DNA from: Roseibium aggregatum
GTDB taxonomy: Bacteria > Pseudomonadota > Alphaproteobacteria > Rhizobiales > Stappiaceae
Reading direction: 5' to 3'
DNA length: 64,000 nt
Assembly (NCBI RefSeq): GCF_014692675.1
Contig: NZ_JABFCZ010000017.1
Span: forward strand, 1-64,000
This document shows positions 1-64,000 of the stretch, in pieces (positions within the stretch are counted from its first letter, which is position 1; every line of letters begins with the position of its first letter). The notes beneath the pieces are model-generated. The model was given only the letters and a program-made list of their open reading frames with translations, made no database searches and was not told the DNA's origin. The position numbers and the translations under genes are program-made.

Positions 1-51
1 CAGGCTGCACACGTTCTTGCCAAGATCAATTCCAAGTACAAAAATCGACAT
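1..51 (-). mobile_element. IS110-family transposase, N-terminal end (cut by window edge)
   Basis: The minus strand starts with ATG and reads MSIFVLGIDLGKNVCSL before leaving the window. This matches the start of IS110-family transposases, where the aspartate of the GIDLGK stretch is the first residue of the DEDD catalytic set of the RuvC-like domain. A good ribosome site (GAGAGGAA) lies about 8 bases upstream. Only 17 codons are visible, so integrity of the element and its other end cannot be judged. The near end of the element must lie between this start codon and the creD remnant that begins around base 140. Confidence 0.75.
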
Positions 52-139
52 CGGTCCGTTCCTCTCTACCTCAAATACAGAGCAATCCTATCGGATCGCT
101 CCGGAGAGGGGCGGGCCATCCCATAATTACAACAAAAAC

Positions 140-937
140 ATGCAACTTGCTTCGTCCGGCATTAATGCGCCGATCCCGCCGGCCAGCTGGCGGTCGGGCT
201 TTTCCTTTGACATTCCCCTGCAATTCAACGGCTCGACCGCAATTTACCTGGCGCCGGCCGGCCAGACGACAAAGGTTGCAATCACTTCCGACTGGCCCCA
301 CCCGGGCTTTACCGGAGCCTTTCTGCCGGAGACTCGAGACATAACCGACGGCGGCTTTACCGCCGAATGGGTCATTCCGTATCTGGCGCGCGGCCTGCCG
401 AAGTTTCTGGAGACCACCATCCTGCCCCTGCAATCGACAATGATGGGCGTGAAGTTCGTGGAGCCGGTCGATTTCTACCAGACCATCTCAAGGTCGTTGA
501 AATATGCCATCGGTTTCTTCAGCCTGACCTTCATGGCGGTGTTCATGCTGGAAATGGGCTCAAGCTGGCAGTTCCACTGGATCCAGTACGGTCTGGTCGG
601 TCTGGCGCTGGTCGTCTTCTATGTGATGCTGCTCGCCCTGGCAGAGCATATCGGATACACGCGGGCCTATCTGGCCGCCGCCTGTGCCGCGACCGCCCTG
701 AACGCCGCCTATGTCGGATCGTCGCTGAAAAGCTGGATGGCCGGTGCCGTCATGCTGACGGTTCTGGCCAGCATCTACGCGGTTCTCTACGCGCTGATGC
801 GCGAGCAGGACTACGCCCTGCTCATCGGATCGATCATCGCCTTTGTCGCCCTGGCGATCACCATGTTCGCGACCCAGAGGATCGATTGGTCGGGGCAACG
901 GCAAAAGGCCGCGGACCCTCGTTCTGCAGCCGCCTGA
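140..937 (+). pseudogene. creD: creD remnant, inner-membrane CreD family, 5' part missing
   Basis: The encoded 265 residues match the C-terminal half of CreD (cell envelope integrity/inner-membrane protein, about 450 residues in E. coli). They include the conserved stretches SDWPHPGF, GFTAEW, VEPVDFY and the membrane region with QYGLVGLALVVFY and LAEHIGYTRAYL, followed by several C-terminal membrane segments. The N-terminal membrane anchor and most of the periplasmic domain are absent. The frame stays open upstream to a TTG at base 17, but that part overlaps the outgoing IS110 transposase start and does not look like CreD. I infer that insertion of the IS element, possibly with loss of sequence, broke the gene. 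A functional product is unlikely. Confidence 0.8.
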
Positions 938-1068
938 CCGCTTTCATCGCATCATGAAAGATTGCGCGCGGGCGATTGCAGCTCGCGCGCAAACCGGATT
1001 TGATCTTGCGGATTCCTACAAAGTGTTCTTTATTTGTTCCTGGTATTTTTTAGCAAGGAACTGGACCC

Positions 1069-1458
1069 ATGGGCATTCTCGATCACGTTGGTTTCGCGGT
1101 TTCCGATTTTGAAAAATCGAAGGCTTTCTACGGACAGGCGCTGGCGCCGCTCGGCATCAAGGTCCTCATGGAGGTCACGCCCGAAATGACCGGCAGCGGA
1201 GCTCATTGCGGCTTTGGCATCGACAAGCCTGAATTCTGGATCGGCACCGGCAAGGCGCTCACCGGCGGCCTGCACGTGGCCTTTACCGCACCGAGCCGGG
1301 CGGTTGTCGATGCATTTTACGAAGCGGCATTGGCCGCCGGCGGCCGGGACAACGGCGCGCCCGGACTGCGCCCGCACTATCATGAACATTATTACGGGGC
1401 CTTCGTGCTCGATCCGGACGGCCACAACATCGAGGCGGTCTGCCATCGCCCGGAATGA
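1069..1458 (+). CDS. VOC (glyoxalase/bleomycin-resistance fold) family protein
   Basis: 129 residues forming one vicinal-oxygen-chelate unit of two beta-alpha-beta-beta-beta modules. The start ILDHVGFAV and the end LDPDGHNIEAVCH supply the His and Glu usually used for metal binding, and HVAFTA lies midway. VOC proteins include glyoxalases, dioxygenases and resistance proteins, so the substrate cannot be assigned. The ATG follows an AAGGAA ribosome site. A second VOC gene follows after 39 bases on the same strand, so the two are probably cotranscribed. Confidence 0.85.
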   Translation: MGILDHVGFAVSDFEKSKAFYGQALAPLGIKVLMEVTPEMTGSGAHCGFGIDKPEFWIGTGKALTGGLHVAFTAPSRAVVDAFYEAALAAGGRDNGAPGLRPHYHEHYYGAFVLDPDGHNIEAVCHRPE

Positions 1459-1497
1459 GGGGCCCGGAATAAGGGGCCGGAACAGGAGGAAACCAGC

Positions 1498-1875
1498 ATG
1501 CACAAGAGCAGACTGGCAGTGGCGGTCATCGACTGTCAGGGGGGCGATCTCGGCGAGCACGCAACCTTCTGGGCAAGCGCTCTCGGGCGGGTCGCGGAAG
1601 ACCGGCCCAAGGATCCGAAATATCGCGACTTGATCGGTCCGGACAGCGAGATGCGCCTGCTGGTGCAATCCGTCGACCACGGCCCGCGGGTTCACCTGGA
1701 TATTGAAACGGACGATATCTCCGCCGAGGTCGCACGTCTGACAAGACTTGGCGCCAGGGAAGTCGGCAAATGCAAGACCTGGGTCGTGATGGAGGCCCCG
1801 AGCGGGCACCGCTTCTGTGTCGTGGGGCCGCAGCGACCGGACTTTGAGAAAAACGCCAACGTCTGGGAGGACTGA
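1498..1875 (+). CDS. Glyoxalase-like VOC family protein
   Basis: 125 residues. The N-terminal half (HATFWASALG) and the C-terminal half (RVHLDIETDD, then WVVMEAPSGHRFCVVGP) are typical of the glyoxalase-like branch of the VOC fold, in which a paired domain often surrounds a small-molecule pocket. It differs clearly in sequence from the preceding VOC gene, so this is not a recent duplication. An AGGAGG ribosome site precedes the ATG. Substrate unknown. Confidence 0.8.
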   Translation: MHKSRLAVAVIDCQGGDLGEHATFWASALGRVAEDRPKDPKYRDLIGPDSEMRLLVQSVDHGPRVHLDIETDDISAEVARLTRLGAREVGKCKTWVVMEAPSGHRFCVVGPQRPDFEKNANVWED

Positions 1876-1965
1876 GGCCGGTTCTTCTTTCCGAGACGTT
1901 CACACGCCATCAAACCAACGCGATCAGACGCCGCAAGAGGGTGACGGTGACGTTCGATTGTCTTA

Positions 1966-2001
1966 GGTCTGGGGCCATAATATCCCGGGAGGTCCCAGAC
2001 C
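1966..2001 (+). promoter_or_regulatory. Inverted repeat overlapping the msrA ribosome-binding site
   Basis: GGTCTGGGGCC and GGTCCCAGACC form an 11-bp stem with one G-T pair, ending directly at the ATG of msrA. The GGGAGG ribosome site lies in the loop and right arm, and a possible -10 (CATAAT) lies in the loop. It could be a DNA operator or, if transcription starts further upstream, a hairpin masking the ribosome site. Confidence 0.4.
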
Positions 2002-2643
2002 ATGCGTGCCCTTGTTCTTGCCGCCGTTGTCGCCGTCACCAGTGCAACAGCCGTTCTGCCTGTCAAAGCCGAGACCGCGGTTGTCGCGGGCGGCTGTTTC
2101 TGGTGCGTGGAATCCGATCTGGAAAGCCTGCCGGCCGTACGCGAGGTCGTGTCGGGCTATGCGGGCGGAACGACGCTAAACCCGACCTACCGGAATTATG
2201 ACGACGGCGGCCATCGCGAGGTGGCCAAGGTCGATTTCGACGAGAGCAGGCTGAGTTATCGCGATCTGATCGGCATCTTCCTGCGCACCATCGACGTCAC
2301 CGATGCCGGCGGCCAGTTCTGCGACCGCGGCCACGCCTATTCCACGGCGATCTATCCGCTGGACGACGAGCAGGCGAAGGAAGCGAAGGCCGCCATCGCC
2401 GATGCGGAGAAGGATCTCGGCAAAAAGATCGTCACGCCGGTGGAAAAGCCTGCCGTCTTCTGGCCGGCGGAGGACTATCACCAGGACTATTACAAGAGCA
2501 GTGTCCGCACGCTCACCCGCTTCGGCTACGTCAAACGGTCCGATGCCTACAAGGGCTACCGCAAGGGCTGCGGCCGCGATGCGCGGGTGAAGGCGGTCTG
2601 GGGCGCGGAAGCCTTCAAGGGACTGCCGGTCGCCACCCACTAA
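2002..2643 (+). CDS. msrA: Exported peptide-methionine (S)-S-oxide reductase MsrA
   Basis: 213 residues. The first 23 or so form a Sec-type signal peptide ending in VKAET, so the enzyme probably works in the periplasm, reducing methionine-S-sulfoxide in proteins. The catalytic motif GGCFWCVE places the nucleophilic Cys at residue 32; a second Cys at 35 replaces the glycine of the classical GCFWG motif, a variant common in exported MsrA proteins. The GHREV and YHQDYY motifs are present, and the C-terminal KGCG could supply the resolving Cys. It stands alone, convergent with recQ. Confidence 0.93.
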   Translation: MRALVLAAVVAVTSATAVLPVKAETAVVAGGCFWCVESDLESLPAVREVVSGYAGGTTLNPTYRNYDDGGHREVAKVDFDESRLSYRDLIGIFLRTIDVTDAGGQFCDRGHAYSTAIYPLDDEQAKEAKAAIADAEKDLGKKIVTPVEKPAVFWPAEDYHQDYYKSSVRTLTRFGYVKRSDAYKGYRKGCGRDARVKAVWGAEAFKGLPVATH

Positions 2644-2792
2644 CAGAGCATTGGGCTCAATATCGCGCGTTTGATGACGGCGGTGCCATGCTGCCGTAGT
2701 GCATAACAAGTCGTGATGTGGATTGGATCACCCGCACTTCGCAGTGTGATGACGCCTCATATGGGGAAAGGTCCTGCCATTTACCCGGTGTC

Positions 2793-2824
2793 ATTGCCCG
2801 GCGAATATGTAAAGACCGGGCAAT
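2793..2824. terminator. Hairpin between convergent msrA and recQ
   Basis: ATTGCCCGG and CCGGGCAAT form a perfect 9-bp stem around a 14-base loop between the 3' ends of two convergent genes. There is no clear U-run on either side, so a role as a transcription end is only plausible. Confidence 0.35.
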
Positions 2825-2846
2825 CCAATGGCCTTAACCTTAGGCG

Positions 2847-4721
2847 CTAAACCCCCGCCTCGAAGGCTTCCACCAGATCGATGAAGGCCTCGCCGTAGCG
2901 GTCCAGTTTCGTCTGGCCGACACCGGAAACGGCAAGCAGCGCGTCAGCGGAAACCGGCCGGGCCTTGGCGATGCCTGCAAGGGTCGCATCCGGGAAAACC
3001 ACATAGGGCGGCACTTCGGCGTCCCGCGCGATCTGGGTGCGCAGCCGGCGCAGGCGTTCAAACAGCAGCCGGTCTTCCGCATCGAGGTCGTCGGCAAGGG
3101 ATGCGGAGTGTTTGTCGCGGGTCTTCTTCAGGCTCGCCGTTCCCCGGTCCTTGCGCAGGAGAACGTCCCGCTCGCCGCGGAAAACGCCACGGGCGTCCTC
3201 GGTCAGGATCAGGGCGCCGAAATTGGCGTGGTCGACGTCGAGCAACCCGCCGGCGACGAGCTGGCGGGCCACCGACTGCCAGGTCTTGGCCGAATGTTCC
3301 TGGCCGATGCCATAGACCGACAGGCGGTCGTGGCCGAAGCGGGTGACCTTTTCCGTTTCCTTGCCGAGCAGCACGTCGATCACGTGCCCGGCGCCGAACC
3401 GCTGGCCGGTGCGGTAGACCGTGGACATGAATTTCTGCGCGGCTTCCAGCCCGTCCCAGGTCTCCACCGGCGACAGGCAGGTGTCGCAATTGCCGCAAGG
3501 CTCCGGATAGGTCTCGCCGAAATGGGCGAGCAGCGCCTGTCGCCGGCAGCCGGCGGTCTCGCAAATGCCAAGCAGCGCGTTCAGCTTGGCGTTTTCCGCC
3601 CGCTTGATTTCGTCCGGCGCATCGCCTTCGGCAATCATCCGCCGCCGCTGGACCACATCGGCCATGCCGTAGGCCATGAAGGCTTCCGACGGCGCGCCGT
3701 CACGGCCCGCTCGGCCGGTTTCCTGGTAATAGGCCTCGACCGAGGACGGCAGGTCGAGATGAGCGACGAAGCGCACGTCCGGCTTGTCGATCCCCATACC
3801 AAAAGCAACAGTGGCGACAAGGCACAGGCCTTCTTCCAGCAGAAAGGCGTCCTGGTTGGCGGCGCGGATATCGGGTGCAAGACCGGCGTGATAGGGCAGT
3901 GCGCGGATGTCCTTGGAGGTCAGCCACTCTGCGATGTCTTCCACCTTGGCGCGCGACAGGCAGTAGACGATACCGCTTTCGCCCTTGTGGCGGGTCAGGA
4001 AATCCAGAAGCTGCTGGCGCTGGTTGGTGCGCTCGACGATTTCATAGCGGATGTTCGGCCGGTCGAAGCTGGTGGAAAAGACATCCGCGTCCTCCAGCTT
4101 GAGGCGCTTGAGAATGTCTTCCTGGGTGTGCGGATCGGCGGTCGCCGTCAGCGCCACGCGCGGCACGCCCGGATACCGGTCCGCCAGAGAGGACAGGGTC
4201 AGATATTCGGGGCGGAAATCGTGGCCCCACTGGCTGACGCAATGGGCCTCGTCGATGGCGAACAATGCAATCTGCAGCGTGTCCAGAAACCGGCGGAAGC
4301 TCTCCGTCGCAAGCCGTTCCGGGGTGACATAGAGCAGGTCGAGGTCACCCGAAAGCGCGCGGGCGCGAACGGCATCCTGTTCGTCCGGGCTGAGAGCGGA
4401 ATTGAGCGCGGCTGCACGGACACCGGCGGCAAGGAGCGCGCCCACCTGATCCTTCATCAGGGCGATCAGCGGAGAGATGACGATGCCGATGCCGGGCCGG
4501 CACAGCGCCGGGATCTGGTAGCACAGCGATTTGCCCGCCCCTGTGGGAAACAGGACCACCGCATCGCGCCCGGCAACGAGCGCGTCGACGACTTCCCGCT
4601 GGCGGCCGCGAAAGGCGTCATAGCCGAAGACCCGGCGCAGAACGTCCGCGGGTTCGGAACCGGGTTCGGATAGCGCAGTAATTTCCGGAGCTTCGGTGCG
4701 AAGCGGCTGAATGGAGGACAA
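2847..4721 (-). CDS. recQ: ATP-dependent DNA helicase RecQ
   Basis: 624 residues with the full RecQ layout. The helicase core has [10 protein letters not shown] (motif 0), FPTGAGKS (Walker A), [18 protein letters not shown] (motif II and aromatic loop) and [12 protein letters not shown] (motif VI). It is followed by the zinc subdomain (CETAGCRRQ...CGNCDTC), the winged helix and one C-terminal HRDC domain (about 545-624). It unwinds 3'-5' during recombination and stalled-fork repair. The best start is a TTG about 8 bases after AAGGAA; no ATG fits. Confidence 0.97.
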
Positions 4722-4817
4722 GCCGATGATTCCTTAGATCTTGCCGAACCATCTCTTATTCGCCGGTTTTGGGCAATCAGGGGCTGTGGATGACTTTCAG
4801 AAAATGAAAGGTCTTGC

Positions 4818-5636
4818 TCAAAATTCCGCGTCCGGTTCGCTCGCAAGCGTCTCGGCGCAGTGGACGCGCAAGCGTTCGGTCAGTTCGGCGAGGTCGCCTT
4901 CCAGCGCCTCGGGGCTGATCGGCTTGCCGAAATGGACCCGGAATTCCGCATCCTTCTTGTTGAGGAGCTCGTTGAAGACGGTCATGTCGCGCAGTTCCGT
5001 CGACACCCGGGCCAGGAAGTAGAACAGGCCCGAATTCCGCCCGCCCATATGGACGGGAATGATCGGCGCCTTGTTCTTGCGCGCCAGCGCCAGCGCCGAA
5101 CTCATCCACGGCCGTTCGGTAAGCTTGCCTTCGTGCCAGTAGGCGAGTCGACCCGAGGGAAACAGCACCACCACCCGCTGGCTGGAAAAGGCGTTGGCGG
5201 CGATCCGAAGCGTTTCCTTGGTCTTCTCGCGGGTCTTGAAGCCGTCGCGCCATTCGACCGGCACGATCATCTCCGCAAGCCGCGGATTGATGCGGATCGC
5301 GTCCCGGTTGGCGAAGATGGCAAGATCCGTGCGCTGCGGCTTGATGGCGTCATAGAGCGCAATCCCGTCGGCGATGCCGGTGGGATGGTTCGAGACCAGC
5401 ACCACGGGACCGCTGGCCGGCACCCGCTCAAGGCCGACCGTCGTCATCTTCAAGGTGAGAAGATCGCTCAGGTGATCGAAGACCGACTTGGCCTCCATCG
5501 GTCCAATGGTATCGGCCATGTCGACTGCCGACCGGTAGCGCAGGATCTTGTGGGCGATCGGCCGGATCAGGGGCCACCAAGGGCTGGCCATGACCTGCTC
5601 GCCGCGTTCGGCAATCAGCGTGTCGACAATATGCAT
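4818..5636 (-). CDS. Lysophospholipid acyltransferase family protein (PlsC-like)
   Basis: 272 residues from the preferred start. The glycerolipid acyltransferase blocks are recognisable: SNHPTGIAD (block I), AIFANRDAI, VLFPSGRLAYW (block III, FPSG) and IIPVHMGGR (block IV). Block I has five residues between His and Asp instead of the usual four. The family transfers acyl chains to lysophosphatidate or related lipids at the inner membrane; the acceptor is not predictable. I chose the ATG after AAGGCGAG; the frame is open to a TTG at 5738 that has no ribosome site and adds a low-complexity tail. Confidence 0.8.
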   Translation of the reverse strand: MHIVDTLIAERGEQVMASPWWPLIRPIAHKILRYRSAVDMADTIGPMEAKSVFDHLSDLLTLKMTTVGLERVPASGPVVLVSNHPTGIADGIALYDAIKPQRTDLAIFANRDAIRINPRLAEMIVPVEWRDGFKTREKTKETLRIAANAFSSQRVVVLFPSGRLAYWHEGKLTERPWMSSALALARKNKAPIIPVHMGGRNSGLFYFLARVSTELRDMTVFNELLNKKDAEFRVHFGKPISPEALEGDLAELTERLRVHCAETLASEPDAEF

Positions 5637-5818
5637 CTCGCCTTGCAGCCGCTGACTATGGCCGGTCGGCAATGCCGCAGTCGTCTGGTCGGATGTCGGC
5701 ACGAAGTTACCCTGGGTCTTTCGTTGGTTGTTGTTCAAGCATGGTTACCGAATGCAGCGGCCCGGCGCAAATGCCAGTTGTCGCGAGCCGTTGCGGACAA
5801 TCGGCCGTATCGGCGAAA

Positions 5819-6196
5819 TCAGCTCCAAACCGGTGACGTGAAAATTCCCACGACGGACAGGAACCCGACGGCCCAGGAAAGCGATCGCTGGGTCGCCCGG
5901 TCGGTCCAGTAACAGAAGGTGTAGATAAGCCTCATGGCGACGAACAGGACCGCCAGCCGGTCGATCCAGGAGGGATCGCCGCCCTGGCCGAGTCCGACGA
6001 TCACGGCGATGGCAAAAAACGGAAAGGCCTCGAACCCGTTCGCCTGGGCCGCATACGCCCGGGACCGGAATCCGTCGCGCCAGTAGTCCGGGTCGCGGGG
6101 ATTGGCATTGTCGTAGTCCTTGCTGAGCTTGGCCGGAAATGCCGCGGCGATCGGCAGGATCGCGGCGATCAGAATGCACCAGACGGAAACGGGCAC
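5819..6196 (-). CDS. MAPEG family membrane protein
   Basis: 125 residues from a GTG start, which sits after AAGAGGA and fits the usual 125-135 residue length; the upstream in-frame extension is basic and unlike the family. The protein has about four membrane helices and the loop signature RAYAAQANGFEAFPFFA, in which the Arg/Gln/Asn/Glu pattern matches MAPEG (membrane-associated proteins in eicosanoid and glutathione metabolism). Bacterial members are usually of unknown function; glutathione-linked detoxification is possible but not shown. Confidence 0.85.
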   Translation of the reverse strand: MPVSVWCILIAAILPIAAAFPAKLSKDYDNANPRDPDYWRDGFRSRAYAAQANGFEAFPFFAIAVIVGLGQGGDPSWIDRLAVLFVAMRLIYTFCYWTDRATQRSLSWAVGFLSVVGIFTSPVWS

Positions 6197-6388
6197 GGAA
6201 CAGGTCCTCTTGCTTGTCCGATGGGGGAACCATCGGTTCTTGTCAGTCGATAATAGTCGGGTTGAAAGGTCGGCGGGACAAGGCCGCGGTGTCATTAACA
6301 GGATAACAGACCGAACAATCGGCGCGTCATTTGAGTGAAATCAACGAAGGTTGCGCAAATCGTGATTGGTATAGGCGCCATTGCCTCA

Positions 6389-6414
6389 GCCTGCCGGCAG
6401 GATTTCCGGCAGGC
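6389..6414 (+). promoter_or_regulatory. Stem-loop before the CMD-family gene
   Basis: GCCTGCCGG and CCGGCAGGC form a perfect 9-bp stem with an 8-base loop, ending 22 bases before the ATG and just upstream of the CAGGGGA ribosome site. It would lie in the 5' leader if transcription starts upstream. Function unknown. Confidence 0.35.
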
Positions 6415-6436
6415 AACGCGCTCCAGGGGAAAAGAC

Positions 6437-6793
6437 ATGTCCGTATCCGATTGGCAATCCTTCATTTCACAGACCGACAAGCGCATGGCAGAGCTGCGCG
6501 GCGGCATTCCGGGCGTCACCAAGGGCTTTCACGAGGTCGCCCGCGCTGCGATCGCGCCCGGTGTGCTGGATTCAAAGACCAAGGAACTGATCGCGCTTGC
6601 CATCGGCATTACGGCGCGTTGCGACGGCTGCCTGGCCTATCATGCCAAGGCAGCCGCGAAATACGGCGCGACCCGGGAAGAGGTCATGGAGACGATCGGT
6701 GTCGCCGTATACATGGGCGGCGGGCCGTCCATGATCTACGGCGCCGAGGCGCTTGCCGCCTTCGATGCCTTTGGACCGAAGGCGGAAGCCTGA
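6437..6793 (+). CDS. Carboxymuconolactone decarboxylase (CMD/AhpD-like) family protein
   Basis: 118 residues. The helical CMD fold shows the AhpD-type motif ITARCDGCLAYHAKAA: two Cys two residues apart and a His three residues after the second Cys (CxxC-x3-H). In AhpD this set acts as a peroxiredoxin-linked disulfide reductase. The C-terminal half (AVYMGGGPSMIYGAEAL) is also family-typical. A thiol-based peroxidase or reductase role is more likely than aromatic ring decarboxylation. The ATG follows CAGGGGA; an earlier in-frame ATG at 6335 lacks a ribosome site. It converges with the rhodanese gene. Confidence 0.85.
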   Translation: MSVSDWQSFISQTDKRMAELRGGIPGVTKGFHEVARAAIAPGVLDSKTKELIALAIGITARCDGCLAYHAKAAAKYGATREEVMETIGVAVYMGGGPSMIYGAEALAAFDAFGPKAEA

Positions 6794-6809
6794 GGGGAAT
6801 TCGGGTCGA

Positions 6810-7190
6810 TCAGGGACGCGGCACGTGGGCGCCGGTCGACGGATCGGTGCCCAGGTAGCCGTTGCCGCCCTGTTTCCAGGCGTTGAAGCCGCCGGCCATG
6901 TGGGCGATCTTGGAAAACCCCGCGGCCAGGCATTTTTCCGCCATTCGCCGCGACCGCATGCCGGATCCGCAGTAAAGCACGATCGGCCGGTCTTCAGGCG
7001 AGCCCGGCAGGCGGGCCGGGTCGAATGCCGACATGGGCGCCAGAAGAGCGCCGCCCACATGCTCGAAGTCATATTCGGACGGGGTGCGCACGTCGATCAG
7101 CACGATCGCGTTCCGGTCGTACATTTCCTTGACTTCCGCAACTGAAAGCGTCTGCAGCGTGCCGCCGTTGATAATTTCCGTTTCCGCCAT
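6810..7190 (-). CDS. Rhodanese-like domain protein
   Basis: 126 residues, a single rhodanese domain. The CDC25-type start LIDVRTPSEYDFEHVGGA and the active loop LYCGSGMRS give the catalytic Cys and following loop expected for sulfurtransferases. The C-terminal AHMAGGFNAWKQGG is the conserved end. It would carry persulfide sulfur in the cytoplasm; donor and acceptor are unknown. The ATG is preceded by AGGAAAGGA. It is divergent from the phosphatase-like gene, with a 227-base region between. Confidence 0.9.
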   Translation of the reverse strand: MAETEIINGGTLQTLSVAEVKEMYDRNAIVLIDVRTPSEYDFEHVGGALLAPMSAFDPARLPGSPEDRPIVLYCGSGMRSRRMAEKCLAAGFSKIAHMAGGFNAWKQGGNGYLGTDPSTGAHVPRP

Positions 7191-7417
7191 GAGTGCGGTC
7201 CTTTCCTGATTGGGAGGGCAGAGAATGGATGCCGGTTTCTTATATCCGAAATATTGAAGATAGAGGAACGCCCCTTCGCGTTGAAATGCGAATTGATCGG
7301 GCCGCGTCCTCATAAATGAGTTTCCGACCCGGATTGTCACATTGTTTTCCAAACGCGGGCGTAGAGGAGGTGCCGCGCGCTGGGGCGATTCGCATAACGG
7401 TAATTCGGAGGTTCGCC

Positions 7418-7873
7418 GTGTCCAAAACAACCGTGCTGTTCGTCTGTCCTGACAACGCCTTCCTTAGCCCGCTTGCAGAGGCCTATATGAACGCAAGGGG
7501 AGAGGGCATCGTCAGGGCCTTTTCGGCCGGCCTCGTGCCGGCTCCGGAACTGCATGCGGCGGCCCGGCGATTGTTGTCCGCCCACGGCCTGCAGGCGGAC
7601 GGTTTGACCCCGAAAAGCCTGGATGTGTTCCTTCAGCCGCTTGCGCCTGCTCTGGATCGAATCATTTATCTGGCCGATCTGCCGAAAGGCGACCTGAGCG
7701 CCATCCGGGGCGATGCGCCGGCGATCGATGTCTGGAGGATCGCCGATGCACTGCCGCGTCCGGAATCCTTCGAAACTTGCGCCGCCATGTTCGACTGCAT
7801 ATGCGATGCGATCGACGATGTTCTGGATCCGCCGGTGCATCCCGAAGCGGTCTATAGAGTTCTCGCCGGTTAG
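7418..7873 (+). CDS. Low-molecular-weight phosphotyrosine phosphatase-like protein, degenerate active site
   Basis: 151 residues from a GTG that follows GGAGG. The fold is that of low-molecular-weight tyrosine phosphatases and ArsC-type reductases: beta strand, P-loop, then FSAGL and a C-terminal helix. The family P-loop is CxGNxCRSP, but here residues 10-18 read CPDNAFLSP. The nucleophile Cys10 remains, while the second Cys and the essential Arg are replaced by Phe15 and Leu16. Normal phosphatase catalysis is therefore doubtful; a binding or regulatory role is possible. The last four bases overlap the end of the convergent GNAT gene. Confidence 0.75.
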   Translation: MSKTTVLFVCPDNAFLSPLAEAYMNARGEGIVRAFSAGLVPAPELHAAARRLLSAHGLQADGLTPKSLDVFLQPLAPALDRIIYLADLPKGDLSAIRGDAPAIDVWRIADALPRPESFETCAAMFDCICDAIDDVLDPPVHPEAVYRVLAG

Positions 7874-8493
7874 GACTGTTGTCCGGAAGCGGCCGACGCC
7901 AGCCTGCGCGGCTGGAACAGCGTCCTCGCCACGTTGTTGCGGATCCAGTCTTTCATGCGGGCTTTCGGGGCCTTGATCAGGCCGATCATGTCGCCGGACT
8001 GATAGGTCAGTCTGGCGGCGAATTTGCGCGCCAGCGCCTGCATGGTGTGATTGGCCGCAAGGCAGCTGATGTAGATATGCTCGATCTGGAGATCGCGCGC
8101 CTCGTTCAGGAGGGCGTCCATCAACCGCGTGCCGACGCCATTCCGGCGCCAGCCCTTTTCCACGCAAAAAGCGGCTTCGGCCATGTGCGGCTCCGGCAGG
8201 GTGCGCAATTCCGCGGTTCCGCGCAGGACACCGTCCTCGAAATAGCCGAAAATGACCGGGCTTTGCGCGAAACTGGTTTCCGCATAGGACACCAGGAACG
8301 AATCGTCGACCGTCATGGCGAATCGGTTGCGCCGGCTTTCCGGGTCCAGGCGCAAAAGAAGATCGCGAAAGGCGGATTTTTCATCGCCGCGGAGGGGGCG
8401 GAACGTCCCGGAAAGCCCGGAAACCCCAGAAAACGGCTCGTTACAGCTCTTTTGCCGTTTGGTCCGGAACCAGGTTCGGGCAGGCTGCAGCAT
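7870..8493 (-). CDS. GNAT family N-acetyltransferase
   Basis: 207 residues. The acetyl-CoA-binding motif A is visible as AFCVEKGWRRNGVGTRLM (Q/RxxGxG/A type) near the middle, preceded by GTAELRTL and followed by IYISCLAANHTMQALARKF. The N-terminal region contains LRGDEKSAFRDLLLRLDPESRRNRF, typical of the GNAT domains found in protein acetyltransferases of rhizobia. The substrate is unknown. It converges with the phosphatase-like gene with a 4-base overlap. Confidence 0.88.
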   Translation of the reverse strand: MLQPARTWFRTKRQKSCNEPFSGVSGLSGTFRPLRGDEKSAFRDLLLRLDPESRRNRFAMTVDDSFLVSYAETSFAQSPVIFGYFEDGVLRGTAELRTLPEPHMAEAAFCVEKGWRRNGVGTRLMDALLNEARDLQIEHIYISCLAANHTMQALARKFAARLTYQSGDMIGLIKAPKARMKDWIRNNVARTLFQPRRLASAASGQQS

Positions 8494-8675
8494 GGAAGGC
8501 TCCTGTCAAAAACAAACCTCCCAAGGCGTCCTCCCAGACGTCGACAGTCATATAAAGGCCGCATCCTGCCTTTTTCAATAGCGCAATTCTTAGACTTGAG
8601 TCGGGTTTTGGCGTTTTCACCATTGTGGGCTAAGACTTGGTAAACGATGTTCGCGGCGGAACGGGACGGATTGAT

Positions 8676-9194
8676 ATGATGCGGAATACGACGATTGTTG
8701 TCGGGCTGTGTATTTTGGCCGGCATAACCGGGTGCCAGAGATTGTCCGGAGGCAGTCGCTATGCAGCGCCGCTGCCGGCGACCCCGACGACACCGGTCGG
8801 GCAGGGTGATTTGCAGCCGCTCGACGGATCCGTGCCGGGCAGCCCTTACGACAATGCAGGAAACGGGACCGATGTCGCTGCCAACACTCTTGCAGAGCCG
8901 ACGGGGGCTTTGGAGGTAAGCCGCAGCGACATGCTCGGCGGCTGGAAGCTGAGTTCCGGTACAGACAATTGCATGGCGTTCATGACCCTGACCACCTGGT
9001 CCGGCGGTTACCGCGCCAACACGCGCGGATGCACCAGTCCGCTCCTGAGCGGAATTTCCGCCTGGGATCTGAGCGGCAAGCAGGTGGTGCTGAAAGACGC
9101 GAGCGGGCAAACCGTTGCGCAGCTCTATGCGACGTCTGCACAGCAGTTCAACGGCCAGACCGCAAACGGCGCCCCGGCGTCTCTTTATCGATAA
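8676..9194 (+). CDS. AprI/Inh (Omp19-like) family lipoprotein
   Basis: 172 residues. The first 20 form a lipoprotein signal peptide with lipobox ITGC, so the mature protein is lipid-anchored, probably in the outer membrane. A low-complexity Pro/Gly linker leads to a C-terminal beta-barrel (about 95-172) of the AprI/Inh protease-inhibitor type, with LGGWKLS, a Cys pair (DNCMAF, RGCTSPLL) and WDLSGKQVVLKD. Brucella Omp19 and related lipoproteins have this plan. A role in inhibiting exogenous or periplasmic proteases is known for the family and inferred here. The chosen ATG follows GGGACGGA. Confidence 0.85.
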   Translation: MMRNTTIVVGLCILAGITGCQRLSGGSRYAAPLPATPTTPVGQGDLQPLDGSVPGSPYDNAGNGTDVAANTLAEPTGALEVSRSDMLGGWKLSSGTDNCMAFMTLTTWSGGYRANTRGCTSPLLSGISAWDLSGKQVVLKDASGQTVAQLYATSAQQFNGQTANGAPASLYR

Positions 9195-9269
9195 CAACCT
9201 GAGGTAATTTTTACTGGACGACACGCGTTTAGGCTGTAAACTTGGTTCATCTAGGGAGACAGCTGAAAC

Positions 9270-10043
9270 ATGTCGAAATACGATCCGTTGCGTGAACACC
9301 TGGCGCGCCTTGAGGATGTGGTCTGGGCTGCCAAACTCGACGATGTCGAAAACATACTTGGATCTAATTTGCCCAAAAGCGCGCGCGAACACCGCACCTG
9401 GTGGGCGAATTCGGGCGGAAGTCTCGTGCATCAGAATGCGTGGCTCGATGCGGGCTGGCGGGTCGAGAGAACCGATCTGAACCGAGACGTGGTCGTTTTC
9501 CGCCGCTTGCGGATCGGCGGAACCGCGCTTGCCGGCAGCAACGGCACAGCGCGTCCGCGGGTGCGGGAAAAAGGCAGCGATGCGGAACGGCGGTTGGCCA
9601 AGGCCATGCCGGCCCTGCGCCAGCCCGTGACGGTGACGCTTCGCGCGGAGTGGACCACACTCGGCGATCTGCACAAGGTGCCCTGTTCGGCGACGAATAT
9701 TCCGCAAGGCCCGGGCATCGTCCGGGCGGTGAGCCTCAGGGAAGGCGAGCCAAGCTCTCTGATCTTTCCGGCCGTTTCCGTCCAGACCTGCTACAGCCGT
9801 CTGCGAAAGGCGATGAAGGAGGACGGCCCTGAAAAGGACAGCAGCCTGCTGGTGTCGCTGGGGCTGAACCGGACGACCCCGGTCGAATGCGATGCGGTCA
9901 AGCTGGGCAATGCCTGGCTGTTGACCGATGGCCGCGGCCGCAAGGCGAATTTCGAGGACCAGACCGAACGCAACCTGGTCGCCCAGTTGCTTTACCTTCA
10001 GGAACTCCAGGCCGGACGGGCCGCGCAGCTTCTTGCCGAATAG
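9270..10043 (+). CDS. DUF7662-like domain protein of unknown function
   Basis: 257 residues. The N-terminal 70 (MSKYDPLREHLA, ILGSNLPKSAREHRTWWAN, AWLDAGWRVERTDL) matches a small domain of unknown function seen in bacterial proteins and sometimes next to DNA-modifying or restriction domains. The rest (TVTLRAEWTTLGDLHKVPCSA and so on) is not recognised; no catalytic motif, signal peptide or membrane segment is seen. A strong ribosome site (AGGGAGA) precedes the ATG. It stands alone between the lipoprotein and zapE. Confidence 0.7.
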   Translation: MSKYDPLREHLARLEDVVWAAKLDDVENILGSNLPKSAREHRTWWANSGGSLVHQNAWLDAGWRVERTDLNRDVVVFRRLRIGGTALAGSNGTARPRVREKGSDAERRLAKAMPALRQPVTVTLRAEWTTLGDLHKVPCSATNIPQGPGIVRAVSLREGEPSSLIFPAVSVQTCYSRLRKAMKEDGPEKDSSLLVSLGLNRTTPVECDAVKLGNAWLLTDGRGRKANFEDQTERNLVAQLLYLQELQAGRAAQLLAE

Positions 10044-10176
10044 GGCATTGTCGAAAGGTCCGGTCCGGCTACGCCTTTTGGCTAAGCGTTCCAGGCGTAT
10101 GAAAACTATTTTCAGTCAATCAACCGATTAGGTCTGCGCCCGGCCTTGCATCCGGGCTCAATAGACCGTATTCGCC

Positions 10177-11409
10177 ATGCGACAATTTGTACCCGCCGAC
10201 CCGGCCGCCGGGACTGCGGATGTGGCATTCTCGCATGGAGCGCCAGTTTTGAAAGTCGAATTGCCGGTCAACCGAGCGCTGGAAGCGCGGTACAACGCGC
10301 TGGTCGCCGCTGGCGAAATCACCCGGGACGGGGCGCAGATTGAAGCGGTCCGCAAGCTCGATCTTCTCAACAGCCGCCTGGCAGAGGTGCGGCTCGCCTC
10401 CAAGAAAAGTTCGCTCGGCTGGCTCTTCGGCCGCAACAAGGATCTTTGGAAGGATGTGACCGGCCTCTACATGTGGGGCGGTGTCGGGCGCGGCAAGACG
10501 ATGCTGATGGACCTCTTTTTCGAGGTGACCGTCATCCGCCGCAAGCGCCGGGCGCATTTCCACGAATTCATGGCCGATGTGCACGACCGCATCTATGCCC
10601 ACCGCCAGGCGCTCAAGCGCGGAGAGGTCAAGGGCGACGATCCGATCGGTCCGGTTGCCGACCAGATTGCCGTCGAGACCCGGCTCTTGTGCTTCGACGA
10701 ATTCTCCGTCACCGACATCGCCGATGCGATGATCCTCGGCCGCCTGTTCGCCCGGCTGTTCGAACTCGGCGTCGTCGTCGTGGCGACGTCCAACGTGGAC
10801 CCGAAGGACCTCTACAAGGACGGGCTCAACCGCCAGCTGTTCCTGCCCTTCATAGATCTTCTGACCCGCCATGTGGAAGTCGCCAAGCTGGACAGCCCGA
10901 CCGACTACCGTCTGGACAAGCTGGCTGGAGCGCCGGTCTATGTGACGCCGCTCGGACCCGAGGCGGACGAAAAGATCGGGGATCTTTGGCACAAGCTTAC
11001 CAACGGCGTGACGCCCCATCGGGAAGAACTGGAAAACAAGGGGCGGAAGATTCCGGTTGGCCGGGTTGCATCCGGTGTCGCACGGTTTACGTTCGAGGAG
11101 CTGTGCAGCCGTCCGCTCGGCGCTTCGGACTATCTTCGGATAGCCCATGCCTACCGGACGGTCTTTATTGAGAATATCCCGGTCATGGACAAGCCGCGCC
11201 GCAACGAGGCGAAGCGGTTCATCAACCTGATCGACACGTTCTACGACAGCGGGGTGAAGGTCATCATCTCGGCAGAGGCGGAACCGACCGGGCTCTACGT
11301 GGCGCCGGACGGAACGGAAGCCTTCGAATTCGACCGGACCGTTTCCCGGTTGATCGAGATGCGGTCGGAAGCCTACCTGACGGGAGAAAATCATCACGGA
11401 CAATCCTGA
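10177..11409 (+). CDS. zapE: Cell division protein ZapE (AFG1-like ATPase)
   Basis: 410 residues. Walker A is GGVGRGKT (about residue 105), Walker B is LLCFDEFSVTD, and the Asn sensor is in VATSNVDPKDLY, all typical of the ZapE/AFG1 AAA-like P-loop ATPases. In E. coli ZapE destabilises FtsZ polymers and is needed for division under stress; mitochondrial AFG1 links to respiratory protein turnover. It lies just upstream of mdh, a common alphaproteobacterial order, but 174 bases separate them. The ATG has no strong ribosome site. Confidence 0.95.
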   Translation: MRQFVPADPAAGTADVAFSHGAPVLKVELPVNRALEARYNALVAAGEITRDGAQIEAVRKLDLLNSRLAEVRLASKKSSLGWLFGRNKDLWKDVTGLYMWGGVGRGKTMLMDLFFEVTVIRRKRRAHFHEFMADVHDRIYAHRQALKRGEVKGDDPIGPVADQIAVETRLLCFDEFSVTDIADAMILGRLFARLFELGVVVVATSNVDPKDLYKDGLNRQLFLPFIDLLTRHVEVAKLDSPTDYRLDKLAGAPVYVTPLGPEADEKIGDLWHKLTNGVTPHREELENKGRKIPVGRVASGVARFTFEELCSRPLGASDYLRIAHAYRTVFIENIPVMDKPRRNEAKRFINLIDTFYDSGVKVIISAEAEPTGLYVAPDGTEAFEFDRTVSRLIEMRSEAYLTGENHHGQS

Positions 11410-11428
11410 GTATACATTACGTATACGT
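11410..11428. repeat. Paired GTATAC palindromes after zapE
   Basis: Two GTATAC hexamers start 11 bases apart, one helical turn, immediately after the zapE stop; the second is part of the 10-bp palindrome ACGTATACGT. It may be an operator for the mdh promoter region. No regulator can be named. Confidence 0.3.
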
Positions 11429-11460
11429 CAATGATCTTGACGGGAGTCCGAACGGTAAAT

Positions 11461-11490
11461 TTGAGTTTCAGGCGCAATAGTCTTTAGATT
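11461..11490 (+). promoter_or_regulatory. Putative sigma70-type promoter of mdh-suc block
   Basis: TTGAGT and TAGATT are separated by 18 bases, about 95 bases upstream of the mdh start. The match is moderate, but this is the best candidate in the intergenic stretch. A transcript from here would carry the stem-loop at 11521-11546 in its leader. Confidence 0.4.
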
Positions 11491-11520
11491 AGCTTGCGCA
11501 GGGAAGCCAAAGGGAGTAGT

Positions 11521-11546
11521 GCCATCCCCGGTCATCAGCGGATGGC
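11521..11546 (+). ncRNA. Stem-loop in the mdh 5' leader
   Basis: GCCATCC and GGATGGC form a perfect 7-bp stem with a 12-base loop. A TTACGTAA palindrome (11560-11567) follows, then the AAAGGGAAA ribosome site. It is one of several hairpins at gene junctions of this TCA block. Function unknown. Confidence 0.4.
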
Positions 11547-11550
11547 ATAA

Positions 11551-12546
<996 letters not shown>

Positions 12547-12567
12547 GCCGCCAGACGGAACCCGACG

Positions 12568-12609
12568 ATCGCCGCCTGAAAAACGGCGGCGGTCCTCCGC
12601 AACCGGAGG
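12568..12609 (+). ncRNA. Two adjacent stem-loops in the mdh-sucC junction, masking the sucC ribosome site
   Basis: The first hairpin is a 9-bp stem (12568-12576 with 12585-12593, core CGCCGCC/GGCGGCG). The second follows with no gap: CCTCCG, loop CAAC, CGGAGG. Its right arm contains the GGAGG that serves sucC six bases before the ATG. Translation of sucC would need this hairpin to open. A simple attenuator, a protein site or a ligand-responsive element are all possible. Confidence 0.5.
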
Positions 12610-12615
12610 AAACGC

Positions 12616-13815
12616 ATGAATATCCATGAATACCAGGCCAAGGCGGTGCTGAAGGAATACGGCGCGCCTGTCGCTGAAGGCGTCGCCATCTTCTCCGCCG
12701 ACGAGGCGGAAGCTGCTGCGAAGAAACTGCCCGGACCGCTCTGGGTCGTGAAGTCCCAGATCCACGCCGGCGGACGCGGCAAGGGCAAGTTCAAGGAACT
12801 GGGCCCGGACGCAAAGGGCGGTGTCCGCCTGGCGTTCACGCTCGATGAAGTCGTCGCCAACGCGAAGGAAATGCTCGGCCACACCCTGGTGACCAAGCAG
12901 ACCGGCCCGGCCGGCAAGGTCGTCAACCGCCTCTATATCGAGGACGGCGCCGACATCGAACGCGAGCTTTACCTCTCCATCCTGGTCGACCGCACCGTCG
13001 GCCGTCCGGCTTTCGTGGTCTCCACCGAAGGCGGCATGGACATCGAGGCCGTGGCCGAGGAAACTCCGGACAAGATCGTCACCCTGCCGATCGATCCCGA
13101 CACCGGCGTGACGGCAGACGATGCCGGCAAGCTCTGCGATGCGCTCGAGCTATCAGGTGCGGCGCGCGAAGACGGCATGAAGCTGTTTCCGATCCTCTAC
13201 ACGGCCTTCATGGAAAAGGACATGAGCCTGCTTGAGGTCAACCCGCTGATCGTCATGAAGGACGGCCGCCTGCGCGTTCTCGACGCCAAGGTCTCCTTCG
13301 ACGGCAACGCCCTGTTCCGCCATCCGGAAATCATGGAACTGCGCGACGTCACCGAGGAAGACGACAAGGAAATCGAGGCGTCCAAGTACGACCTCGCCTA
13401 CGTCGCTCTCGACGGCGACATCGGCTGCATGGTCAACGGCGCGGGCCTGGCCATGGCGACCATGGACATCATCAAGCTCTACGGCGCAGAGCCGGCGAAC
13501 TTCCTCGATGTCGGCGGCGGTGCCTCCAAGGAGAAGGTGACGGCCGCGTTCAAGATCATCACCTCCGATCCGAACGTGAAGGGCATCCTGGTCAACATCT
13601 TCGGCGGCATCATGCGCTGCGACGTGATCGCGGAAGGCGTGGTCGCAGCCGTTAAGGAAGTCGGCCTGCAGGTTCCCCTCGTTGTCCGCCTGGAAGGCAC
13701 CAACGTGGAACTCGGCAAGAAGATCATCAACGAAAGCGGTCTCAACGTGATCGCCGCCGACGATCTCGACGACGCCGCCCAGAAGATTGTGAAAGCCGTC
13801 AAGGGGGGCGCGTAA
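12616..13815 (+). CDS. sucC: Succinyl-CoA synthetase (ADP-forming) beta subunit
   Basis: 399 residues, close to the family's 385-398. The ATP-grasp domain begins [16 protein letters not shown] and contains [13 protein letters not shown]; the C-terminal CoA-ligase domain has [30 protein letters not shown] and [14 protein letters not shown]. The enzyme makes ATP while converting succinyl-CoA to succinate. The Met start is family-typical and is served by the GGAGG held in the upstream hairpin. sucD starts at the next base after the stop. Confidence 0.98.
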
Positions 13816-14724
13816 ATGTCCATTCTCGTCGATAAAGACACGAAAATCATCGTTCAGGGCCTGACCGGCAAGACCGGTACGTTCCACACGGAACAGGCGC
13901 TGCAGTACTACGGCACCAAGATGGTCGCCGGCGTGCATCCGAAGAAGGGCGGCGAAACCTGGACCTCCGGTGTCGACGCCTCCGCCACCCTGCCGATCTT
14001 TGCTTCCGTCGGCGAAGCCAAGGAAGCGACCGGCGCGGACGCCTCCGTGATCTATGTTCCGCCGGCAGGCGCCGGTGCTGCGATCATCGAAGCAATCGAC
14101 GCGGAAGTCCCCTTCATCGTCTGCATCACCGAGGGCATCCCGGTTGCCGACATGGTCAAGGTCAAGGCGAAGCTGGAGAAATCCAGGTCGCGCCTGCTCG
14201 GCCCGAACTGCCCGGGCATCCTGACCCCTGAAGAATGCAAGATCGGCATCATGCCGGGCTCCATCTTCAAGAAGGGCTCCGTCGGTGTCGTCTCCCGTTC
14301 CGGCACGCTGACCTACGAGGCCGTGTTCCAGACCACCAACGCCGGCCTCGGCCAGACCACGGCAGTCGGTATCGGCGGCGACCCGGTCAAGGGCACCGAG
14401 TTCATCGACGTCCTGGAAATGTTCCTGGCCGACGACGAAACCCAGTCGATCATCATGATCGGTGAAATCGGCGGCTCCGCCGAAGAAGACGCCGCCCAGT
14501 TCCTGATCGACGAGGCCAGGAAGGGCCGCAAGAAGCCGATGGCCGGCTTCATCGCGGGCCGGACCGCTCCTCCGGGCCGAACCATGGGCCATGCAGGCGC
14601 CGTGATCTCCGGCGGCAAGGGTGGCGCGGAAGACAAGATCGCGGCCATGGAAGCCGCCGGCATCAAGGTCTCGCCGTCCCCGGCGAAGCTTGGTGAGACG
14701 CTTCTTGAAGTCCTGAAGGGCTGA
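13816..14724 (+). CDS. sucD: Succinyl-CoA synthetase alpha subunit
   Basis: 302 residues. The CoA-binding Rossmann domain reads [17 protein letters not shown]; the catalytic phospho-His is in [12 protein letters not shown], and [20 protein letters not shown] is the usual mid-region signature. It pairs with SucC as the alpha-beta unit that takes the phosphohistidine step. The ATG abuts the sucC stop codon and its ribosome site (AGGGGGG) lies inside sucC, so translational coupling is likely. Confidence 0.98.
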
Positions 14725-14758
14725 CCAATATTTATGCCCCACACGGAACGGAAATTGT

Positions 14759-14771
14759 TTACGTTTCGTAA
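14759..14771. repeat. TTACG-TTT-CGTAA dyad between sucD and sucA
   Basis: A 13-base perfect dyad. A related TTACGTAA lies in front of mdh (11560-11567). The two could mark one regulator's site, but both are short and could occur by chance. Confidence 0.25.
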
Positions 14772-14792
14772 GGCATAGTGACAGGATTGGAA

Positions 14793-14913
14793 CGAGGCGC
14801 GAAAGTGCCTCGATCCGCATTCGAGGGGACCGGCAATTGCGCCGGTCTGAAAAGGAAACCAGTTCGGGCCGTCTGGTCCGACCGTCAGTAAAAGGGCGGA
14901 GCATACCTCCGCT
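14793..14913 (+). ncRNA. Structured leader of sucA: four consecutive hairpins, the last masking the ribosome site
   Basis: Four stem-loops follow one another. H1 is 14793-14812, 8 bp closed by a GAAA tetraloop. H2 is 14828-14847, a perfect 7 bp. H3 is 14864-14881, 7 bp with a GTCT loop. H4 is 14895-14913, GGCGGAG paired with CTCCGCT around CATAC; its left arm is the only good ribosome site for sucA. Ribosome-site masking in front of sucA is also the plan of the known sucA and sucA-II RNA motifs of beta- and gammaproteobacteria, but I do not recognise either sequence here. A regulatory RNA is inferred. Confidence 0.5.
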
Positions 14914-14915
14914 GG

Positions 14916-17900
14916 ATGGACATGGCACGGCAGGAAGCGAACAAAGTCTTCGCACTGACGTCGTTGCTTTACGGCGCCAACGCAGCCTATATCGAAGATC
15001 TCTACGCGCAATATAAGGAAAATCCGAACTCGGTCGAACCCGAGTGGCAGGATTTCTTTGCCAGTTTCCAGGACGCCAAGGAAGATGTGCTCAAGGAAGC
15101 ACAGGGCGCTCCGTGGAAGCGCAAGGACTGGCCGATTGCGGCGAACGGCGATCTTGTCAACGCCTTTGACGGCAACTGGGCGCCGATTGAAAAAGAGCTC
15201 GGCGACAAGCTGAAGAAGAAGGCCGAAGCCAAGGGCGCGCCGGTCTCCGAGGCCGAAGTCCATCAGGCGACGCGCGATTCCGTCCGCGCGCTGATGATGA
15301 TCCGCGCCTACCGCATGCGCGGCCATCTGCATGCGAACCTCGACCCGCTCGGCCTTGCCGCGCTGAAGGATCACGAGGAGCTGCACCCGGCCTCCTACGG
15401 CTTTACCGAAGCCGACTGGGACCGCAGGATCTTCATCGATCATGTCCTGGGTCTGGAATACGCCACGATCCGCGAGATGCTCGACATCCTCAAGCGGACC
15501 TATTGTTCCACCCTCGGGGTGGAGTTCATGCATATCTCCGATCCGGCGGCGAAGTCCTGGCTCCAGGAGCGCATCGAGGGTCCGGACAAGCAGGTCGCCT
15601 TTACCAAGGAAGGCAAGAAGGCGATCCTGAACAAGCTGATCGAATCCGAGGGCTTCGAGAAGTTTCTGGACGTCAAGTACACCGGCACCAAGCGTTTCGG
15701 CCTCGATGGCGGCGAAGCCCTGATCCCGGCCCTGGAACAGATCATCAAGCGCGGCGGCCAGCTGGGCCTGAAGGAAATCGTTCTCGGCATGGCCCACCGC
15801 GGCCGTCTGAACGTTCTCTCCCAGGTGATGGGTAAGCCGCACCGCGCCATCTTCCACGAGTTCAAGGGCGGTTCCTACGCGCCGGACGAAGTGGAAGGCT
15901 CCGGTGACGTGAAGTATCACCTGGGCGCCTCCTCCGACCGGACCTTCGACGAAAACAACGTCCACCTGTCTCTGACGGCCAACCCTTCGCACCTGGAAAT
16001 CGTCAACCCGGTCGTGCTCGGCAAGTCCCGCGCCAAGCAGGACCAGCTTTCCGCGGTCGACGGCCATTGGGTCGAGACCACGGAAGTCGACCGCTCCAAG
16101 GTGCTGCCGCTGCTTCTGCACGGCGATGCGGCCTTTGCCGGCCAGGGCGTCGTGGCGGAATGTTTCGGCCTGTCGGCCCTGCGCGGCCACCGCACCGGCG
16201 GTTCGATCCACGTGATCATCAACAACCAGATCGGCTTCACCACGAACCCGCGTTTCTCGCGCTCGTCGCCCTATCCCTCCGATATGGCCAAGGTGATCGA
16301 GGCGCCGATCTTCCACGTCAACGGCGACGACCCGGAAGCGGTGACCTTCGCCGCCAAGATCGCCATCGAATTCCGTCAGATCTTCGGCCGTCCGGTCGTG
16401 ATCGACATGATCTGCTACCGCCGCTTCGGCCACAATGAGGGCGACGAGCCGGCATTCACCCAGCCGATCATGTACCGCAAGATCCGCAAGCATCCGACGA
16501 CGCTGCAGATCTATTCCGAGCGCCTGGTCAAGGAAGGCGTCGTCTCGGCGGAAGAAGTCGAGGAGATGAAGGCGAACTGGCGCAAGCATCTCGATGACGA
16601 GTTCGATTCCGGACAAGCCTTCAAGCCGAACAAGGCCGACTGGCTCGACGGCAAATGGTCGGGTCTGAAGCGCGCCGAAGGCGAGGACGACCCGCGGCGC
16701 GGCGCGACCGGCATTCCGATCGAGGAACTGAAGGACATCGGCCGCAAGCTGTCCCATGTCCCCGACGGCTTCAACATTCACCGGACCATCGCGCGCTTCA
16801 TGAAAAACCGCGAGCGCATGATCGAGACCGGCGAAGGGATCGATTGGGCAACCGCGGAAGCGCTTGCCTTCGGCGGTCTGCTGCGCGAAGGCCACGCGGT
16901 GCGCCTGTCCGGCCAGGACTGCGAACGCGGCACCTTCTCCCAGCGTCACTCCGTGCTCTACGACCAGGAGGACGAAGGCCGCTATATTCCGCTGAACAAC
17001 CTCGGCAAGGGGGCGGCCCGTTACGAGGTCATCAACTCGATGCTCTCCGAAGAAGCGGTGCTTGGCTTCGAATACGGCTATTCGCTGGCCGAACCGAACG
17101 CGCTGACCCTGTGGGAAGCCCAGTTCGGCGACTTCGCCAACGGCGCGCAGGTGGTCTTCGACCAGTTCCTGTCGTCGGGCGAGCGCAAGTGGCTGCGCAT
17201 GTCCGGCCTGGTCTGCCTGCTGCCGCACGGCTACGAAGGCCAGGGGCCGGAGCATTCCTCCGCCCGTCTGGAGCGTTACCTGCAGCTTTGCGCGGAAGAC
17301 AACATGCAGGTCGCCAACTGCACGACGCCTGCGAACTACTTCCACATCCTGCGCCGGCAGCTGAACCGCGACATCCGCAAGCCGCTGATCCTGATGACGC
17401 CCAAGTCGCTGCTCCGGCACAAGCGCTGCGTCTCCAAGATCAATGAACTGGCCGCGGACACCTCGTTCCACCGCCTGCTTTGGGACGATGCGGAAATGGG
17501 GACGTCCGAAACCAAGCTGGTGGCCGACGACGAGATCCGCCGCGTCGTCATGTGCTCCGGCAAGGTCTATTACGACCTCTTGGAAGAACGTGAGAAGCGC
17601 GGCATCGACGATGTCTATCTGCTGCGCGTCGAACAGCTCTATCCGTTCCCCAAGAAGGCTCTGGCGAAGGAACTCAACCGCTTCAAGAATGCGGACATGG
17701 TCTGGTGCCAGGAAGAGCCGAAGAACATGGGCAGCTGGTTCTTCGTCGAACCCTATATCGAATGGGTCCTCAACCAGATCGGCGCGAAGACCAGGCGGCC
17801 GCGCTATGCGGGCCGGCAGGCATCGGCGTCGACGGCGACCGGTCTCATGTCGTCCCACCTCGCCCAGTTGCAGGCATTCCTCGACGCGGCGTTTGAATAA
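14916..17900 (+). CDS. sucA: 2-oxoglutarate dehydrogenase E1 component
   Basis: 994 residues, full length. The N-terminal SucA segment (LYGANAAYIEDLYAQYKENP) binds E2; the thiamine diphosphate domain has MAHRGRLNVL, GDAAFAGQG and GSIHVIINNQIGFTT, followed by the transketolase-like pyrimidine domain (SGQDCERGTFSQRH) and the C-terminal domain (WCQEEPKNMGSW). It decarboxylates 2-oxoglutarate and passes the succinyl group to SucB lipoyl. Two start codons (14916 and 14922) are possible; the first is nearer the ribosome site, which is paired in a hairpin. Confidence 0.98.
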   Translation: MDMARQEANKVFALTSLLYGANAAYIEDLYAQYKENPNSVEPEWQDFFASFQDAKEDVLKEAQGAPWKRKDWPIAANGDLVNAFDGNWAPIEKELGDKLKKKAEAKGAPVSEAEVHQATRDSVRALMMIRAYRMRGHLHANLDPLGLAALKDHEELHPASYGFTEADWDRRIFIDHVLGLEYATIREMLDILKRTYCSTLGVEFMHISDPAAKSWLQERIEGPDKQVAFTKEGKKAILNKLIESEGFEKFLDVKYTGTKRFGLDGGEALIPALEQIIKRGGQLGLKEIVLGMAHRGRLNVLSQVMGKPHRAIFHEFKGGSYAPDEVEGSGDVKYHLGASSDRTFDENNVHLSLTANPSHLEIVNPVVLGKSRAKQDQLSAVDGHWVETTEVDRSKVLPLLLHGDAAFAGQGVVAECFGLSALRGHRTGGSIHVIINNQIGFTTNPRFSRSSPYPSDMAKVIEAPIFHVNGDDPEAVTFAAKIAIEFRQIFGRPVVIDMICYRRFGHNEGDEPAFTQPIMYRKIRKHPTTLQIYSERLVKEGVVSAEEVEEMKANWRKHLDDEFDSGQAFKPNKADWLDGKWSGLKRAEGEDDPRRGATGIPIEELKDIGRKLSHVPDGFNIHRTIARFMKNRERMIETGEGIDWATAEALAFGGLLREGHAVRLSGQDCERGTFSQRHSVLYDQEDEGRYIPLNNLGKGAARYEVINSMLSEEAVLGFEYGYSLAEPNALTLWEAQFGDFANGAQVVFDQFLSSGERKWLRMSGLVCLLPHGYEGQGPEHSSARLERYLQLCAEDNMQVANCTTPANYFHILRRQLNRDIRKPLILMTPKSLLRHKRCVSKINELAADTSFHRLLWDDAEMGTSETKLVADDEIRRVVMCSGKVYYDLLEEREKRGIDDVYLLRVEQLYPFPKKALAKELNRFKNADMVWCQEEPKNMGSWFFVEPYIEWVLNQIGAKTRRPRYAGRQASASTATGLMSSHLAQLQAFLDAAFE

Positions 17901-17929
17901 TCAGGCGGAGGCTGGCAACAGCCTCCTGA
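17901..17929 (+). ncRNA. GCAA-capped hairpin between sucA and sucB
   Basis: GGAGGCTG and CAGCCTCC form a perfect 8-bp stem closed by a GCAA tetraloop, extended by TCA/TGA after a three-base bulge. It begins directly after the sucA stop. It may stabilise or process the message, or lower sucB output; there is no U-run, so it is not a simple terminator. Confidence 0.45.
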
Positions 17930-17968
17930 TCACCGGAACTGGCCAGGCAAACTTAAGAGAAGGCGACC

Positions 17969-19504
17969 ATGGCAACCGAAATTCGCGTGCCCACACTGGG
18001 TGAATCCGTATCCGAAGCTACCATCGCCCAGTGGTTCAAGAAGCCGGGCGATGCCATCGCCGCAGACGAACCGCTGGTGGAGCTGGAAACCGACAAGGTG
18101 ACCGTCGAGGTTCCCGCACCGGCGGCCGGCACACTGGAAAGCATTGTCGTCAACGAAGGCGATACGGTTGAAGTCGGCGCCCTTCTCGGCCAGATCGCCG
18201 AAGGCGGCGCAGCCGCGGCAGCGAAACCGGCCAAGGCGGAAGCCAAGGCAGAAAAGCCGGCAGCCGCTTCCAAGGCCGCCGAGCTCGTCGATGTCGTCAC
18301 GCCGAGCGCAGGCGAATCCGTCACCGAGGCGGAAGTCGGCGAATGGAGCGTGAAGGTCGGCGATAAGGTCAAGGCCGACGACGTGCTGGTGGAACTGGAA
18401 ACCGACAAGGCTGCCCAGGAAATCCCGGCGCCGGTCGCAGGCACCGTGGTCAAGATCGTTGCCAAGACGGGCGACACCGTCGAGCCCGGCAACCTGTTGT
18501 GCCAGATCGATGCCAGCGGCGCCGCCGTTACCGCTGCCCCCTCTGAAACAACTCCGGCTGAAGCTGCACCGGCAGCAGCACCCGCTCCGGCCGCAGGCGG
18601 CTCGTCCATGCCGCCGGCACCGTCGGCCTCCAAGATGATGGCTGAGAAAAACCTTTCCGCCGATCAGGTTGCCGGCTCCGGCAAGCGCGGCCAGGTGCTC
18701 AAGGGCGACGTCATCGCCGCTGTCCAGTCCGGCATCACCAGCGCGGCAGCGCCCGCACCGTCCACTCCGGCGATCGCCCGCGGTCCCGTGGCAGCCGAAG
18801 ACGAAGCACGCGAGGAACGCGTGCGCATGACCAAGCTGCGCCAGACCATTGCGCGCCGCCTGAAGGACGCCCAGAACACGGCGGCCATGCTGACCACCTA
18901 CAACGAGGTCGACATGGGCCCGGTCATGGAACTGCGCAAGCAGTACAAGGACCTGTTCGAGAAGAAGCACGGCGTCAAGCTCGGCTTCATGGGCTTCTTC
19001 ACCAAGGCGGTCTGCCACGCGCTGCAGGAAATCCCGGCTGTGAATGCCGAGATCGACGGCACGGACATCATCTACAAGAAGTTCTGCCACGTCGGCGTGG
19101 CCGTCGGCACCGACAAGGGCCTGGTGGTCCCGGTCGTTCGCGATGCCGACCAGATGTCGATTGCCGAAATCGAAAAGGAAATCGGCAACCTCGGCCGCAA
19201 GGCCCGGGACGGCAAACTGGGCATGGCTGATATGACCGGAGGGACCTTCACCATCTCCAATGGCGGGGTGTATGGTTCGCTCATGTCGTCGCCGATCCTG
19301 AATGCGCCGCAGTCCGGCATCCTGGGCATGCACAAGATCCAGGACCGTCCGATGGCCGTGAACGGTCAGGTGGTCATCCGGCCGATGATGTATCTGGCGC
19401 TGTCCTACGACCACCGTATCGTCGATGGCAAGGAAGCCGTGACCTTCCTGGTCCGCGTCAAGGAAAGCCTGGAAGATCCGCAACGCCTCGTTCTGGATCT
19501 CTAA
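17969..19504 (+). CDS. sucB: Dihydrolipoyl succinyltransferase (2-oxoglutarate dehydrogenase E2), two lipoyl domains
   Basis: 511 residues, longer than the usual 400-420 because two lipoyl domains are present (about 2-77 and 109-184), each with the lipoylated Lys in ETDK. Ala/Pro/Lys-rich linkers separate them. An E1/E3-binding domain follows ([29 protein letters not shown]), then the catalytic domain with [12 protein letters not shown]. It transfers succinyl from E1 to CoA. The gene follows sucA after 68 bases containing a hairpin; lpd lies three genes downstream. Confidence 0.97.
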
Positions 19505-19534
19505 TAAAGACCTGAACCCGGGGAGAGCCGGATC

Positions 19535-20149
19535 ATGAGCCTGGAGTTTCTTATCACCGCCCTTGTGGTCGTCCTGGTGCCTGGCACCGGCGTGGTCTAC
19601 ACCGTGGCGGTCGGGCTCGGAAAAGGGCGGCTGGCTAGCGTGGCGGCCGCCATCGGCTGCACCTTCGGCATTCTGCCGTCCATCCTGGCCTCCGTCCTCG
19701 GACTGTCCGCCCTGCTGCATGCAAGCGCCCTCGTGTTTCAGGTCCTGAAATACGCGGGCGTTGCCTATCTGCTTTATCTGGCCTGGCAGACCCTGAAGGA
19801 CCGGGGCCCGATGGACCTGAAGGCGGACGATCGCGCTGAAAAGTCGTCGGTCTCGATCGCCGTGACCGGGGCCCTGATCAACATTCTCAACCCCAAGCTG
19901 ACGGTCTTCTTCCTGGCGTTCCTGCCGCAGTTCGTGGCCCATGACGCGGCCCATCCGGTTGTCGACATGCTGGCCATGGGCGGCGTGTTCATGGCCATGA
20001 CCCTTGGCGTCTTCATCGTCTATGGCCAGTTCGCCGGCCTTGTCGGTCAAAGGGTGCTCGGAAGCGAGCGGGTCTTGACCTGGATGCGCCGTTCGATCGC
20101 AGCGACCTTCGCCGCCTTCGGTTTGCGGCTGGCCCTGACGAACCAGTGA
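19535..20149 (+). CDS. LysE/RhtB family amino-acid exporter
   Basis: 204 residues, six predicted membrane segments. The LysE-family start LITALVVVLVPGTGVVYTVAVGLGKGR and the mid motif GALINILNPKLTVFFLAFLPQF are clear. The family exports amino acids or their analogues. It begins 30 bases after sucB, with a GGGGAG ribosome site, on the same strand, so it probably shares the sucB transcript; no metabolic link is evident. Confidence 0.9.
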   Translation: MSLEFLITALVVVLVPGTGVVYTVAVGLGKGRLASVAAAIGCTFGILPSILASVLGLSALLHASALVFQVLKYAGVAYLLYLAWQTLKDRGPMDLKADDRAEKSSVSIAVTGALINILNPKLTVFFLAFLPQFVAHDAAHPVVDMLAMGGVFMAMTLGVFIVYGQFAGLVGQRVLGSERVLTWMRRSIAATFAAFGLRLALTNQ

Positions 20150-20165
20150 CGGGGAGGACGTCGCG

Positions 20166-20609
20166 ATGAAACTGGATATCCCGGCACACGATCGCGCGGG
20201 CCGCACCTTTCGGGCAATATTCCGGGGTGCCGTTCTTGCCGTGACGGCCCTTCTTATTCAGGCTTCCGTCTCCTTCGGTCTTCTGCCGTTTGACGGGCAA
20301 CGTGCCGAAGCCGCCTTCAAGGCCGTCTATCTGGCGAACCTGGAAGGCACCTATGCCGTGGACGGCCGCAACACGGACGGCTCGCGCTACAGCGGACGCG
20401 TGTTCATCACGGTTCAAGGCGACACGGCCCACTTCCGCTGGGAAATCGCCGGCCAGACCTATCGCGGGCAGGGGACGCTCAACGGAACCGTTCTGACCGT
20501 CGACTGGGGTGCGCAGGATCCGGTGGTCTATCAGGTCAATCCCGATGGCAGCATGGACGGCGTGTGGGCCGGCGGCAGGGCGTCGGAACGCCTTGTGCGG
20601 CTTAAATAG
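20166..20609 (+). CDS. Exported protein of unknown function
   Basis: 147 residues. A long N-terminal region with one hydrophobic segment (about 20-40, GAVLAVTALLIQASVSFGLL) and an alanine-rich site before ETAF-like sequence suggests export. The mature part is a small beta-rich domain with repeated Gly/Asp turns (YAVDGRNTDGSRYSGRVFITV, WEIAGQTYRGQGTLNGTVLTVDWG, DGSMDGVWAGG). This resembles small secreted beta-sandwich proteins common in alphaproteobacteria, but no function is known. The gene is tightly spaced between the exporter and the SDR gene. Confidence 0.7.
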   Translation: MKLDIPAHDRAGRTFRAIFRGAVLAVTALLIQASVSFGLLPFDGQRAEAAFKAVYLANLEGTYAVDGRNTDGSRYSGRVFITVQGDTAHFRWEIAGQTYRGQGTLNGTVLTVDWGAQDPVVYQVNPDGSMDGVWAGGRASERLVRLK

Positions 20610-20630
20610 AAGAACCGGGCGGGCAAGACA

Positions 20631-21395
20631 GTGACACTTTCCGAAAATGTGGTCCTGGTAACCGGCGGCAGCCGGGGCATCGGCGCGGCCGCCTGTCTGC
20701 GGGCCGCGGAGCTCGGCCACGCGATCATGGTCAATTACGTGTCGAACAGACAGGCTGCCGAAGAGGTCGTCGCGCAGATCGAACGGTCCGGCGGCAAGGC
20801 CCGGGCGATCCAGGGCGACGTTCAGTCGGAAGCCGATGTGCTGGCCATGTTCGCCGCCTGCGATGACTTCGGCCGGCTCGTCGGGCTGGTCAACAACGCC
20901 GGCGTGGTGGACCGTCCCCAGCGCGTCGACGAGATGACCCTCGACCGGCTGAACCGCATGTTTGCCATCAATCTGACCGGGTCTTTCCTGTGCGCCCGCG
21001 AGGCGGTGAAGCGCATGTCGACCCGCCACGGCGGCAAGGGCGGCGCCATCGTCAATCTCGGATCGGCGGCCTCCAAGCTGGGTGCCGCGAACCAGTATGT
21101 GGATTATGCCGCCGCCAAGGGCGCCATCGACACCATGACGGTTGGCCTCGCGCGTGAAGTCGCCACGGAAGGCGTCCGCGTCAACGCGATCCGCCCCGGC
21201 ATCATCGACACGGAAATCCACGCCTCAGGCGGCCTGCCCGGGCGGGTGGCGGAAATCACATCGTCCCTGCCCATGAAGCGGCCGGGCACGGCGGACGAGG
21301 TGGCCAGGGCCATCAAGTGGCTCCTGTCCGATGAAGCCAGTTACACAACCGGCGCGATCCTGGACGTCTCCGGCGGCCGCGCCATACTTCCCTGA
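20631..21395 (+). CDS. SDR family oxidoreductase
   Basis: 254 residues, a classical short-chain dehydrogenase. The cofactor motif is TGGSRGIG, with NNAG downstream; the catalytic Ser is in NLGSAAS and the Tyr-Lys pair in YVDYAAAKG. The end TTGAILDVSGGR is family-typical. The substrate is unknown; glucose 1-dehydrogenase and oxoacyl reductase lines look similar. It uses a GTG start. It sits 43 bases before lpd within the 2-oxoglutarate dehydrogenase block. Confidence 0.9.
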   Translation: MTLSENVVLVTGGSRGIGAAACLRAAELGHAIMVNYVSNRQAAEEVVAQIERSGGKARAIQGDVQSEADVLAMFAACDDFGRLVGLVNNAGVVDRPQRVDEMTLDRLNRMFAINLTGSFLCAREAVKRMSTRHGGKGGAIVNLGSAASKLGAANQYVDYAAAKGAIDTMTVGLAREVATEGVRVNAIRPGIIDTEIHASGGLPGRVAEITSSLPMKRPGTADEVARAIKWLLSDEASYTTGAILDVSGGRAILP

Positions 21396-21438
21396 TTGAA
21401 CGCAAACAGTTTCAAGAGCAAAGGCAGAGGCAACCGAA

Positions 21439-22842
21439 ATGTCCCAATACGATCTCGTCGTCATCGGAACCGGCCCGGGGGGCTATGTCTGTGCGATCAA
21501 GGCAGCCCAGCTCGGTCTCAAGGTGGCCGTTGTCGAAAAGCGCGCCACCCATGGCGGCACATGCCTCAACATCGGCTGTATCCCGTCCAAGGCGCTGCTG
21601 CATGCTTCCGAAATGTTCGAGGAGGCCGGCCACGGCTTAGACGTTCTCGGGATCAAGTTGAACAAGCCGAAGCTCGACCTGCCGGTCATGATGAAGCACA
21701 AGCAGGACGTGATCGACGCCAACGTCGGTGGGGTCGGCTTCCTGTTCAAGAAGAACAAGATCGACGCCTTTCACGGCATCGGCAAGATCCTGGCCGCCGG
21801 CAAGGTCGAGGTGACCGCCGAGGACGGCAAGGTCTCCCAGATTGAGGCGAAGAACATCGTCATCGCCACCGGCTCCGACGTCATGCCGCTGCCGGGTGTG
21901 GAGATCGACGAAAAGCAGGTCGTCTCCTCCACCGGCGCGCTGGAGCTGGAAAAGGTTCCGGGCAAGCTGGTCGTTGTTGGCGGCGGGGTGATCGGTCTCG
22001 AACTGGGCTCCGTGTGGAACCGTCTCGGCTCCCAGGTCACCGTGGTCGAGTTCATGGACAAGATCCTCGGACCGATGGACGGCGACGTCTCCAAACAGTT
22101 CCAGCGCATGCTGAAGAAGCAGGGCATGGAGTTCAAGCTGTCCTCGAAGGTGACCGGCGTTGCCAGGAAGGGCAAGGGCCTGGCGGTGACGGTCGAACCG
22201 GCAGCCGGCGGTGACGCGGAAACCATCGACGCCGATATCGTGCTGGTCGCCATCGGCCGCCGGCCCTACACCGAGGGTCTGGGACTGGAAGAAGCCGGTG
22301 TCGCGCTCGACGAGCGCGGCCGTGTCAAGACCGACGGTCACTACCGCACCAATGTGGACGGCATCTATGCCATCGGCGATGTGATCGTTGGGCCGATGCT
22401 GGCGCACAAGGCCGAAGACGAGGGCGTTGCGCTCGCCGAGATGCTGGCCGGACAGGCAGGCCATGTGAATTACGACGTTATTCCGGGCGTGGTCTACACC
22501 CAGCCGGAAGTGGCTTCCGTCGGAAAGACCGAAGAGGAACTGAAGGCTGCCGGCGTCAACTATAAGGCCGGCAAGTTCCCGTTCGCGGCCAACGGCCGGG
22601 CGCGCGCCATGAACCACACGGATGGGTTCGTTAAGGTTCTGGCCGATGCGGAAACGGACCGGGTGCTCGGTGCCCATATCGTCGGCTTCGGCGCGGGCGA
22701 GATGATCCACGAGGTTGCCGTCCTGATGGAATTCGGCGGCTCGTCGGAAGATCTCGGCCGCACCTGCCACGCGCACCCGACCATGTCGGAAGCCGTCAAG
22801 GAAGCGGGCCTCGCCACCTTCTTCAAGCCGATCCACACCTGA
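21439..22842 (+). CDS. lpdA: Dihydrolipoyl dehydrogenase (E3)
   Basis: 467 residues. FAD motif VVIGTGPGGYVCAIKAAQLG, redox-active disulfide GGTCLNIGCIPSKALL, NAD-binding VVGGGVIGLELGSVW and the C-terminal HAHPTMSEA with the catalytic His-Glu pair are all present. It reoxidises the lipoyl groups of SucB, completing the 2-oxoglutarate dehydrogenase complex. A strong terminator follows, so it is the end of the long TCA block. Confidence 0.98.
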   Translation: MSQYDLVVIGTGPGGYVCAIKAAQLGLKVAVVEKRATHGGTCLNIGCIPSKALLHASEMFEEAGHGLDVLGIKLNKPKLDLPVMMKHKQDVIDANVGGVGFLFKKNKIDAFHGIGKILAAGKVEVTAEDGKVSQIEAKNIVIATGSDVMPLPGVEIDEKQVVSSTGALELEKVPGKLVVVGGGVIGLELGSVWNRLGSQVTVVEFMDKILGPMDGDVSKQFQRMLKKQGMEFKLSSKVTGVARKGKGLAVTVEPAAGGDAETIDADIVLVAIGRRPYTEGLGLEEAGVALDERGRVKTDGHYRTNVDGIYAIGDVIVGPMLAHKAEDEGVALAEMLAGQAGHVNYDVIPGVVYTQPEVASVGKTEEELKAAGVNYKAGKFPFAANGRARAMNHTDGFVKVLADAETDRVLGAHIVGFGAGEMIHEVAVLMEFGGSSEDLGRTCHAHPTMSEAVKEAGLATFFKPIHT

Positions 22843-22865
22843 TCGGAAGACAATGGATTGACGAG

Positions 22866-22895
22866 AAGGCCGGGCAATCGCCCGGCCTTTTTTTA
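22866..22895 (+). terminator. Rho-independent terminator of the TCA block
   Basis: AAGGCCGGGC and GCCCGGCCTT form a perfect 10-bp stem with loop AATC, followed by a run of seven or more T. It lies 24 bases after the lpd stop. Confidence 0.92.
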
Positions 22896-22909
22896 TTCGA
22901 CGGCGATCG

Positions 22910-23329
22910 TCAATGCTCTCCGGCGCACTGGCCGTGATCGCCGAAGGCTTTCAGGATGGAGCAGTCGGCGACCTGGTGACTGCCATCGCAACTGGTCGCA
23001 ATACGGGCAAGTTCGCTTTCAAGCTTTTTCAGATGTGAGATCCGCTGCCGGACGGCTGCAAGCTGTTCATTCGCGATCCGGTTGGCATCGGTGCACAGAC
23101 GATCGGGATGTTCGCTCAGTTCCAGGAGCTTGCGGATCGCCGCCATGGGCAGTCCCAGGTCCCGGGCATGCTTGATGAAACCGAGCCTGTCGAGATCGGC
23201 CTCGCCGTAGCGCCGCTGGTTGCCTTCGCTGCGCACGGGTGCTGCGAGCAGGCCTTCCTTTTCATAGTACCGGATCGTCGGGATCTTGACGCCGGTCTGC
23301 CGGGACATGTCGCCGATCGAAAAATCCAT
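22910..23329 (-). CDS. MerR family transcriptional regulator (Zn/Cd/Pb-type)
   Basis: 139 residues. The N-terminal winged helix (IGDMSRQTGVKIPTIRYYEKEGLL) is MerR-type; a dimer helix leads to Cys residues in LCTDAN, ATSCDGSHQVADCSIL and GQC near the end, the pattern of CadR/ZntR-type metal sensors. It should bind between the promoter elements and untwist DNA upon metal binding. It is divergent from the cation efflux gene, with which it shares an 84-base promoter region. Which metal is sensed cannot be decided. Confidence 0.88.
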   Translation of the reverse strand: MDFSIGDMSRQTGVKIPTIRYYEKEGLLAAPVRSEGNQRRYGEADLDRLGFIKHARDLGLPMAAIRKLLELSEHPDRLCTDANRIANEQLAAVRQRISHLKKLESELARIATSCDGSHQVADCSILKAFGDHGQCAGEH

Positions 23330-23338
23330 ATCCGCCTC

Positions 23339-23369
23339 TTGAAGCTCTAGTCGCTATAGATTGTAGATG
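23339..23369 (+). promoter_or_regulatory. MerR-type promoter of the cation-efflux gene
   Basis: TTGAAG and TAGATG are separated by 19 bases, and the spacer holds the dyad CTCTAG-TCG-CTATAG. An over-long spacer with an internal dyad is the hallmark of promoters activated by MerR-family metal regulators; the regulator gene starts just upstream on the other strand. Confidence 0.6.
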
Positions 23370-23413
23370 GGAAGCAGACAGGGCTTTGACACCGGAAACA
23401 AGGAGAATCTTTC

Positions 23414-24046
23414 ATGGGATCCTGCTGCGGACATGATCACTCGGCCACGTTTGACGGCCTTTCGGCCGACTACAAGCGCCGGCTCTGGCTCGTGATCGCG
23501 CTCAACGGCGGTATGTTCCTGGTGGAAATGATCGCGGGTCAGGCGGCGGGCTCCAAGGCGCTTCAGGCCGATGCGCTCGATTTCTTCGGCGATGCGGTCA
23601 CCTACGGCATGTCGCTGGCGGTGATCGGTGCGTCACTGAAAATCCGCTCGACGGCGGCCCTGATCAAGGGCCTGAGCCTGTTGCTGATGGGGCTCTGGGT
23701 CGCCGGATCGACGGCCTACCAGGTGCTGGTCTTCGGCATGCCCGAAGCGAGTGTCATGGGCGCGGTCGGCTTCCTCGCCCTGATCGTCAACCTGTCGAGT
23801 GTGCTTCTGCTGGTCCGCTACAAGGATGGCGACGCGAATGTCCGCTCCGTCTGGCTGTGCTCGCGCAATGATGCCATCGGCAACGTGGCGGTGATGCTGG
23901 CAGCCCTCGGCGTCTGGGGCACAGCGACCGCCTGGCCGGATCTTATTGTCGCCGGCCTGATGGCGTCCCTGTTCCTGAATTCCGCGGTCCAGATCCTGGC
24001 GCAGTCGCTGCGCGAATTCCGCCACGGTCATCCCAACGCCCTTTGA
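23414..24046 (+). CDS. Cation efflux (CDF) family transporter, short form
   Basis: 210 residues. The Cys/His-rich start MGSCCGHDH probably binds metal. Six membrane segments follow with the CDF motif region ALQADALDFFGDAVTYG in helix 2 and CSRNDAIGNVAVM in helix 5, giving the Asp residues of the transport site. The cytoplasmic C-terminal domain of full CDF proteins is missing, as in some short members. It should export Zn, Cd or a similar divalent ion, under the adjacent MerR regulator. An AAGGAGAA ribosome site precedes the ATG. Confidence 0.85.
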   Translation: MGSCCGHDHSATFDGLSADYKRRLWLVIALNGGMFLVEMIAGQAAGSKALQADALDFFGDAVTYGMSLAVIGASLKIRSTAALIKGLSLLLMGLWVAGSTAYQVLVFGMPEASVMGAVGFLALIVNLSSVLLLVRYKDGDANVRSVWLCSRNDAIGNVAVMLAALGVWGTATAWPDLIVAGLMASLFLNSAVQILAQSLREFRHGHPNAL

Positions 24047-24067
24047 GCCGTTGGAGAAAGACCCCGC

Positions 24068-24484
24068 CTATTTGAGCCTTAGATTGTAGGTCTGTTCTTC
24101 GCGCGGCAGGGACCGGTCGTAGGGAATATCCACGACCTGGGCGTCCAGGATGTCGCCGAAACGGCGGACCCGGATCACCTTGCCGCTCAAGAAACCGAGA
24201 AGGGCCACCTGCAGGCCGCCGCCGTCGCGTGCTTCAGCCCGGGTCCAGCCCCATTTGCAGTCGCGTGGGATGCAGGACGTGAAGGCGCGGATGCGGCTGT
24301 CGACCCTACCGTCGTGGCAGCTCGATTCGATCTCGATCCGGGTGATTTCCTTCGGTTTGGCATTCGGATTGACCCAGACGCCGTCCTCGGGAAGCGGGCA
24401 GTAGATTTGCGCCCCGGCCGGGCCGGCCAGACCGACAAGAACCGGGATCAGGAACATAAACAGGAAAGCGCATCGGCTTGGCAT
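24068..24484 (-). CDS. Secreted Cys-containing protein of unknown function
   Basis: 138 residues. The first 25 form a Sec signal peptide ending in AGAQ. The mature protein starts IYCPLPEDGVWVNPNAKPKEITRIEIESSC and continues with TSCIPRDCKWGWTRAEARDG, giving four Cys that could form two disulfides in the periplasm. No catalytic motif is seen and I do not recognise the family. It ends close to the convergent cation-efflux gene. Confidence 0.7.
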   Translation of the reverse strand: MPSRCAFLFMFLIPVLVGLAGPAGAQIYCPLPEDGVWVNPNAKPKEITRIEIESSCHDGRVDSRIRAFTSCIPRDCKWGWTRAEARDGGGLQVALLGFLSGKVIRVRRFGDILDAQVVDIPYDRSLPREEQTYNLRLK

Positions 24485-24623
24485 CGGGCATCTCCGCGCG
24501 CCAAGGATGCAGGCCTGGTGTGAACGAATTGTTAAGATATTTTAGCGTCCGCCCCGTGCCGTCTGTGAACTCCGGACAATTCCCCGGATCCGGCACGGTG
24601 ACATTCGTTCAGACACGCCAAAA

Positions 24624-24660
24624 CCCGGCGCGCAGGCTCGAATGAGCCGCGCGGTCCGGG
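24624..24660 (-). terminator. Terminator of rpsU
   Basis: On the minus strand a long GC-rich hairpin with short bulges (CCCGG, GCGCG and GGCTC arms around an ATTC loop) is followed by TTTT. It starts 24 bases after the rpsU stop. Confidence 0.65.
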
Positions 24661-24684
24661 ATTTAAGCAGGTGTCGAAAACGAA

Positions 24685-24909
24685 TTAACGCTTGCGGCCG
24701 CCGGCAATGATGCCTTCGCGCTGGGCGAGCTTGCGCGCAGCCTTGCGGGCGCGGCGGACAGCTTCAGCCTTTTCACGGGCGCGTTTTTCGGACGGCTTTT
24801 CGAAGGCCCGGCGGGTCTTCATTTCACGGAATACGCCTTCGCGCTGCAGCTTCTTTTTCAGGACGCGGAGGGCTTGATCGACATTGTTATCGCGGACGAG
24901 GACTTGCAA
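24685..24909 (-). CDS. rpsU: 30S ribosomal protein S21
   Basis: 74 residues, normal length. The family start (M)[24 protein letters not shown] is read from a TTG codon that follows AGGAGA; upstream in-frame sequence is not S21-like. The basic C-terminal part ([19 protein letters not shown]) is typical of the rhizobial form. S21 helps base-pairing of the 16S 3' end with mRNA during initiation. Confidence 0.95.
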
Positions 24910-25083
24910 GTTGTCTCCTGACTTCTTGTTGGCGACTAGGTCCCGTTTCAGGGCGTTGCGCCGGTTGGCGGAGGGAGGACCCTCCCATGAAGGCCGGGAC
25001 ACTACCACTTTCTCGGCAGAATGCACCCCCTAAGTCCCGGAAAAACACGGATTGCAGGGCGTTTTTTTGCTTTTTATGCAGCT

Positions 25084-26043
25084 TCAGCTGCGCGGATGGG
25101 CCCGGTCGTAGGCTTCCAGCAGCCGGGCGCTGTCGATTTCTGTGTAGATCTGCGTACTCGACAGGCTGGCGTGGCCGAGCAGTTCCTGGATCGTACGCAG
25201 GTCGCCGCCGCCGGCCAGAAGATGGGTCGCGAAGGAATGACGTAGCGCATGGGGCGTCGCACTCTTCGGCAGGCCGAGCGCGCCGCGCAGCTTTTCCATG
25301 GCGAGCTGCACCAGGCGCGGATTGAGCGGCCCGCCGCGCGCGCCGACGAACAGCGGTCCGTCCTTCGAAATCCCGTAAGGACAGAGATCCAGATAGGCGT
25401 CGATCGCTTCCGTGACGACGGGCAGGATCGGCACCAGCCGTTCCTTGCCGCCCTTGCCCTTGATCTTCAGTGTCTTCGTGCCCTTTCGCGGCGCGGTGCC
25501 GCCGGTGAGTGACAGGGCCTCCGACAGGCGCAACCCGCAGCCGTAAAGAAGCGTCAGCACCGCGGCGTTGCGCGCCTCGATCCAGGGTTCGCTTTCCATG
25601 GCGAGATCGCCCCCGGTGATATCCCTTGCATCGCGCGCCGAGACCGGTTTGGGCAGGGACCGGGGCTGCTTCGGCGGCCGGACCGCACCGGCGGCCGCCG
25701 CATTGACCTCGCCGCGCCGCTCCAGGAAACGCAGGAAGGACCGGATGCCGGCAAGCCCGCGTGCCAGCGACCGGCTTTGGGTTCCCCCTTGGCGCCTGCG
25801 GGCCAGGAAGGCCCGGAAATCGGCCGGTTTCAACGCCTTGATATCCTTCAGCGCCGGTGCGCCGCCCAGGTGATCGGTGAGGAACCGTAAAAACTGCCTG
25901 AGATCGCGCTCATAGGCGATCAGCGTCTTGTCGGACAGCCGGCGCTCATCGGCAAGATGGTCCAGCCACAGACCGACCCTCTGATTGAGGTCGGGGCGGG
26001 CGGTGACGAGCAGGGTGTCGGTATCTGCGGAGGTCGGAGACAT
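25084..26043 (-). CDS. xerC: Tyrosine recombinase XerC
   Basis: 319 residues. The SAM-like N-terminal domain (LWLDHLADERRLSDKTLIAYERDLRQFLRFL) is followed by the catalytic domain with Arg in GCGLRLSEAL, Lys in KGKGGKERLVP, His-x-x-Arg in HALRHSFATHLLAGG, His in LGHASLSSTQIYTE and the nucleophile Tyr in that last stretch. With XerD it resolves chromosome dimers at dif. I used the ATG; a TTG nine codons earlier also lies in frame. It is a lone recombinase, not flanked by integron or phage genes. Confidence 0.95.
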   Translation of the reverse strand: MSPTSADTDTLLVTARPDLNQRVGLWLDHLADERRLSDKTLIAYERDLRQFLRFLTDHLGGAPALKDIKALKPADFRAFLARRRQGGTQSRSLARGLAGIRSFLRFLERRGEVNAAAAGAVRPPKQPRSLPKPVSARDARDITGGDLAMESEPWIEARNAAVLTLLYGCGLRLSEALSLTGGTAPRKGTKTLKIKGKGGKERLVPILPVVTEAIDAYLDLCPYGISKDGPLFVGARGGPLNPRLVQLAMEKLRGALGLPKSATPHALRHSFATHLLAGGGDLRTIQELLGHASLSSTQIYTEIDSARLLEAYDRAHPRS

Positions 26044-26121
26044 AGGCCGAGGATAAGACCATGAACCCAATCGTTCGGTTAACGGCGTAATCTGTTCGAC
26101 AAAACCCTCCCCTCTCGATAG

Positions 26122-26155
26122 TCACCCCGGCCAAGCGAAAGCGCGAGCCGGGGCC
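26122..26155 (+). repeat. 34-bp intergenic palindromic repeat, copy A
   Basis: TCACCCCGG...CCGGGGCC with an inner AAGCGAAAGCGCGA. Copy B lies 58 bases away in the opposite orientation. Alignment of the two shows the same frame (TCAnCCCGGnC...CCGGGnCC), so they belong to one family of intergenic elements. Confidence 0.6.
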
Positions 26156-26213
26156 GGGGAGGCAAAAGCCTGACGAATAGGGCGGTTGGAACTTACAAAG
26201 CCCTCGGCTCGCC

Positions 26214-26247
26214 GGTCCCGGGTCTCACTGGCGTTCGCCCGGGATGA
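26214..26247 (-). repeat. 34-bp intergenic palindromic repeat, copy B (inverted)
   Basis: Read on the minus strand it is TCATCCCGGGCGAACG...GACCCGGGACC, matching copy A at about two thirds of positions, with the substitutions concentrated in the loop. Each copy could fold as a 7-bp GC-rich hairpin. Confidence 0.6.
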
Positions 26248-26264
26248 CCAAATTGAAGTTTGGA

Positions 26265-26293
26265 ATAAAAAAGCCCGGCCGGAACCGGGCTTT
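26265..26293 (-). terminator. Rho-independent terminator of tal
   Basis: On the minus strand AAAGCCCGG, loop TTCCGG and CCGGGCTTT form a 9-bp stem that runs into TTTTTTATT. It begins about 22 bases after the tal stop. Confidence 0.9.
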
Positions 26294-26315
26294 CAAATCC
26301 GAGGGCCTGTAGGCC

Positions 26316-26969
26316 TTAAAGAATACTCTGACCGGTCTTGGCCCAGTCCGCAAGAAAGGCTTCAAGTCCCTTGTCGGTCAGCGGATGCTTGACCAGGCCT
26401 TTCAGCGTTGCCGGCGGCACCGTCGCGACGTCGGCGCCGATGATGGCGCAGTCCCGGACGTGGTTCGCGGTGCGGATCGAGGCGGCGAGGATCTGGGTGT
26501 CGAAGTCGTAATTGTCGTAAATGACCCGGATCTCGCGAATCAGCTCCAGCCCGTCGAGGTGGATGTCGTCGAGGCGGCCGATGAACGGCGAGATGTAGGT
26601 CGCGCCGGCCTTGGCGGCCAAAAGCGCCTGGTTGGCGGAAAAGCACAGGGTGACATTGGTCTTGTGGCCGTCGCCGGTCAGCGTCTTGCAGGCCTTCAGA
26701 CCGTCGAGCGTCAGCGGCAGCTTGATCACCACGTTGTTGGCGATCTTCACAAGTTCCCTGGCTTCCTTGATCATCGTGTCGTAGTCGGTTGCGGCAACCT
26801 CCGCCGACACGTCGCCGTCGGTGATGGAACAGATCTCGGCGATCACTTCCTTGAATTGCCGGCCGCTCTTGGCAACGAGCGAGGGATTGGTGGTGACGCC
26901 GTCGAGCAGGCCGGTTGCGGCAAGCTCCTTGATTTCAGCGGTGTCAGCCGTATCGACGAAAAATTTCAT
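26316..26969 (-). CDS. tal: Transaldolase (short, TalC/fructose-6-phosphate aldolase-like)
   Basis: 217 residues, the short decameric type. The start [17 protein letters not shown], the Schiff-base Lys in NVVIKLPLT (about residue 86), [31 protein letters not shown] and [14 protein letters not shown] are all conserved. It moves dihydroxyacetone units in the non-oxidative pentose phosphate pathway; the close relative FSA cleaves fructose-6-phosphate, and the two are not separable by eye. The ATG follows GGGAGCAG. It is divergent from priA. Confidence 0.93.
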
Positions 26970-27108
26970 GGGGTTCTGCTCCCGTTGGGCGCGCCGGCGA
27001 AGCGGCAAATTTGGACGGGCCAGGCAAATGGCCCGTTGAATGTTTCTCTGCTCGCGGTTTCTTTACCGTAGGATGCGGTTAAGAAGAACCCCGCGATTCG
27101 AGATTGGG

Positions 27109-27142
27109 TGCGATTTTTGCGGTACGTACCTCAAAAATCGCA
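27109..27142. repeat. 34-bp dyad before priA
   Basis: Left half TGCGATTTTTGCGGTAC and right half GTACCTCAAAAATCGCA are reverse complements at 16 of 17 positions, with no spacer; the centre contains GGTACGTACC. It ends 34 bases before the preferred priA start. It could be an operator shared by tal and priA, a long RNA hairpin in the priA leader or a recombination/protein-binding site. Confidence 0.6.
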
Positions 27143-27176
27143 AAAAGAGCCTCAGGAAGCAGGACGAAGGAAGCCG

Positions 27177-29375
27177 GTGCTGTTTGATGACGACCCGTTG
27201 CAGCGTGAGACCATCGCCAGTGTGATGGTGCCGGTCGCCGTACCCGGTCCCTATACCTATAAGGTGCCGCCGGGCGTCAGCGTCGTGCCGGGAACCATCG
27301 TCCGCGTTCCGTTGGGCCCCCGGGAGGTGCTCGGCGCCGTCTGGGACAATGAGCCGGATCCGGCGATCAATCCGAAGAAGCTGAAGTCCATCTCTCATGT
27401 CTATGAAGGTGCCCGGCCGCTGGACAAGGATCTGCGCCGGTTCATCGACTGGGTGGCGAACTGGACCCTTGCGGCGCCCGGCATGGTCCTGCGCATGGTG
27501 CTCAGGTCCGAAGAAGCTCTGGAGGAGGAGCCGCCCGTTGCCGGCGTTCGCAAGATCGAAGGGGCCGCACCGGAACGGATGACGCCTGCCCGCAGCCGGG
27601 TGCTGGAAACCATGGAGGACGGCTTCGCCTGGACCAAGAGCGGTCTTGCCCATGCCGCCGGGGTGTCTCCTTCCGTGATCGACGGATTGCTGCACCAGGA
27701 GGTCCTGGAGGTCGTCTCGCTTCCGGCCGCGCCGCCGCCGCCGAAACCGCAGGTGGATTTCTGCAAGCCCGACCTGACGCCGGCCCAGAGGGAAGCCGCC
27801 GACGGGCTGATCGAAAGCTTCGACAAGGGCGCGGCCGTCTCCCTGATCGACGGGGTGACCGGTTCCGGCAAGACCGAAGTCTATTTCGAGGCCGTGGCCG
27901 AGGCGCTCAGGCGCGACCGGCAGGTGCTTGTGCTTTTGCCGGAAATCGCGCTCACCGAGCAGTTCCTGCGCCGGTTCGAGCAGCGCTTCGGCGTCTACCC
28001 GGCCGAATGGCATTCAGAGGTCAGCCCGAAAAACCGGGCCCGCACCTGGCGCGGTGTCGCTTCCGGCGATGTCCGGGTCGTGATCGGTGCCCGCTCCGCC
28101 CTGTTCCTGCCCTATCTCGAACTCGGCCTGATCGTGGTCGACGAGGAACACGATTCCGCCTTCAAGCAGGACGACCGCGTGCCCTATTCGGCCCGCGACA
28201 TGGCGGTCGTGCGCGGCCACATCTCCCGCTTCCCCGTGGTGCTGGCCTCGGCAACGCCGTCGATCGAAAGCCGGGTCAACGCCGACATGGGCCGCTACCG
28301 GCGCTTCGTCCTGCCAGAACGGGCCTCCGGCGCTGCCCTGCCGGAGCTGAAGGCGATCGACATGCGCCATCAGGGGCCGGAGCGGGGGCGCTGGATCGCG
28401 CCGGAACTGCTTGTCGCTATGAAGGAGGCCTTTGCCGACGGCGCCCAGACGCTTTTGTTCCTGAACCGGCGCGGTTACGCCCCTCTGACACTTTGTCGCA
28501 CCTGCGGCCACAGGTTCCAGTGTCCCCATTGCAGCGCCTGGCTGGTCGAGCACCGCTTTCAGGGGCGTCTGGTCTGCCACCACTGCGGCCATAATGAAAA
28601 GGTGCCCGAAAGCTGTCCTTCCTGCGGCAGCGTGGATTCGCTCATCGCCTGTGGACCGGGTGTGGAAAGGGTCGCCGAAGAGGTCGCGGACCGTTTTCCT
28701 GAGGCCCGCACCCTCATTCTGTCTTCCGATCTGCCCGGCGGGCCGGACCGGTTGCGCCGGGAGATGAAGATCGTCGAGGAAGGCGGCGCCGATATCGTGA
28801 TCGGAACCCAGCTCGTCGCCAAGGGACACAATTTTCCGAAAATGCGCCTGGTCGGTGTGATCGATGCGGATCTCGGCCTGGCCCACGGCGACCCGCGGGC
28901 GGCGGAAAAAACCTTTCAGCTCCTGGCCCAGGTGACCGGCCGTGCCGGCCGCGTAACCGGAGGCGGCAAGGGCTTTCTGCAGACCTATTCGCCGGACCAC
29001 CCGGTCATCAAGGCCCTGCTGTCCTCCGACAGGGACGCCTTTTACGAGGCGGAAATCGCGGCCAGGCAGGCGGCCGGACTGCCGCCTTTCGGCCGCCTCG
29101 CGGCGATTGTCGTCTCCGGTCCGGACAAACGCTTCGCCGAGGATTTCGCCCGCGCCTTTGTCCGCGCCGCTCCGAGGGAGCCGGCGATCACGCTGCTGGG
29201 CCCGGCGGAAGCGGCCCTTGCCATGGTGCGCGGACGTTACCGCTACAGGCTCCTGGCGATGGCGCCCCGGCAGCTGGATCTGCAGGCTTACCTGCGCGCC
29301 TGGCTGGAGCAGGCGCCCCGGCCGGTGAAGGGATTGAGGGTGCAGGTGGACATCGATCCGCAGCACTTTTTATGA
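27177..29375 (+). CDS. priA: Primosomal protein N' (replication restart helicase PriA)
   Basis: 732 residues from a GTG after AAGGAAG; a GTG at 27108 extends the frame but would translate the long dyad. The N-terminal 3'-DNA-binding domain reads VMVPVAVPGPYTYKVPPG. The helicase has GVTGSGKTEVYFEA (Walker A), VVDEEHDSAFKQDD (DEEH), then eight zinc-binding Cys (CRTCGHRFQCPHC, CHHCGHNEKVPESCPSC) and ATQLVAKGHNFP-type motif V. It reloads the replisome at stalled forks. Complete and normal. Confidence 0.96.
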   Translation: MLFDDDPLQRETIASVMVPVAVPGPYTYKVPPGVSVVPGTIVRVPLGPREVLGAVWDNEPDPAINPKKLKSISHVYEGARPLDKDLRRFIDWVANWTLAAPGMVLRMVLRSEEALEEEPPVAGVRKIEGAAPERMTPARSRVLETMEDGFAWTKSGLAHAAGVSPSVIDGLLHQEVLEVVSLPAAPPPPKPQVDFCKPDLTPAQREAADGLIESFDKGAAVSLIDGVTGSGKTEVYFEAVAEALRRDRQVLVLLPEIALTEQFLRRFEQRFGVYPAEWHSEVSPKNRARTWRGVASGDVRVVIGARSALFLPYLELGLIVVDEEHDSAFKQDDRVPYSARDMAVVRGHISRFPVVLASATPSIESRVNADMGRYRRFVLPERASGAALPELKAIDMRHQGPERGRWIAPELLVAMKEAFADGAQTLLFLNRRGYAPLTLCRTCGHRFQCPHCSAWLVEHRFQGRLVCHHCGHNEKVPESCPSCGSVDSLIACGPGVERVAEEVADRFPEARTLILSSDLPGGPDRLRREMKIVEEGGADIVIGTQLVAKGHNFPKMRLVGVIDADLGLAHGDPRAAEKTFQLLAQVTGRAGRVTGGGKGFLQTYSPDHPVIKALLSSDRDAFYEAEIAARQAAGLPPFGRLAAIVVSGPDKRFAEDFARAFVRAAPREPAITLLGPAEAALAMVRGRYRYRLLAMAPRQLDLQAYLRAWLEQAPRPVKGLRVQVDIDPQHFL

Positions 29376-29473
29376 GACGAAACGAAAAAAGAGCCAGAAA
29401 TCGCCGGACACCGCCATTTGGCGAAGTTGCACACTTAGAAACCCTGTGCTAAGTGAGGCGCGGCTTTGGGGGA

Positions 29474-29521
29474 ACGGTTTAACCGTCATACCTTCTGACC
29501 CTGAAATCATTAATTATTTCA
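29474..29521. promoter_or_regulatory. Two dyads upstream of the ATP synthase operon
   Basis: ACGGTT-T-AACCGT (29474-29486) is a perfect 13-bp dyad and TGAAATCATTAATTATTTCA (29502-29521) is a 20-bp palindrome with one mismatched pair. Both lie 60-110 bases before atpH and could be operators; no clear -35/-10 pair was found. Confidence 0.35.
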
Positions 29522-29582
29522 ATGCCTTACGAGTGGGAAGCTGCTTAGTGGGGCTTGAAAGACGTCAGAGAGCTCGGACCTG

Positions 29583-30143
29583 GTGACTGACAACGTATCT
29601 CTCGTATCCGGCGTGGCTAAGCGATATGCGTCCGCCCTCCTCGATCTAGCCGAGGAAAGTGGCGCGACTGCCGACGTGGAACGGGATCTTGGCAAATTTG
29701 AGGGCTACCTCAATGAAAGCGAAGATCTCATCCGTCTCGTAAAGAGCCCGTCGTTCAGCGCTGAGGAGCAGATTTCTGCTCTGAGTGCGCTTCTGGACAA
29801 GGCCGGTATCACCGGCCTTGCGGCAAATTTTGTGAAGCTGGCGGCCCAAAACCGGCGCCTCTTCGTCCTTCCTGACATGATCAAGGCGTTCCGCGCACTG
29901 CTTGCCGAAAAGCGGGGTGAGGAAACGGCAGAGGTAACCTCTGCCGCACCGCTCTCGGACGATCATGTCAAAGCCCTGACGGAAGCTCTGGCTTCTTCTC
30001 TGGGCAAGTCCGTAAACATCGCAGCGAAGGTTGATCCTGCTCTGATCGGTGGCCTTGTGGTCAAGGTCGGATCCCGCATGATCGACACGTCTCTGCGTAC
30101 CAAGCTCAATTCAATCAAGTTCGCGATGAAAGAGGTCGGCTGA
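29583..30143 (+). CDS. atpH: ATP synthase F1 delta subunit
   Basis: 186 residues. [17 protein letters not shown] at the N-terminus and the C-terminal [27 protein letters not shown] signature identify delta (OSCP), which joins F1 to the peripheral stalk. It uses a GTG start and opens the operon; its last base is the first of atpA, a coupling overlap. The F0 genes are not here, as usual in alphaproteobacteria. Confidence 0.97.
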
Positions 30144-31672
30144 TGGATATTCGGGCCGCGGAAATCTCCGCTATCCTCAAGGACCAGATCAAGAGTTTCG
30201 GCCAGGAAGCCGAAGTTTCTGAAGTCGGTCAGGTGCTGTCCGTCGGTGACGGTATTGCTCGTGTTTACGGTCTGGACAAGGTCCAGGCCGGTGAAATGGT
30301 CGAATTCCCGGGCGGTATCCGGGGCATGGCGCTGAACCTCGAAACCGACAACGTCGGCGTCGTGATCTTCGGTTCCGACCGTGACATCAAGGAAGGCGAT
30401 ACGGTCAAGCGGACCGGCGCCATCGTGGAAGTTCCGGTCGGCAAGGGCCTGCTCGGCCGCGTTGTCGATCCGCTCGGCAACCCGCTGGACGGCAAGGGCC
30501 CGATCGAAGCCACCGAACGTCGCCGTGTGGACGTGAAGGCACCGGGCATCCTGCCGCGTAAGTCGGTGCATGAGCCGATGTCCACGGGCCTCAAGGCGAT
30601 CGACGCCCTGATTCCGGTCGGCCGCGGCCAGCGCGAGCTGGTGATCGGCGACCGTCAGACCGGCAAGACCGCGATCATCCTCGACACCTTCCTGAACCAG
30701 AAGCCGCTGCACGCAAGCGACCACGAAGACGTCAAGCTGTACTGCATCTACGTGGCCGTCGGTCAGAAGCGCTCCACGGTCGCACAGTTCGTGAAGACCC
30801 TGGAAGACGCTGGCGCTCTGGAGTACTCCATCGTCGTTGCCGCAACCGCTTCGGACGCCGCTCCGCTGCAGTTCCTGGCGCCGTTCGCCGGCTGTGCGAT
30901 GGGTGAATTCTTCCGCGACAATTCGATGCACGCCGTGATCGGCTACGACGATCTGACCAAGCAGGCCGTGGCCTACCGTCAGATGTCCCTGCTGCTCCGC
31001 CGTCCGCCGGGACGTGAAGCTTTCCCGGGCGACGTCTTCTACCTGCACTCCCGTCTGCTGGAGCGCGCTGCAAAGCTGAACGAAGACAACGGCCGTGGCT
31101 CGCTGACCGCTCTGCCGGTCATCGAAACCCAGGGCAACGACGTGTCCGCGTTCATTCCGACCAACGTGATCTCGATCACCGACGGTCAGATCTTCCTGGA
31201 AACGGACCTGTTCTACCAGGGTATCCGTCCGGCCGTGAACGTCGGTCTGTCGGTGTCCCGCGTGGGCTCGTCCGCTCAGATCAAGGCGATGAAGCAGGTT
31301 GCCGGTCCGATTAAGGGTGAACTCGCCCAGTATCGTGAAATGGCCGCTTTCGCCCAGTTCGGTTCGGACCTCGACGCCACCACCCAGCGCCTGCTGAACC
31401 GTGGTGCCCGCCTGACGGAACTCCTGAAGCAGCCGCAGTTCTCGCCGCTGAAGACCCAGGAACAGGTCGCGGTCATTTACGCCGGCGTGAACGGCTATCT
31501 GGATCCGCTGCCGGTGAACAAGGTTCGCGAATTCGAAGAGGCCTTGCTGCTGCACCTGCGCGGCGAACATGCCGATCTTCTGGACGCGATCTGGGAGAAA
31601 AAGGCACTCGATGACGAATTGACGGGCAAGCTCAAGGCCGTGCTCGACAACTTCGCCAAGAACTTCGCCTGA
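30143..31672 (+). CDS. atpA: ATP synthase F1 alpha subunit
   Basis: 509 residues. [16 protein letters not shown] start, P-loop [10 protein letters not shown], alpha signature [17 protein letters not shown] and the arginine finger in that region are present. It forms the non-catalytic nucleotide sites of the alpha3beta3 head. It overlaps atpH by one base. Confidence 0.98.
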
Positions 31673-31704
31673 GAACGCAGTCGGGATAAGGAGCAGGGGC
31701 GGCC

Positions 31705-34042
<2,338 letters not shown>

Positions 34043-34143
34043 TAAGACAGTGATCGGGCGCGTGCCTTTCGGAAGCGCCCGTTCCGGAATTCGGACCGGC
34101 GGCCTTGCCGCCGTCCGCACCAGACTGACAAGGGACATGCCAA

Positions 34144-34554
34144 ATGGCTGAGTTATTCCAGTTCGAGTTGGTCTCGCCGGAGCGTCAGCTCCTGTCCGAA
34201 CAGGTTCTCGAAGTGATCGTGCCCGGTACCGAAGGTGAATTCGGCGTTCTGAAGGACCACAGCCCCTTCATGTCCACCATTCAGGCCGGTATTCTCAGGG
34301 TGCGCCGCGAGCAGGGCGCAGCGGCGGACGAATATTTCGTTCGCGGCGGCTTTGCCGATGTGGCAACCGGCGGTCTGACCGTTCTGGCGGAACAGGCGGT
34401 GCCGGTGGCCGACCTGAAGGTCGAGCACCTGGACGAGCAGATCAAGAACGCTGAAGAAGACGTCGCCGACGCCAAGGACACCGAGACCCTTCGCAAGGCC
34501 CAGGACACCCTGGCCCGGCTGATCGACATCAGGGAATCCATGAAAAAGATCTGA
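34144..34554 (+). CDS. atpC: ATP synthase F1 epsilon subunit
   Basis: 136 residues. Beta-sandwich domain (FQFELVSPERQLLSEQVLEVIVPGTEGEFGVLKDHSPF) followed by the two-helix C-terminal domain (KNAEEDVADAKDTETLRKAQDTLARL). It couples gamma rotation to the head and restrains ATP hydrolysis. Last gene of the operon; a terminator follows. Confidence 0.97.
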   Translation: MAELFQFELVSPERQLLSEQVLEVIVPGTEGEFGVLKDHSPFMSTIQAGILRVRREQGAAADEYFVRGGFADVATGGLTVLAEQAVPVADLKVEHLDEQIKNAEEDVADAKDTETLRKAQDTLARLIDIRESMKKI

Positions 34555-34587
34555 ACCCTGCGCATCGTGCGTGAGGATAGGCTTTTG

Positions 34588-34615
34588 AAACGCGGCCCAT
34601 CGGGCCGCGTTTTTG
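34588..34615 (+). terminator. Rho-independent terminator of atpHAGDC
   Basis: AACGCGGCCC and GGGCCGCGTT form a 10-bp stem with loop ATC(G), followed by TTTTTG. It lies 34 bases after the atpC stop. Confidence 0.92.
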
Positions 34616-34642
34616 TATGTCCGGCTGATAGAATCGAGCCCA

Positions 34643-34670
34643 TAAAAAAACCCGGCCGTTCGGCCGGGTT
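34643..34670 (-). terminator. Rho-independent terminator of the GcrA-like gene
   Basis: On the minus strand AACCCGGCC, loop GAAC, GGCCGGGTT runs into TTTTTTTATG. It lies 27 bases after the stop of the small GcrA-like gene and faces the ATP synthase terminator. Confidence 0.9.
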
Positions 34671-34696
34671 CAAAATCGTCAGATCGGAAACGTCGA

Positions 34697-34906
34697 TCAG
34701 GCGGCGATGCGCTTGAACGACGTGCTGATGCCGTTGCTCGAACGGTTGCGGCGGCGCTCTTCCGGCGGGATGTAAACCAGGGCGCGGTGTTCGTCGCAGT
34801 AGGACACACCGGCTTCAACCCGGTTGTTGCACGGGAACGTGTAGTTGCCGGCATCGCCTTCTGCCCATTTGCAGCAACCGGGACGCGGGAGGCTCAATGA
34901 AGTCAT
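34697..34906 (-). CDS. Single-domain GcrA-like zinc protein
   Basis: 69 residues from an ATG after AAGGAAAAG. The sequence CCKWAEGDAGNYTFPCNNRVEAGVSYCDEH matches the C-terminal Cys/His domain of GcrA, the cell-cycle regulator that partners RNA polymerase sigma70 at methylated GANTC promoters. The N-terminal helix-turn-helix of GcrA is absent, so it cannot bind DNA in the same way. It may bind RNA polymerase or compete with GcrA. The 298 bases upstream hold no other gene. Function not established. Confidence 0.75.
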   Translation of the reverse strand: MTSLSLPRPGCCKWAEGDAGNYTFPCNNRVEAGVSYCDEHRALVYIPPEERRRNRSSNGISTSFKRIAA

Positions 34907-35204
34907 GTTCTTTTCCTTTTTCTTCTCTTCTACGCGCGGCAAAAAAGCGCTCGAGCATCCTCTCTTCGAGGATCCGAACAGCCATTGCGATTATCGGAGT
35001 TATAGTCGCGTTCGCCGCGCGTAAATCCGCCCAATGGACGGTGAGCGCCGAACGCAAGAGTTAGATAGTGTAGCCGTCACAAAATTGCAATAGTTGCTCC
35101 GCATGGGCGCTCTGCGACTGATGCATAGCTTCGGCTATAGCTAAGCACATCTGTAGAAAGAGTGTTACCAGTCAGTTATTTATTGCAGATTGCGACCTGT
35201 CGTC
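34907..35204. other. Gene-free stretch upstream of the GcrA-like gene
   Basis: This stretch holds the promoter region of the GcrA-like gene on the minus strand, including a TATAAC-like -10 near 34995 without a convincing -35. An 80-codon minus-strand frame overlaps the GcrA-like gene in another phase and looks spurious. Nothing else is recognised. Confidence 0.5.
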
Positions 35205-36815
35205 TCAGCTGTCCAGCAATTTTCCGCCGGCCCGGGCCAATGCCTCGGGCGTATCCAGATCGAGACGGGCCGCCGAGCCGATCTCGTATTCCAGGACGAA
35301 TTCCGGATTTTCCGCAATCAGGTGCCTCGCGCCGATATCGCCGTGCAGGGCCTTGAGGGCCTCGAAGAAGCGTTTGTCCCAAAGTACCGGATTGCCACGC
35401 TTGCCGTCCGCCGTCGCGGTCACGATCAGGGCGTCGGGACTGTCGGAGTACCTTTCGATCATGCCCTTCAGGGTGTCTGACGTGATCCCCGGCATGTCGG
35501 CAAGCAGAATGATGACCGCGTCCAGGGAAGGATCCAGCGCCTCCATGCCTGTGAGTATAGAGCCGGCCATTCCGTCGGCGAAATCCGGATTGTGGACGAT
35601 ATCGATGCCGAGTTCCGAAACCTCGGCGCCGATCTTCTCCGCCATGTGGCCGGTCACCAGAACGGTCTGCCCGAGATCCGCGCCCTGAGCGGCCTCCGCG
35701 GCGTGCCTGACCAGGCTCTTGCCGCCGATTTCGGCGAGCAGCTTGTTGGGGCCGCCCATGCGGCTCGACTTCCCGGCCGCCAGAATAATGGCGCCGATCT
35801 TCGGCTTGTCCGGCACTGTCTTGACCTCGCGCGGTTGCGGTCTTGTTCCGATCTCCATAAGCAGCCCGCCGACGCCCATTCCGGTAATGTCATGGGCGCT
35901 GACGTCCAGACCGGCGAGTTTCCGCTCAAGCACCCAGTCGAAACCGTTTTCCTTCGGGCTGCGGGCGCAGCCAGGCGCGCCGATCACCGGCAGGCCCTTG
36001 TAGGTGCCGATCATGAGCAGGTTGCCGGGGTCGACCGGCATGCCGAACTGCTCCACCGTTCCGCCCGCGCGTTCGATCGCCGCCGGCAGGATGTCCTTGC
36101 GGTCGACGACGGCGGAAGCGCCGAAGAGGATCAGGAAATCCGCCCCCTGGTCGGCAAGCCGCGCCATCGCTTCTGCAACAGCCTCTTCGCGGTGATCGAC
36201 ACGTTCCTCGGCGAGGATCGTGCTGCCGCTGGCGCCAAGCCGGGCTTCCAGCACGCGGCGGGTCTTGTCCATCGTGCTCGGCTTCAGGTGAGGAAGCCGG
36301 GTCGCGACCAGTCCGATCCTGTGGGCCTTGAAGGGCGCGACCTTGAGCGCCTTTGATATCCGCTTCTCAGCCTCTTCGACCAGGCGTCCCGAAACGGCGA
36401 AGGGAATGATCTTGGCGGTCGCGACCATGCGACCGGCCTGGACCCTGGCGTATTCGGGCAGGGTCGCGATGGTGATTGCCGGGTCGATCCGGTTCATCGC
36501 ATCGATCGCTTGCCGGTCGATGACGAGAACGCCGGCCTGGTCCGCATAGAGATTGACCCGGCCCGTGAACGGTGCGTCACCGGTAAGCCCGCCGCCGTTG
36601 GCGGCTTGCGCGATCCGGTCGGCCGCCACATCCTCGCTGAGGTCGTCCGCCGCCAGGCAGGCCACGGTGACGCTCGCGATCCCTGCCTGCGCAAGCGCCC
36701 TGACATCGTCCGCGCTCAGCACGCGGCCTTTCTTGAACGTGCCATTGCCGGTCCTGGTGGAATGGGCGAGCACGCACCCTTCGGCTTCAAGGACGGGCCG
36801 CGGACCGAATTCCAT
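35205..36815 (-). CDS. Molybdopterin-binding/MocA-like nucleotidyltransferase fusion protein
   Basis: 536 residues, two parts. The first (about 1-335) is a MoeA/MogA-type molybdopterin-binding region containing LVATRLPHLKPS, ILFGASAVVDRKDILPAAIERAGG and GAPGCARSPKENGFDWVLERKLAG. The second (about 343-536) is a MocA/MobA-like nucleotidyltransferase with AIILAAGKSSRMGGPNKLLAEIGGKSLV and LLADMPGIT. Such fusions transfer CMP (or GMP) to molybdopterin for xanthine-dehydrogenase-family enzymes. It overlaps the upstream XdhC gene by one base (TGATG), a sign of coupling. Confidence 0.88.
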   Translation of the reverse strand: MEFGPRPVLEAEGCVLAHSTRTGNGTFKKGRVLSADDVRALAQAGIASVTVACLAADDLSEDVAADRIAQAANGGGLTGDAPFTGRVNLYADQAGVLVIDRQAIDAMNRIDPAITIATLPEYARVQAGRMVATAKIIPFAVSGRLVEEAEKRISKALKVAPFKAHRIGLVATRLPHLKPSTMDKTRRVLEARLGASGSTILAEERVDHREEAVAEAMARLADQGADFLILFGASAVVDRKDILPAAIERAGGTVEQFGMPVDPGNLLMIGTYKGLPVIGAPGCARSPKENGFDWVLERKLAGLDVSAHDITGMGVGGLLMEIGTRPQPREVKTVPDKPKIGAIILAAGKSSRMGGPNKLLAEIGGKSLVRHAAEAAQGADLGQTVLVTGHMAEKIGAEVSELGIDIVHNPDFADGMAGSILTGMEALDPSLDAVIILLADMPGITSDTLKGMIERYSDSPDALIVTATADGKRGNPVLWDKRFFEALKALHGDIGARHLIAENPEFVLEYEIGSAARLDLDTPEALARAGGKLLDS

Positions 36816-37507
36816 CAGGCGGTCTCCGGCTCCTTGCGCAGGGCGGCAATGACCTTGCCGAGCACCGCGACCGCAATTTCCGCAGGCGAGGCCGCCCCGA
36901 TGTCGAGTCCGATCGGTGCATCGATCCGGTCGATGTCTGCCTGCGGGATCCCGGCTTCCAGAAACCGCTCCACCCGTTTGGCGTGGGTCTTCCGGCTGCC
37001 GAGGGCGCCGACGTAGAAACAGCCTGCCTTCAACGCTTCCTGCAGCGGCAGGTCGTCGATCTTCGGGTCATGGGTCACCGCGGCAACGGCGGTGAAGGCA
37101 TCAAGCGGTGCGTCCTTCAGGACGTCCTCGGGCCACTCGGCGATCAGCGTTTCCTTAGGGAAGCGCTCCTCTGTGGCGAAGGCGGTGCGCGGATCGATGA
37201 TGGTCACGTCAAAACCGGCGATCTCCGCCATCGGCGCCAGGGCCTGGGAAATATGGACCGCGCCGATTATGACCAGCCGGGGCGGCGGTACGGATACCGT
37301 CAGGAACATGTTTCCGGCGTCCGTTTCGATCATGCCTGATTTGCCGGACCGGAAACGACGCACCAGTTCGTCGTGCAACGGATCGGCTGAGAAGTCGGAT
37401 CTTTTCAGAACCAGGCGCTGCTCGCCGCTTGCCATGTCGGTGACGAGGATCGTCGCTCCTCGTGCGGCACGTTCTTCGTTGAGCGCGGAAAGAAGGGAAA
37501 GGTCCAT
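36815..37507 (-). CDS. XdhC family protein, C-terminal (Rossmann) type
   Basis: 230 residues. The XdhC_C Rossmann domain is clear: RLVIIGAVHISQALAPMAEIAGFDVTIIDPR, AVTHDPKIDDLPLQEAL and the tail YVGALGSRKTHAKRVERFLEAG with APIGLDIGAASPAEIAVAVLG. XdhC proteins bind sulfurated molybdenum cofactor and insert it into xanthine-dehydrogenase-type enzymes. The N-terminal XdhC/CoxI domain with its CVEG motif is missing here and is encoded two genes upstream, so the normal protein seems to be split. Confidence 0.88.
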   Translation of the reverse strand: MDLSLLSALNEERAARGATILVTDMASGEQRLVLKRSDFSADPLHDELVRRFRSGKSGMIETDAGNMFLTVSVPPPRLVIIGAVHISQALAPMAEIAGFDVTIIDPRTAFATEERFPKETLIAEWPEDVLKDAPLDAFTAVAAVTHDPKIDDLPLQEALKAGCFYVGALGSRKTHAKRVERFLEAGIPQADIDRIDAPIGLDIGAASPAEIAVAVLGKVIAALRKEPETA

Positions 37508-37510
37508 GGG

Positions 37511-38140
37511 TCAGCCACGCTCCATTGCCAGTTTGAAGCCGAGTGCCACCAGGATCGACCCGGAGATCCAGCGGCTGACGTCCTGCCACCTGGAGGACTT
37601 GCGAAGCTGCTTTTGAACCTGGGAGGCAAACAGCACGGTGAAGACATCGGCCGACGAAAAGGACAGGTTCACGATCGTTCCGAGGATCAGGAACTGCGCC
37701 CACACCGGAAGGCCGGCATTGACATCGACGAACTGCGGCAGGAAGGCGATGAAGAACACTGCGGCCTTGGGATTGAGGATCTCCACGATCACGCTGTCGA
37801 AAAAGGCGCGCCGGCGGCTGCGCGCAGGCAACTGCGGCGTCGGCCCGGCCGTGGTGCGTGTCCGGATCATCTGGATGCCGAGCCAGACGAGATAGGCGCC
37901 GCCCGCGAGTTTCAGGCCGGCATAGAGGGTGGGCACGACCGCGAAGACGGCCGACAGTCCCAGGGTCGCGGCAATCACGTGGACATAGCAGCCGATATGG
38001 ATGCCGAACGCGGCCCAGAAGCCGGCGGCACGGCCGCGCGACAATGTCTGTGCGGCGGTATAAAGCAGCGCCGGACCGGGAAAATAGGCGAAAAGAAGGG
38101 TCGCGGCGGCGAAGGCCATCAGGGTTTCAAAGGCGGGCAT
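37511..38140 (-). CDS. LysE/RhtB family transporter
   Basis: 209 residues from the family-like start MPAFETLMAFAAATLLFAYFPGPALLYTAAQTLSRGR; six membrane segments and the IVEILNPKAAVFFIAFLPQFVD motif are present. It would export an amino acid or similar compound. It lies between the two XdhC halves on the same strand, 29 bases after one and 3 bases before the other, so the operon is probably intact despite the odd content. Not closely similar to the LysE protein near sucB. Confidence 0.88.
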   Translation of the reverse strand: MPAFETLMAFAAATLLFAYFPGPALLYTAAQTLSRGRAAGFWAAFGIHIGCYVHVIAATLGLSAVFAVVPTLYAGLKLAGGAYLVWLGIQMIRTRTTAGPTPQLPARSRRRAFFDSVIVEILNPKAAVFFIAFLPQFVDVNAGLPVWAQFLILGTIVNLSFSSADVFTVLFASQVQKQLRKSSRWQDVSRWISGSILVALGFKLAMERG

Positions 38141-38169
38141 TGCGTGTATCCGGGTTGTCGCCTGATGCT

Positions 38170-38505
38170 TCAGGAAATCGGTTCGACATAGACGCTGATG
38201 CGTCCGCCGCAGGACAGTCCGACGCGCCATGCGGTTTCATCGGCGACGCCGAATTCCAGGGTCGTCGGCTTGCCGGTCTCGATCACGTCGATGGCTTCGG
38301 AGACCACGGCGCCCTCGACGCAGCCGCCGGAAACAGATCCCTCGAAATTGCCGTCCTCATCGATCACCAGGTGGGAACCGGTCGGCCTTGGCGCGGACCC
38401 CCAGGTCTCGACCACGGTCGCAAGGGCGACCTGCCGTCCGGACCGGCGCCATTCCTCGGCGGTGGCGAGCACATCGGTTGCTGAAGACTGGATGTCATGG
38501 GTCAT
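38170..38505 (-). CDS. XdhC/CoxI family protein, N-terminal domain only
   Basis: 111 residues. VATVVETWGSAPRPTGSHLVIDEDGNFEGSVSGGCVEGAVV is the XdhC/CoxI N-terminal domain with the conserved CVEG Cys. The Rossmann half is in a separate gene downstream. ATG after AGGGAGAAC. It is the first gene of the four-gene molybdenum accessory operon and has its own promoter region next to the pckA terminator. Confidence 0.88.
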   Translation of the reverse strand: MTHDIQSSATDVLATAEEWRRSGRQVALATVVETWGSAPRPTGSHLVIDEDGNFEGSVSGGCVEGAVVSEAIDVIETGKPTTLEFGVADETAWRVGLSCGGRISVYVEPIS

Positions 38506-38581
38506 GCGAACGTTCTCCCTTGCGGGAAATATAGACCTATTGAATTGAGATGAAAGCGGGTGTCGCGAAAATTGCGTAATG

Positions 38582-38614
38582 AAAAAGCGGCGCACCGTTT
38601 CCGGTGCGCCGCTT
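38582..38614 (-). terminator. Rho-independent terminator of pckA
   Basis: On the minus strand AAGCGGCGCACCG, loop GAAA, CGGTGCGCCGCTT form a 13-bp stem and run into TTTTTC. It lies 24 bases after the pckA stop. Confidence 0.93.
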
Positions 38615-38637
38615 CTTGTCCGGGGTGTCCGGTCGTT

Positions 38638-40248
38638 TTATTCGGCGGCCGAGCGCAGCACCGGGGCGGCGTCGCGCACGTCGCCGTCCACATGCGGCTC
38701 GAAGGTCGCGAAGTTGTCGATGAACATCTGCACCAGCTTGGCGGCCTGGCGATCGAAGGCGTGCTTGTCGTCCCAGGTTTCCCGCGGGTTCAGGATCTTC
38801 GAATCGACGCCCGGTACTTCTTCGGGCACCGCGAAGCCGAAATACGGATCGGTGCGGAAGGTTGCGTCCTTCAGCGAGCCGTCGAGCGCGCCGGCGAGCA
38901 GCGTGCGGGTTGCCTTGATCGGCATGCGGCTGCCGACGCCGTAGGCGCCACCGGTCCAGCCGGTGTTGACCAGCCAGCAGTCGACGTTGTGCTCGGCGAT
39001 CAGATCGCGCAGCAGGTTGCCGTACTGGGACGGATGCAGCGGCAGGAACGGGGCGCCGAAGCAGGTGGAGAAGGTGGCCTGCGGCTCCGTCACGCCACGC
39101 TCGGTGCCGGCGACCTTTGCGGTGTAGCCGGAAATGAACGTGTACATGGCCTGGGCCGGGGTCAGCTTGGCGATCGGCGGCATCACGCCGAAGGCATCCG
39201 CCGTCAGCATGATGATCGTCTTCGGCATCGGCGCCGTGCCGGTCAGGCTGGCGTTGGAGATGAAGTGGATCGGATAGGCCGCGCGGGTGTTTTCCGTCTT
39301 CGTGTCGTCGTCGAAATCCGGAATGCGGTTTTCGTCCAGAACGACGTTTTCCAGAACGGTGCCGAAGCGCTGGGTCGTGGAATAGATTTCCGGCTCGGCT
39401 TCCTTGGAAAGCTTGATCGTCTTCGCGTAGCAGCCGCCCTCGAAGTTGAAGACGCCGGTCTTGCCCCAGCCGTGTTCGTCGTCGCCGATCAGGGTCCGGT
39501 TCGGATCGGCGGACAGGGTGGTCTTGCCGGTGCCCGACAGGCCGAAGAAGATGGCGGTGTCGCCTTCGGAACCCACATTGGCGGAACAGTGCATCGGCAT
39601 GACGCCCTGCAGCGGCAGCAGGTAGTTCAGGAAAGTGAACACCGACTTCTTCATTTCACCGGCATAGGACGAGCCGCCGATCAGCACGATCTTGCGGGTC
39701 AGGTCGCAGGCAATGACGGTTTCGGTGCGGCAGCCATGACGGTCCGGATCGGCCTTGAAGCTCGGCAGGTCGATGATGGTCATTTCCGGAATGAAGCTGG
39801 CGAGCTCGGAGATTTCCGGACGCAGCAGCAGGTTGCGGATGAACAGCGAGTGCCAGGCGTATTCAGTATAGACGCGAACCGGAAGCCGGTAGGCCTTCTC
39901 TGCGCCGCCGTAAAGATCCTGGGCGAAGAGCTCCTTGCCCTTCACGTGTTCGCGGAAATCGGCAAAGAGCGTTTCGAAATGGTCCAGCGACATGCGCTGG
40001 TTGTTGTCCCACCACACGGTGTCCGCGGTGTTGTCGTCGACGACAACGAACTTGTCCTTCGGAGACCGGCCGGTATGGATGCCGGTATCGGCGACCAGGG
40101 GGCCGTTCGCTGCAATCTGAGCTTCGCCGCGAGAGATCGAATGCTCGTAAAGTGCAGGCTCGCTCTGGTTCCAATAAATTGCCTTCAGACCGTCCAGTCC
40201 GAAAGTCTCGACGCCGTGAGAGCCATTCCTGACACCTACTTCCTGCAT
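38638..40248 (-). CDS. pckA: Phosphoenolpyruvate carboxykinase (ATP)
   Basis: 536 residues. Kinase-1 motif [16 protein letters not shown] with P-loop, kinase-2 LIGDDEHGW, the ATP-type [12 protein letters not shown] and the substrate site RSPKDKF are all intact. It converts oxaloacetate to phosphoenolpyruvate, the first gluconeogenic step, so it draws on the malate dehydrogenase product. It is divergent from chvI over a 445-base region; in Sinorhizobium meliloti pckA is regulated by the LacI-type PckR, and a LacI-like palindrome lies upstream here. Confidence 0.97.
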
Positions 40249-40693
40249 ATCCCGCTGTCCTTGTGAATCTGGCGTGTGAATTTGGCGTTTCCTGCCTTAG
40301 GGGCGGCAAGTAATAATTTCTTAAGCCACGCCTTTGAGCGGTGGCGAAACTAGTTGATACGCAGGCATCCAACAAGACTGCGAGGCAATTGAATCGTCGG
40401 TTTAATCGATTAAATACAATCAACCTGCATGAGATGATTAATTTGTATTCCGAATAAAATCATTTCAGGAGTGCTGTTCACCTATCGGAGCGAGAATAGC
40501 CATTCATTTGGAACAGCATACGTAAATAGACGGATATTGGAGCCGCCGCTGCCGATTACTGCTCCGAGCAGGGCTCAAAGTGCCCGGAACTGTACGATTG
40601 CCATATTTTATGCGCATTTAGCAGGCCAAAGGCTAAATACCAGTTGAGGAGGCCGTTGTGCGGCCCGCCACTTGAAGGACACGGATCCAGATT
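40249..40693. promoter_or_regulatory. Divergent regulatory region between pckA and chvI
   Basis: 445 bases without a credible gene. It contains the perfect 14-bp palindrome TTTAATCGATTAAA (40401-40414), a nested dyad ATGATT...TATTC-C-GAATA...AATCAT (40434-40463), and two small hairpins in the chvI leader: TTTAGC/GCTAAA (40617-40637) and GGCCG/CGGCC near 40655. The AT-rich middle part is unusual for this genome and probably holds both promoters. Confidence 0.6.
40401..40414. promoter_or_regulatory. Perfect palindrome before pckA, LacI-type operator candidate
   Basis: TTTAATCGATTAAA with a central CG, the shape of LacI-family operators. It lies about 155 bases upstream of the pckA start. PckR of the LacI family regulates pckA in S. 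meliloti; its use here is inference. Confidence 0.45.
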
Positions 40694-41392
40694 ATGCCGA
40701 CGATTGCACTGGTCGATGACGACCGCAACATTCTGACTTCGGTTTCCATCGCCCTGGAGGCGGAAGGGTACCGGGTGCAGAGCTACACGGATGGGACATC
40801 GGCCCTGGAAGGGTTGCAGAGCGATGCGCCGGACCTTGCGATTTTCGATATCAAGATGCCGCGTATGGACGGCATGGAACTGCTGCGCCGCCTGCGCCAG
40901 ACCACCGATCTGCCGGTCATCTTCCTGACCTCGAAGGATGACGAGATCGACGAGCTGTTCGGCCTGAAGATGGGCGCGGACGATTTCATCCGCAAACCGT
41001 TCTCGCAACGCCTGCTGGTCGAGCGGGTCCGGGCGGTCCTGCGCCGGGTCCAGCCGCGCGACGCCTCCGCGCCGCGCGATGCGGCCGACAAGCTCCTGGA
41101 GCGCGGTCAGCTCGTCATGGATCCGGAGCGTCATACCTGTACCTGGAACAACAAGCCGGTTACTCTGACGGTGACCGAATTCCTGATCCTGTCGGCGCTC
41201 GCGCAGCGTCCGGGCGTGGTGAAAAGCCGCAATGCCCTGATGGATGCGGCCTACGACGATCAGGTTTATGTTGACGACCGGACGATCGACAGTCACATCA
41301 AGCGCCTTCGCAAGAAGTTCAAGGTCGTTGACGACGATTTCGATATGATCGAAACGCTTTACGGCGTCGGTTACAGGTTCAAGGAGGTCTGA
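40694..41392 (+). CDS. chvI: Two-component response regulator ChvI
   Basis: 232 residues. Receiver domain with [10 protein letters not shown], phospho-acceptor Asp in [12 protein letters not shown] (about residue 52) and Lys in RKPFSQRLL; OmpR-type winged helix at the C-terminus ([43 protein letters not shown]). ChvI responds to acid and envelope stress and interacts with ExoR in rhizobia. Followed after 11 bases by its kinase gene. Confidence 0.95.
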
Positions 41393-41403
41393 AGACCCCG
41401 TCC

Positions 41404-43218
41404 ATGGCGGTAGAGAGCGAGAAGGCGGAAGTGACGGCCGCGCCGGAAGGCGCGCCTGAGCGGTCCCAGTTGCGCTGGCTTGGCAACAGAAGGATCCGGC
41501 GCCGGCTGCTCAACCGGTTCGGCCGGATTTTCGGCACCTATGTGCTGTCCTCCCTGACCCGCCGGATCGTTGCGATCAATCTCGTCGGCCTGGTCGCGCT
41601 CGTCATCGGCATTCTCTACCTCAACCAGTTCCGGGCCGGTCTGATCGACGCCCGGGTGCAGAGTCTTCTGACCCAGGGTGAGATCATTGCCGGCGCGATT
41701 GCCGCCTCGGCCACCGTCGATACCGGCGCCATCACCGTCGATCCGGAACGGTTGCTCCAGCTCCAGGCGGGCGAGAGCATCGCGCCGAGCAGCGACGATC
41801 TCGACACGCTCGATTTCCCGGTCAATCCGGAGCGGGTCGGACCGGTGCTCCGGCGCCTGATTTCTCCGACCAAGACCCGCGCCCGGATCTATGATCCCGA
41901 CGGGATCCTGATCCTGGATTCGCGCCATCTTTATTCCAGCGCCCAGATCCTCCGCTTCGACCTTCCCCCGCCCAATGCGGAAGAGGACGGTCTCTGGGAC
42001 AAGATCTGGCAATCGGTCAAACTCTGGCTGAGGCGGGGCGACCTGCCGCTCTATCAGGAAGTCGGCGGCGGCGACGGCCGCGCCTATCCGGAAGTGGAGG
42101 CGGCCCTTGCAGGGTCTCCGGCCAGCGTCGTCCGGGTATCCCCGCGCGGCGAACTGATCGTCTCCGTGGCGGTGCCGATCCAGAGGTTCCGTGCCGTGCT
42201 CGGCACGCTCCTTCTGTCGACCCAGGGCGGAGACATCGATGCCATCGTGCGCGCCGAACGCATTGCCATCATGCGTGTCTTCCTGGTCGCGGCAACGGTG
42301 ACCACGCTTCTGTCGATCCTGCTTGCCGGCACCATTGCCGGACCTGTCCGGCGCCTGGCGGCGGCGGCCGAGCGGGTCCGCATGGGGTCGACCTCCCGAC
42401 AGGAAATTCCCGAATTCGCCGAGCGCCAGGACGAGATCGGCCATCTGGCGCGGGCCTTCCGGGAAATGACCCACGCGCTCTACAACAAGATCGACGCGAT
42501 CGAGCAGTTCGCGGCGGATGTGGCCCATGAATTGAAGAACCCGCTGACGTCGCTGCGCAGCGCCGTGGAGACGCTGCCGCTGGCGAAATCGGATCAGTCC
42601 AAGGCGCGGCTGCTGGAAATCATCCAGCACGACGTGCGCCGCCTCGACCGGTTGATCACGGATATTTCCGATGCCTCGCGCCTCGATGCGGAGCTGGCGC
42701 GCGCCGATGCGGAAGTAGTCGATCTGGCCGACCTGCTGCGCGCCATTGCCAACGCCGCGAACCAGCGCGCTGGTGGCGAGATGGCCGAAATCCTGGTGAC
42801 CGTTGCCGATGCCCAAGGTGCGACGCCTTATCAGGTCATGGGTCACGATATCCGTCTGGGACAGGTGATCAGCAACCTTCTGGACAACGCCCGCTCGTTC
42901 TCGCCGGAAAACGGAACGGTGCGCATTGGCCTGAGCCGCTCGGCCTCCACGATCCAGATCACCATCGACGACGACGGCCCCGGCATTCGCGCGGAAAACA
43001 CCGACCGTATTTTCGAGCGCTTCTATACCGACCGCCCCGACGGCGAAGGCTTCGGCAACAATTCCGGCCTGGGGCTGTCCATCTCGCGCCAGATCATCGA
43101 GGCTTACGGCGGAACGATCAGCGCGGCCAACCGGACGGAAGACGATCCCAAGACGGGCAAAAGCAGGGTTGCCGGCGCGCGCTTTACCATTTCGCTGCCC
43201 GCCAAGGCCGCGAAATGA
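41404..43218 (+). CDS. chvG: Sensor histidine kinase ChvG
   Basis: 604 residues. A cytoplasmic start leads to a first membrane segment (IVAINLVGLVALVIGILYL), a periplasmic domain of about 200 residues with stimulus-sensing ChvG type features, and a second membrane segment (FLVAATVTTLLSILLAGTIAG). HAMP, H-box DVAHELKNPLTSL and ATPase motifs (NLLDNA, DDGPGI, NSGLGLSISRQI) follow. It phosphorylates ChvI. Its last four bases overlap hprK (ATGA). Confidence 0.95.
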   Translation: MAVESEKAEVTAAPEGAPERSQLRWLGNRRIRRRLLNRFGRIFGTYVLSSLTRRIVAINLVGLVALVIGILYLNQFRAGLIDARVQSLLTQGEIIAGAIAASATVDTGAITVDPERLLQLQAGESIAPSSDDLDTLDFPVNPERVGPVLRRLISPTKTRARIYDPDGILILDSRHLYSSAQILRFDLPPPNAEEDGLWDKIWQSVKLWLRRGDLPLYQEVGGGDGRAYPEVEAALAGSPASVVRVSPRGELIVSVAVPIQRFRAVLGTLLLSTQGGDIDAIVRAERIAIMRVFLVAATVTTLLSILLAGTIAGPVRRLAAAAERVRMGSTSRQEIPEFAERQDEIGHLARAFREMTHALYNKIDAIEQFAADVAHELKNPLTSLRSAVETLPLAKSDQSKARLLEIIQHDVRRLDRLITDISDASRLDAELARADAEVVDLADLLRAIANAANQRAGGEMAEILVTVADAQGATPYQVMGHDIRLGQVISNLLDNARSFSPENGTVRIGLSRSASTIQITIDDDGPGIRAENTDRIFERFYTDRPDGEGFGNNSGLGLSISRQIIEAYGGTISAANRTEDDPKTGKSRVAGARFTISLPAKAAK

Positions 43219-43697
43219 GCGGGGCCGACGGGCTCCCCCCGACCGTTCATGCCGCCTGCGTCATCGTCGGAACGCGCGGCATTCTGCTGCGCGGCAAATC
43301 GGGCACCGGCAAGTCCAGCCTGTGCGATCTGCTGGTCGAGGCAGCAGGAAACAAGGGGCATTTTGCAGCTCATGTCTCCGACGACCGCACCTGTCTTCGC
43401 CGGGAAAACGGAAAGGTCGTCGCGTCGCCCGCCCCGACGATCGCCGGAAAACTGGAAGTGCGCGGCCTCGGGATCGTTGAGCTGACGAACGAGCCGGAGG
43501 CGGTGCTTCACCTTGTCGCCGATATCGTCCCTTCCGGGGAACTGGAAAGATATCCCGAGGAAGACGCGCGATCGGTCGAGCTTGAAGGCGTTGATCTCCC
43601 CTTTGTCGGGCTCGAGGAAGGCCGGCCGATGGAAAATCTGCGCCGTTTGCGCTGGAGGATGCGCGGGCTTTTCCCCAAAAGCCCCGACTACATCTGA
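43215..43697 (+). CDS. hprK: HPr kinase/phosphorylase, short alphaproteobacterial form
   Basis: 160 residues, lacking the N-terminal domain of Firmicutes HprK. Walker A is RGKSGTGKSSL and the C-terminal part contains APTIAGKLEVRGLGIVEL. In alphaproteobacteria this short enzyme phosphorylates HPr on a Ser and links PTS signalling to the ChvGI system. It overlaps chvG by four bases and is followed by PTS IIA and HPr genes. Confidence 0.93.
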   Translation: MSGADGLPPTVHAACVIVGTRGILLRGKSGTGKSSLCDLLVEAAGNKGHFAAHVSDDRTCLRRENGKVVASPAPTIAGKLEVRGLGIVELTNEPEAVLHLVADIVPSGELERYPEEDARSVELEGVDLPFVGLEEGRPMENLRRLRWRMRGLFPKSPDYI

Positions 43698-43807
43698 GAC
43701 GGAGGGCTTTTTTACTTGCAACGGGCGGATCTCTTGTCGAGAGTGCCCCCAGACGTGAAAAGGGCCTTGTGTCCGTATTCGCCTCATCAAGCTGGATCAG
43801 GGAACGC

Positions 43808-44212
43808 ATGATCGGTCTCGTATTGGTAACCCACGGGCGTCTTGCCGAAGAATTCAAGGCGGCACTGGAACATGTGGTCGGACCCCAGGAGCAGGTCGAG
43901 ACGATCTCCATCGGTCCGGACGACGACATGGAGCAGCGGCGCCAGGATATCCTGAAGGCCGTCGAATCCGCCAATTCCGGTCAGGGTGTCGTCCTGTTGA
44001 CGGACATGTTCGGGGGCACGCCGTCCAACCTGGCGATTTCCGTCATGGACGGAAAATCGGTGGAGGTCGTGGCCGGCGTCAACCTGCCCATGCTGATCAA
44101 GCTCGCAAGCGTTCGCGGAGACCGCGGCCTTGCGGACGCCGTGGATGAGGCGCGCCAGGCCGGACAGAAATACATTTCCGTCGCAAGCCAGGTGCTGTCG
44201 GGCCAGAGCTGA
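43808..44212 (+). CDS. PTS IIA (mannose-type) protein
   Basis: 134 residues. The start MIGLVLVTHGRLAEEF carries the phospho-His at position 10, and LLTDMFGGTPSNLAISVM is the IIA-Man signature. It is not accompanied by IIB/IIC sugar permease genes, so it probably acts as a regulatory phosphocarrier in a nitrogen/carbon PTS with HPr. The ATG follows CAGGGAA; earlier in-frame starts are less family-like. Confidence 0.92.
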   Translation: MIGLVLVTHGRLAEEFKAALEHVVGPQEQVETISIGPDDDMEQRRQDILKAVESANSGQGVVLLTDMFGGTPSNLAISVMDGKSVEVVAGVNLPMLIKLASVRGDRGLADAVDEARQAGQKYISVASQVLSGQS

Positions 44213-44227
44213 CGGAAGTAACGGCCC

Positions 44228-44509
44228 GTGACCGCCCAACTCCTCGAAAAAGAACTGACCATCGTCAACCAGCGCGGCCTGCATGCCCGCGCATCGGCCA
44301 AGCTCGTGAAGCTGGTCGAGGGGTTTGATGCAGCGGTCAATGTCTCCAGGGACGGACAGACCGTCGACGGCACGTCGATCATGGGTCTGATGATGCTGGC
44401 CGCCAGCCCCGGCTGCTGCATCCGGGTGTCCGTCTCCGGCGCACAGGCCGAAGAGGCCATGGCGGCGATCGCCGCCCTTGTCGAGGACGGTTTCGGCGAG
44501 GCGGACTAG
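44228..44509 (+). CDS. HPr family phosphocarrier (NPr/HPr)
   Basis: 93 residues. NQRGLHARASAKLVKLVEGF gives the phospho-His in the HARA motif; VDGTSIMGLMMLAASPGCCIRVSVSG contains the regulatory Ser loop that HprK targets (the Ser of GTSIMGL). It passes phosphate from EI (Ntr) to IIA proteins. It starts 15 bases after the IIA gene. End of the chvI-to-HPr cluster. Confidence 0.93.
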   Translation: MTAQLLEKELTIVNQRGLHARASAKLVKLVEGFDAAVNVSRDGQTVDGTSIMGLMMLAASPGCCIRVSVSGAQAEEAMAAIAALVEDGFGEAD

Positions 44510-44621
44510 GGTCCGTCCGGCCATATTCGATGACCGGCCCGCGATGACTTTGCGGTAAGACCGTTGCCTTTCGGTGCGGAAGCCGCCAAACCTTCTCTCA
44601 GGATTTACATCAGGAGATTTT

Positions 44622-45929
44622 ATGTCGGACGCTCCGCAGGATCGGCGCCTTTTGGCAGCCAGGACAGCCTTGTCGCACATTCACGATGCATTGGAGATGG
44701 AGTTCGGCTTCGAACTCTGGGACGGGTCCACCATTCCCGCCGATGCCCCGGCGGACGGATTGCGGATCGCGCTGTCCGAAGCCGCGCTGCCCCGTTTGCT
44801 GCGCCGGCCCGGTCCGAAGACGCTGATCGATCTCTACACCGAAGGTCATATCGATCCGCGCGGCGGCAGCATTTTCGATCTGGCCGACAAGCGCCCGCGC
44901 GTGCGCAGCCGCGAATTTCGCAAGCGGCTCGACAAGAAGCTGATCCTGAAGAGTGCCCTGCCGCTGCTGTTCGGGCCGGGAAAAGGCGCAGCGTCTCCGG
45001 TTGTCTCCGGTCTGGATGCCGGCCGGGAAGCGGACCGCAGCTCCGGCAGCGCGAAGAGCGATATCGCCTTTCACTACGACGTCTCGAACGCGTTCTACCG
45101 CCTGTTTCTCGATCCGGAGATGGTCTACACCTGCGGCTACTTCGCCGACTGGTCGAACGATCTGGCGACGGCCCAGGCCGACAAGCTCGACATGATCTGC
45201 CGCAAGCTTCGTCTGAAGCCGGGCGACCGGATGCTCGATATCGGCTGCGGCTGGGGCGCCCTGATCTGCCATGCCGCCGAACACTACGGCGTAACCGCCC
45301 TGGGCGTGACCCTGGCCGAAGAGCAGCTGGAGCTGGCGAGGCAGCGGATCGCGGAGCGCGGACTTGAGGGCAGGGTTTCCGTCGAACTGAAGGACTACCG
45401 CGATCTGACCGGCCAGTTCGACAAGATCTCCTCCATCGGCATGTTCGAACATGTCGGCATCGACAACCACGACGCCTATTACCGGGAGGTCCACAGGCTG
45501 CTGCGGCCTCGCGGTATCTACCTGCATCACGCCATTACCCGGAAGGGCAAGAAGGACCTCAAGGCGTTTCGCCGCAAGCGGGCCGAATACAAGGCAATGG
45601 TGCGTTACATTTTCCCCGGCGGCGAAGTCGATCACATCGGCTGGACGCTGACCAACCTCGAGCATCACGGCTTCGAGGTGCATGACGTGGAAGGCTGGCG
45701 GGAACATTATGCACGCACGACCCGCCTGTGGGCGGAGAACCTGGCCCGGGAGAAGGAGGCTGCGATTGCCGAAGTCGGCGAACCGAAATACCGGCTGTGG
45801 CTGCTTTATCTGACGGGCGTGTCCTTAAGCTTCCAGCGCGGCACGCTCTCCATTTTCCAGACGGTTGCCTCGAAAAGGGACAAGGGCCCCTCCGGTCTGC
45901 CGCCGAGCCGGGCGGACCTTTATTCATGA
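44622..45929 (+). CDS. cfa: Cyclopropane-fatty-acyl-phospholipid synthase family protein
   Basis: 435 residues from the ATG after AGGAG. Key sequences are HYDVSNAFYRLFLDPEMVYTCGYF, the SAM site LDIGCGWGALICHAAEHYG, ISSIGMFEHVG and YLHHAITRKG. It methylates unsaturated acyl chains of membrane phospholipids to cyclopropanes using SAM, producing SAH. ahcY, the next gene, removes SAH, a sensible pairing. Confidence 0.92.
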   Translation: MSDAPQDRRLLAARTALSHIHDALEMEFGFELWDGSTIPADAPADGLRIALSEAALPRLLRRPGPKTLIDLYTEGHIDPRGGSIFDLADKRPRVRSREFRKRLDKKLILKSALPLLFGPGKGAASPVVSGLDAGREADRSSGSAKSDIAFHYDVSNAFYRLFLDPEMVYTCGYFADWSNDLATAQADKLDMICRKLRLKPGDRMLDIGCGWGALICHAAEHYGVTALGVTLAEEQLELARQRIAERGLEGRVSVELKDYRDLTGQFDKISSIGMFEHVGIDNHDAYYREVHRLLRPRGIYLHHAITRKGKKDLKAFRRKRAEYKAMVRYIFPGGEVDHIGWTLTNLEHHGFEVHDVEGWREHYARTTRLWAENLAREKEAAIAEVGEPKYRLWLLYLTGVSLSFQRGTLSIFQTVASKRDKGPSGLPPSRADLYS

Positions 45930-45938
45930 GTTGGTAAA

Positions 45939-45962
45939 GGATATAAAGAAATCTTTATATCC
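45939..45962. promoter_or_regulatory. Perfect 24-bp dyad before ahcY, operator candidate
   Basis: GGATATAAAGA-AA-TCTTTATATCC, 11-bp perfect arms with a 2-base centre, ending 3 bases before the -35. The ATAAAG...CTTTAT core is of the kind bound by ArsR-type repressors; SahR, an ArsR-family SAH-responsive repressor of methionine-cycle genes, is a natural candidate. Identification is inference. Confidence 0.6.
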
Positions 45963-45965
45963 GCA

Positions 45966-45994
45966 TTGCTAGTCGGCGATCTGCACGCTATAAC
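45966..45994 (+). promoter_or_regulatory. Sigma70-type promoter of ahcY
   Basis: TTGCTA and TATAAC are separated by 17 bases. The start would leave a leader of about 110 bases containing two hairpins, GGAGGCA/TGCCTCC (46012-46028) and GCCCGGCCGG/CCGGTCCGGGC (46072-46095). Confidence 0.65.
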
Positions 45995-46113
45995 ACCGCC
46001 TGCATACATCGGGAGGCATGCTGCCTCCATGAGGCGGCTTGCTGTTCGGCAACCCGTATCCCCATCATCAGGCCCGGCCGGTTGCCGGTCCGGGCAAACT
46101 TCAGGACGTTTTT

Positions 46114-47502
46114 ATGAACGACTATATCGTTAAGGACATCGGGCTCGCTGACTGGGGCCGGACCGAGATCGAGATTGCAGAAACCGAAATGCCGGGCCTG
46201 ATGGCCTGCCGCGAGGAATTCGGTGCTTCCAAGCCGCTGAAGGGTGCGCGCATTGCAGGGTCCCTGCACATGACGATCCAGACGGCTGTCCTCATCGAGA
46301 CCCTGGTTGCCCTGGGCGCCGAAGTCCGCTGGGCATCGTGCAATATCTTCTCCACCCAGGATCAGGCCGCGGCCGCCATCGCCAAGGCCGGCGTTCCGGT
46401 CTTCGCTATCAAGGGCGAGACGCTGGAAGAATACTGGGACTACGCCGACAAGATCTTCGATTTCGACGGCGGCGCCAACATGATCCTCGACGACGGCGGT
46501 GACGCGACCCTCTACATCCTGCTCGGCGCCCGCGTCGAAGCCGGCGAGACGAGCCTCATCGAAAACCCGACGTCGGAAGAAGAGGAATGCCTCTTCGCGC
46601 AGATCAAGAAGCGCATGGCCGCGAATCCGGGCTGGTTCACCAAGCAGCGTGACCTGATCCAGGGCGTTTCGGAAGAAACGACCACGGGCGTCATGCGTCT
46701 TTATGAAATGCAGAAGAAGGGCCAGCTGCCGTTCCCGGCGATCAACGTCAACGACAGCGTCACCAAGTCCAAGTTCGACAACCGCTACGGCTGCCGTGAA
46801 TCGCTCGTCGACGGCATCCGCCGCGGCACCGACGTCATGATGTCCGGCAAGGTTGCCGTCGTCTGCGGTTACGGCGACGTCGGCAAGGGTTCCGCTCAGT
46901 CTCTGGCAGGCGCCGGTGCACGCGTGATCGTGACCGAAATCGATCCGATCTGCGCCCTGCAGGCGTCCATGGACGGTTACGAGGTCAAGACCATCGAACA
47001 GGCCCTGCCGGAAGGCGACATCTATGTCACCGCGACCGGCAACAAGGACATCATCACCTTCGACCATATGAAGGGGATGAAGGACATGGCGATCGTCTGC
47101 AACATCGGTCACTTCGACAACGAGATCCAGGTCGCTGCCCTGAAGAACACCAAGTGCCGTCCGGTCAAGGACCAGGTCGACATGTACGAGTTCCCGGACG
47201 GCAAGCGCATGATCCTGTTGTCCCAGGGCCGTCTGGTAAACCTCGGCAACGCCACCGGCCACCCGAGCTTCGTGATGTCCGCCAGCTTCACCAACCAGGT
47301 TCTGGCGCAGATCGAACTCTTTACCCGCGGCGAGCAGTACAAGAACGAAGTCTATGTGCTGCCGAAGCACCTGGACGAGAAGGTCGCCCGTCTGCACCTT
47401 GAAAAGCTCGGCGTGACGTTAACCGAGCTGTCGGATTCCCAGGCGGATTACCTGGGGATTAACAAGACCGGTCCGTTCAAGGCGGAACACTACAAGTACT
47501 GA
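46114..47502 (+). CDS. ahcY: S-adenosylhomocysteine hydrolase
   Basis: 462 residues, the usual bacterial length. [17 protein letters not shown], the catalytic Asp/Lys region [28 protein letters not shown] motif [18 protein letters not shown] and the C-terminal [25 protein letters not shown] are present. It splits SAH into adenosine and homocysteine, relieving inhibition of methyltransferases. The ATG lies after AGGA. Confidence 0.98.
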
Positions 47503-47508
47503 TACGCA

Positions 47509-47542
47509 TCACCCGCCCCACTACATCTGGTGGGGCGGGTGA
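47509..47542 (+). terminator. Long hairpin after ahcY
   Basis: TCACCCGCCCCAC and GTGGGGCGGGTGA form a perfect 13-bp stem with an 8-base loop right after the ahcY stop. No U-run follows, so it may act as a processing or stabilising hairpin or a factor-dependent terminator. Confidence 0.65.
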
Positions 47543-47610
47543 AATCCCGCTCAGTGATTTTCGGGCCGGATTTTTAAGATTTTAGCAATTCCGTTAACTT
47601 TTCAGAAACT

Positions 47611-47695
47611 GACTCTTCTTCGCGATTCCCAAAAAGGTTATGGTTTTAGCGAATCAGTAGCCAGGAGGCACACGCTTCTGATTCAGCCCGGATTC
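47611..47695. promoter_or_regulatory. Cluster of five GANTC (CcrM) sites in the divL promoter region
   Basis: GACTC at 47611, GATTC at 47624, GAATC at 47651, GATTC at 47680 and GATTC at 47691. GANTC is the site methylated by CcrM in alphaproteobacteria; GcrA activates promoters bearing methylated sites. Chance expectation is about one per 256 bases. Methylation-dependent control of divL is inferred. Confidence 0.6.
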
Positions 47696-47727
47696 ACGGG
47701 AAAAACGGCGGCTAAGGGGATCATGGA

Positions 47728-50241
47728 ATGCCGGCAGGCAACTATGACGGCGCGCGTGCAAACGCGACGTTGCGGGGAAGGATTCTAACATCGGTAAGGC
47801 TGGCGGGTGCGACCGCTGCCGCATCGATGATTTCCGTTCCCTCCGCATGGTCTGCCGAACTCTTCCCCGTTACCTCCATGCCGATTAACCCGGACACGAT
47901 GGTTCTGTTCGGCGCGGTCGGCGGCATGTGCGCCTTTGCGGTGACCGCCGCGATCGCCCTGGTTCGGCACAAGCAGCAATCCGCAAAATTCGCCAAGGCA
48001 ATGAAACGGGAGACCAGCGACCTGAGGTTCCAGGTCGACCGGCTGGAGTCCATGCTCAATACCGACGAGCAGCGGGTGGTCGTGTGGACCGGCAACGGCG
48101 CGATGCCGCAGGTCTGGGGCGTGCTGCCCGAGGAATCCGGTGTGCCGCGCACCGAATCGCAGCTGCTGTCGTTCGGCAGCTGGCTGACCGCCAAGTGCTC
48201 CGCCGATCTGGAAGATTGTCTCGATACCCTGTTCAACACCGGCGAGCCGTTCTCGACCACGCTGAAAACCCGTGTCGGCACCTATGTCGAGGCGGCGGGG
48301 CGTACAACCGGCGGCGCCGTCGTGCTGCGTCTGCGCGATCTGACCGGCGAACGCCAGATGCAGGCCGAGCTTGCCGCCCGCAATGCCCGGATCTCCGGCG
48401 AACTCTATATGCTTCATGCGCTTTTGAACGCGATGCCGGCTCCGGCCTGGCAGCGCGATGCGGAAGGCAAGCTGATCTGGGCCAATGCCGCCTATGCCCA
48501 TGCGGTCGATGCGCCGGATGCGGCCTCCGCCCTGCGCGACGGTGCGCCGTTCCTCGACGCAGCCGCACAGGAAGCCATGGCAAGCGAACGCGACGAAGAC
48601 GGCAGCTTCCATGCCCGCATGCCGATCGTCGCCGCCGGCAAGCGCTGCGTCTTCGAGGTCACCGATGTGTCGGCGAATGTGGGCAGTGCGGGGGTCGCGG
48701 TCGATATCAGCGAGCTCGAGCAGGTCCGCAAGGAACTCGCCCGCGCCGAGGAATTCCACGGCCGCACGCTCGACCAGCTTGCGACCGCGGTCGCCATCTT
48801 CTCTGCCGACCGCAAGCTGCAGTTCTACAATGCCGCCTTCCGCCAGCTTTGGGATCTGGATCCCGCCTTCCTGGAAAACAGTCCGGAAGACGGCGCGGTG
48901 CTCGATGCGCTGCGGGCGGCCAGAAAGCTGCCCGAACAGGCCGATTACCGGGTCTGGCGCAACAAGATGCTGAACAGCTACCAGTCTCTGGAGGCCCAGG
49001 AAAGCTGGTGGCATCTGCCCGACGGCCGCACCCTGCGCGTCATCGCGAACCCGCATCCCCAGGGCGGCGTGACCTATATCTACGAAAACGTCACCGAACG
49101 CTTGGATCTGGAAAGCCGCTACAACGCCTTGGCAAGGGTTCAGGGCGAAACCCTGGACAACCTGTCGGAAGCCGTCGCCGTGTTTGGTTCCGACGGCCGT
49201 CTCCGCTTGTGGAACCCGGCCTTCGCCCGCATCTGGAACCTGTCGGAGGACATGCTGTCCGACATGCCGCATGTGAAGAATGTGGTCGATGCCTGTGCCA
49301 AGCGCGAGGATGAGGTCGAAGCCTGGCAGCAGCTCGCCGGCAGCGTGACCGGTCTGGTCGACAACAGGATGCAGGCCGCCAACCGCATGGAGCGGCATGA
49401 CGGCTCGGTTCTGGACTATGCGACCGTTCCGCTGCCCGACGGCGGCACGCTGGTGACCTTCGTCGATGTCACCGATAGCGTGAATGTCGAGCGCGCCCTG
49501 GTGGAAAAGAACGAGGCACTGGAACAGGCCGACCAGCTCAAGAACGCCTTTATCCAGCACGTCTCCTACGAACTGCGCTCTCCGCTGACCAACATCATCG
49601 GCTTCGCCCAGCTCTTGACCGATCCCAAGTTCGGCGAGCTTTCCGACAAGCAGGGCGAATACGCCGATTACATCCGCTCGTCCTCCTCCGCCCTGCTGGC
49701 GATCATCAACGACATTCTCGACCTGGCGACCCTCGATGCGGGCATCATGGAGCTGGACCTGAGCGAGGTCGACGTCGCCGCAACCGTGGAAGCGGCCGTC
49801 GAGGGGCTGAAGGACCGGCTTGCGGAGACGCAGATCACGCTGCACACCCATGTGCCCGACAACATCGGCACAATCCTGGCCGACGAGAAGCGTCTGCGTC
49901 AGGTGCTGTTCAACCTGATTTCGAATGCGATCCGTTATTCCGACGAGCAAGGCGTGGTCGACGTCAGCTGCGACCGCAAGGACGAAACCGTCGTCTTTGT
50001 GGTTCAGGACCACGGCCACGGCATTCCTGCCGATGTGCTGCAGCAGGTGTTCAACCGTTTCGTCGGTCACGACACCGGGTCCAAGCGCCAGGGCGCGGGC
50101 CTTGGCCTCGCCATCGTCAAGAGCTTCGTCGAACTGCACGGCGGCAAGGTGGAAATCGATTCGGAGGAAGGCAAGGGCACCACGGTCACCTGTATCTTCC
50201 CCGCCAAGCCGGAACTGACCGGCCGCATCGCTGCCGAATAA
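47728..50241 (+). CDS. divL: DivL-type PAS sensor kinase with Tyr in the H-box
   Basis: 837 residues. An N-terminal membrane segment (about 55-75, VLFGAVGGMCAFAVTAAIALV) is followed by several PAS-like domains (about 230-560) and a HisKA/HATPase core. The H-box reads HVSYELRSPLTNI, with Tyr614 where histidine kinases have His, the defining feature of Caulobacter DivL. ATPase motifs NLISNA, DHGHGI and RQGAGLGLAIVKSF are intact. DivL acts upstream of CckA to control CtrA. Location next to tsaE is the usual alphaproteobacterial order. Confidence 0.92.
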   Translation: MPAGNYDGARANATLRGRILTSVRLAGATAAASMISVPSAWSAELFPVTSMPINPDTMVLFGAVGGMCAFAVTAAIALVRHKQQSAKFAKAMKRETSDLRFQVDRLESMLNTDEQRVVVWTGNGAMPQVWGVLPEESGVPRTESQLLSFGSWLTAKCSADLEDCLDTLFNTGEPFSTTLKTRVGTYVEAAGRTTGGAVVLRLRDLTGERQMQAELAARNARISGELYMLHALLNAMPAPAWQRDAEGKLIWANAAYAHAVDAPDAASALRDGAPFLDAAAQEAMASERDEDGSFHARMPIVAAGKRCVFEVTDVSANVGSAGVAVDISELEQVRKELARAEEFHGRTLDQLATAVAIFSADRKLQFYNAAFRQLWDLDPAFLENSPEDGAVLDALRAARKLPEQADYRVWRNKMLNSYQSLEAQESWWHLPDGRTLRVIANPHPQGGVTYIYENVTERLDLESRYNALARVQGETLDNLSEAVAVFGSDGRLRLWNPAFARIWNLSEDMLSDMPHVKNVVDACAKREDEVEAWQQLAGSVTGLVDNRMQAANRMERHDGSVLDYATVPLPDGGTLVTFVDVTDSVNVERALVEKNEALEQADQLKNAFIQHVSYELRSPLTNIIGFAQLLTDPKFGELSDKQGEYADYIRSSSSALLAIINDILDLATLDAGIMELDLSEVDVAATVEAAVEGLKDRLAETQITLHTHVPDNIGTILADEKRLRQVLFNLISNAIRYSDEQGVVDVSCDRKDETVVFVVQDHGHGIPADVLQQVFNRFVGHDTGSKRQGAGLGLAIVKSFVELHGGKVEIDSEEGKGTTVTCIFPAKPELTGRIAAE

Positions 50242-50253
50242 GCGGGCGGGATC

Positions 50254-51780
50254 ATGCCCGGCCCGGATCTTCGTGACATTTCAGACCCTTTCCAGGTCCT
50301 CGATCTGGAAGACGAGGCGGCGACCGTTTGTCTGGCCGAAGACCTTGCCGCCATTCTGTCTCCCGGCGATCTGATCGCGCTCTCCGGCGATCTCGGCGCC
50401 GGCAAATCCACCTTCGCCCGTGCCCTCCTGCGGACGCTTGCCGACGACGAAGACCTGGAGGTGCCGAGCCCGACCTTCACCCTGGTCCAGACCTACGACG
50501 TCGGCCGTTTCGCGGTTTCCCATTTCGACCTCTACCGGCTGGAAGAGCCGGAGGAACTGGAGGAACTGGGCCTGGACGAGCTTCTGGAAACCGGCGCGGC
50601 GCTGATCGAGTGGCCGGAACAGGGCGGGGACCTTCTGCTCGGAGGCGCCCTCTGGCTGCGCTTTGAGGCCGGAAGAGACGAGGACAGCCGCAGCGTCCAG
50701 TTTGCCTCCGACAAGGCCGACTGGCTGGCGCGCCTGGACCGGACGCTTGAAATCCGGCAACTGCTGGCCCAAGCCGGCCTTGGCGCGGGGCACCGGCGTC
50801 ACCTGACCGGCGACGCCTCCACGCGCAGTTACGAGCGTATTATTTCTCGGGACCGCACCGCCGTCGTCATGAACTGGCCGGCGCCGCAGGGCGACGCCGG
50901 GTCCGAAGCGGCCCTTGCCTATAATCGCCTCGTTCACCGCGCTCCCGATGCCCGCGCATTTGCGGCCGTCGGCGAGGAACTCCGCCGCAAGGGGTTCGCG
51001 GCCCCGGCCGTCTTCGCGTCGGACCTTGAGGCAGGACTGCTGGTGCTGGAGGATCTGGGATCCGATGGAATTGTCGCGGGCGGTGCGCCGATCGCAGACC
51101 GCTACCGGCAGGCTGTTCTGGTCCTGGCGGAGATGCATGCGCTCCGATGGCCGGAGACTGTCCGTCTGCCCGACGGCTCCGATTACCGCGTCCCGGTCTA
51201 CTCCCGCGAAGCGCTGCAAACGGAAGCCGATCTTTATCTGGACTGGTATGTGAAATATGCCACCGGCATGGCGGCATCCGCGTCTGCGCGCGAAGAATTT
51301 CACCGGCTCTGGCAGTCCGCCTTTGACACCATTGCCGGCGCGCAAACCGGCTGGGTGTTGCGCGACTATCATTCGCCCAACCTGATCTGGCGGGAAGACC
51401 GGGACGGGGCATCGCGGGTGGGGCTGATCGACTATCAGGACACGGTGATCGGCCCTGTCGCCTATGACGTCGCTTCGCTCCTGCTCGACGCCCGCGTCGA
51501 CATTCCGCAAGCTCTGGAAAAAGAGCTCTATCAGGCCTATGTGCAGGCAAGGCAATCCGCCGATCCGGAATTCGACGAAGCTGGCTTTTCCGCCGCCTAT
51601 GCGGTCATGGGTGCCCAGAGGATCACCAAGATCCTGGGGATATTCATCCGTCTTGCGGAACGGGACGGCAAACCGGCGTATCTGGATCATTTGCCAAGGA
51701 TGCAATCTTACCTTGACCGGGTTCTGATGCATCCTGTTCTGTCGGATCTGAAGCTCTGGTATGACGGGAACCGCGACTAG
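50254..51780 (+). CDS. TsaE-AmgK fusion: tRNA t6A ATPase subunit joined to cell-wall sugar kinase
   Basis: 508 residues. The first 150 are TsaE, with Walker A GDLGAGKSTFARALL and PSPTFTLVQTYD; TsaE is the ATPase that recycles TsaB-TsaD in making t6A37 of tRNA. The rest (about 175-508) is an aminoglycoside-phosphotransferase-fold kinase with VLEDLG, catalytic loop LRDYHSPNLIW and metal-binding GLIDYQD. It resembles AmgK, which phosphorylates N-acetylmuramate/N-acetylglucosamine during cell-wall recycling. The nucleotidyltransferase gene that follows matches MurU, supporting that reading. Two unrelated activities share one chain. Confidence 0.9.
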   Translation: MPGPDLRDISDPFQVLDLEDEAATVCLAEDLAAILSPGDLIALSGDLGAGKSTFARALLRTLADDEDLEVPSPTFTLVQTYDVGRFAVSHFDLYRLEEPEELEELGLDELLETGAALIEWPEQGGDLLLGGALWLRFEAGRDEDSRSVQFASDKADWLARLDRTLEIRQLLAQAGLGAGHRRHLTGDASTRSYERIISRDRTAVVMNWPAPQGDAGSEAALAYNRLVHRAPDARAFAAVGEELRRKGFAAPAVFASDLEAGLLVLEDLGSDGIVAGGAPIADRYRQAVLVLAEMHALRWPETVRLPDGSDYRVPVYSREALQTEADLYLDWYVKYATGMAASASAREEFHRLWQSAFDTIAGAQTGWVLRDYHSPNLIWREDRDGASRVGLIDYQDTVIGPVAYDVASLLLDARVDIPQALEKELYQAYVQARQSADPEFDEAGFSAAYAVMGAQRITKILGIFIRLAERDGKPAYLDHLPRMQSYLDRVLMHPVLSDLKLWYDGNRD

Positions 51781-51819
51781 GATCGCAGGTGCGCCCGGAA
51801 GCCGAAACTGGAACGGGAA

Positions 51820-52554
51820 ATGAACAAGAAGACGTTTCGTCCTTCGAAAGCGATGATCCTGGCCGCCGGCCGGGGCAAACGGATGCGCCCGATCACCGCC
51901 ACCACACCGAAGCCGCTGATCGAGGTCAACGGCAAGGCCCTGATCGACCACGGGTTCGACCGGCTTGCCGCAGCCGGCGTGTCCTCCTGCGTCGTCAACG
52001 TCCACTACCTTGCCGACCTGGTAGAGGTTCACGTCCGCCGCCGCAAGGACATGGAAATCCTGGTTTCCGACGAGCGCAAGGAACTGCTCGAAACCGGCGG
52101 CGGCATCAAGAAGGCGCTTCCGCTTCTGGGGGACCAGCCGTTCTTCCAGCTCAACGCCGATACGGCCTACTGGATCGAGGGCGTGAAGCCCAACCTGGAA
52201 CACCTGATCGATGCCTGGGACGACACCCGCATGGATGCGCTGCTGCTGGTGGCCGAAACGGTGAAGTCGGTGGGGTATTCCGGCCGCGGCGATTTCGAAC
52301 TGGCCAAGGACGGGTCCCTGATCCGCCGCCCGGAACGCAGCGTGACACCCTTTGCCTATGCGGGTGCCGCGATCCTGCATCCCCGCCTCTTCGAAGGCGC
52401 GCCGGATGGCGCCTTCTCGATGAATGTCCTGTTCGACAAGGCGATCGAAGAAGGCCGGCTCTTCGGGGTGGAGATGGAAGGGATCTGGCTGCATATCGGC
52501 ACGCCGGACGCAATCCGGGCCGCCGAATACGCCGTGCGCGACAGCGCCGCCTGA
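51820..52554 (+). CDS. murU: Nucleotidyltransferase, MurU-like
   Basis: 244 residues. MILAAGRGKRMRPITATTPKPLIEV is the sugar-nucleotidyltransferase signature; FQLNADTAYW supplies the metal-binding Asp, and the C-terminal WLHIGTPDAIRAAE is conserved. After the AmgK-like kinase it would make UDP-MurNAc from MurNAc-1-phosphate, completing fosfomycin-insensitive cell-wall recycling; mannose-1-phosphate guanylyltransferase is the main alternative. Ends three bases before addB. Confidence 0.85.
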   Translation: MNKKTFRPSKAMILAAGRGKRMRPITATTPKPLIEVNGKALIDHGFDRLAAAGVSSCVVNVHYLADLVEVHVRRRKDMEILVSDERKELLETGGGIKKALPLLGDQPFFQLNADTAYWIEGVKPNLEHLIDAWDDTRMDALLLVAETVKSVGYSGRGDFELAKDGSLIRRPERSVTPFAYAGAAILHPRLFEGAPDGAFSMNVLFDKAIEEGRLFGVEMEGIWLHIGTPDAIRAAEYAVRDSAA

Positions 52555-52557
52555 TCG

Positions 52558-55500
52558 ATGCCGGGCCAGGGAACACCTCCGCGCATTTTCACCATCCCGC
52601 CTTCGGTTCCCTTTCTGAGGCGTCTGGTCGAAACCCTGGCCGACGGCACCCTGGTGCCGGGCTTTCGCCCGCTCGACGACCCGCTCCTGCTGTCGGCGGC
52701 AACGCTCTACCTGCCGACCCGACGCGCCGCGCGCCTGCTGCCCGACCTGTTCCAGGAGGTGTTCGGCGGGCGTCCCGTCCTGCTGCCGACGATCCGCCCG
52801 CTTGGCGATGTCGACGAGGACGCCCAGGCCCTGTCGGCGGAAGCCGATGGCGAACCCCTGCCGCCGGCCATGCCCGTGCTGGAACGCCATCTGGCGATGA
52901 CGCGGCTGGTCATGGCCTGGAAAGGGGCCCTGCGCCGCGAAGCCCTCAACCTGCGTTCCGATGAGCCGCTCGGCGTGCCGGCCTCTGCCGCCGATGCCGC
53001 CTGGCTTGCCGGGGATCTCCTGACGCTGATGGACGAGATCGAGGTCGAGGAGGCCGACTGGTCCGATCTCGCCGGCCTGGTGCCGGACGACTACGCCCGC
53101 TACTGGCAGATCACCCTGGATTTCCTGAAGATCGTTCAGGAGGCATGGCCGGCGCATCTGGCCGAACAGGGCCGGATGGACCCGAAGGCGCGCCGGTCCG
53201 CTCTGATCCGCCGTGAAGCCGAACGCCTTGCCGCCGAGCCTCCGAAGGGACCGGTGATCGTTGCCGGAACCACCGGCTCGGTGCCGGCAACCGCGGCCCT
53301 TCTGAAAACCGTCGCCGGACTGGAAAACGGCGTCATCGTCCTGCCCGGCCTTGATATGCACATGGACGATGCGTCCTGGACCGCACTCGGCAGCCGGCCG
53401 GCAGGCATGGATTCAGCCAAGGCGGTGTCGGTCCCCGGCCATCCGCAATTCAGCCTGAAACTGCTTCTGGAAACACTCGGCCTCACACGTCGCGATGTCC
53501 ATGTTCTCGGCGCTCTTCCCGAACAGAGCCTCATCGATCGCGAGGTGATTGTCTCCGAAGCCCTGCGCCCGGCCGAAACCTCCGAGAACTGGATGGCGTT
53601 TCTGGAGGGGTTTCCCGAAGCCCAAAGACGGCAGGCGCTGTCGGGGGTCGGGGTGATCACAGCCCGCAACGAGGCCGATGAGGCCCTGAGCGTTTCCGTC
53701 GCTTTGCGCGAGGCGCTGGAAAGAGGCGAAACGGCAGCCCTTGTGTCGCCCGACCGGATGCTGACCCGACGGGTCGCGAGCGAACTGGCCCGCTGGCAGA
53801 TCCAGGTGGACGACAGTGCCGGCCGTCCGCTCGACCAGACCCCGCCCGCGATCCTCGCCAGCCTTGCCGCAAAACTTGCCTTCAACGGCTGCGAGCCGGT
53901 TGATCTCCTCTCCCTGCTGAAGCACCCGCTTGCCCGCCTCGGCCTTTCGATCAAGGACATGCGCGCCGCCGCCCGGGCACTTGAACGCGGCGTCCTGCGC
54001 GGGCCGCGGGCACGGCCGGGAACGCAAGGTCTGAAGGATGCCGTTGCCGCCAGCCGGGAGACGGCCGATGGGGCAAACCACACGCCGCGCTGGAAGAAGA
54101 TCCACGACGCGGACTGGGAGGCCATCGGCGACCTGGTGGACCGCCTCGCCGAGGCTCTGGCGCCACTTGAGGATCTTGCCGACAGCGCGGAGCCGCTGAA
54201 CGTTGCAGATCTGGCGCGTGCCCATGCGGAGGTGCTGAGCCGGATCGCCCGCGATGAGGCAGGCTCCGATGCGGAGCTTTATTCAGGCGAAACCGGTGAG
54301 GCGTTGGCGCTGATGTTTACAGGCCTTCTGGAAGCGCAGAACAGCGGTCTGGAACTGAAGCCTTCCGAATGGCCGTCGGTGTTTCCCGCACTCATGTCGG
54401 GAACAGCCGTTCGCCGCCGCTTGCCCGGCGATCCGCGCATCCAGATCCTGGGTCCGATGGAAGCCCGCCTGCAGGCGCCCGATCTGGTGATCCTCGGCGG
54501 CCTCAACGAGGGCATCTGGCCGCAGCGCACCCGCAACGATCCGTGGCTCAACCGGCCGATGAAGCGCGACCTCGGCCTCGATCCGCCCGAGCGCCGGATC
54601 GGCGCCTCCGCCCATGATTTCGTCCAGGGGCTCGGCGCCAGACGGGTGCTTTTGTCCCGCTCCGCCCGCGCCGACGGCGCGCCGACCGTCGCCTCCCGCT
54701 GGCTGCAGCGGCTCCTGACCCTGGCCGGGCCTGACATCAGGCAGGAGATGGAAGCGCGCGGGACGATATACACCGACCTTGCAGGCCTGCTCGACCGTCC
54801 GGACGGCCCCGTGCGCTCCGCCCGCCGGCCGGAACCGATGCCGCCGCTGGCGGCGCGTCCGAAAGGCCTGTCCGTTACCGAAATCGAGCGCCTTGTCCGC
54901 GATCCTTATGCCATCTTCGCCCGGCATGTGCTGGAGCTGCAGCCGGTCGATCCGATCGGCGGCGAACCGGATGCGGCCGACAAGGGCACCATCATCCACG
55001 ACGCACTGGCGCGGTTCCTGGGCGAATGGACCGGGCCTTATGACGACAGCGCGGTCCGCCGTCTGATCGAAATCGGCGAGGAACTGTTTGCCTCGCTCGA
55101 AGCCTTCCCGGCGATCCGGGCGCTGTGGTGGCCACGGTTTGTGCGCATCGCCGGCGGCTTTGTCGCCTTCGAGGCGCAGCGTGCGCCTTCTGTCGAGACA
55201 CGGTTTCTGGAAGTGTCCGGCGGCGCCGAGCTCGCCCTGCCGGGGATCGAGTTCCGCCTGCGCGGCCGCGCCGACCGGATCGACCTGATGACCGACGGCA
55301 CCATTGCCGTCCTCGACTACAAGACCGGCCAGGTGCCCTCGATCAAGCAGGTGGAAAGCCTGCTGTCGCCGCAGATGCCGCTGGAGGCGGCCATGATCAA
55401 ACGGCTCGGCTTCAGGGACGTGCCCGGCGACCGGCCCGTCTCCGAACTCCTCTACCTGCAGCTCAAGGGCGGCGCCGACCCGGTGGCCGCTCTCCGCCGC

Positions 55501-55698
55501 GATCCCAAGGAAAAGGATCTTGCCGATCTCATTGAGGAAGCCTGGACGCGGTTGGAACAGCTGATTGCGCACTACGGCAAGGAGACCACCGGCTATCTGT
55601 CCCGGGCCCGGGTCCTGCGCGAACGTCAGACGGACGGGCCTTACGATCATCTGGCCCGTGTCCAGGAATGGTCGGTCGGATCGGAGGAGGGCGAATGA
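52558..55698 (+). CDS. addB: Double-strand break repair protein AddB
   Basis: 1046 residues. N-terminal IFTIPPSVPFLRRLVETLADG and LPTRRAARLLPDLF identify alphaproteobacterial AddB, with inactive helicase-like domains (LGGLNEGIWPQRTRNDPWLNRPMK) and a C-terminal RecB-type nuclease with DRIDLMTDGTIAVLDYKTGQVPS. Together with AddA it processes broken ends and responds to Chi-like sequences. The stop overlaps the addA start by four bases (ATGA). Confidence 0.96.
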   Translation: MPGQGTPPRIFTIPPSVPFLRRLVETLADGTLVPGFRPLDDPLLLSAATLYLPTRRAARLLPDLFQEVFGGRPVLLPTIRPLGDVDEDAQALSAEADGEPLPPAMPVLERHLAMTRLVMAWKGALRREALNLRSDEPLGVPASAADAAWLAGDLLTLMDEIEVEEADWSDLAGLVPDDYARYWQITLDFLKIVQEAWPAHLAEQGRMDPKARRSALIRREAERLAAEPPKGPVIVAGTTGSVPATAALLKTVAGLENGVIVLPGLDMHMDDASWTALGSRPAGMDSAKAVSVPGHPQFSLKLLLETLGLTRRDVHVLGALPEQSLIDREVIVSEALRPAETSENWMAFLEGFPEAQRRQALSGVGVITARNEADEALSVSVALREALERGETAALVSPDRMLTRRVASELARWQIQVDDSAGRPLDQTPPAILASLAAKLAFNGCEPVDLLSLLKHPLARLGLSIKDMRAAARALERGVLRGPRARPGTQGLKDAVAASRETADGANHTPRWKKIHDADWEAIGDLVDRLAEALAPLEDLADSAEPLNVADLARAHAEVLSRIARDEAGSDAELYSGETGEALALMFTGLLEAQNSGLELKPSEWPSVFPALMSGTAVRRRLPGDPRIQILGPMEARLQAPDLVILGGLNEGIWPQRTRNDPWLNRPMKRDLGLDPPERRIGASAHDFVQGLGARRVLLSRSARADGAPTVASRWLQRLLTLAGPDIRQEMEARGTIYTDLAGLLDRPDGPVRSARRPEPMPPLAARPKGLSVTEIERLVRDPYAIFARHVLELQPVDPIGGEPDAADKGTIIHDALARFLGEWTGPYDDSAVRRLIEIGEELFASLEAFPAIRALWWPRFVRIAGGFVAFEAQRAPSVETRFLEVSGGAELALPGIEFRLRGRADRIDLMTDGTIAVLDYKTGQVPSIKQVESLLSPQMPLEAAMIKRLGFRDVPGDRPVSELLYLQLKGGADPVAALRRDPKEKDLADLIEEAWTRLEQLIAHYGKETTGYLSRARVLRERQTDGPYDHLARVQEWSVGSEEGE

Positions 55699-58600
55699 GC
55701 GGCTTCCAGATCCCCGAGCTGACCCGCAAGCGTCAGGATCTCGCCTCCGAGCCGCGCGCGTCCGCCTGGGTGAGCGCCAATGCCGGTTCCGGCAAGACCT
55801 TCGTGCTGTCCCGCCGGGTGGTGCGCCTGCTCCTCGACGGCACCGACCCCTCGCGCCTGTTGTGCCTGACCTTCACCAAGGCCGCGGCGGCCGAAATGGC
55901 GACCCGTGTCTTCAGGATCCTGGGCGACTGGGTGACGATGGACAACGCGGCGCTGGCAAGCGAGCTGGAAGCGGTCGAAGGCCGCAAGCCCAATGCGGAG
56001 CGTATCGCGCTGGCAAGGCGTCTCTTCGCCCGCGCGCTGGAAACCCCCGGCGGCCTGAAGATCCAGACCATTCACGGTTTCTGCGAGGCGCTGCTGCACC
56101 AGTTCCCGCTGGAGGCCAATGTCGCCGGGCACTTTACGGTCCTGGATGACCGGCAGGGCGCGGAACTGATGGCGGAGGCGCGCGCGTCCGTCTTCCATAT
56201 TGCCGAAACCAGGCCCGACAGCCCCTTCGGCCGGGCACTGGCTGCCGTCATCGACCTGATGAGCGACGCCGGGGTGGAAAAGGCGCTCGACGAACTGATC
56301 CAGAACCGGGACGCCTTCCGCCGCTGGACGGTCGATGAAGGCGATCTGGAAACCGCACTTACCCATCTGGCTGCTGACCTCGGCGTCCGCCCGGAGATGA
56401 ACCTACGCGACCTGGACCGGCGGTTCCGCGACGAGGCGATACTCGATGAACTGGCGTCCCGCCGTGCCGCGGAGATCCTGGGCAACGGCAGCAAGACGGA
56501 CAAGGACCGTGCCGATCAGCTCATCCAGGCCTGGAAACTTTCCGAACCCGAGGCCTTCAAGGACTACTGGCTGCCGATCTTCTTGACCGGAAAGCTGGAA
56601 CCGCGGAAGTCACTGGCGACAAAGAAGATCGTCGAAAGCGCACCGGATGTTGTTGAGCAACTGGAAGCCGAACAGGCACGCCTCATGGAGCTTCTCCAGG
56701 AGCGTCGGCTTGCCGTCACCTTCGAGGGCACGGCAGCCCTGCTCAGGCTCGCCGATGCGGTGATCGGTCACTACGAAAAGGCCAAGACCGCGCGCGGCTT
56801 CCTCGACTTCGAGGATCTGGTGGTGCGCACCGCCAAGATGCTCAAGGAAGCCGAAGCGGCCCAATGGGTGCAGTACAAGCTCGATCAGGGCCTCGACCAC
56901 ATTCTGGTCGACGAGGCACAGGATACCAGCCCGCGCCAGTGGGAGGTCGTTCGCTCGCTGGCGGAGGAGTTCTTTACCGGCGAGGGCGCACGCGGACAGG
57001 TGCGCACCATCTTTGCCGTCGGGGACGAAAAGCAGTCGATCTATTCGTTCCAGGGCGCGGTGCCGGCCTATTTCGACGAAATGCGCCGGGAATTCTCAAA
57101 ACGGTCGGCCGCTGCGGACAGGCTGTTTCATTCCGTCGACCTGCAGCTTTCCTTCCGTTCCACACCCGACGTGCTCGGTGCCGTCGATCGGGTGTTCAAG
57201 GATGTGGAGGCCCATCGCGGCCTGTCGCAGGAGGTCAAGGCACCGATCCATGAGGCGATACGCAAGGATCCGGGTATCGTCGAGCTCTGGCCGCTGGAGG
57301 CGGAGGAGGAGATCGCGGAACCGGAAGACTGGGTTGTCCCGATCGACCGGGTCGGCTCAGGCAGCCCGATGCTCAAGGTCGCGCGCCGGATCGCGGCGAC
57401 GATCAGGGGCTGGATGCGCGACGGCACCGCCGATCCCGGCGACGTGATGATCCTGGTGCGTAAGCGCGGGCCTTTCGTGGAGGCGCTCAATAGGGAACTG
57501 AAGGAGCTCGGCATTCCGGCCGCCGGCAGCGACCGTCTGATCCTGACCGACCACATCGCGGTCAAGGATCTGGCCGCCCTCGGCCGGTTCCTGCTTCTAC
57601 CCGAAGACGACCTGTCGCTTGCCGCCGTCCTGAAAAGCCCGCTCCTGGGTCTGAATGACGACGATCTTCTGGAAATCGCCCGCGAGACGCCGGAAAAAGA
57701 GCGGGCCGGAACCCTGTGGCAGATGCTCGTGCGCAGGGCCGAGGCGAGTCCGAAATGGGACGAGGTGCGCAAGAAGCTGGATCTCTGGCGCGCCCGGGCC
57801 GACTTCATGCCGCCTTACGAGTTCTATGCCCGATTGCTTGCGGCAGACGGCGGCAGGCATGGCTTCCGCGCCCGCCTCGGCGTCGAGGTCGATGACGTGC
57901 TCGACGAGTTTCTTGCCCTCACCATCGCCTACGAGCAGACCGGAACACCCGGGCTTGAAGGCTTCCTCGCCTGGATGGATGCCGCCCCGACGGAGATCAA
58001 GCGCGAACTGACCAATTCCAAGGGCATGGTCCGCATCATGACCGTCCATGGCTCCAAGGGGCTGGAGGCGAAGATCGTTTTTCTGGTCGACCCGGGCGGG
58101 GCGCCGGTCAGCGCGATCCACGATCCGGCCTTCCTGCCGCGGCAAAGGCATGACAACCCGCTGCTGCCGCCGGCTCTTGTCTGGCTGCCGGTCAAGGAGG
58201 AACGGACCCCCTGGCATGCGGAGGCCATCGACGGTCTGCGGGAGGGCCAGGAGGAGGAATACCGCCGCCTGCTCTATGTGGCGCTGACCCGGGCCGAGGA
58301 CCGCCTCGTCGTCTGTGGCTGGGAACCCAAGCGCGGCGCCCACGACGCCTGCTGGTACAACATCGTCGCCCGCGCGCTCAGACCGGAAGCGGAAGAGGTC
58401 AAGGGCGCCGGCGGTGAGACGGCCGCCTGGCGGTGGCAGAAGGAACAGGCTCCGGCAGTGGAAGAACGGAAAGGGCACCCCGCCGAAGCCGCAGCGCCTG
58501 TCGAACCCGAACAACCGGCACTGCCGTCCTGGCTGACGCAACGGGCACCCGCCTTCGTCCGTAAGGCCCGGCTGCAGCCGTCCCGCGTTTTCGAGGTGAT

Positions 58601-59207
58601 GGAGGAAAAGGAAGGGATCGAACCGGTCCCCGCCGCTTCCAGGCTGGAAGCGCGCCGCCAGCCGGCCCATTGGCCACTGGAAAAAGGCCGGCTCGTTCAC
58701 AGGCTGCTGGAAACCCTCCCGGACCTTGCGCCGGGTGAACGGGAAGCCGCGGCCGAACGGTTCATTGCCGCCGCGCTGCCGGAGGAGTTCGCCGGTTATT
58801 CCGGGGCGCTTCTCGGCGAAGTTCACGAGATTCTGAACGCCCCCGAATTCTCCCCGCTTTTTTCAAGTGCGGCCCGGGCCGAAGTGCCGGTGGTCGGCAA
58901 CCTGATTGCGTCCGACGGCAAGGAGGTCTCCATCTCCGGTCAGATCGACCGTCTGGTGGTCGAACCGGACCGGGTCCTGATCGTCGACTACAAGACCAAT
59001 CTGCGCCCGCCGGCGGCAGTGGAGGGGATTCCGCAAGAATATCTCGCCCAGCTTTGCGTCTACCGGAAACTGCTGTGCGGGATCTATTCCGACCGGGCGG
59101 TGGAGGCAGCGCTCCTGTGGACCGTGACCCCGTCGCTCATGCCGGTGCCGTCGGACCTGCTGGATGAGACGTTTTCGCGCCTGCGCAGCGACGGTTCGCC
59201 CGCTTGA
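55695..59207 (+). CDS. addA: Double-strand break repair helicase AddA
   Basis: 1170 residues. UvrD/Rep-type helicase: Walker A SANAGSGKTFVLSRRV, LLCLTFTKAAAAEM, DEAQDTSPRQWEV (motif II), VGDEKQSIYSFQGA (motif III), MTVHGSKGLEAKIVFLVD and YVALTRAEDRLVVCGW (motifs V-VI). The C-terminal nuclease carries LIVDYKTNLRPP. It is the motor and second nuclease of AddAB. Coupled to addB. Confidence 0.97.
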   Translation: MSGFQIPELTRKRQDLASEPRASAWVSANAGSGKTFVLSRRVVRLLLDGTDPSRLLCLTFTKAAAAEMATRVFRILGDWVTMDNAALASELEAVEGRKPNAERIALARRLFARALETPGGLKIQTIHGFCEALLHQFPLEANVAGHFTVLDDRQGAELMAEARASVFHIAETRPDSPFGRALAAVIDLMSDAGVEKALDELIQNRDAFRRWTVDEGDLETALTHLAADLGVRPEMNLRDLDRRFRDEAILDELASRRAAEILGNGSKTDKDRADQLIQAWKLSEPEAFKDYWLPIFLTGKLEPRKSLATKKIVESAPDVVEQLEAEQARLMELLQERRLAVTFEGTAALLRLADAVIGHYEKAKTARGFLDFEDLVVRTAKMLKEAEAAQWVQYKLDQGLDHILVDEAQDTSPRQWEVVRSLAEEFFTGEGARGQVRTIFAVGDEKQSIYSFQGAVPAYFDEMRREFSKRSAAADRLFHSVDLQLSFRSTPDVLGAVDRVFKDVEAHRGLSQEVKAPIHEAIRKDPGIVELWPLEAEEEIAEPEDWVVPIDRVGSGSPMLKVARRIAATIRGWMRDGTADPGDVMILVRKRGPFVEALNRELKELGIPAAGSDRLILTDHIAVKDLAALGRFLLLPEDDLSLAAVLKSPLLGLNDDDLLEIARETPEKERAGTLWQMLVRRAEASPKWDEVRKKLDLWRARADFMPPYEFYARLLAADGGRHGFRARLGVEVDDVLDEFLALTIAYEQTGTPGLEGFLAWMDAAPTEIKRELTNSKGMVRIMTVHGSKGLEAKIVFLVDPGGAPVSAIHDPAFLPRQRHDNPLLPPALVWLPVKEERTPWHAEAIDGLREGQEEEYRRLLYVALTRAEDRLVVCGWEPKRGAHDACWYNIVARALRPEAEEVKGAGGETAAWRWQKEQAPAVEERKGHPAEAAAPVEPEQPALPSWLTQRAPAFVRKARLQPSRVFEVMEEKEGIEPVPAASRLEARRQPAHWPLEKGRLVHRLLETLPDLAPGEREAAAERFIAAALPEEFAGYSGALLGEVHEILNAPEFSPLFSSAARAEVPVVGNLIASDGKEVSISGQIDRLVVEPDRVLIVDYKTNLRPPAAVEGIPQEYLAQLCVYRKLLCGIYSDRAVEAALLWTVTPSLMPVPSDLLDETFSRLRSDGSPA

Positions 59208-59290
59208 CGGATCGCCAATGGCTACCTACGTTCGGCCCAACGCGCGTGATCGCTTTTCAGCGTCCGCATGACCTGTGAAAGAGGCAAGAC

Positions 59291-59611
59291 ATGGCTACCA
59301 ACAAAACCACTGACGCTACGTTCGAAGCAGACGTTCTGAAGTCTTCCGAACCGGTCGTCGTCGATTTCTGGGCGGAATGGTGCGGCCCCTGTAAAATGAT
59401 CGCGCCGGCTCTTGAGGAAATCTCCGAGGAAATGTCGGGCCAGGTGAAGATCACCAAGCTCAACATCGACGAGAACCAGGACATGGCCATGAAGTATGGC
59501 GTCCGCTCGATCCCGATGCTGATCCTGTTCAAGGACGGCGAACCGGCTGCAAGCCAGGTTGGCGCCGCGCCGAAGGGCAAGATCGCCGACTGGATCAAGA
59601 GCGCGCTCTGA
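59291..59611 (+). CDS. trxA: Thioredoxin
   Basis: 106 residues. [22 protein letters not shown] has the WCGPC redox site; [12 protein letters not shown] carries the cis-Pro. It is the general cytoplasmic disulfide reductant, supplying peroxiredoxins, reductases and possibly the cytoplasmic CMD-type protein of this window. AGAGGCAAG ribosome site. The addA-trxA order is common in rhizobia. Confidence 0.97.
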
Positions 59612-59716
59612 TTCCAAAACGGGCCGAAGAGGCCTTTGGACCAGTTGCCCCGCACCGGCGGGCGACATGATCGGTGGTTTTCAGGCGGGTATGCTTATGG
59701 CATATCCGCTCGAACC

Positions 59717-59736
59717 GTTTAGGTCATGACCTAAAC
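59717..59736. promoter_or_regulatory. Perfect 20-bp palindrome before grpE
   Basis: GTTTAGGTCATGACCTAAAC is exactly self-complementary and lies 28 bases before the grpE ATG. It does not match CIRCE (TTAGCACTC-N9-GAGTGCTAA), the HrcA operator often found before grpE. A TetR- or GntR-type operator is possible. Confidence 0.6.
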
Positions 59737-59764
59737 CGACCGAACGCAATCTTACGGACCACAT

Positions 59765-60406
59765 ATGAGCAACGACAACAACACCCCTGAAGATAAAGAG
59801 GCCGAGGTCGCCGCTCAGGCCGCGGAAACGGCGGCCGAAGAGGCGTCTGCCGGCAACGAGGCAGCCGACCCGATCGAAGAGCTGAAGGCGGAAAACGCCG
59901 AGCTCAAGGATCGGGCTCTGCGCGTGATGGCGGAAATGGAAAACCTGCGCCGCCGGACCGAGAAGGAACTGAAGGACGCCCGGCAATATTCCGTCGCGGG
60001 CTTCGCACGCGACATGCTGACGGTCTCCGACAACCTGCGCCGGGCGCTTGATGCCATTCCGGACGAGCTGCGCCAGAATGCGGATGCCGGGCTTGTGGCG
60101 CTTCTCGAAGGCGTGGAAATGACCGAGCGCGAGCTTCTGAACCAGCTTGAAAAGAACGGCGTGAAGAAGCTCGATCCTGCGGGACAGAAGTTCGACCCCA
60201 ATTTCCATCAAGCCATGTTCGAGGTTCCGAATACGGAAGTGCCGAACAACACGGTCGTCCAGGTCGTTCAGGCCGGTTACAGCATCGGCGACCGTGTCCT
60301 CAGACCGGCCATGGTCGGCGTCTCCAGGGGCGGTCCGAAGGAAGCATCCCCTGCACCGCAGGACGGCGGCGACGAAACCGGGCAGACGATCGACAAGACC
60401 GCCTGA
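59765..60406 (+). CDS. grpE: Nucleotide exchange factor GrpE
   Basis: 213 residues. An acidic Ala-rich tail leads to the long coiled coil ([38 protein letters not shown]) and the beta domain with [15 protein letters not shown] and PAMVGVSRG. It releases ADP from DnaK. It is not next to hrcA, its usual alphaproteobacterial neighbour, within this window. Confidence 0.96.
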
Positions 60407-60438
60407 CGCTTTCTAAAGCCCGATTGAATTCTATAATG

Positions 60439-60473
60439 CCGCTTCCCCGGTCGCCGGGGAGGCGGTTTTTCTT
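60439..60473 (+). terminator. Rho-independent terminator of grpE
   Basis: CCGCTTCCCCGG, loop TCG, CCGGGGAGGCGG form a 12-bp stem with one G-U pair, followed by TTTTTCTTT. It ends 12 bases before the next start codon. Confidence 0.88.
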
Positions 60474-60484
60474 TGGGGGCGGAC

Positions 60485-61093
60485 ATGTTGTTGCAGGTGC
60501 TGGATTACATTGGCGTCGGTGTTTTTGCCGTTTCCGGCGCCATCGTGGCCTCGCGCAAGCAGATGGATTTCATCGCTTTTCTGTTTTTCGCCACCCTGAC
60601 CGGAATAGGCGGGGGAACCCTGCGCGACCTGTTGCTGGACGTGCCGGTTTTCTGGGTTCATTCCAACGCGTATCTCTTTGTCTGCGTGGCGGTCAGCGTT
60701 GCCATGTGGTTCTTCGCCCATATTGTGGAAGGCTTCGGAAAACCGCTCAGGTGGGCCGATGCGGTCGGCATCTCTGCCTATTCGGTGATGGGCGCCGCCA
60801 AGTCGCTCAGCGTCGGCGACACAGCCCTGGTTGCCGTGTCGATGGGAGTGGCGACGGCGACCTTCGGCGGCATCCTGCGCGATGTCATCGCCGGCGAACC
60901 GTCCGCGATCGTCAAATCCGAGATTTACGTTTCGGCTGCCTTCGCCGGTGCCGGAACTTATGTGCTTCTCGCGACGCTGGGGATCGGCGGATGGGGCGCG
61001 GCCGCTGCAGCCGCTGCCCTGGCGTTCGTTCTGCGCGGCGGAGCCATTCAATTCGGCTGGACGCTGCCGGGCTACAGCAGCCCGAAATCGTGA
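60485..61093 (+). CDS. Trimeric intracellular cation (TRIC) channel family protein (YicG-like)
   Basis: 202 residues, seven membrane segments in two inverted repeats: GVGVFAVSGAIVASRKQMD with GIGGGTLRDLLL, and AVGISAYSVMGAAK with GGILRDVIAGEPSAI. The GGGTLRD/GGILRD motifs are the TRIC potassium-permeant channel signature (UPF0126). The ATG follows GGGGGCGG; a TTG four codons earlier is less likely. Physiological role in bacteria unknown. Confidence 0.9.
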   Translation: MLLQVLDYIGVGVFAVSGAIVASRKQMDFIAFLFFATLTGIGGGTLRDLLLDVPVFWVHSNAYLFVCVAVSVAMWFFAHIVEGFGKPLRWADAVGISAYSVMGAAKSLSVGDTALVAVSMGVATATFGGILRDVIAGEPSAIVKSEIYVSAAFAGAGTYVLLATLGIGGWGAAAAAAALAFVLRGGAIQFGWTLPGYSSPKS

Positions 61094-61127
61094 GTGCCCG
61101 TTTGGATTTCAGGTCAATGCCCGGACA

Positions 61128-61159
61128 TGAAAAAGCCGGCTATCAAGCCGGCTTTTTCA
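61128..61159. terminator. Bidirectional terminator between TRIC gene and membrane peptide gene
   Basis: TGAAAAAGCCGGCT and AGCCGGCTTTTTCA form a perfect 14-bp stem with loop ATCA. The A-run/T-run arms make it a good terminator on both strands, serving the TRIC gene from the left and the small peptide gene from the right. Confidence 0.9.
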
Positions 61160-61177
61160 AAAAAACGGGATCCGGGC

Positions 61178-61264
61178 TTACATCGAGACCAGAGATGCCG
61201 TCAGTCCGATAACGGCGATGGCCAGCATTGGCAGGCCTGCCGCGTAGACCAGCGTCCTGAGCAT
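61178..61264 (-). CDS. Small hydrophobic peptide, 28 residues, likely membrane-spanning
   Basis: The minus strand reads MLRTLVYAAGLPMLAIAVIG followed by LTASLVSM and TAA. A ribosome site (AAAGGAA) lies 7 bases before the ATG and a strong terminator follows the stop by 18 bases, so it has the frame of a small independent gene. The sequence is one hydrophobic helix with one Arg at the start. I do not recognise it; it could be a membrane protein regulator, a toxin-like peptide or chance. Confidence 0.6.
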   Translation of the reverse strand: MLRTLVYAAGLPMLAIAVIGLTASLVSM

Positions 61265-61356
61265 GGTCTGTTCCTTTCGTGCAGATACGGGTACGTCGTT
61301 TGTTCCTCCCCATTCGTGGCGTCATATGGGGAAGAAAAACCGTTTCTGGAAGAGGA

Positions 61357-62277
61357 TCAGCTTCTCAAATAAATGTGTCCGGCGACCGCGAGATCCGCCA
61401 GCCCGGAGGATCCTCCCGGGTGAAAATGGGTCATCTGGCCGTAAAACCGCCGCCCGGCCTTTTCGCCCTTTGCCAGCTCCCGGAGATCGGCGGCGATTTC
61501 CTCGCCGGTGAGCATCCCGGCCTCGTTCCGGTCTCCGACGAAAATCCGCACCTGGGAAAGCATGTCTTCTTCAAGGCGGGTGCCGGGGTCGAAGACATCG
61601 ATGTGTACGCCGGGCGAAAGCGCGGCTCCCGGCAGGTCGAGCGGGCAACCGGAGGCGCAGCAGATCATGTCCGCACCCGCAACCGCACCGGCCAGGTCGT
61701 CCGTTGCCCCGAAGGTGACGCCTTTCAACTTCGGATGGAGCCGAAGCCGGTCGAGGAAGGCTTCGGCGCCTCCCATCAGGAGAACGGACCGGATGTCCCT
61801 GACGGCCGTATAGGCCGCCAGCAGGCTTGGCAGCATCGGATCGGAGCCCAGGACCAGCAGACGGCTGGTGTCCTCCCGCGCCAGATAGCGTGTGGCCAGC
61901 GCATGCAGGGCGCAGCGCCGCCAGACGGCAAGCCGCACGCCGTCGAGAAGGGCGACGGGATGGCCCGTCGTGCCGGACAGAAGCAGGTAGAGGGCCGAGC
62001 CCGACTGGGAGGATCCGATATCGGGCGTATCGTCTGACTGGGGAAGCTCGAGCGTGATCCCGCAGCCGATATAGCCCCGGTCGGTGTGGCCCTGCGCCAC
62101 GAAATTGGACCAGGCCGGGATCGCCCTGAGAATTCCCGCGGTCTCGTCGGGGCGCTCAATGGGAAAATGCGCAGGTTGCGGGACAACGATCCGGGACCGG
62201 TAGGCGCGCAAAAGCGTTTCGATCAGCTCCGGATAGGCAAGGGCGCTGTCGATCTCGTCGCTGGAAATGATACGCAT
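61357..62277 (-). CDS. Ornithine cyclodeaminase/mu-crystallin family protein
   Basis: 306 residues. The family plan is visible: N-terminal dimer half, then a Rossmann NAD(P) domain with LLVLGSDPMLPSLLAAYTAVRDI, GATDDLAGAVAGADMICCAS and HIDVFDPGTRLEEDM. The glycine motif (LGSDPM) is not the standard GxGxxG, so cofactor use may be altered. Members deaminate ornithine or reduce imines; the substrate is unclear. It lies downstream of the lapA-like gene, possibly in one transcript. Confidence 0.82.
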   Translation of the reverse strand: MRIISSDEIDSALAYPELIETLLRAYRSRIVVPQPAHFPIERPDETAGILRAIPAWSNFVAQGHTDRGYIGCGITLELPQSDDTPDIGSSQSGSALYLLLSGTTGHPVALLDGVRLAVWRRCALHALATRYLAREDTSRLLVLGSDPMLPSLLAAYTAVRDIRSVLLMGGAEAFLDRLRLHPKLKGVTFGATDDLAGAVAGADMICCASGCPLDLPGAALSPGVHIDVFDPGTRLEEDMLSQVRIFVGDRNEAGMLTGEEIAADLRELAKGEKAGRRFYGQMTHFHPGGSSGLADLAVAGHIYLRS

Positions 62278-62290
62278 GGATCAGAAACGG

Positions 62291-62662
62291 TCACGCAGCG
62301 TGTCGGCTGTCGGGTCCTGAAAGCTTGGGAGCCGTCGACGAGGCGCCGGGGGTCAGGCTTTCGGTTTGTTCGCGCAGCTGATCGGCTTCCTTATGCCATT
62401 TGTCGGCTTCGCGGCGTTTCACGCGCGCTTCCTTGCGCCAGCGTCCCTGTTTGGCCCAGGAACCGAGACCGCCGACAATGATGCCGACGCCCAGGCTGGC
62501 GAAGATCACCCAGAACAGCGGGATGTTCACAATCGTGAGGCGGGGGTCCTGGGGATCGAAGGGATTGAGCGACAGGGAGACCGTGTGGCGGTTGGCGACC
62601 GACAGGGGAACAAGCACAACGGCAATGGCCAGAAGAATGATGTTCTTGATAAACCGGGTCAC
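62291..62662 (-). CDS. LapA (DUF1049) domain membrane protein
   Basis: 123 residues. Two membrane helices (IILLAIAVVLVPLSVAN and FWVIFASLGVGIIVGGLGSW) separated by NRHTVSLSLNPFDPQDP, then a charged cytoplasmic coiled tail (RRKEARVKRREADKWHKEADQLREQTE). This is the LapA-type protein that in E. coli works with LapB in controlling lipopolysaccharide synthesis; here it follows ihfB as in many rhizobia. Confidence 0.85.
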   Translation of the reverse strand: MTRFIKNIILLAIAVVLVPLSVANRHTVSLSLNPFDPQDPRLTIVNIPLFWVIFASLGVGIIVGGLGSWAKQGRWRKEARVKRREADKWHKEADQLREQTESLTPGASSTAPKLSGPDSRHAA

Positions 62663-62769
62663 AGGGGCCTCCTGAAGCCGTTTTCATGCAGGGACGATGT
62701 ATCCGCGCCACTCACCGCGCCAATCTCCGCGTTGGCAATCTGCGGCACGGATGCACTCCTGTTTAGCCC

Positions 62770-63069
62770 TTAGTCGTCGCCGTGGTCCACACCGTCGTTC
62801 AGGCGTACACGCATTTCCTTGCCGGTCTTGAAGAAGGGCACGAATTTTTCGTCGACTTCCACCTTCTGGCCGGTCCTGGGATTGCGCCCGACCCGCGCCG
62901 GCCGGTTCTTGACGGAGAAGGCGCCGAAGCCGCGCAATTCCACCCGGTCACCGCGCATCAGGGCCTCGGTGATCTCGTCCAGAATGGCATTGACGATATT
63001 TTCGACATCACGCTGGTAGAGGTGTGGATTTTGTTCCGCAATATGTTGAACCAGCTCTGACTTTATCAT
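62770..63069 (-). CDS. ihfB: Integration host factor subunit beta
   Basis: 99 residues. [23 protein letters not shown] start and the DNA-bending arm [40 protein letters not shown] are conserved, with the intercalating Pro. With IhfA it bends DNA at promoters and recombination sites. It lies 18 bases after sppA. Confidence 0.96.
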
Positions 63070-63087
63070 TTGCCGCGCCCCCTCGAT

Positions 63088-64000
63088 TTATGGATTTTCG
63101 TCTGCCGCCTCAGGAGCCTGCCAAACCGATACAAGACCGTCAAGCGTAAGCCCTCGGGGAATCAGTCCTTTAGCGGCTCCCAGACTACCGGTGAGACCTT
63201 TTGCGAAGCCTTCGCCGAGACTTTGGCTCATGCTGCTGGCCAGCGGCAGTCCGTCTTGATCCTCATCCACGCTCCAGTTGATCACCGGCAGATCCTTTGC
63301 CACGGACCGTTCCGTCTCCAGCCAGGAGATGGCCGCGTCTTCGCCGCCGATGGCATCGATCAGCTTGAGATCCAGAGCGTTGTGCCCGGTATAGATTTGC
63401 CCGTCGGCGCGGCTGCGGGCTTCTTCCACGCTCAGCCCGCGACGTTCCGCCACAAGGTTCACGAACCAGTCGTAGGAATCCATGACCAGCGTTTTCAGCA
63501 TGGCGCGGGCTTCCGGCGACGTCGGCGTATAAAAATCCGGTTCCGCCTTCAGCGGTGCGCTTTTGACCGCATCCATCTGGACGCCCAGGGTTTCCATCAG
63601 CTTGGCGATGTTGCCGAACTGGAACAGGACGCCGATCGATCCGGTGATCGAATTGTAGCGGGCGACAATGTGGTCCGCCGACAGGGCGATCATGTAACCG
63701 GCAGAGGCGCCAACGGTGCGGATTTCCGCCACCAGCGGCTTCTTTTCGGCCAGTTTGCGCAAGGCATCGTAGAGCGCCTCGCCGCCGGTCGTGGACCCGC
63801 CCGGCGAATTGATCGAAAGGATCACGCCCTTGACGGCCTTCGCCTTGGAGATCTTTTCAATCAGCTTCAGCTGGTCCCGGTTTTCCAGGATCACGCCGTC
63901 GATGGACAAGCGTGCGATATGGGCGGATCGCTTGCCGATACCGGCAAACCCGGCCGCGTAGGCGATGCCGGCGATGACAACGAGCGCGACCAGGATGAAG
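63088..64000 (-). CDS. sppA: Signal peptide peptidase SppA, 36K type (5' end outside window)
   Basis: The frame continues past the right window edge, with a membrane segment (FILVALVVIAGIAYAAGFAGIG) visible at its beginning, so only the first few codons are missing. The S49 peptidase core has SPGGSTTGGEALYDAL, VGASAGYMIALSADHIVA (catalytic Ser), ITGSIGVLFQFGNI and the Lys in VKSAPLKAEPDFYTP. It digests signal peptides left in the inner membrane. It precedes ihfB. Confidence 0.95.
   Translation of the reverse strand, partial: FILVALVVIAGIAYAAGFAGIGKRSAHIARLSIDGVILENRDQLKLIEKISKAKAVKGVILSINSPGGSTTGGEALYDALRKLAEKKPLVAEIRTVGASAGYMIALSADHIVARYNSITGSIGVLFQFGNIAKLMETLGVQMDAVKSAPLKAEPDFYTPTSPEARAMLKTLVMDSYDWFVNLVAERRGLSVEEARSRADGQIYTGHNALDLKLIDAIGGEDAAISWLETERSVAKDLPVINWSVDEDQDGLPLASSMSQSLGEGFAKGLTGSLGAAKGLIPRGLTLDGLVSVWQAPEAADENP

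Follow-up and report, generated by a model that had tools for sequence, protein, structure and literature searches.

Start-site prediction and most models of ribosome-binding sites score the linear spacing between the Shine-Dalgarno (SD) word and the AUG, and structure near a ribosome-binding site usually lowers translation, which counts against the split site proposed below. According to an excerpt of PMC3014915, the SD word lies 27 and 22 nt from the AUG in genes 25 and 38 of phage T4, structure shortens these distances to 11 and 5 nt, and destabilising the structure leads to less initiation. Similarly, an excerpt of PMC3936740 describes, for E. coli thrS, a discontinuous binding site whose folded hairpin the ribosome accommodates. 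As for RNA motifs named after suc genes, an excerpt of PMC2864571 assigns sucA-II and sucC to Pseudomonadales and gammaproteobacteria.

The region analysed here precedes sucA, and we consider it probable that this core TCA gene has a split ribosome-binding site in the 3' part of the region, with a hairpin (P5) as folded spacer, and that four further hairpins (P1 to P4) form a leader at the family level. No description of this sucA leader or of the split site was found in the one open-licence library searched, which does not prove its absence in print.

The sucD-sucA junction and its hairpins

The gene row in the window, that is, the whole 64,000-nt stretch of DNA that was analysed, reads zapE, mdh, sucC, sucD, sucA, sucB, and about 190 nt of intergenic sequence separate the stop of sucD (14724) from the sucA start. 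The N-terminus of SucA was located in 86 of 87 genomes of the family, from which the sucD-sucA junctions were read; alignment A1 comprises 41 distinct junctions of the genus, and the helices P1 to P5 were taken from it using RNAalifold. The start of sucA is likely ATG 14922 and not the unconserved ATG 14916, since the latter is absent from many members of the genus and 14922 opens the conserved MARQEAN. The features are as follows.

13816..14724, + strand: sucD, succinate-CoA ligase alpha subunit, the gene 5' of the leader (NCBIfam PRK05678.1, 449 bits)
14732..14778, + strand: P1, the 5' hairpin (MFE fold; A1 helix 1, 87.3% of cells paired, two-sided changes at 6 of 9 pairs)
14748..14766, + strand: conserved near-palindrome inside P1, ACGKAAAYTGTTTACGTTT / ACGGAAATTGTTTACGTTT (conserved columns of A1; one exact genome copy)
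14784..14822, + strand: P2 hairpin, with a GAAA loop in the window (MFE fold; A1 helix 3, 94.0% paired, two-sided changes at 8 of 9 pairs)
14827..14848, + strand: P3 hairpin (MFE fold; A1 helix 4, 94.8% paired, two-sided changes at 4 of 7 pairs)
14865..14880, + strand: P4 hairpin (A1 helix 5, 91.5% paired, two-sided changes at 2 of 4 pairs; ends set by eye)
14892..14895, + strand: SD word AAGG, within AAAAGG at 14890-14895 (window sequence, SD spacing and word scan)
14895..14913, + strand: P5, 7-bp hairpin with loop CATAC, separating the SD from the start codon (near-invariant helix in the genus; two-sided changes in family and order)
14922..14924, + strand: likeliest sucA start codon, ATGGCACGGCAG, MARQ (genus junctions and conservation in A1)
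14922..17900, + strand: sucA, 2-oxoglutarate dehydrogenase E1 (NCBIfam PRK09404.1, 1416 bits)

The minimum free energy fold of 14725-14935 has -85.9 kcal/mol (z -4.4), and none of 200 dinucleotide shuffles was equally stable. The initial annotation had pointed to four hairpins in about 120 bases; these are present within 14784-14913 as P2, P3, P4 and P5, and the structured region exceeds that span, with P1 as a fifth hairpin at the 5' end. The stretch of P4 (14865-14880) is paired otherwise in the minimum free energy fold. Pairing holds in 92.9% of the cells of A1, compared with 35-52% after sliding the partners, and compensatory changes, suggested earlier as a check on relatives' junctions, were found at 20 of 37 pairs. 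Both sides are changed in 101 cells, compared with 25 in shuffles, and none of 500 shuffles reaches the observed values. It is P1 to P4 that covary in the genus; P5 is near-invariant there and shows no compensatory change, so that the genus data say little about it. The GNRA-type GAAA loop singled out in the initial annotation does occur in P2 of the window; by eye, however, only the window and the near relative L082 carry it in A1, and it was rejected as a conserved feature.

A consensus scan of 14600-15000 for sigma70-type promoters on both strands and for terminators on the + strand found neither. On the - strand, P5 reversed (14896-14912) resembles a short terminator, with CCTTTT as its tail. 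Two other candidates were set aside: a leader peptide, for which a short ATG frame was inspected by eye in the window and frames vary among relatives, and a repeated element, as the leader is present in a single copy in the genome.

No Rfam family reached its cut-off in the window or in 15 relatives. The consensus of the known sucA motifs had not been recognised in the initial annotation, and indeed the models RF01070, RF01758 and RF01759 gave no match at E<=10 in 14600-15050; elsewhere in the genome RF01070 and RF01758 gave only sub-threshold matches. The candidate for a new RNA before sucA therefore stands as a structured, covarying leader with no Rfam match; of the two results that the initial annotation had named as refuting it, neither was observed. 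At lax thresholds the sole match in 14600-15050 was to the Rfam LOOT family (RF03000), aligned end to end with 14735-14830 at 16.3 bits (E 1.1). Membership in LOOT is nevertheless extremely improbable: the score is 30 bits below the gathering score of 46.4, and five relatives gave no match at E<=10. LOOT was found in 0 of 190 genomes of the class, but control genomes gave no match either. Given the sub-threshold score and the lack of recurrence in the five relatives, the resemblance was taken as chance.

A hairpin between the Shine-Dalgarno word and the start codon

The window reads, in order, AAAAGG, the P5 hairpin GGCGGAG-CATAC-CTCCGCT, GGATGGAC and ATG 14922; a further ATG is found at 14916. 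AAGG overlaps the P5 stem by one base, which takes part in the G-U closing pair, and a rival SD word of equal length, GGAG (14898-14901), lies within the stem. The distance from AAGG to ATG 14922 is 26 nt in the linear sequence and 8 nt with P5 folded (23 and 5 nt by alignment to the full anti-SD), and GGAG lies 20 nt from ATG 14922 and 14 nt from ATG 14916, so that only a folded P5 yields an ordinary spacing to ATG 14922. Provided that AAGG rather than GGAG is the SD, the unfolded distance is thus too long, and the hairpin restores a functional spacing. In the proposed mechanism, the anti-SD of 16S rRNA would pair with AAGG at 14892-14895, and P5 would stay folded and loop out 18 nt, bringing ATG 14922 to 8 nt from the SD. 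Since P5 would be looped out, translation of sucA would need the hairpin folded, not melted, and use of this split site by the ribosome would raise initiation.

The initial annotation had the last hairpin mask the only good ribosome site. GGAG is indeed inside the P5 stem, but it is not the only such word, as the equally long AAGG lies 5' of P5. An alternative built on masking would be a switch or riboswitch in which P5 occludes GGAG in its 5' arm, and P1 to P4 respond to a TCA metabolite by opening or closing the site. The equal length of the two words speaks for it, and ties of this kind occur in 13 of 34 genus sites; against it, GGAG would be too far from ATG 14922 (20 nt) once P5 melts, and because of this distance from the conserved start, masking by P5 is unlikely in the genus of the window. 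With the evidence on the leader taken up below, we regard the switch as a whole as unlikely. The geometry of P5 is more in keeping with a spacer that separates SD and AUG than with masking.

The distribution of the layout was examined using a detector that requires an SD word of at least 4 nt located at most 12 nt before the stem and reaching up to 2 nt into it, a stem of at least 5 bp, and 4-16 nt from hairpin to start. SD word, hairpin and AUG were found in this arrangement at all 34 distinct sucA sites of the genus, at 15 of 35 other sites of the family and at 51 of 94 sites of the order, compared with 6-7% of shuffles; among named alphaproteobacterial sucA sites the count was 14 of 65. Control starts rarely carried SD word and hairpin (4 of 138 for sucD, 2 of 75 for sucB). 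When the SD was ignored, the hairpin alone was present at 28/28 genus, 33/33 other family, 69/91 order and 10/18 named Hyphomicrobiales sites. Outside the family, 71 of 94 distinct Hyphomicrobiales loci have a hairpin before sucA, against 18.9 expected from shuffles, in an order sample that is biased towards closer relatives. Counted by family, it occurs in 73 of 98 loci from 22 families, and in over half of the sampled members in 16 of the 22; the families mostly lacking it are f20 (2/10), f21 (2/5), f32 (0/1), f35 (0/2), f36 (1/5) and f42 (0/3). Where no split was detected, a linear SD lies in the last 22 nt in 30 of 43 sites.

The layout is clearer in Phyllobacterium, Shinella, Rhizobium, Ensifer, Mesorhizobium and Bartonella, where a GGAG- or AAGGAG-like word is followed by the hairpin, 8-9 nt and ATG. 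In Bradyrhizobium (loci L012 and L013), in three loci of family f36 (L245, L263, L272) and in most f20 loci, a linear CAGGA ribosome site replaces the hairpin, which indicates that the split site either disappeared from these loci or never arose in them. Among more distant alphaproteobacteria, L068 and L070 (by the detector) and L048 (by eye) have the look of SD, hairpin and AUG, in part with a further SD 3' of the hairpin; these may be independent cases or chance. A search of the genome using a P5 model gave the sucA leader as best match, at an E-value of only 0.23 and with the window among the training sequences, and seven further matches, all of lower score. Three of these (L289, L290, L293) have an ATG or GTG near the match end, with open reading frames of 3 to 353 codons; the four remaining ones have no ATG or GTG there, and split sites elsewhere in this genome were set aside.

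Aligned to the anti-SD, the median linear SD-AUG spacing is 23 nt in the genus, 23 in the rest of the family (15 sites) and 27 in the order (51 sites), and with the hairpin folded it becomes 5, 6 and 9 nt, values that are partly built in, like the low SD-stem overlap, since the detector bounds the hairpin-AUG distance at 4-16 nt and the overlap at 2 nt or less. Medians at control starts, measured within 24 nt of the start, are 8 nt for sucD (129 sites) and 6 nt for sucB (47 sites). Folded spacings of 6-11 nt were found at 35 of 51 order sites, compared with 33% of the shuffles that pass the detector (shuffle median 12), and at 0 of 34 genus sites, where the median is 5.

The position of the longest SD word was counted at each site, here without the detector's limit on SD-stem overlap. 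Of 70 order sites that bear a hairpin, 45 have the longest word in the 5' flank and 20 have it in the stem, ties being included in both counts; the stem alone holds it in just 8, which argues against masking, and 4 have no SD word. For the 34 genus sites it is tied between 5' flank and stem in 13, in the 5' flank alone in 6, in the stem alone in 2 and in the 3' flank alone in 11 (by eye AAGGA, 2 nt from the AUG), with other ties in 2. The 35 other sites of the family comprise 12 with no SD word, 8 with the 5' flank alone, 5 with a tie of 5' flank and stem, 5 with the 3' flank alone, 4 with the stem alone and 1 with a tie of both flanks; no 4-nt SD word lies immediately 5' of the hairpin in 20 of them. 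SD words 3' of the hairpin are present at 14/34 genus, 9/35 other family and 17/71 order sites; these, the tie of AAGG with GGAG in the window and the 20 sites with no word 5' of the hairpin speak against the split site. On the whole, the counts in the order speak for it, and those in the genus are ambiguous by themselves.

Covariation of P5 was assessed in a family alignment (A2) and in an order-wide alignment made by MAFFT in which structure was not used (A4). In A2, pairing holds in 94.8% of cells and two-sided change is seen in 24, above every one of 500 shuffles, and in A4, 72.7% of cells pair, with 66 two-sided cells against 36.2 in shuffles (0/500) and a covariation score of 0.347 against 0.220 (0/500 as high). 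Compensatory change in P5 is therefore seen in order and family on some measures, and in the genus not at all: the count of two-sided pairs and the pair types were not clearly above shuffles in A2 (186 and 244 of 500) or in A4 (245 and 56 of 500). Swapping the 3' arms among 40 distinct stems lowered pairing from 100%, which holds by construction, to 55%. Neither loop nor stem sequence of P5 is kept across families; the geometry is kept across the order. A layout common to much of Hyphomicrobiales with varying stem sequence would act by geometry.

The hairpins have median free energies of -9.4 to -10.5 kcal/mol and median stem probabilities of 0.84-0.96, and the median probability that the SD is unpaired is 0.63-0.64 in the local ensemble. 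It follows from the split geometry that conditions melting P5 would stop sucA translation, so that the spacer could serve as an inverse thermosensor or a magnesium sensor. Such a conditional spacer agrees with the structure data; nonetheless, it is quite improbable, as hairpins of this free energy are probably too stable for physiological melting.

Reach and possible roles of the upstream leader

A model of P1 to P5 and the first codons (R1) matches most leaders of the family end to end, with a score that derives partly from P5 and the coding sequence. A second model (R2), built from P1 to P4 only in three genera, with rough E-values and a computed structure that left P1 unpaired, found 4 of 34 held-out family loci in the right place at E<=0.05, and matched no sucA leader among 80 loci outside the family. 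Its sole match at E<=1 in these 80 loci lies antisense within sucA, and P1 to P4 were rejected as an order-wide motif. By these searches the signal of the upstream hairpins is strong in three genera, weak in a few more and unseen in the order, and P1 to P4 thus appear to be a leader restricted to the family level. Within the genus, A1 also shows conserved unpaired stretches in the leader.

Two other genera of the family, g3 and g7 (loci L131-L144, L148, L149 and L151), carry a different near-invariant leader hairpin, GGGGCGCTGCGTGAAAGGGC(A/T)CCCC, together with a repeated GCGGGACACGC or a close variant of it, to which the genus of the window has no close counterpart. From its sequence, this hairpin with its repeat appears to be a second conserved leader type before sucA.

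A covarying leader directly 5' of the gene of a 2-oxoglutarate enzyme is what a metabolite-sensing switch would lead one to expect. Against a riboswitch speak a P5 whose loop and stem sequence are unconserved across the order, and P1 to P4 that were not found in 80 loci outside the family. P1 to P4 may or may not sense a ligand.

The near-palindrome at 14748-14766 is perfect, ACGTAAACTGTTTACGT, in some relatives. Its next-best sites in the genome differ by 3 mismatches, and because the exact sequence occurs once, it does not mark an obvious DNA operator regulon, a candidate that was rejected on this ground; judged by its sequence, it could be an RNA motif or a single-site DNA operator. The conserved sequence, present once in the genome in a covarying P1 stem-loop, would suit a leader under autogenous or other protein control, where a protein on P1 or on P3-P4 tunes translation or decay of the sucA mRNA. 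Such control is compatible with the split site, which could serve as its expression platform. We hold it to be a tentative possibility, as no binding protein is known, the leader is restricted to the family and the near-palindrome may instead be an operator.

Under the split-site reading that we prefer, P1 to P4 (about 150 nt) would insulate or regulate the sucA cistron of the mdh-sucCDAB cluster through processing, stability or protein binding. A bolder version, which seems rather unlikely, joins the two parts: the order-wide split site must fold for translation and, in the family, the leader would fold or unfold the spacer, thereby controlling the 2-oxoglutarate branch point.

Comparison with known systems

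If the split reading is true, the T4-type split ribosome-binding site would be a stable bacterial solution too, present in a core TCA gene across much of an order. It would offer many natural variants for measuring how the ribosome accommodates a hairpin between SD and AUG, and a testable entry to how rhizobia and related bacteria control 2-oxoglutarate dehydrogenase, the carbon/nitrogen branch point.

Among structured RNAs 5' of suc genes, the sucA RNA (RF01070), sucA-II (RF01758) and sucC (RF01759) are alike in position, but differ in that the region gives their models no match at E<=10, and the likeness to LOOT RNA (RF03000), which aligns two hairpins end to end, is at chance level. In thrS an upstream single-stranded element precedes the hairpin and the part with SD and AUG follows it, so that this hairpin, unlike that of sucA, is not between SD and AUG. 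Genes 25 and 38 of phage T4, as far as the excerpt describes them, share with sucA an SD too far from the AUG and a structure that shortens the gap, from 26 to 8 nt in the window. Unlike these phage genes, sucA is a bacterial chromosomal gene of core metabolism, with the layout spread order-wide on varied stems, a long leader in the family, and a case known from sequence.
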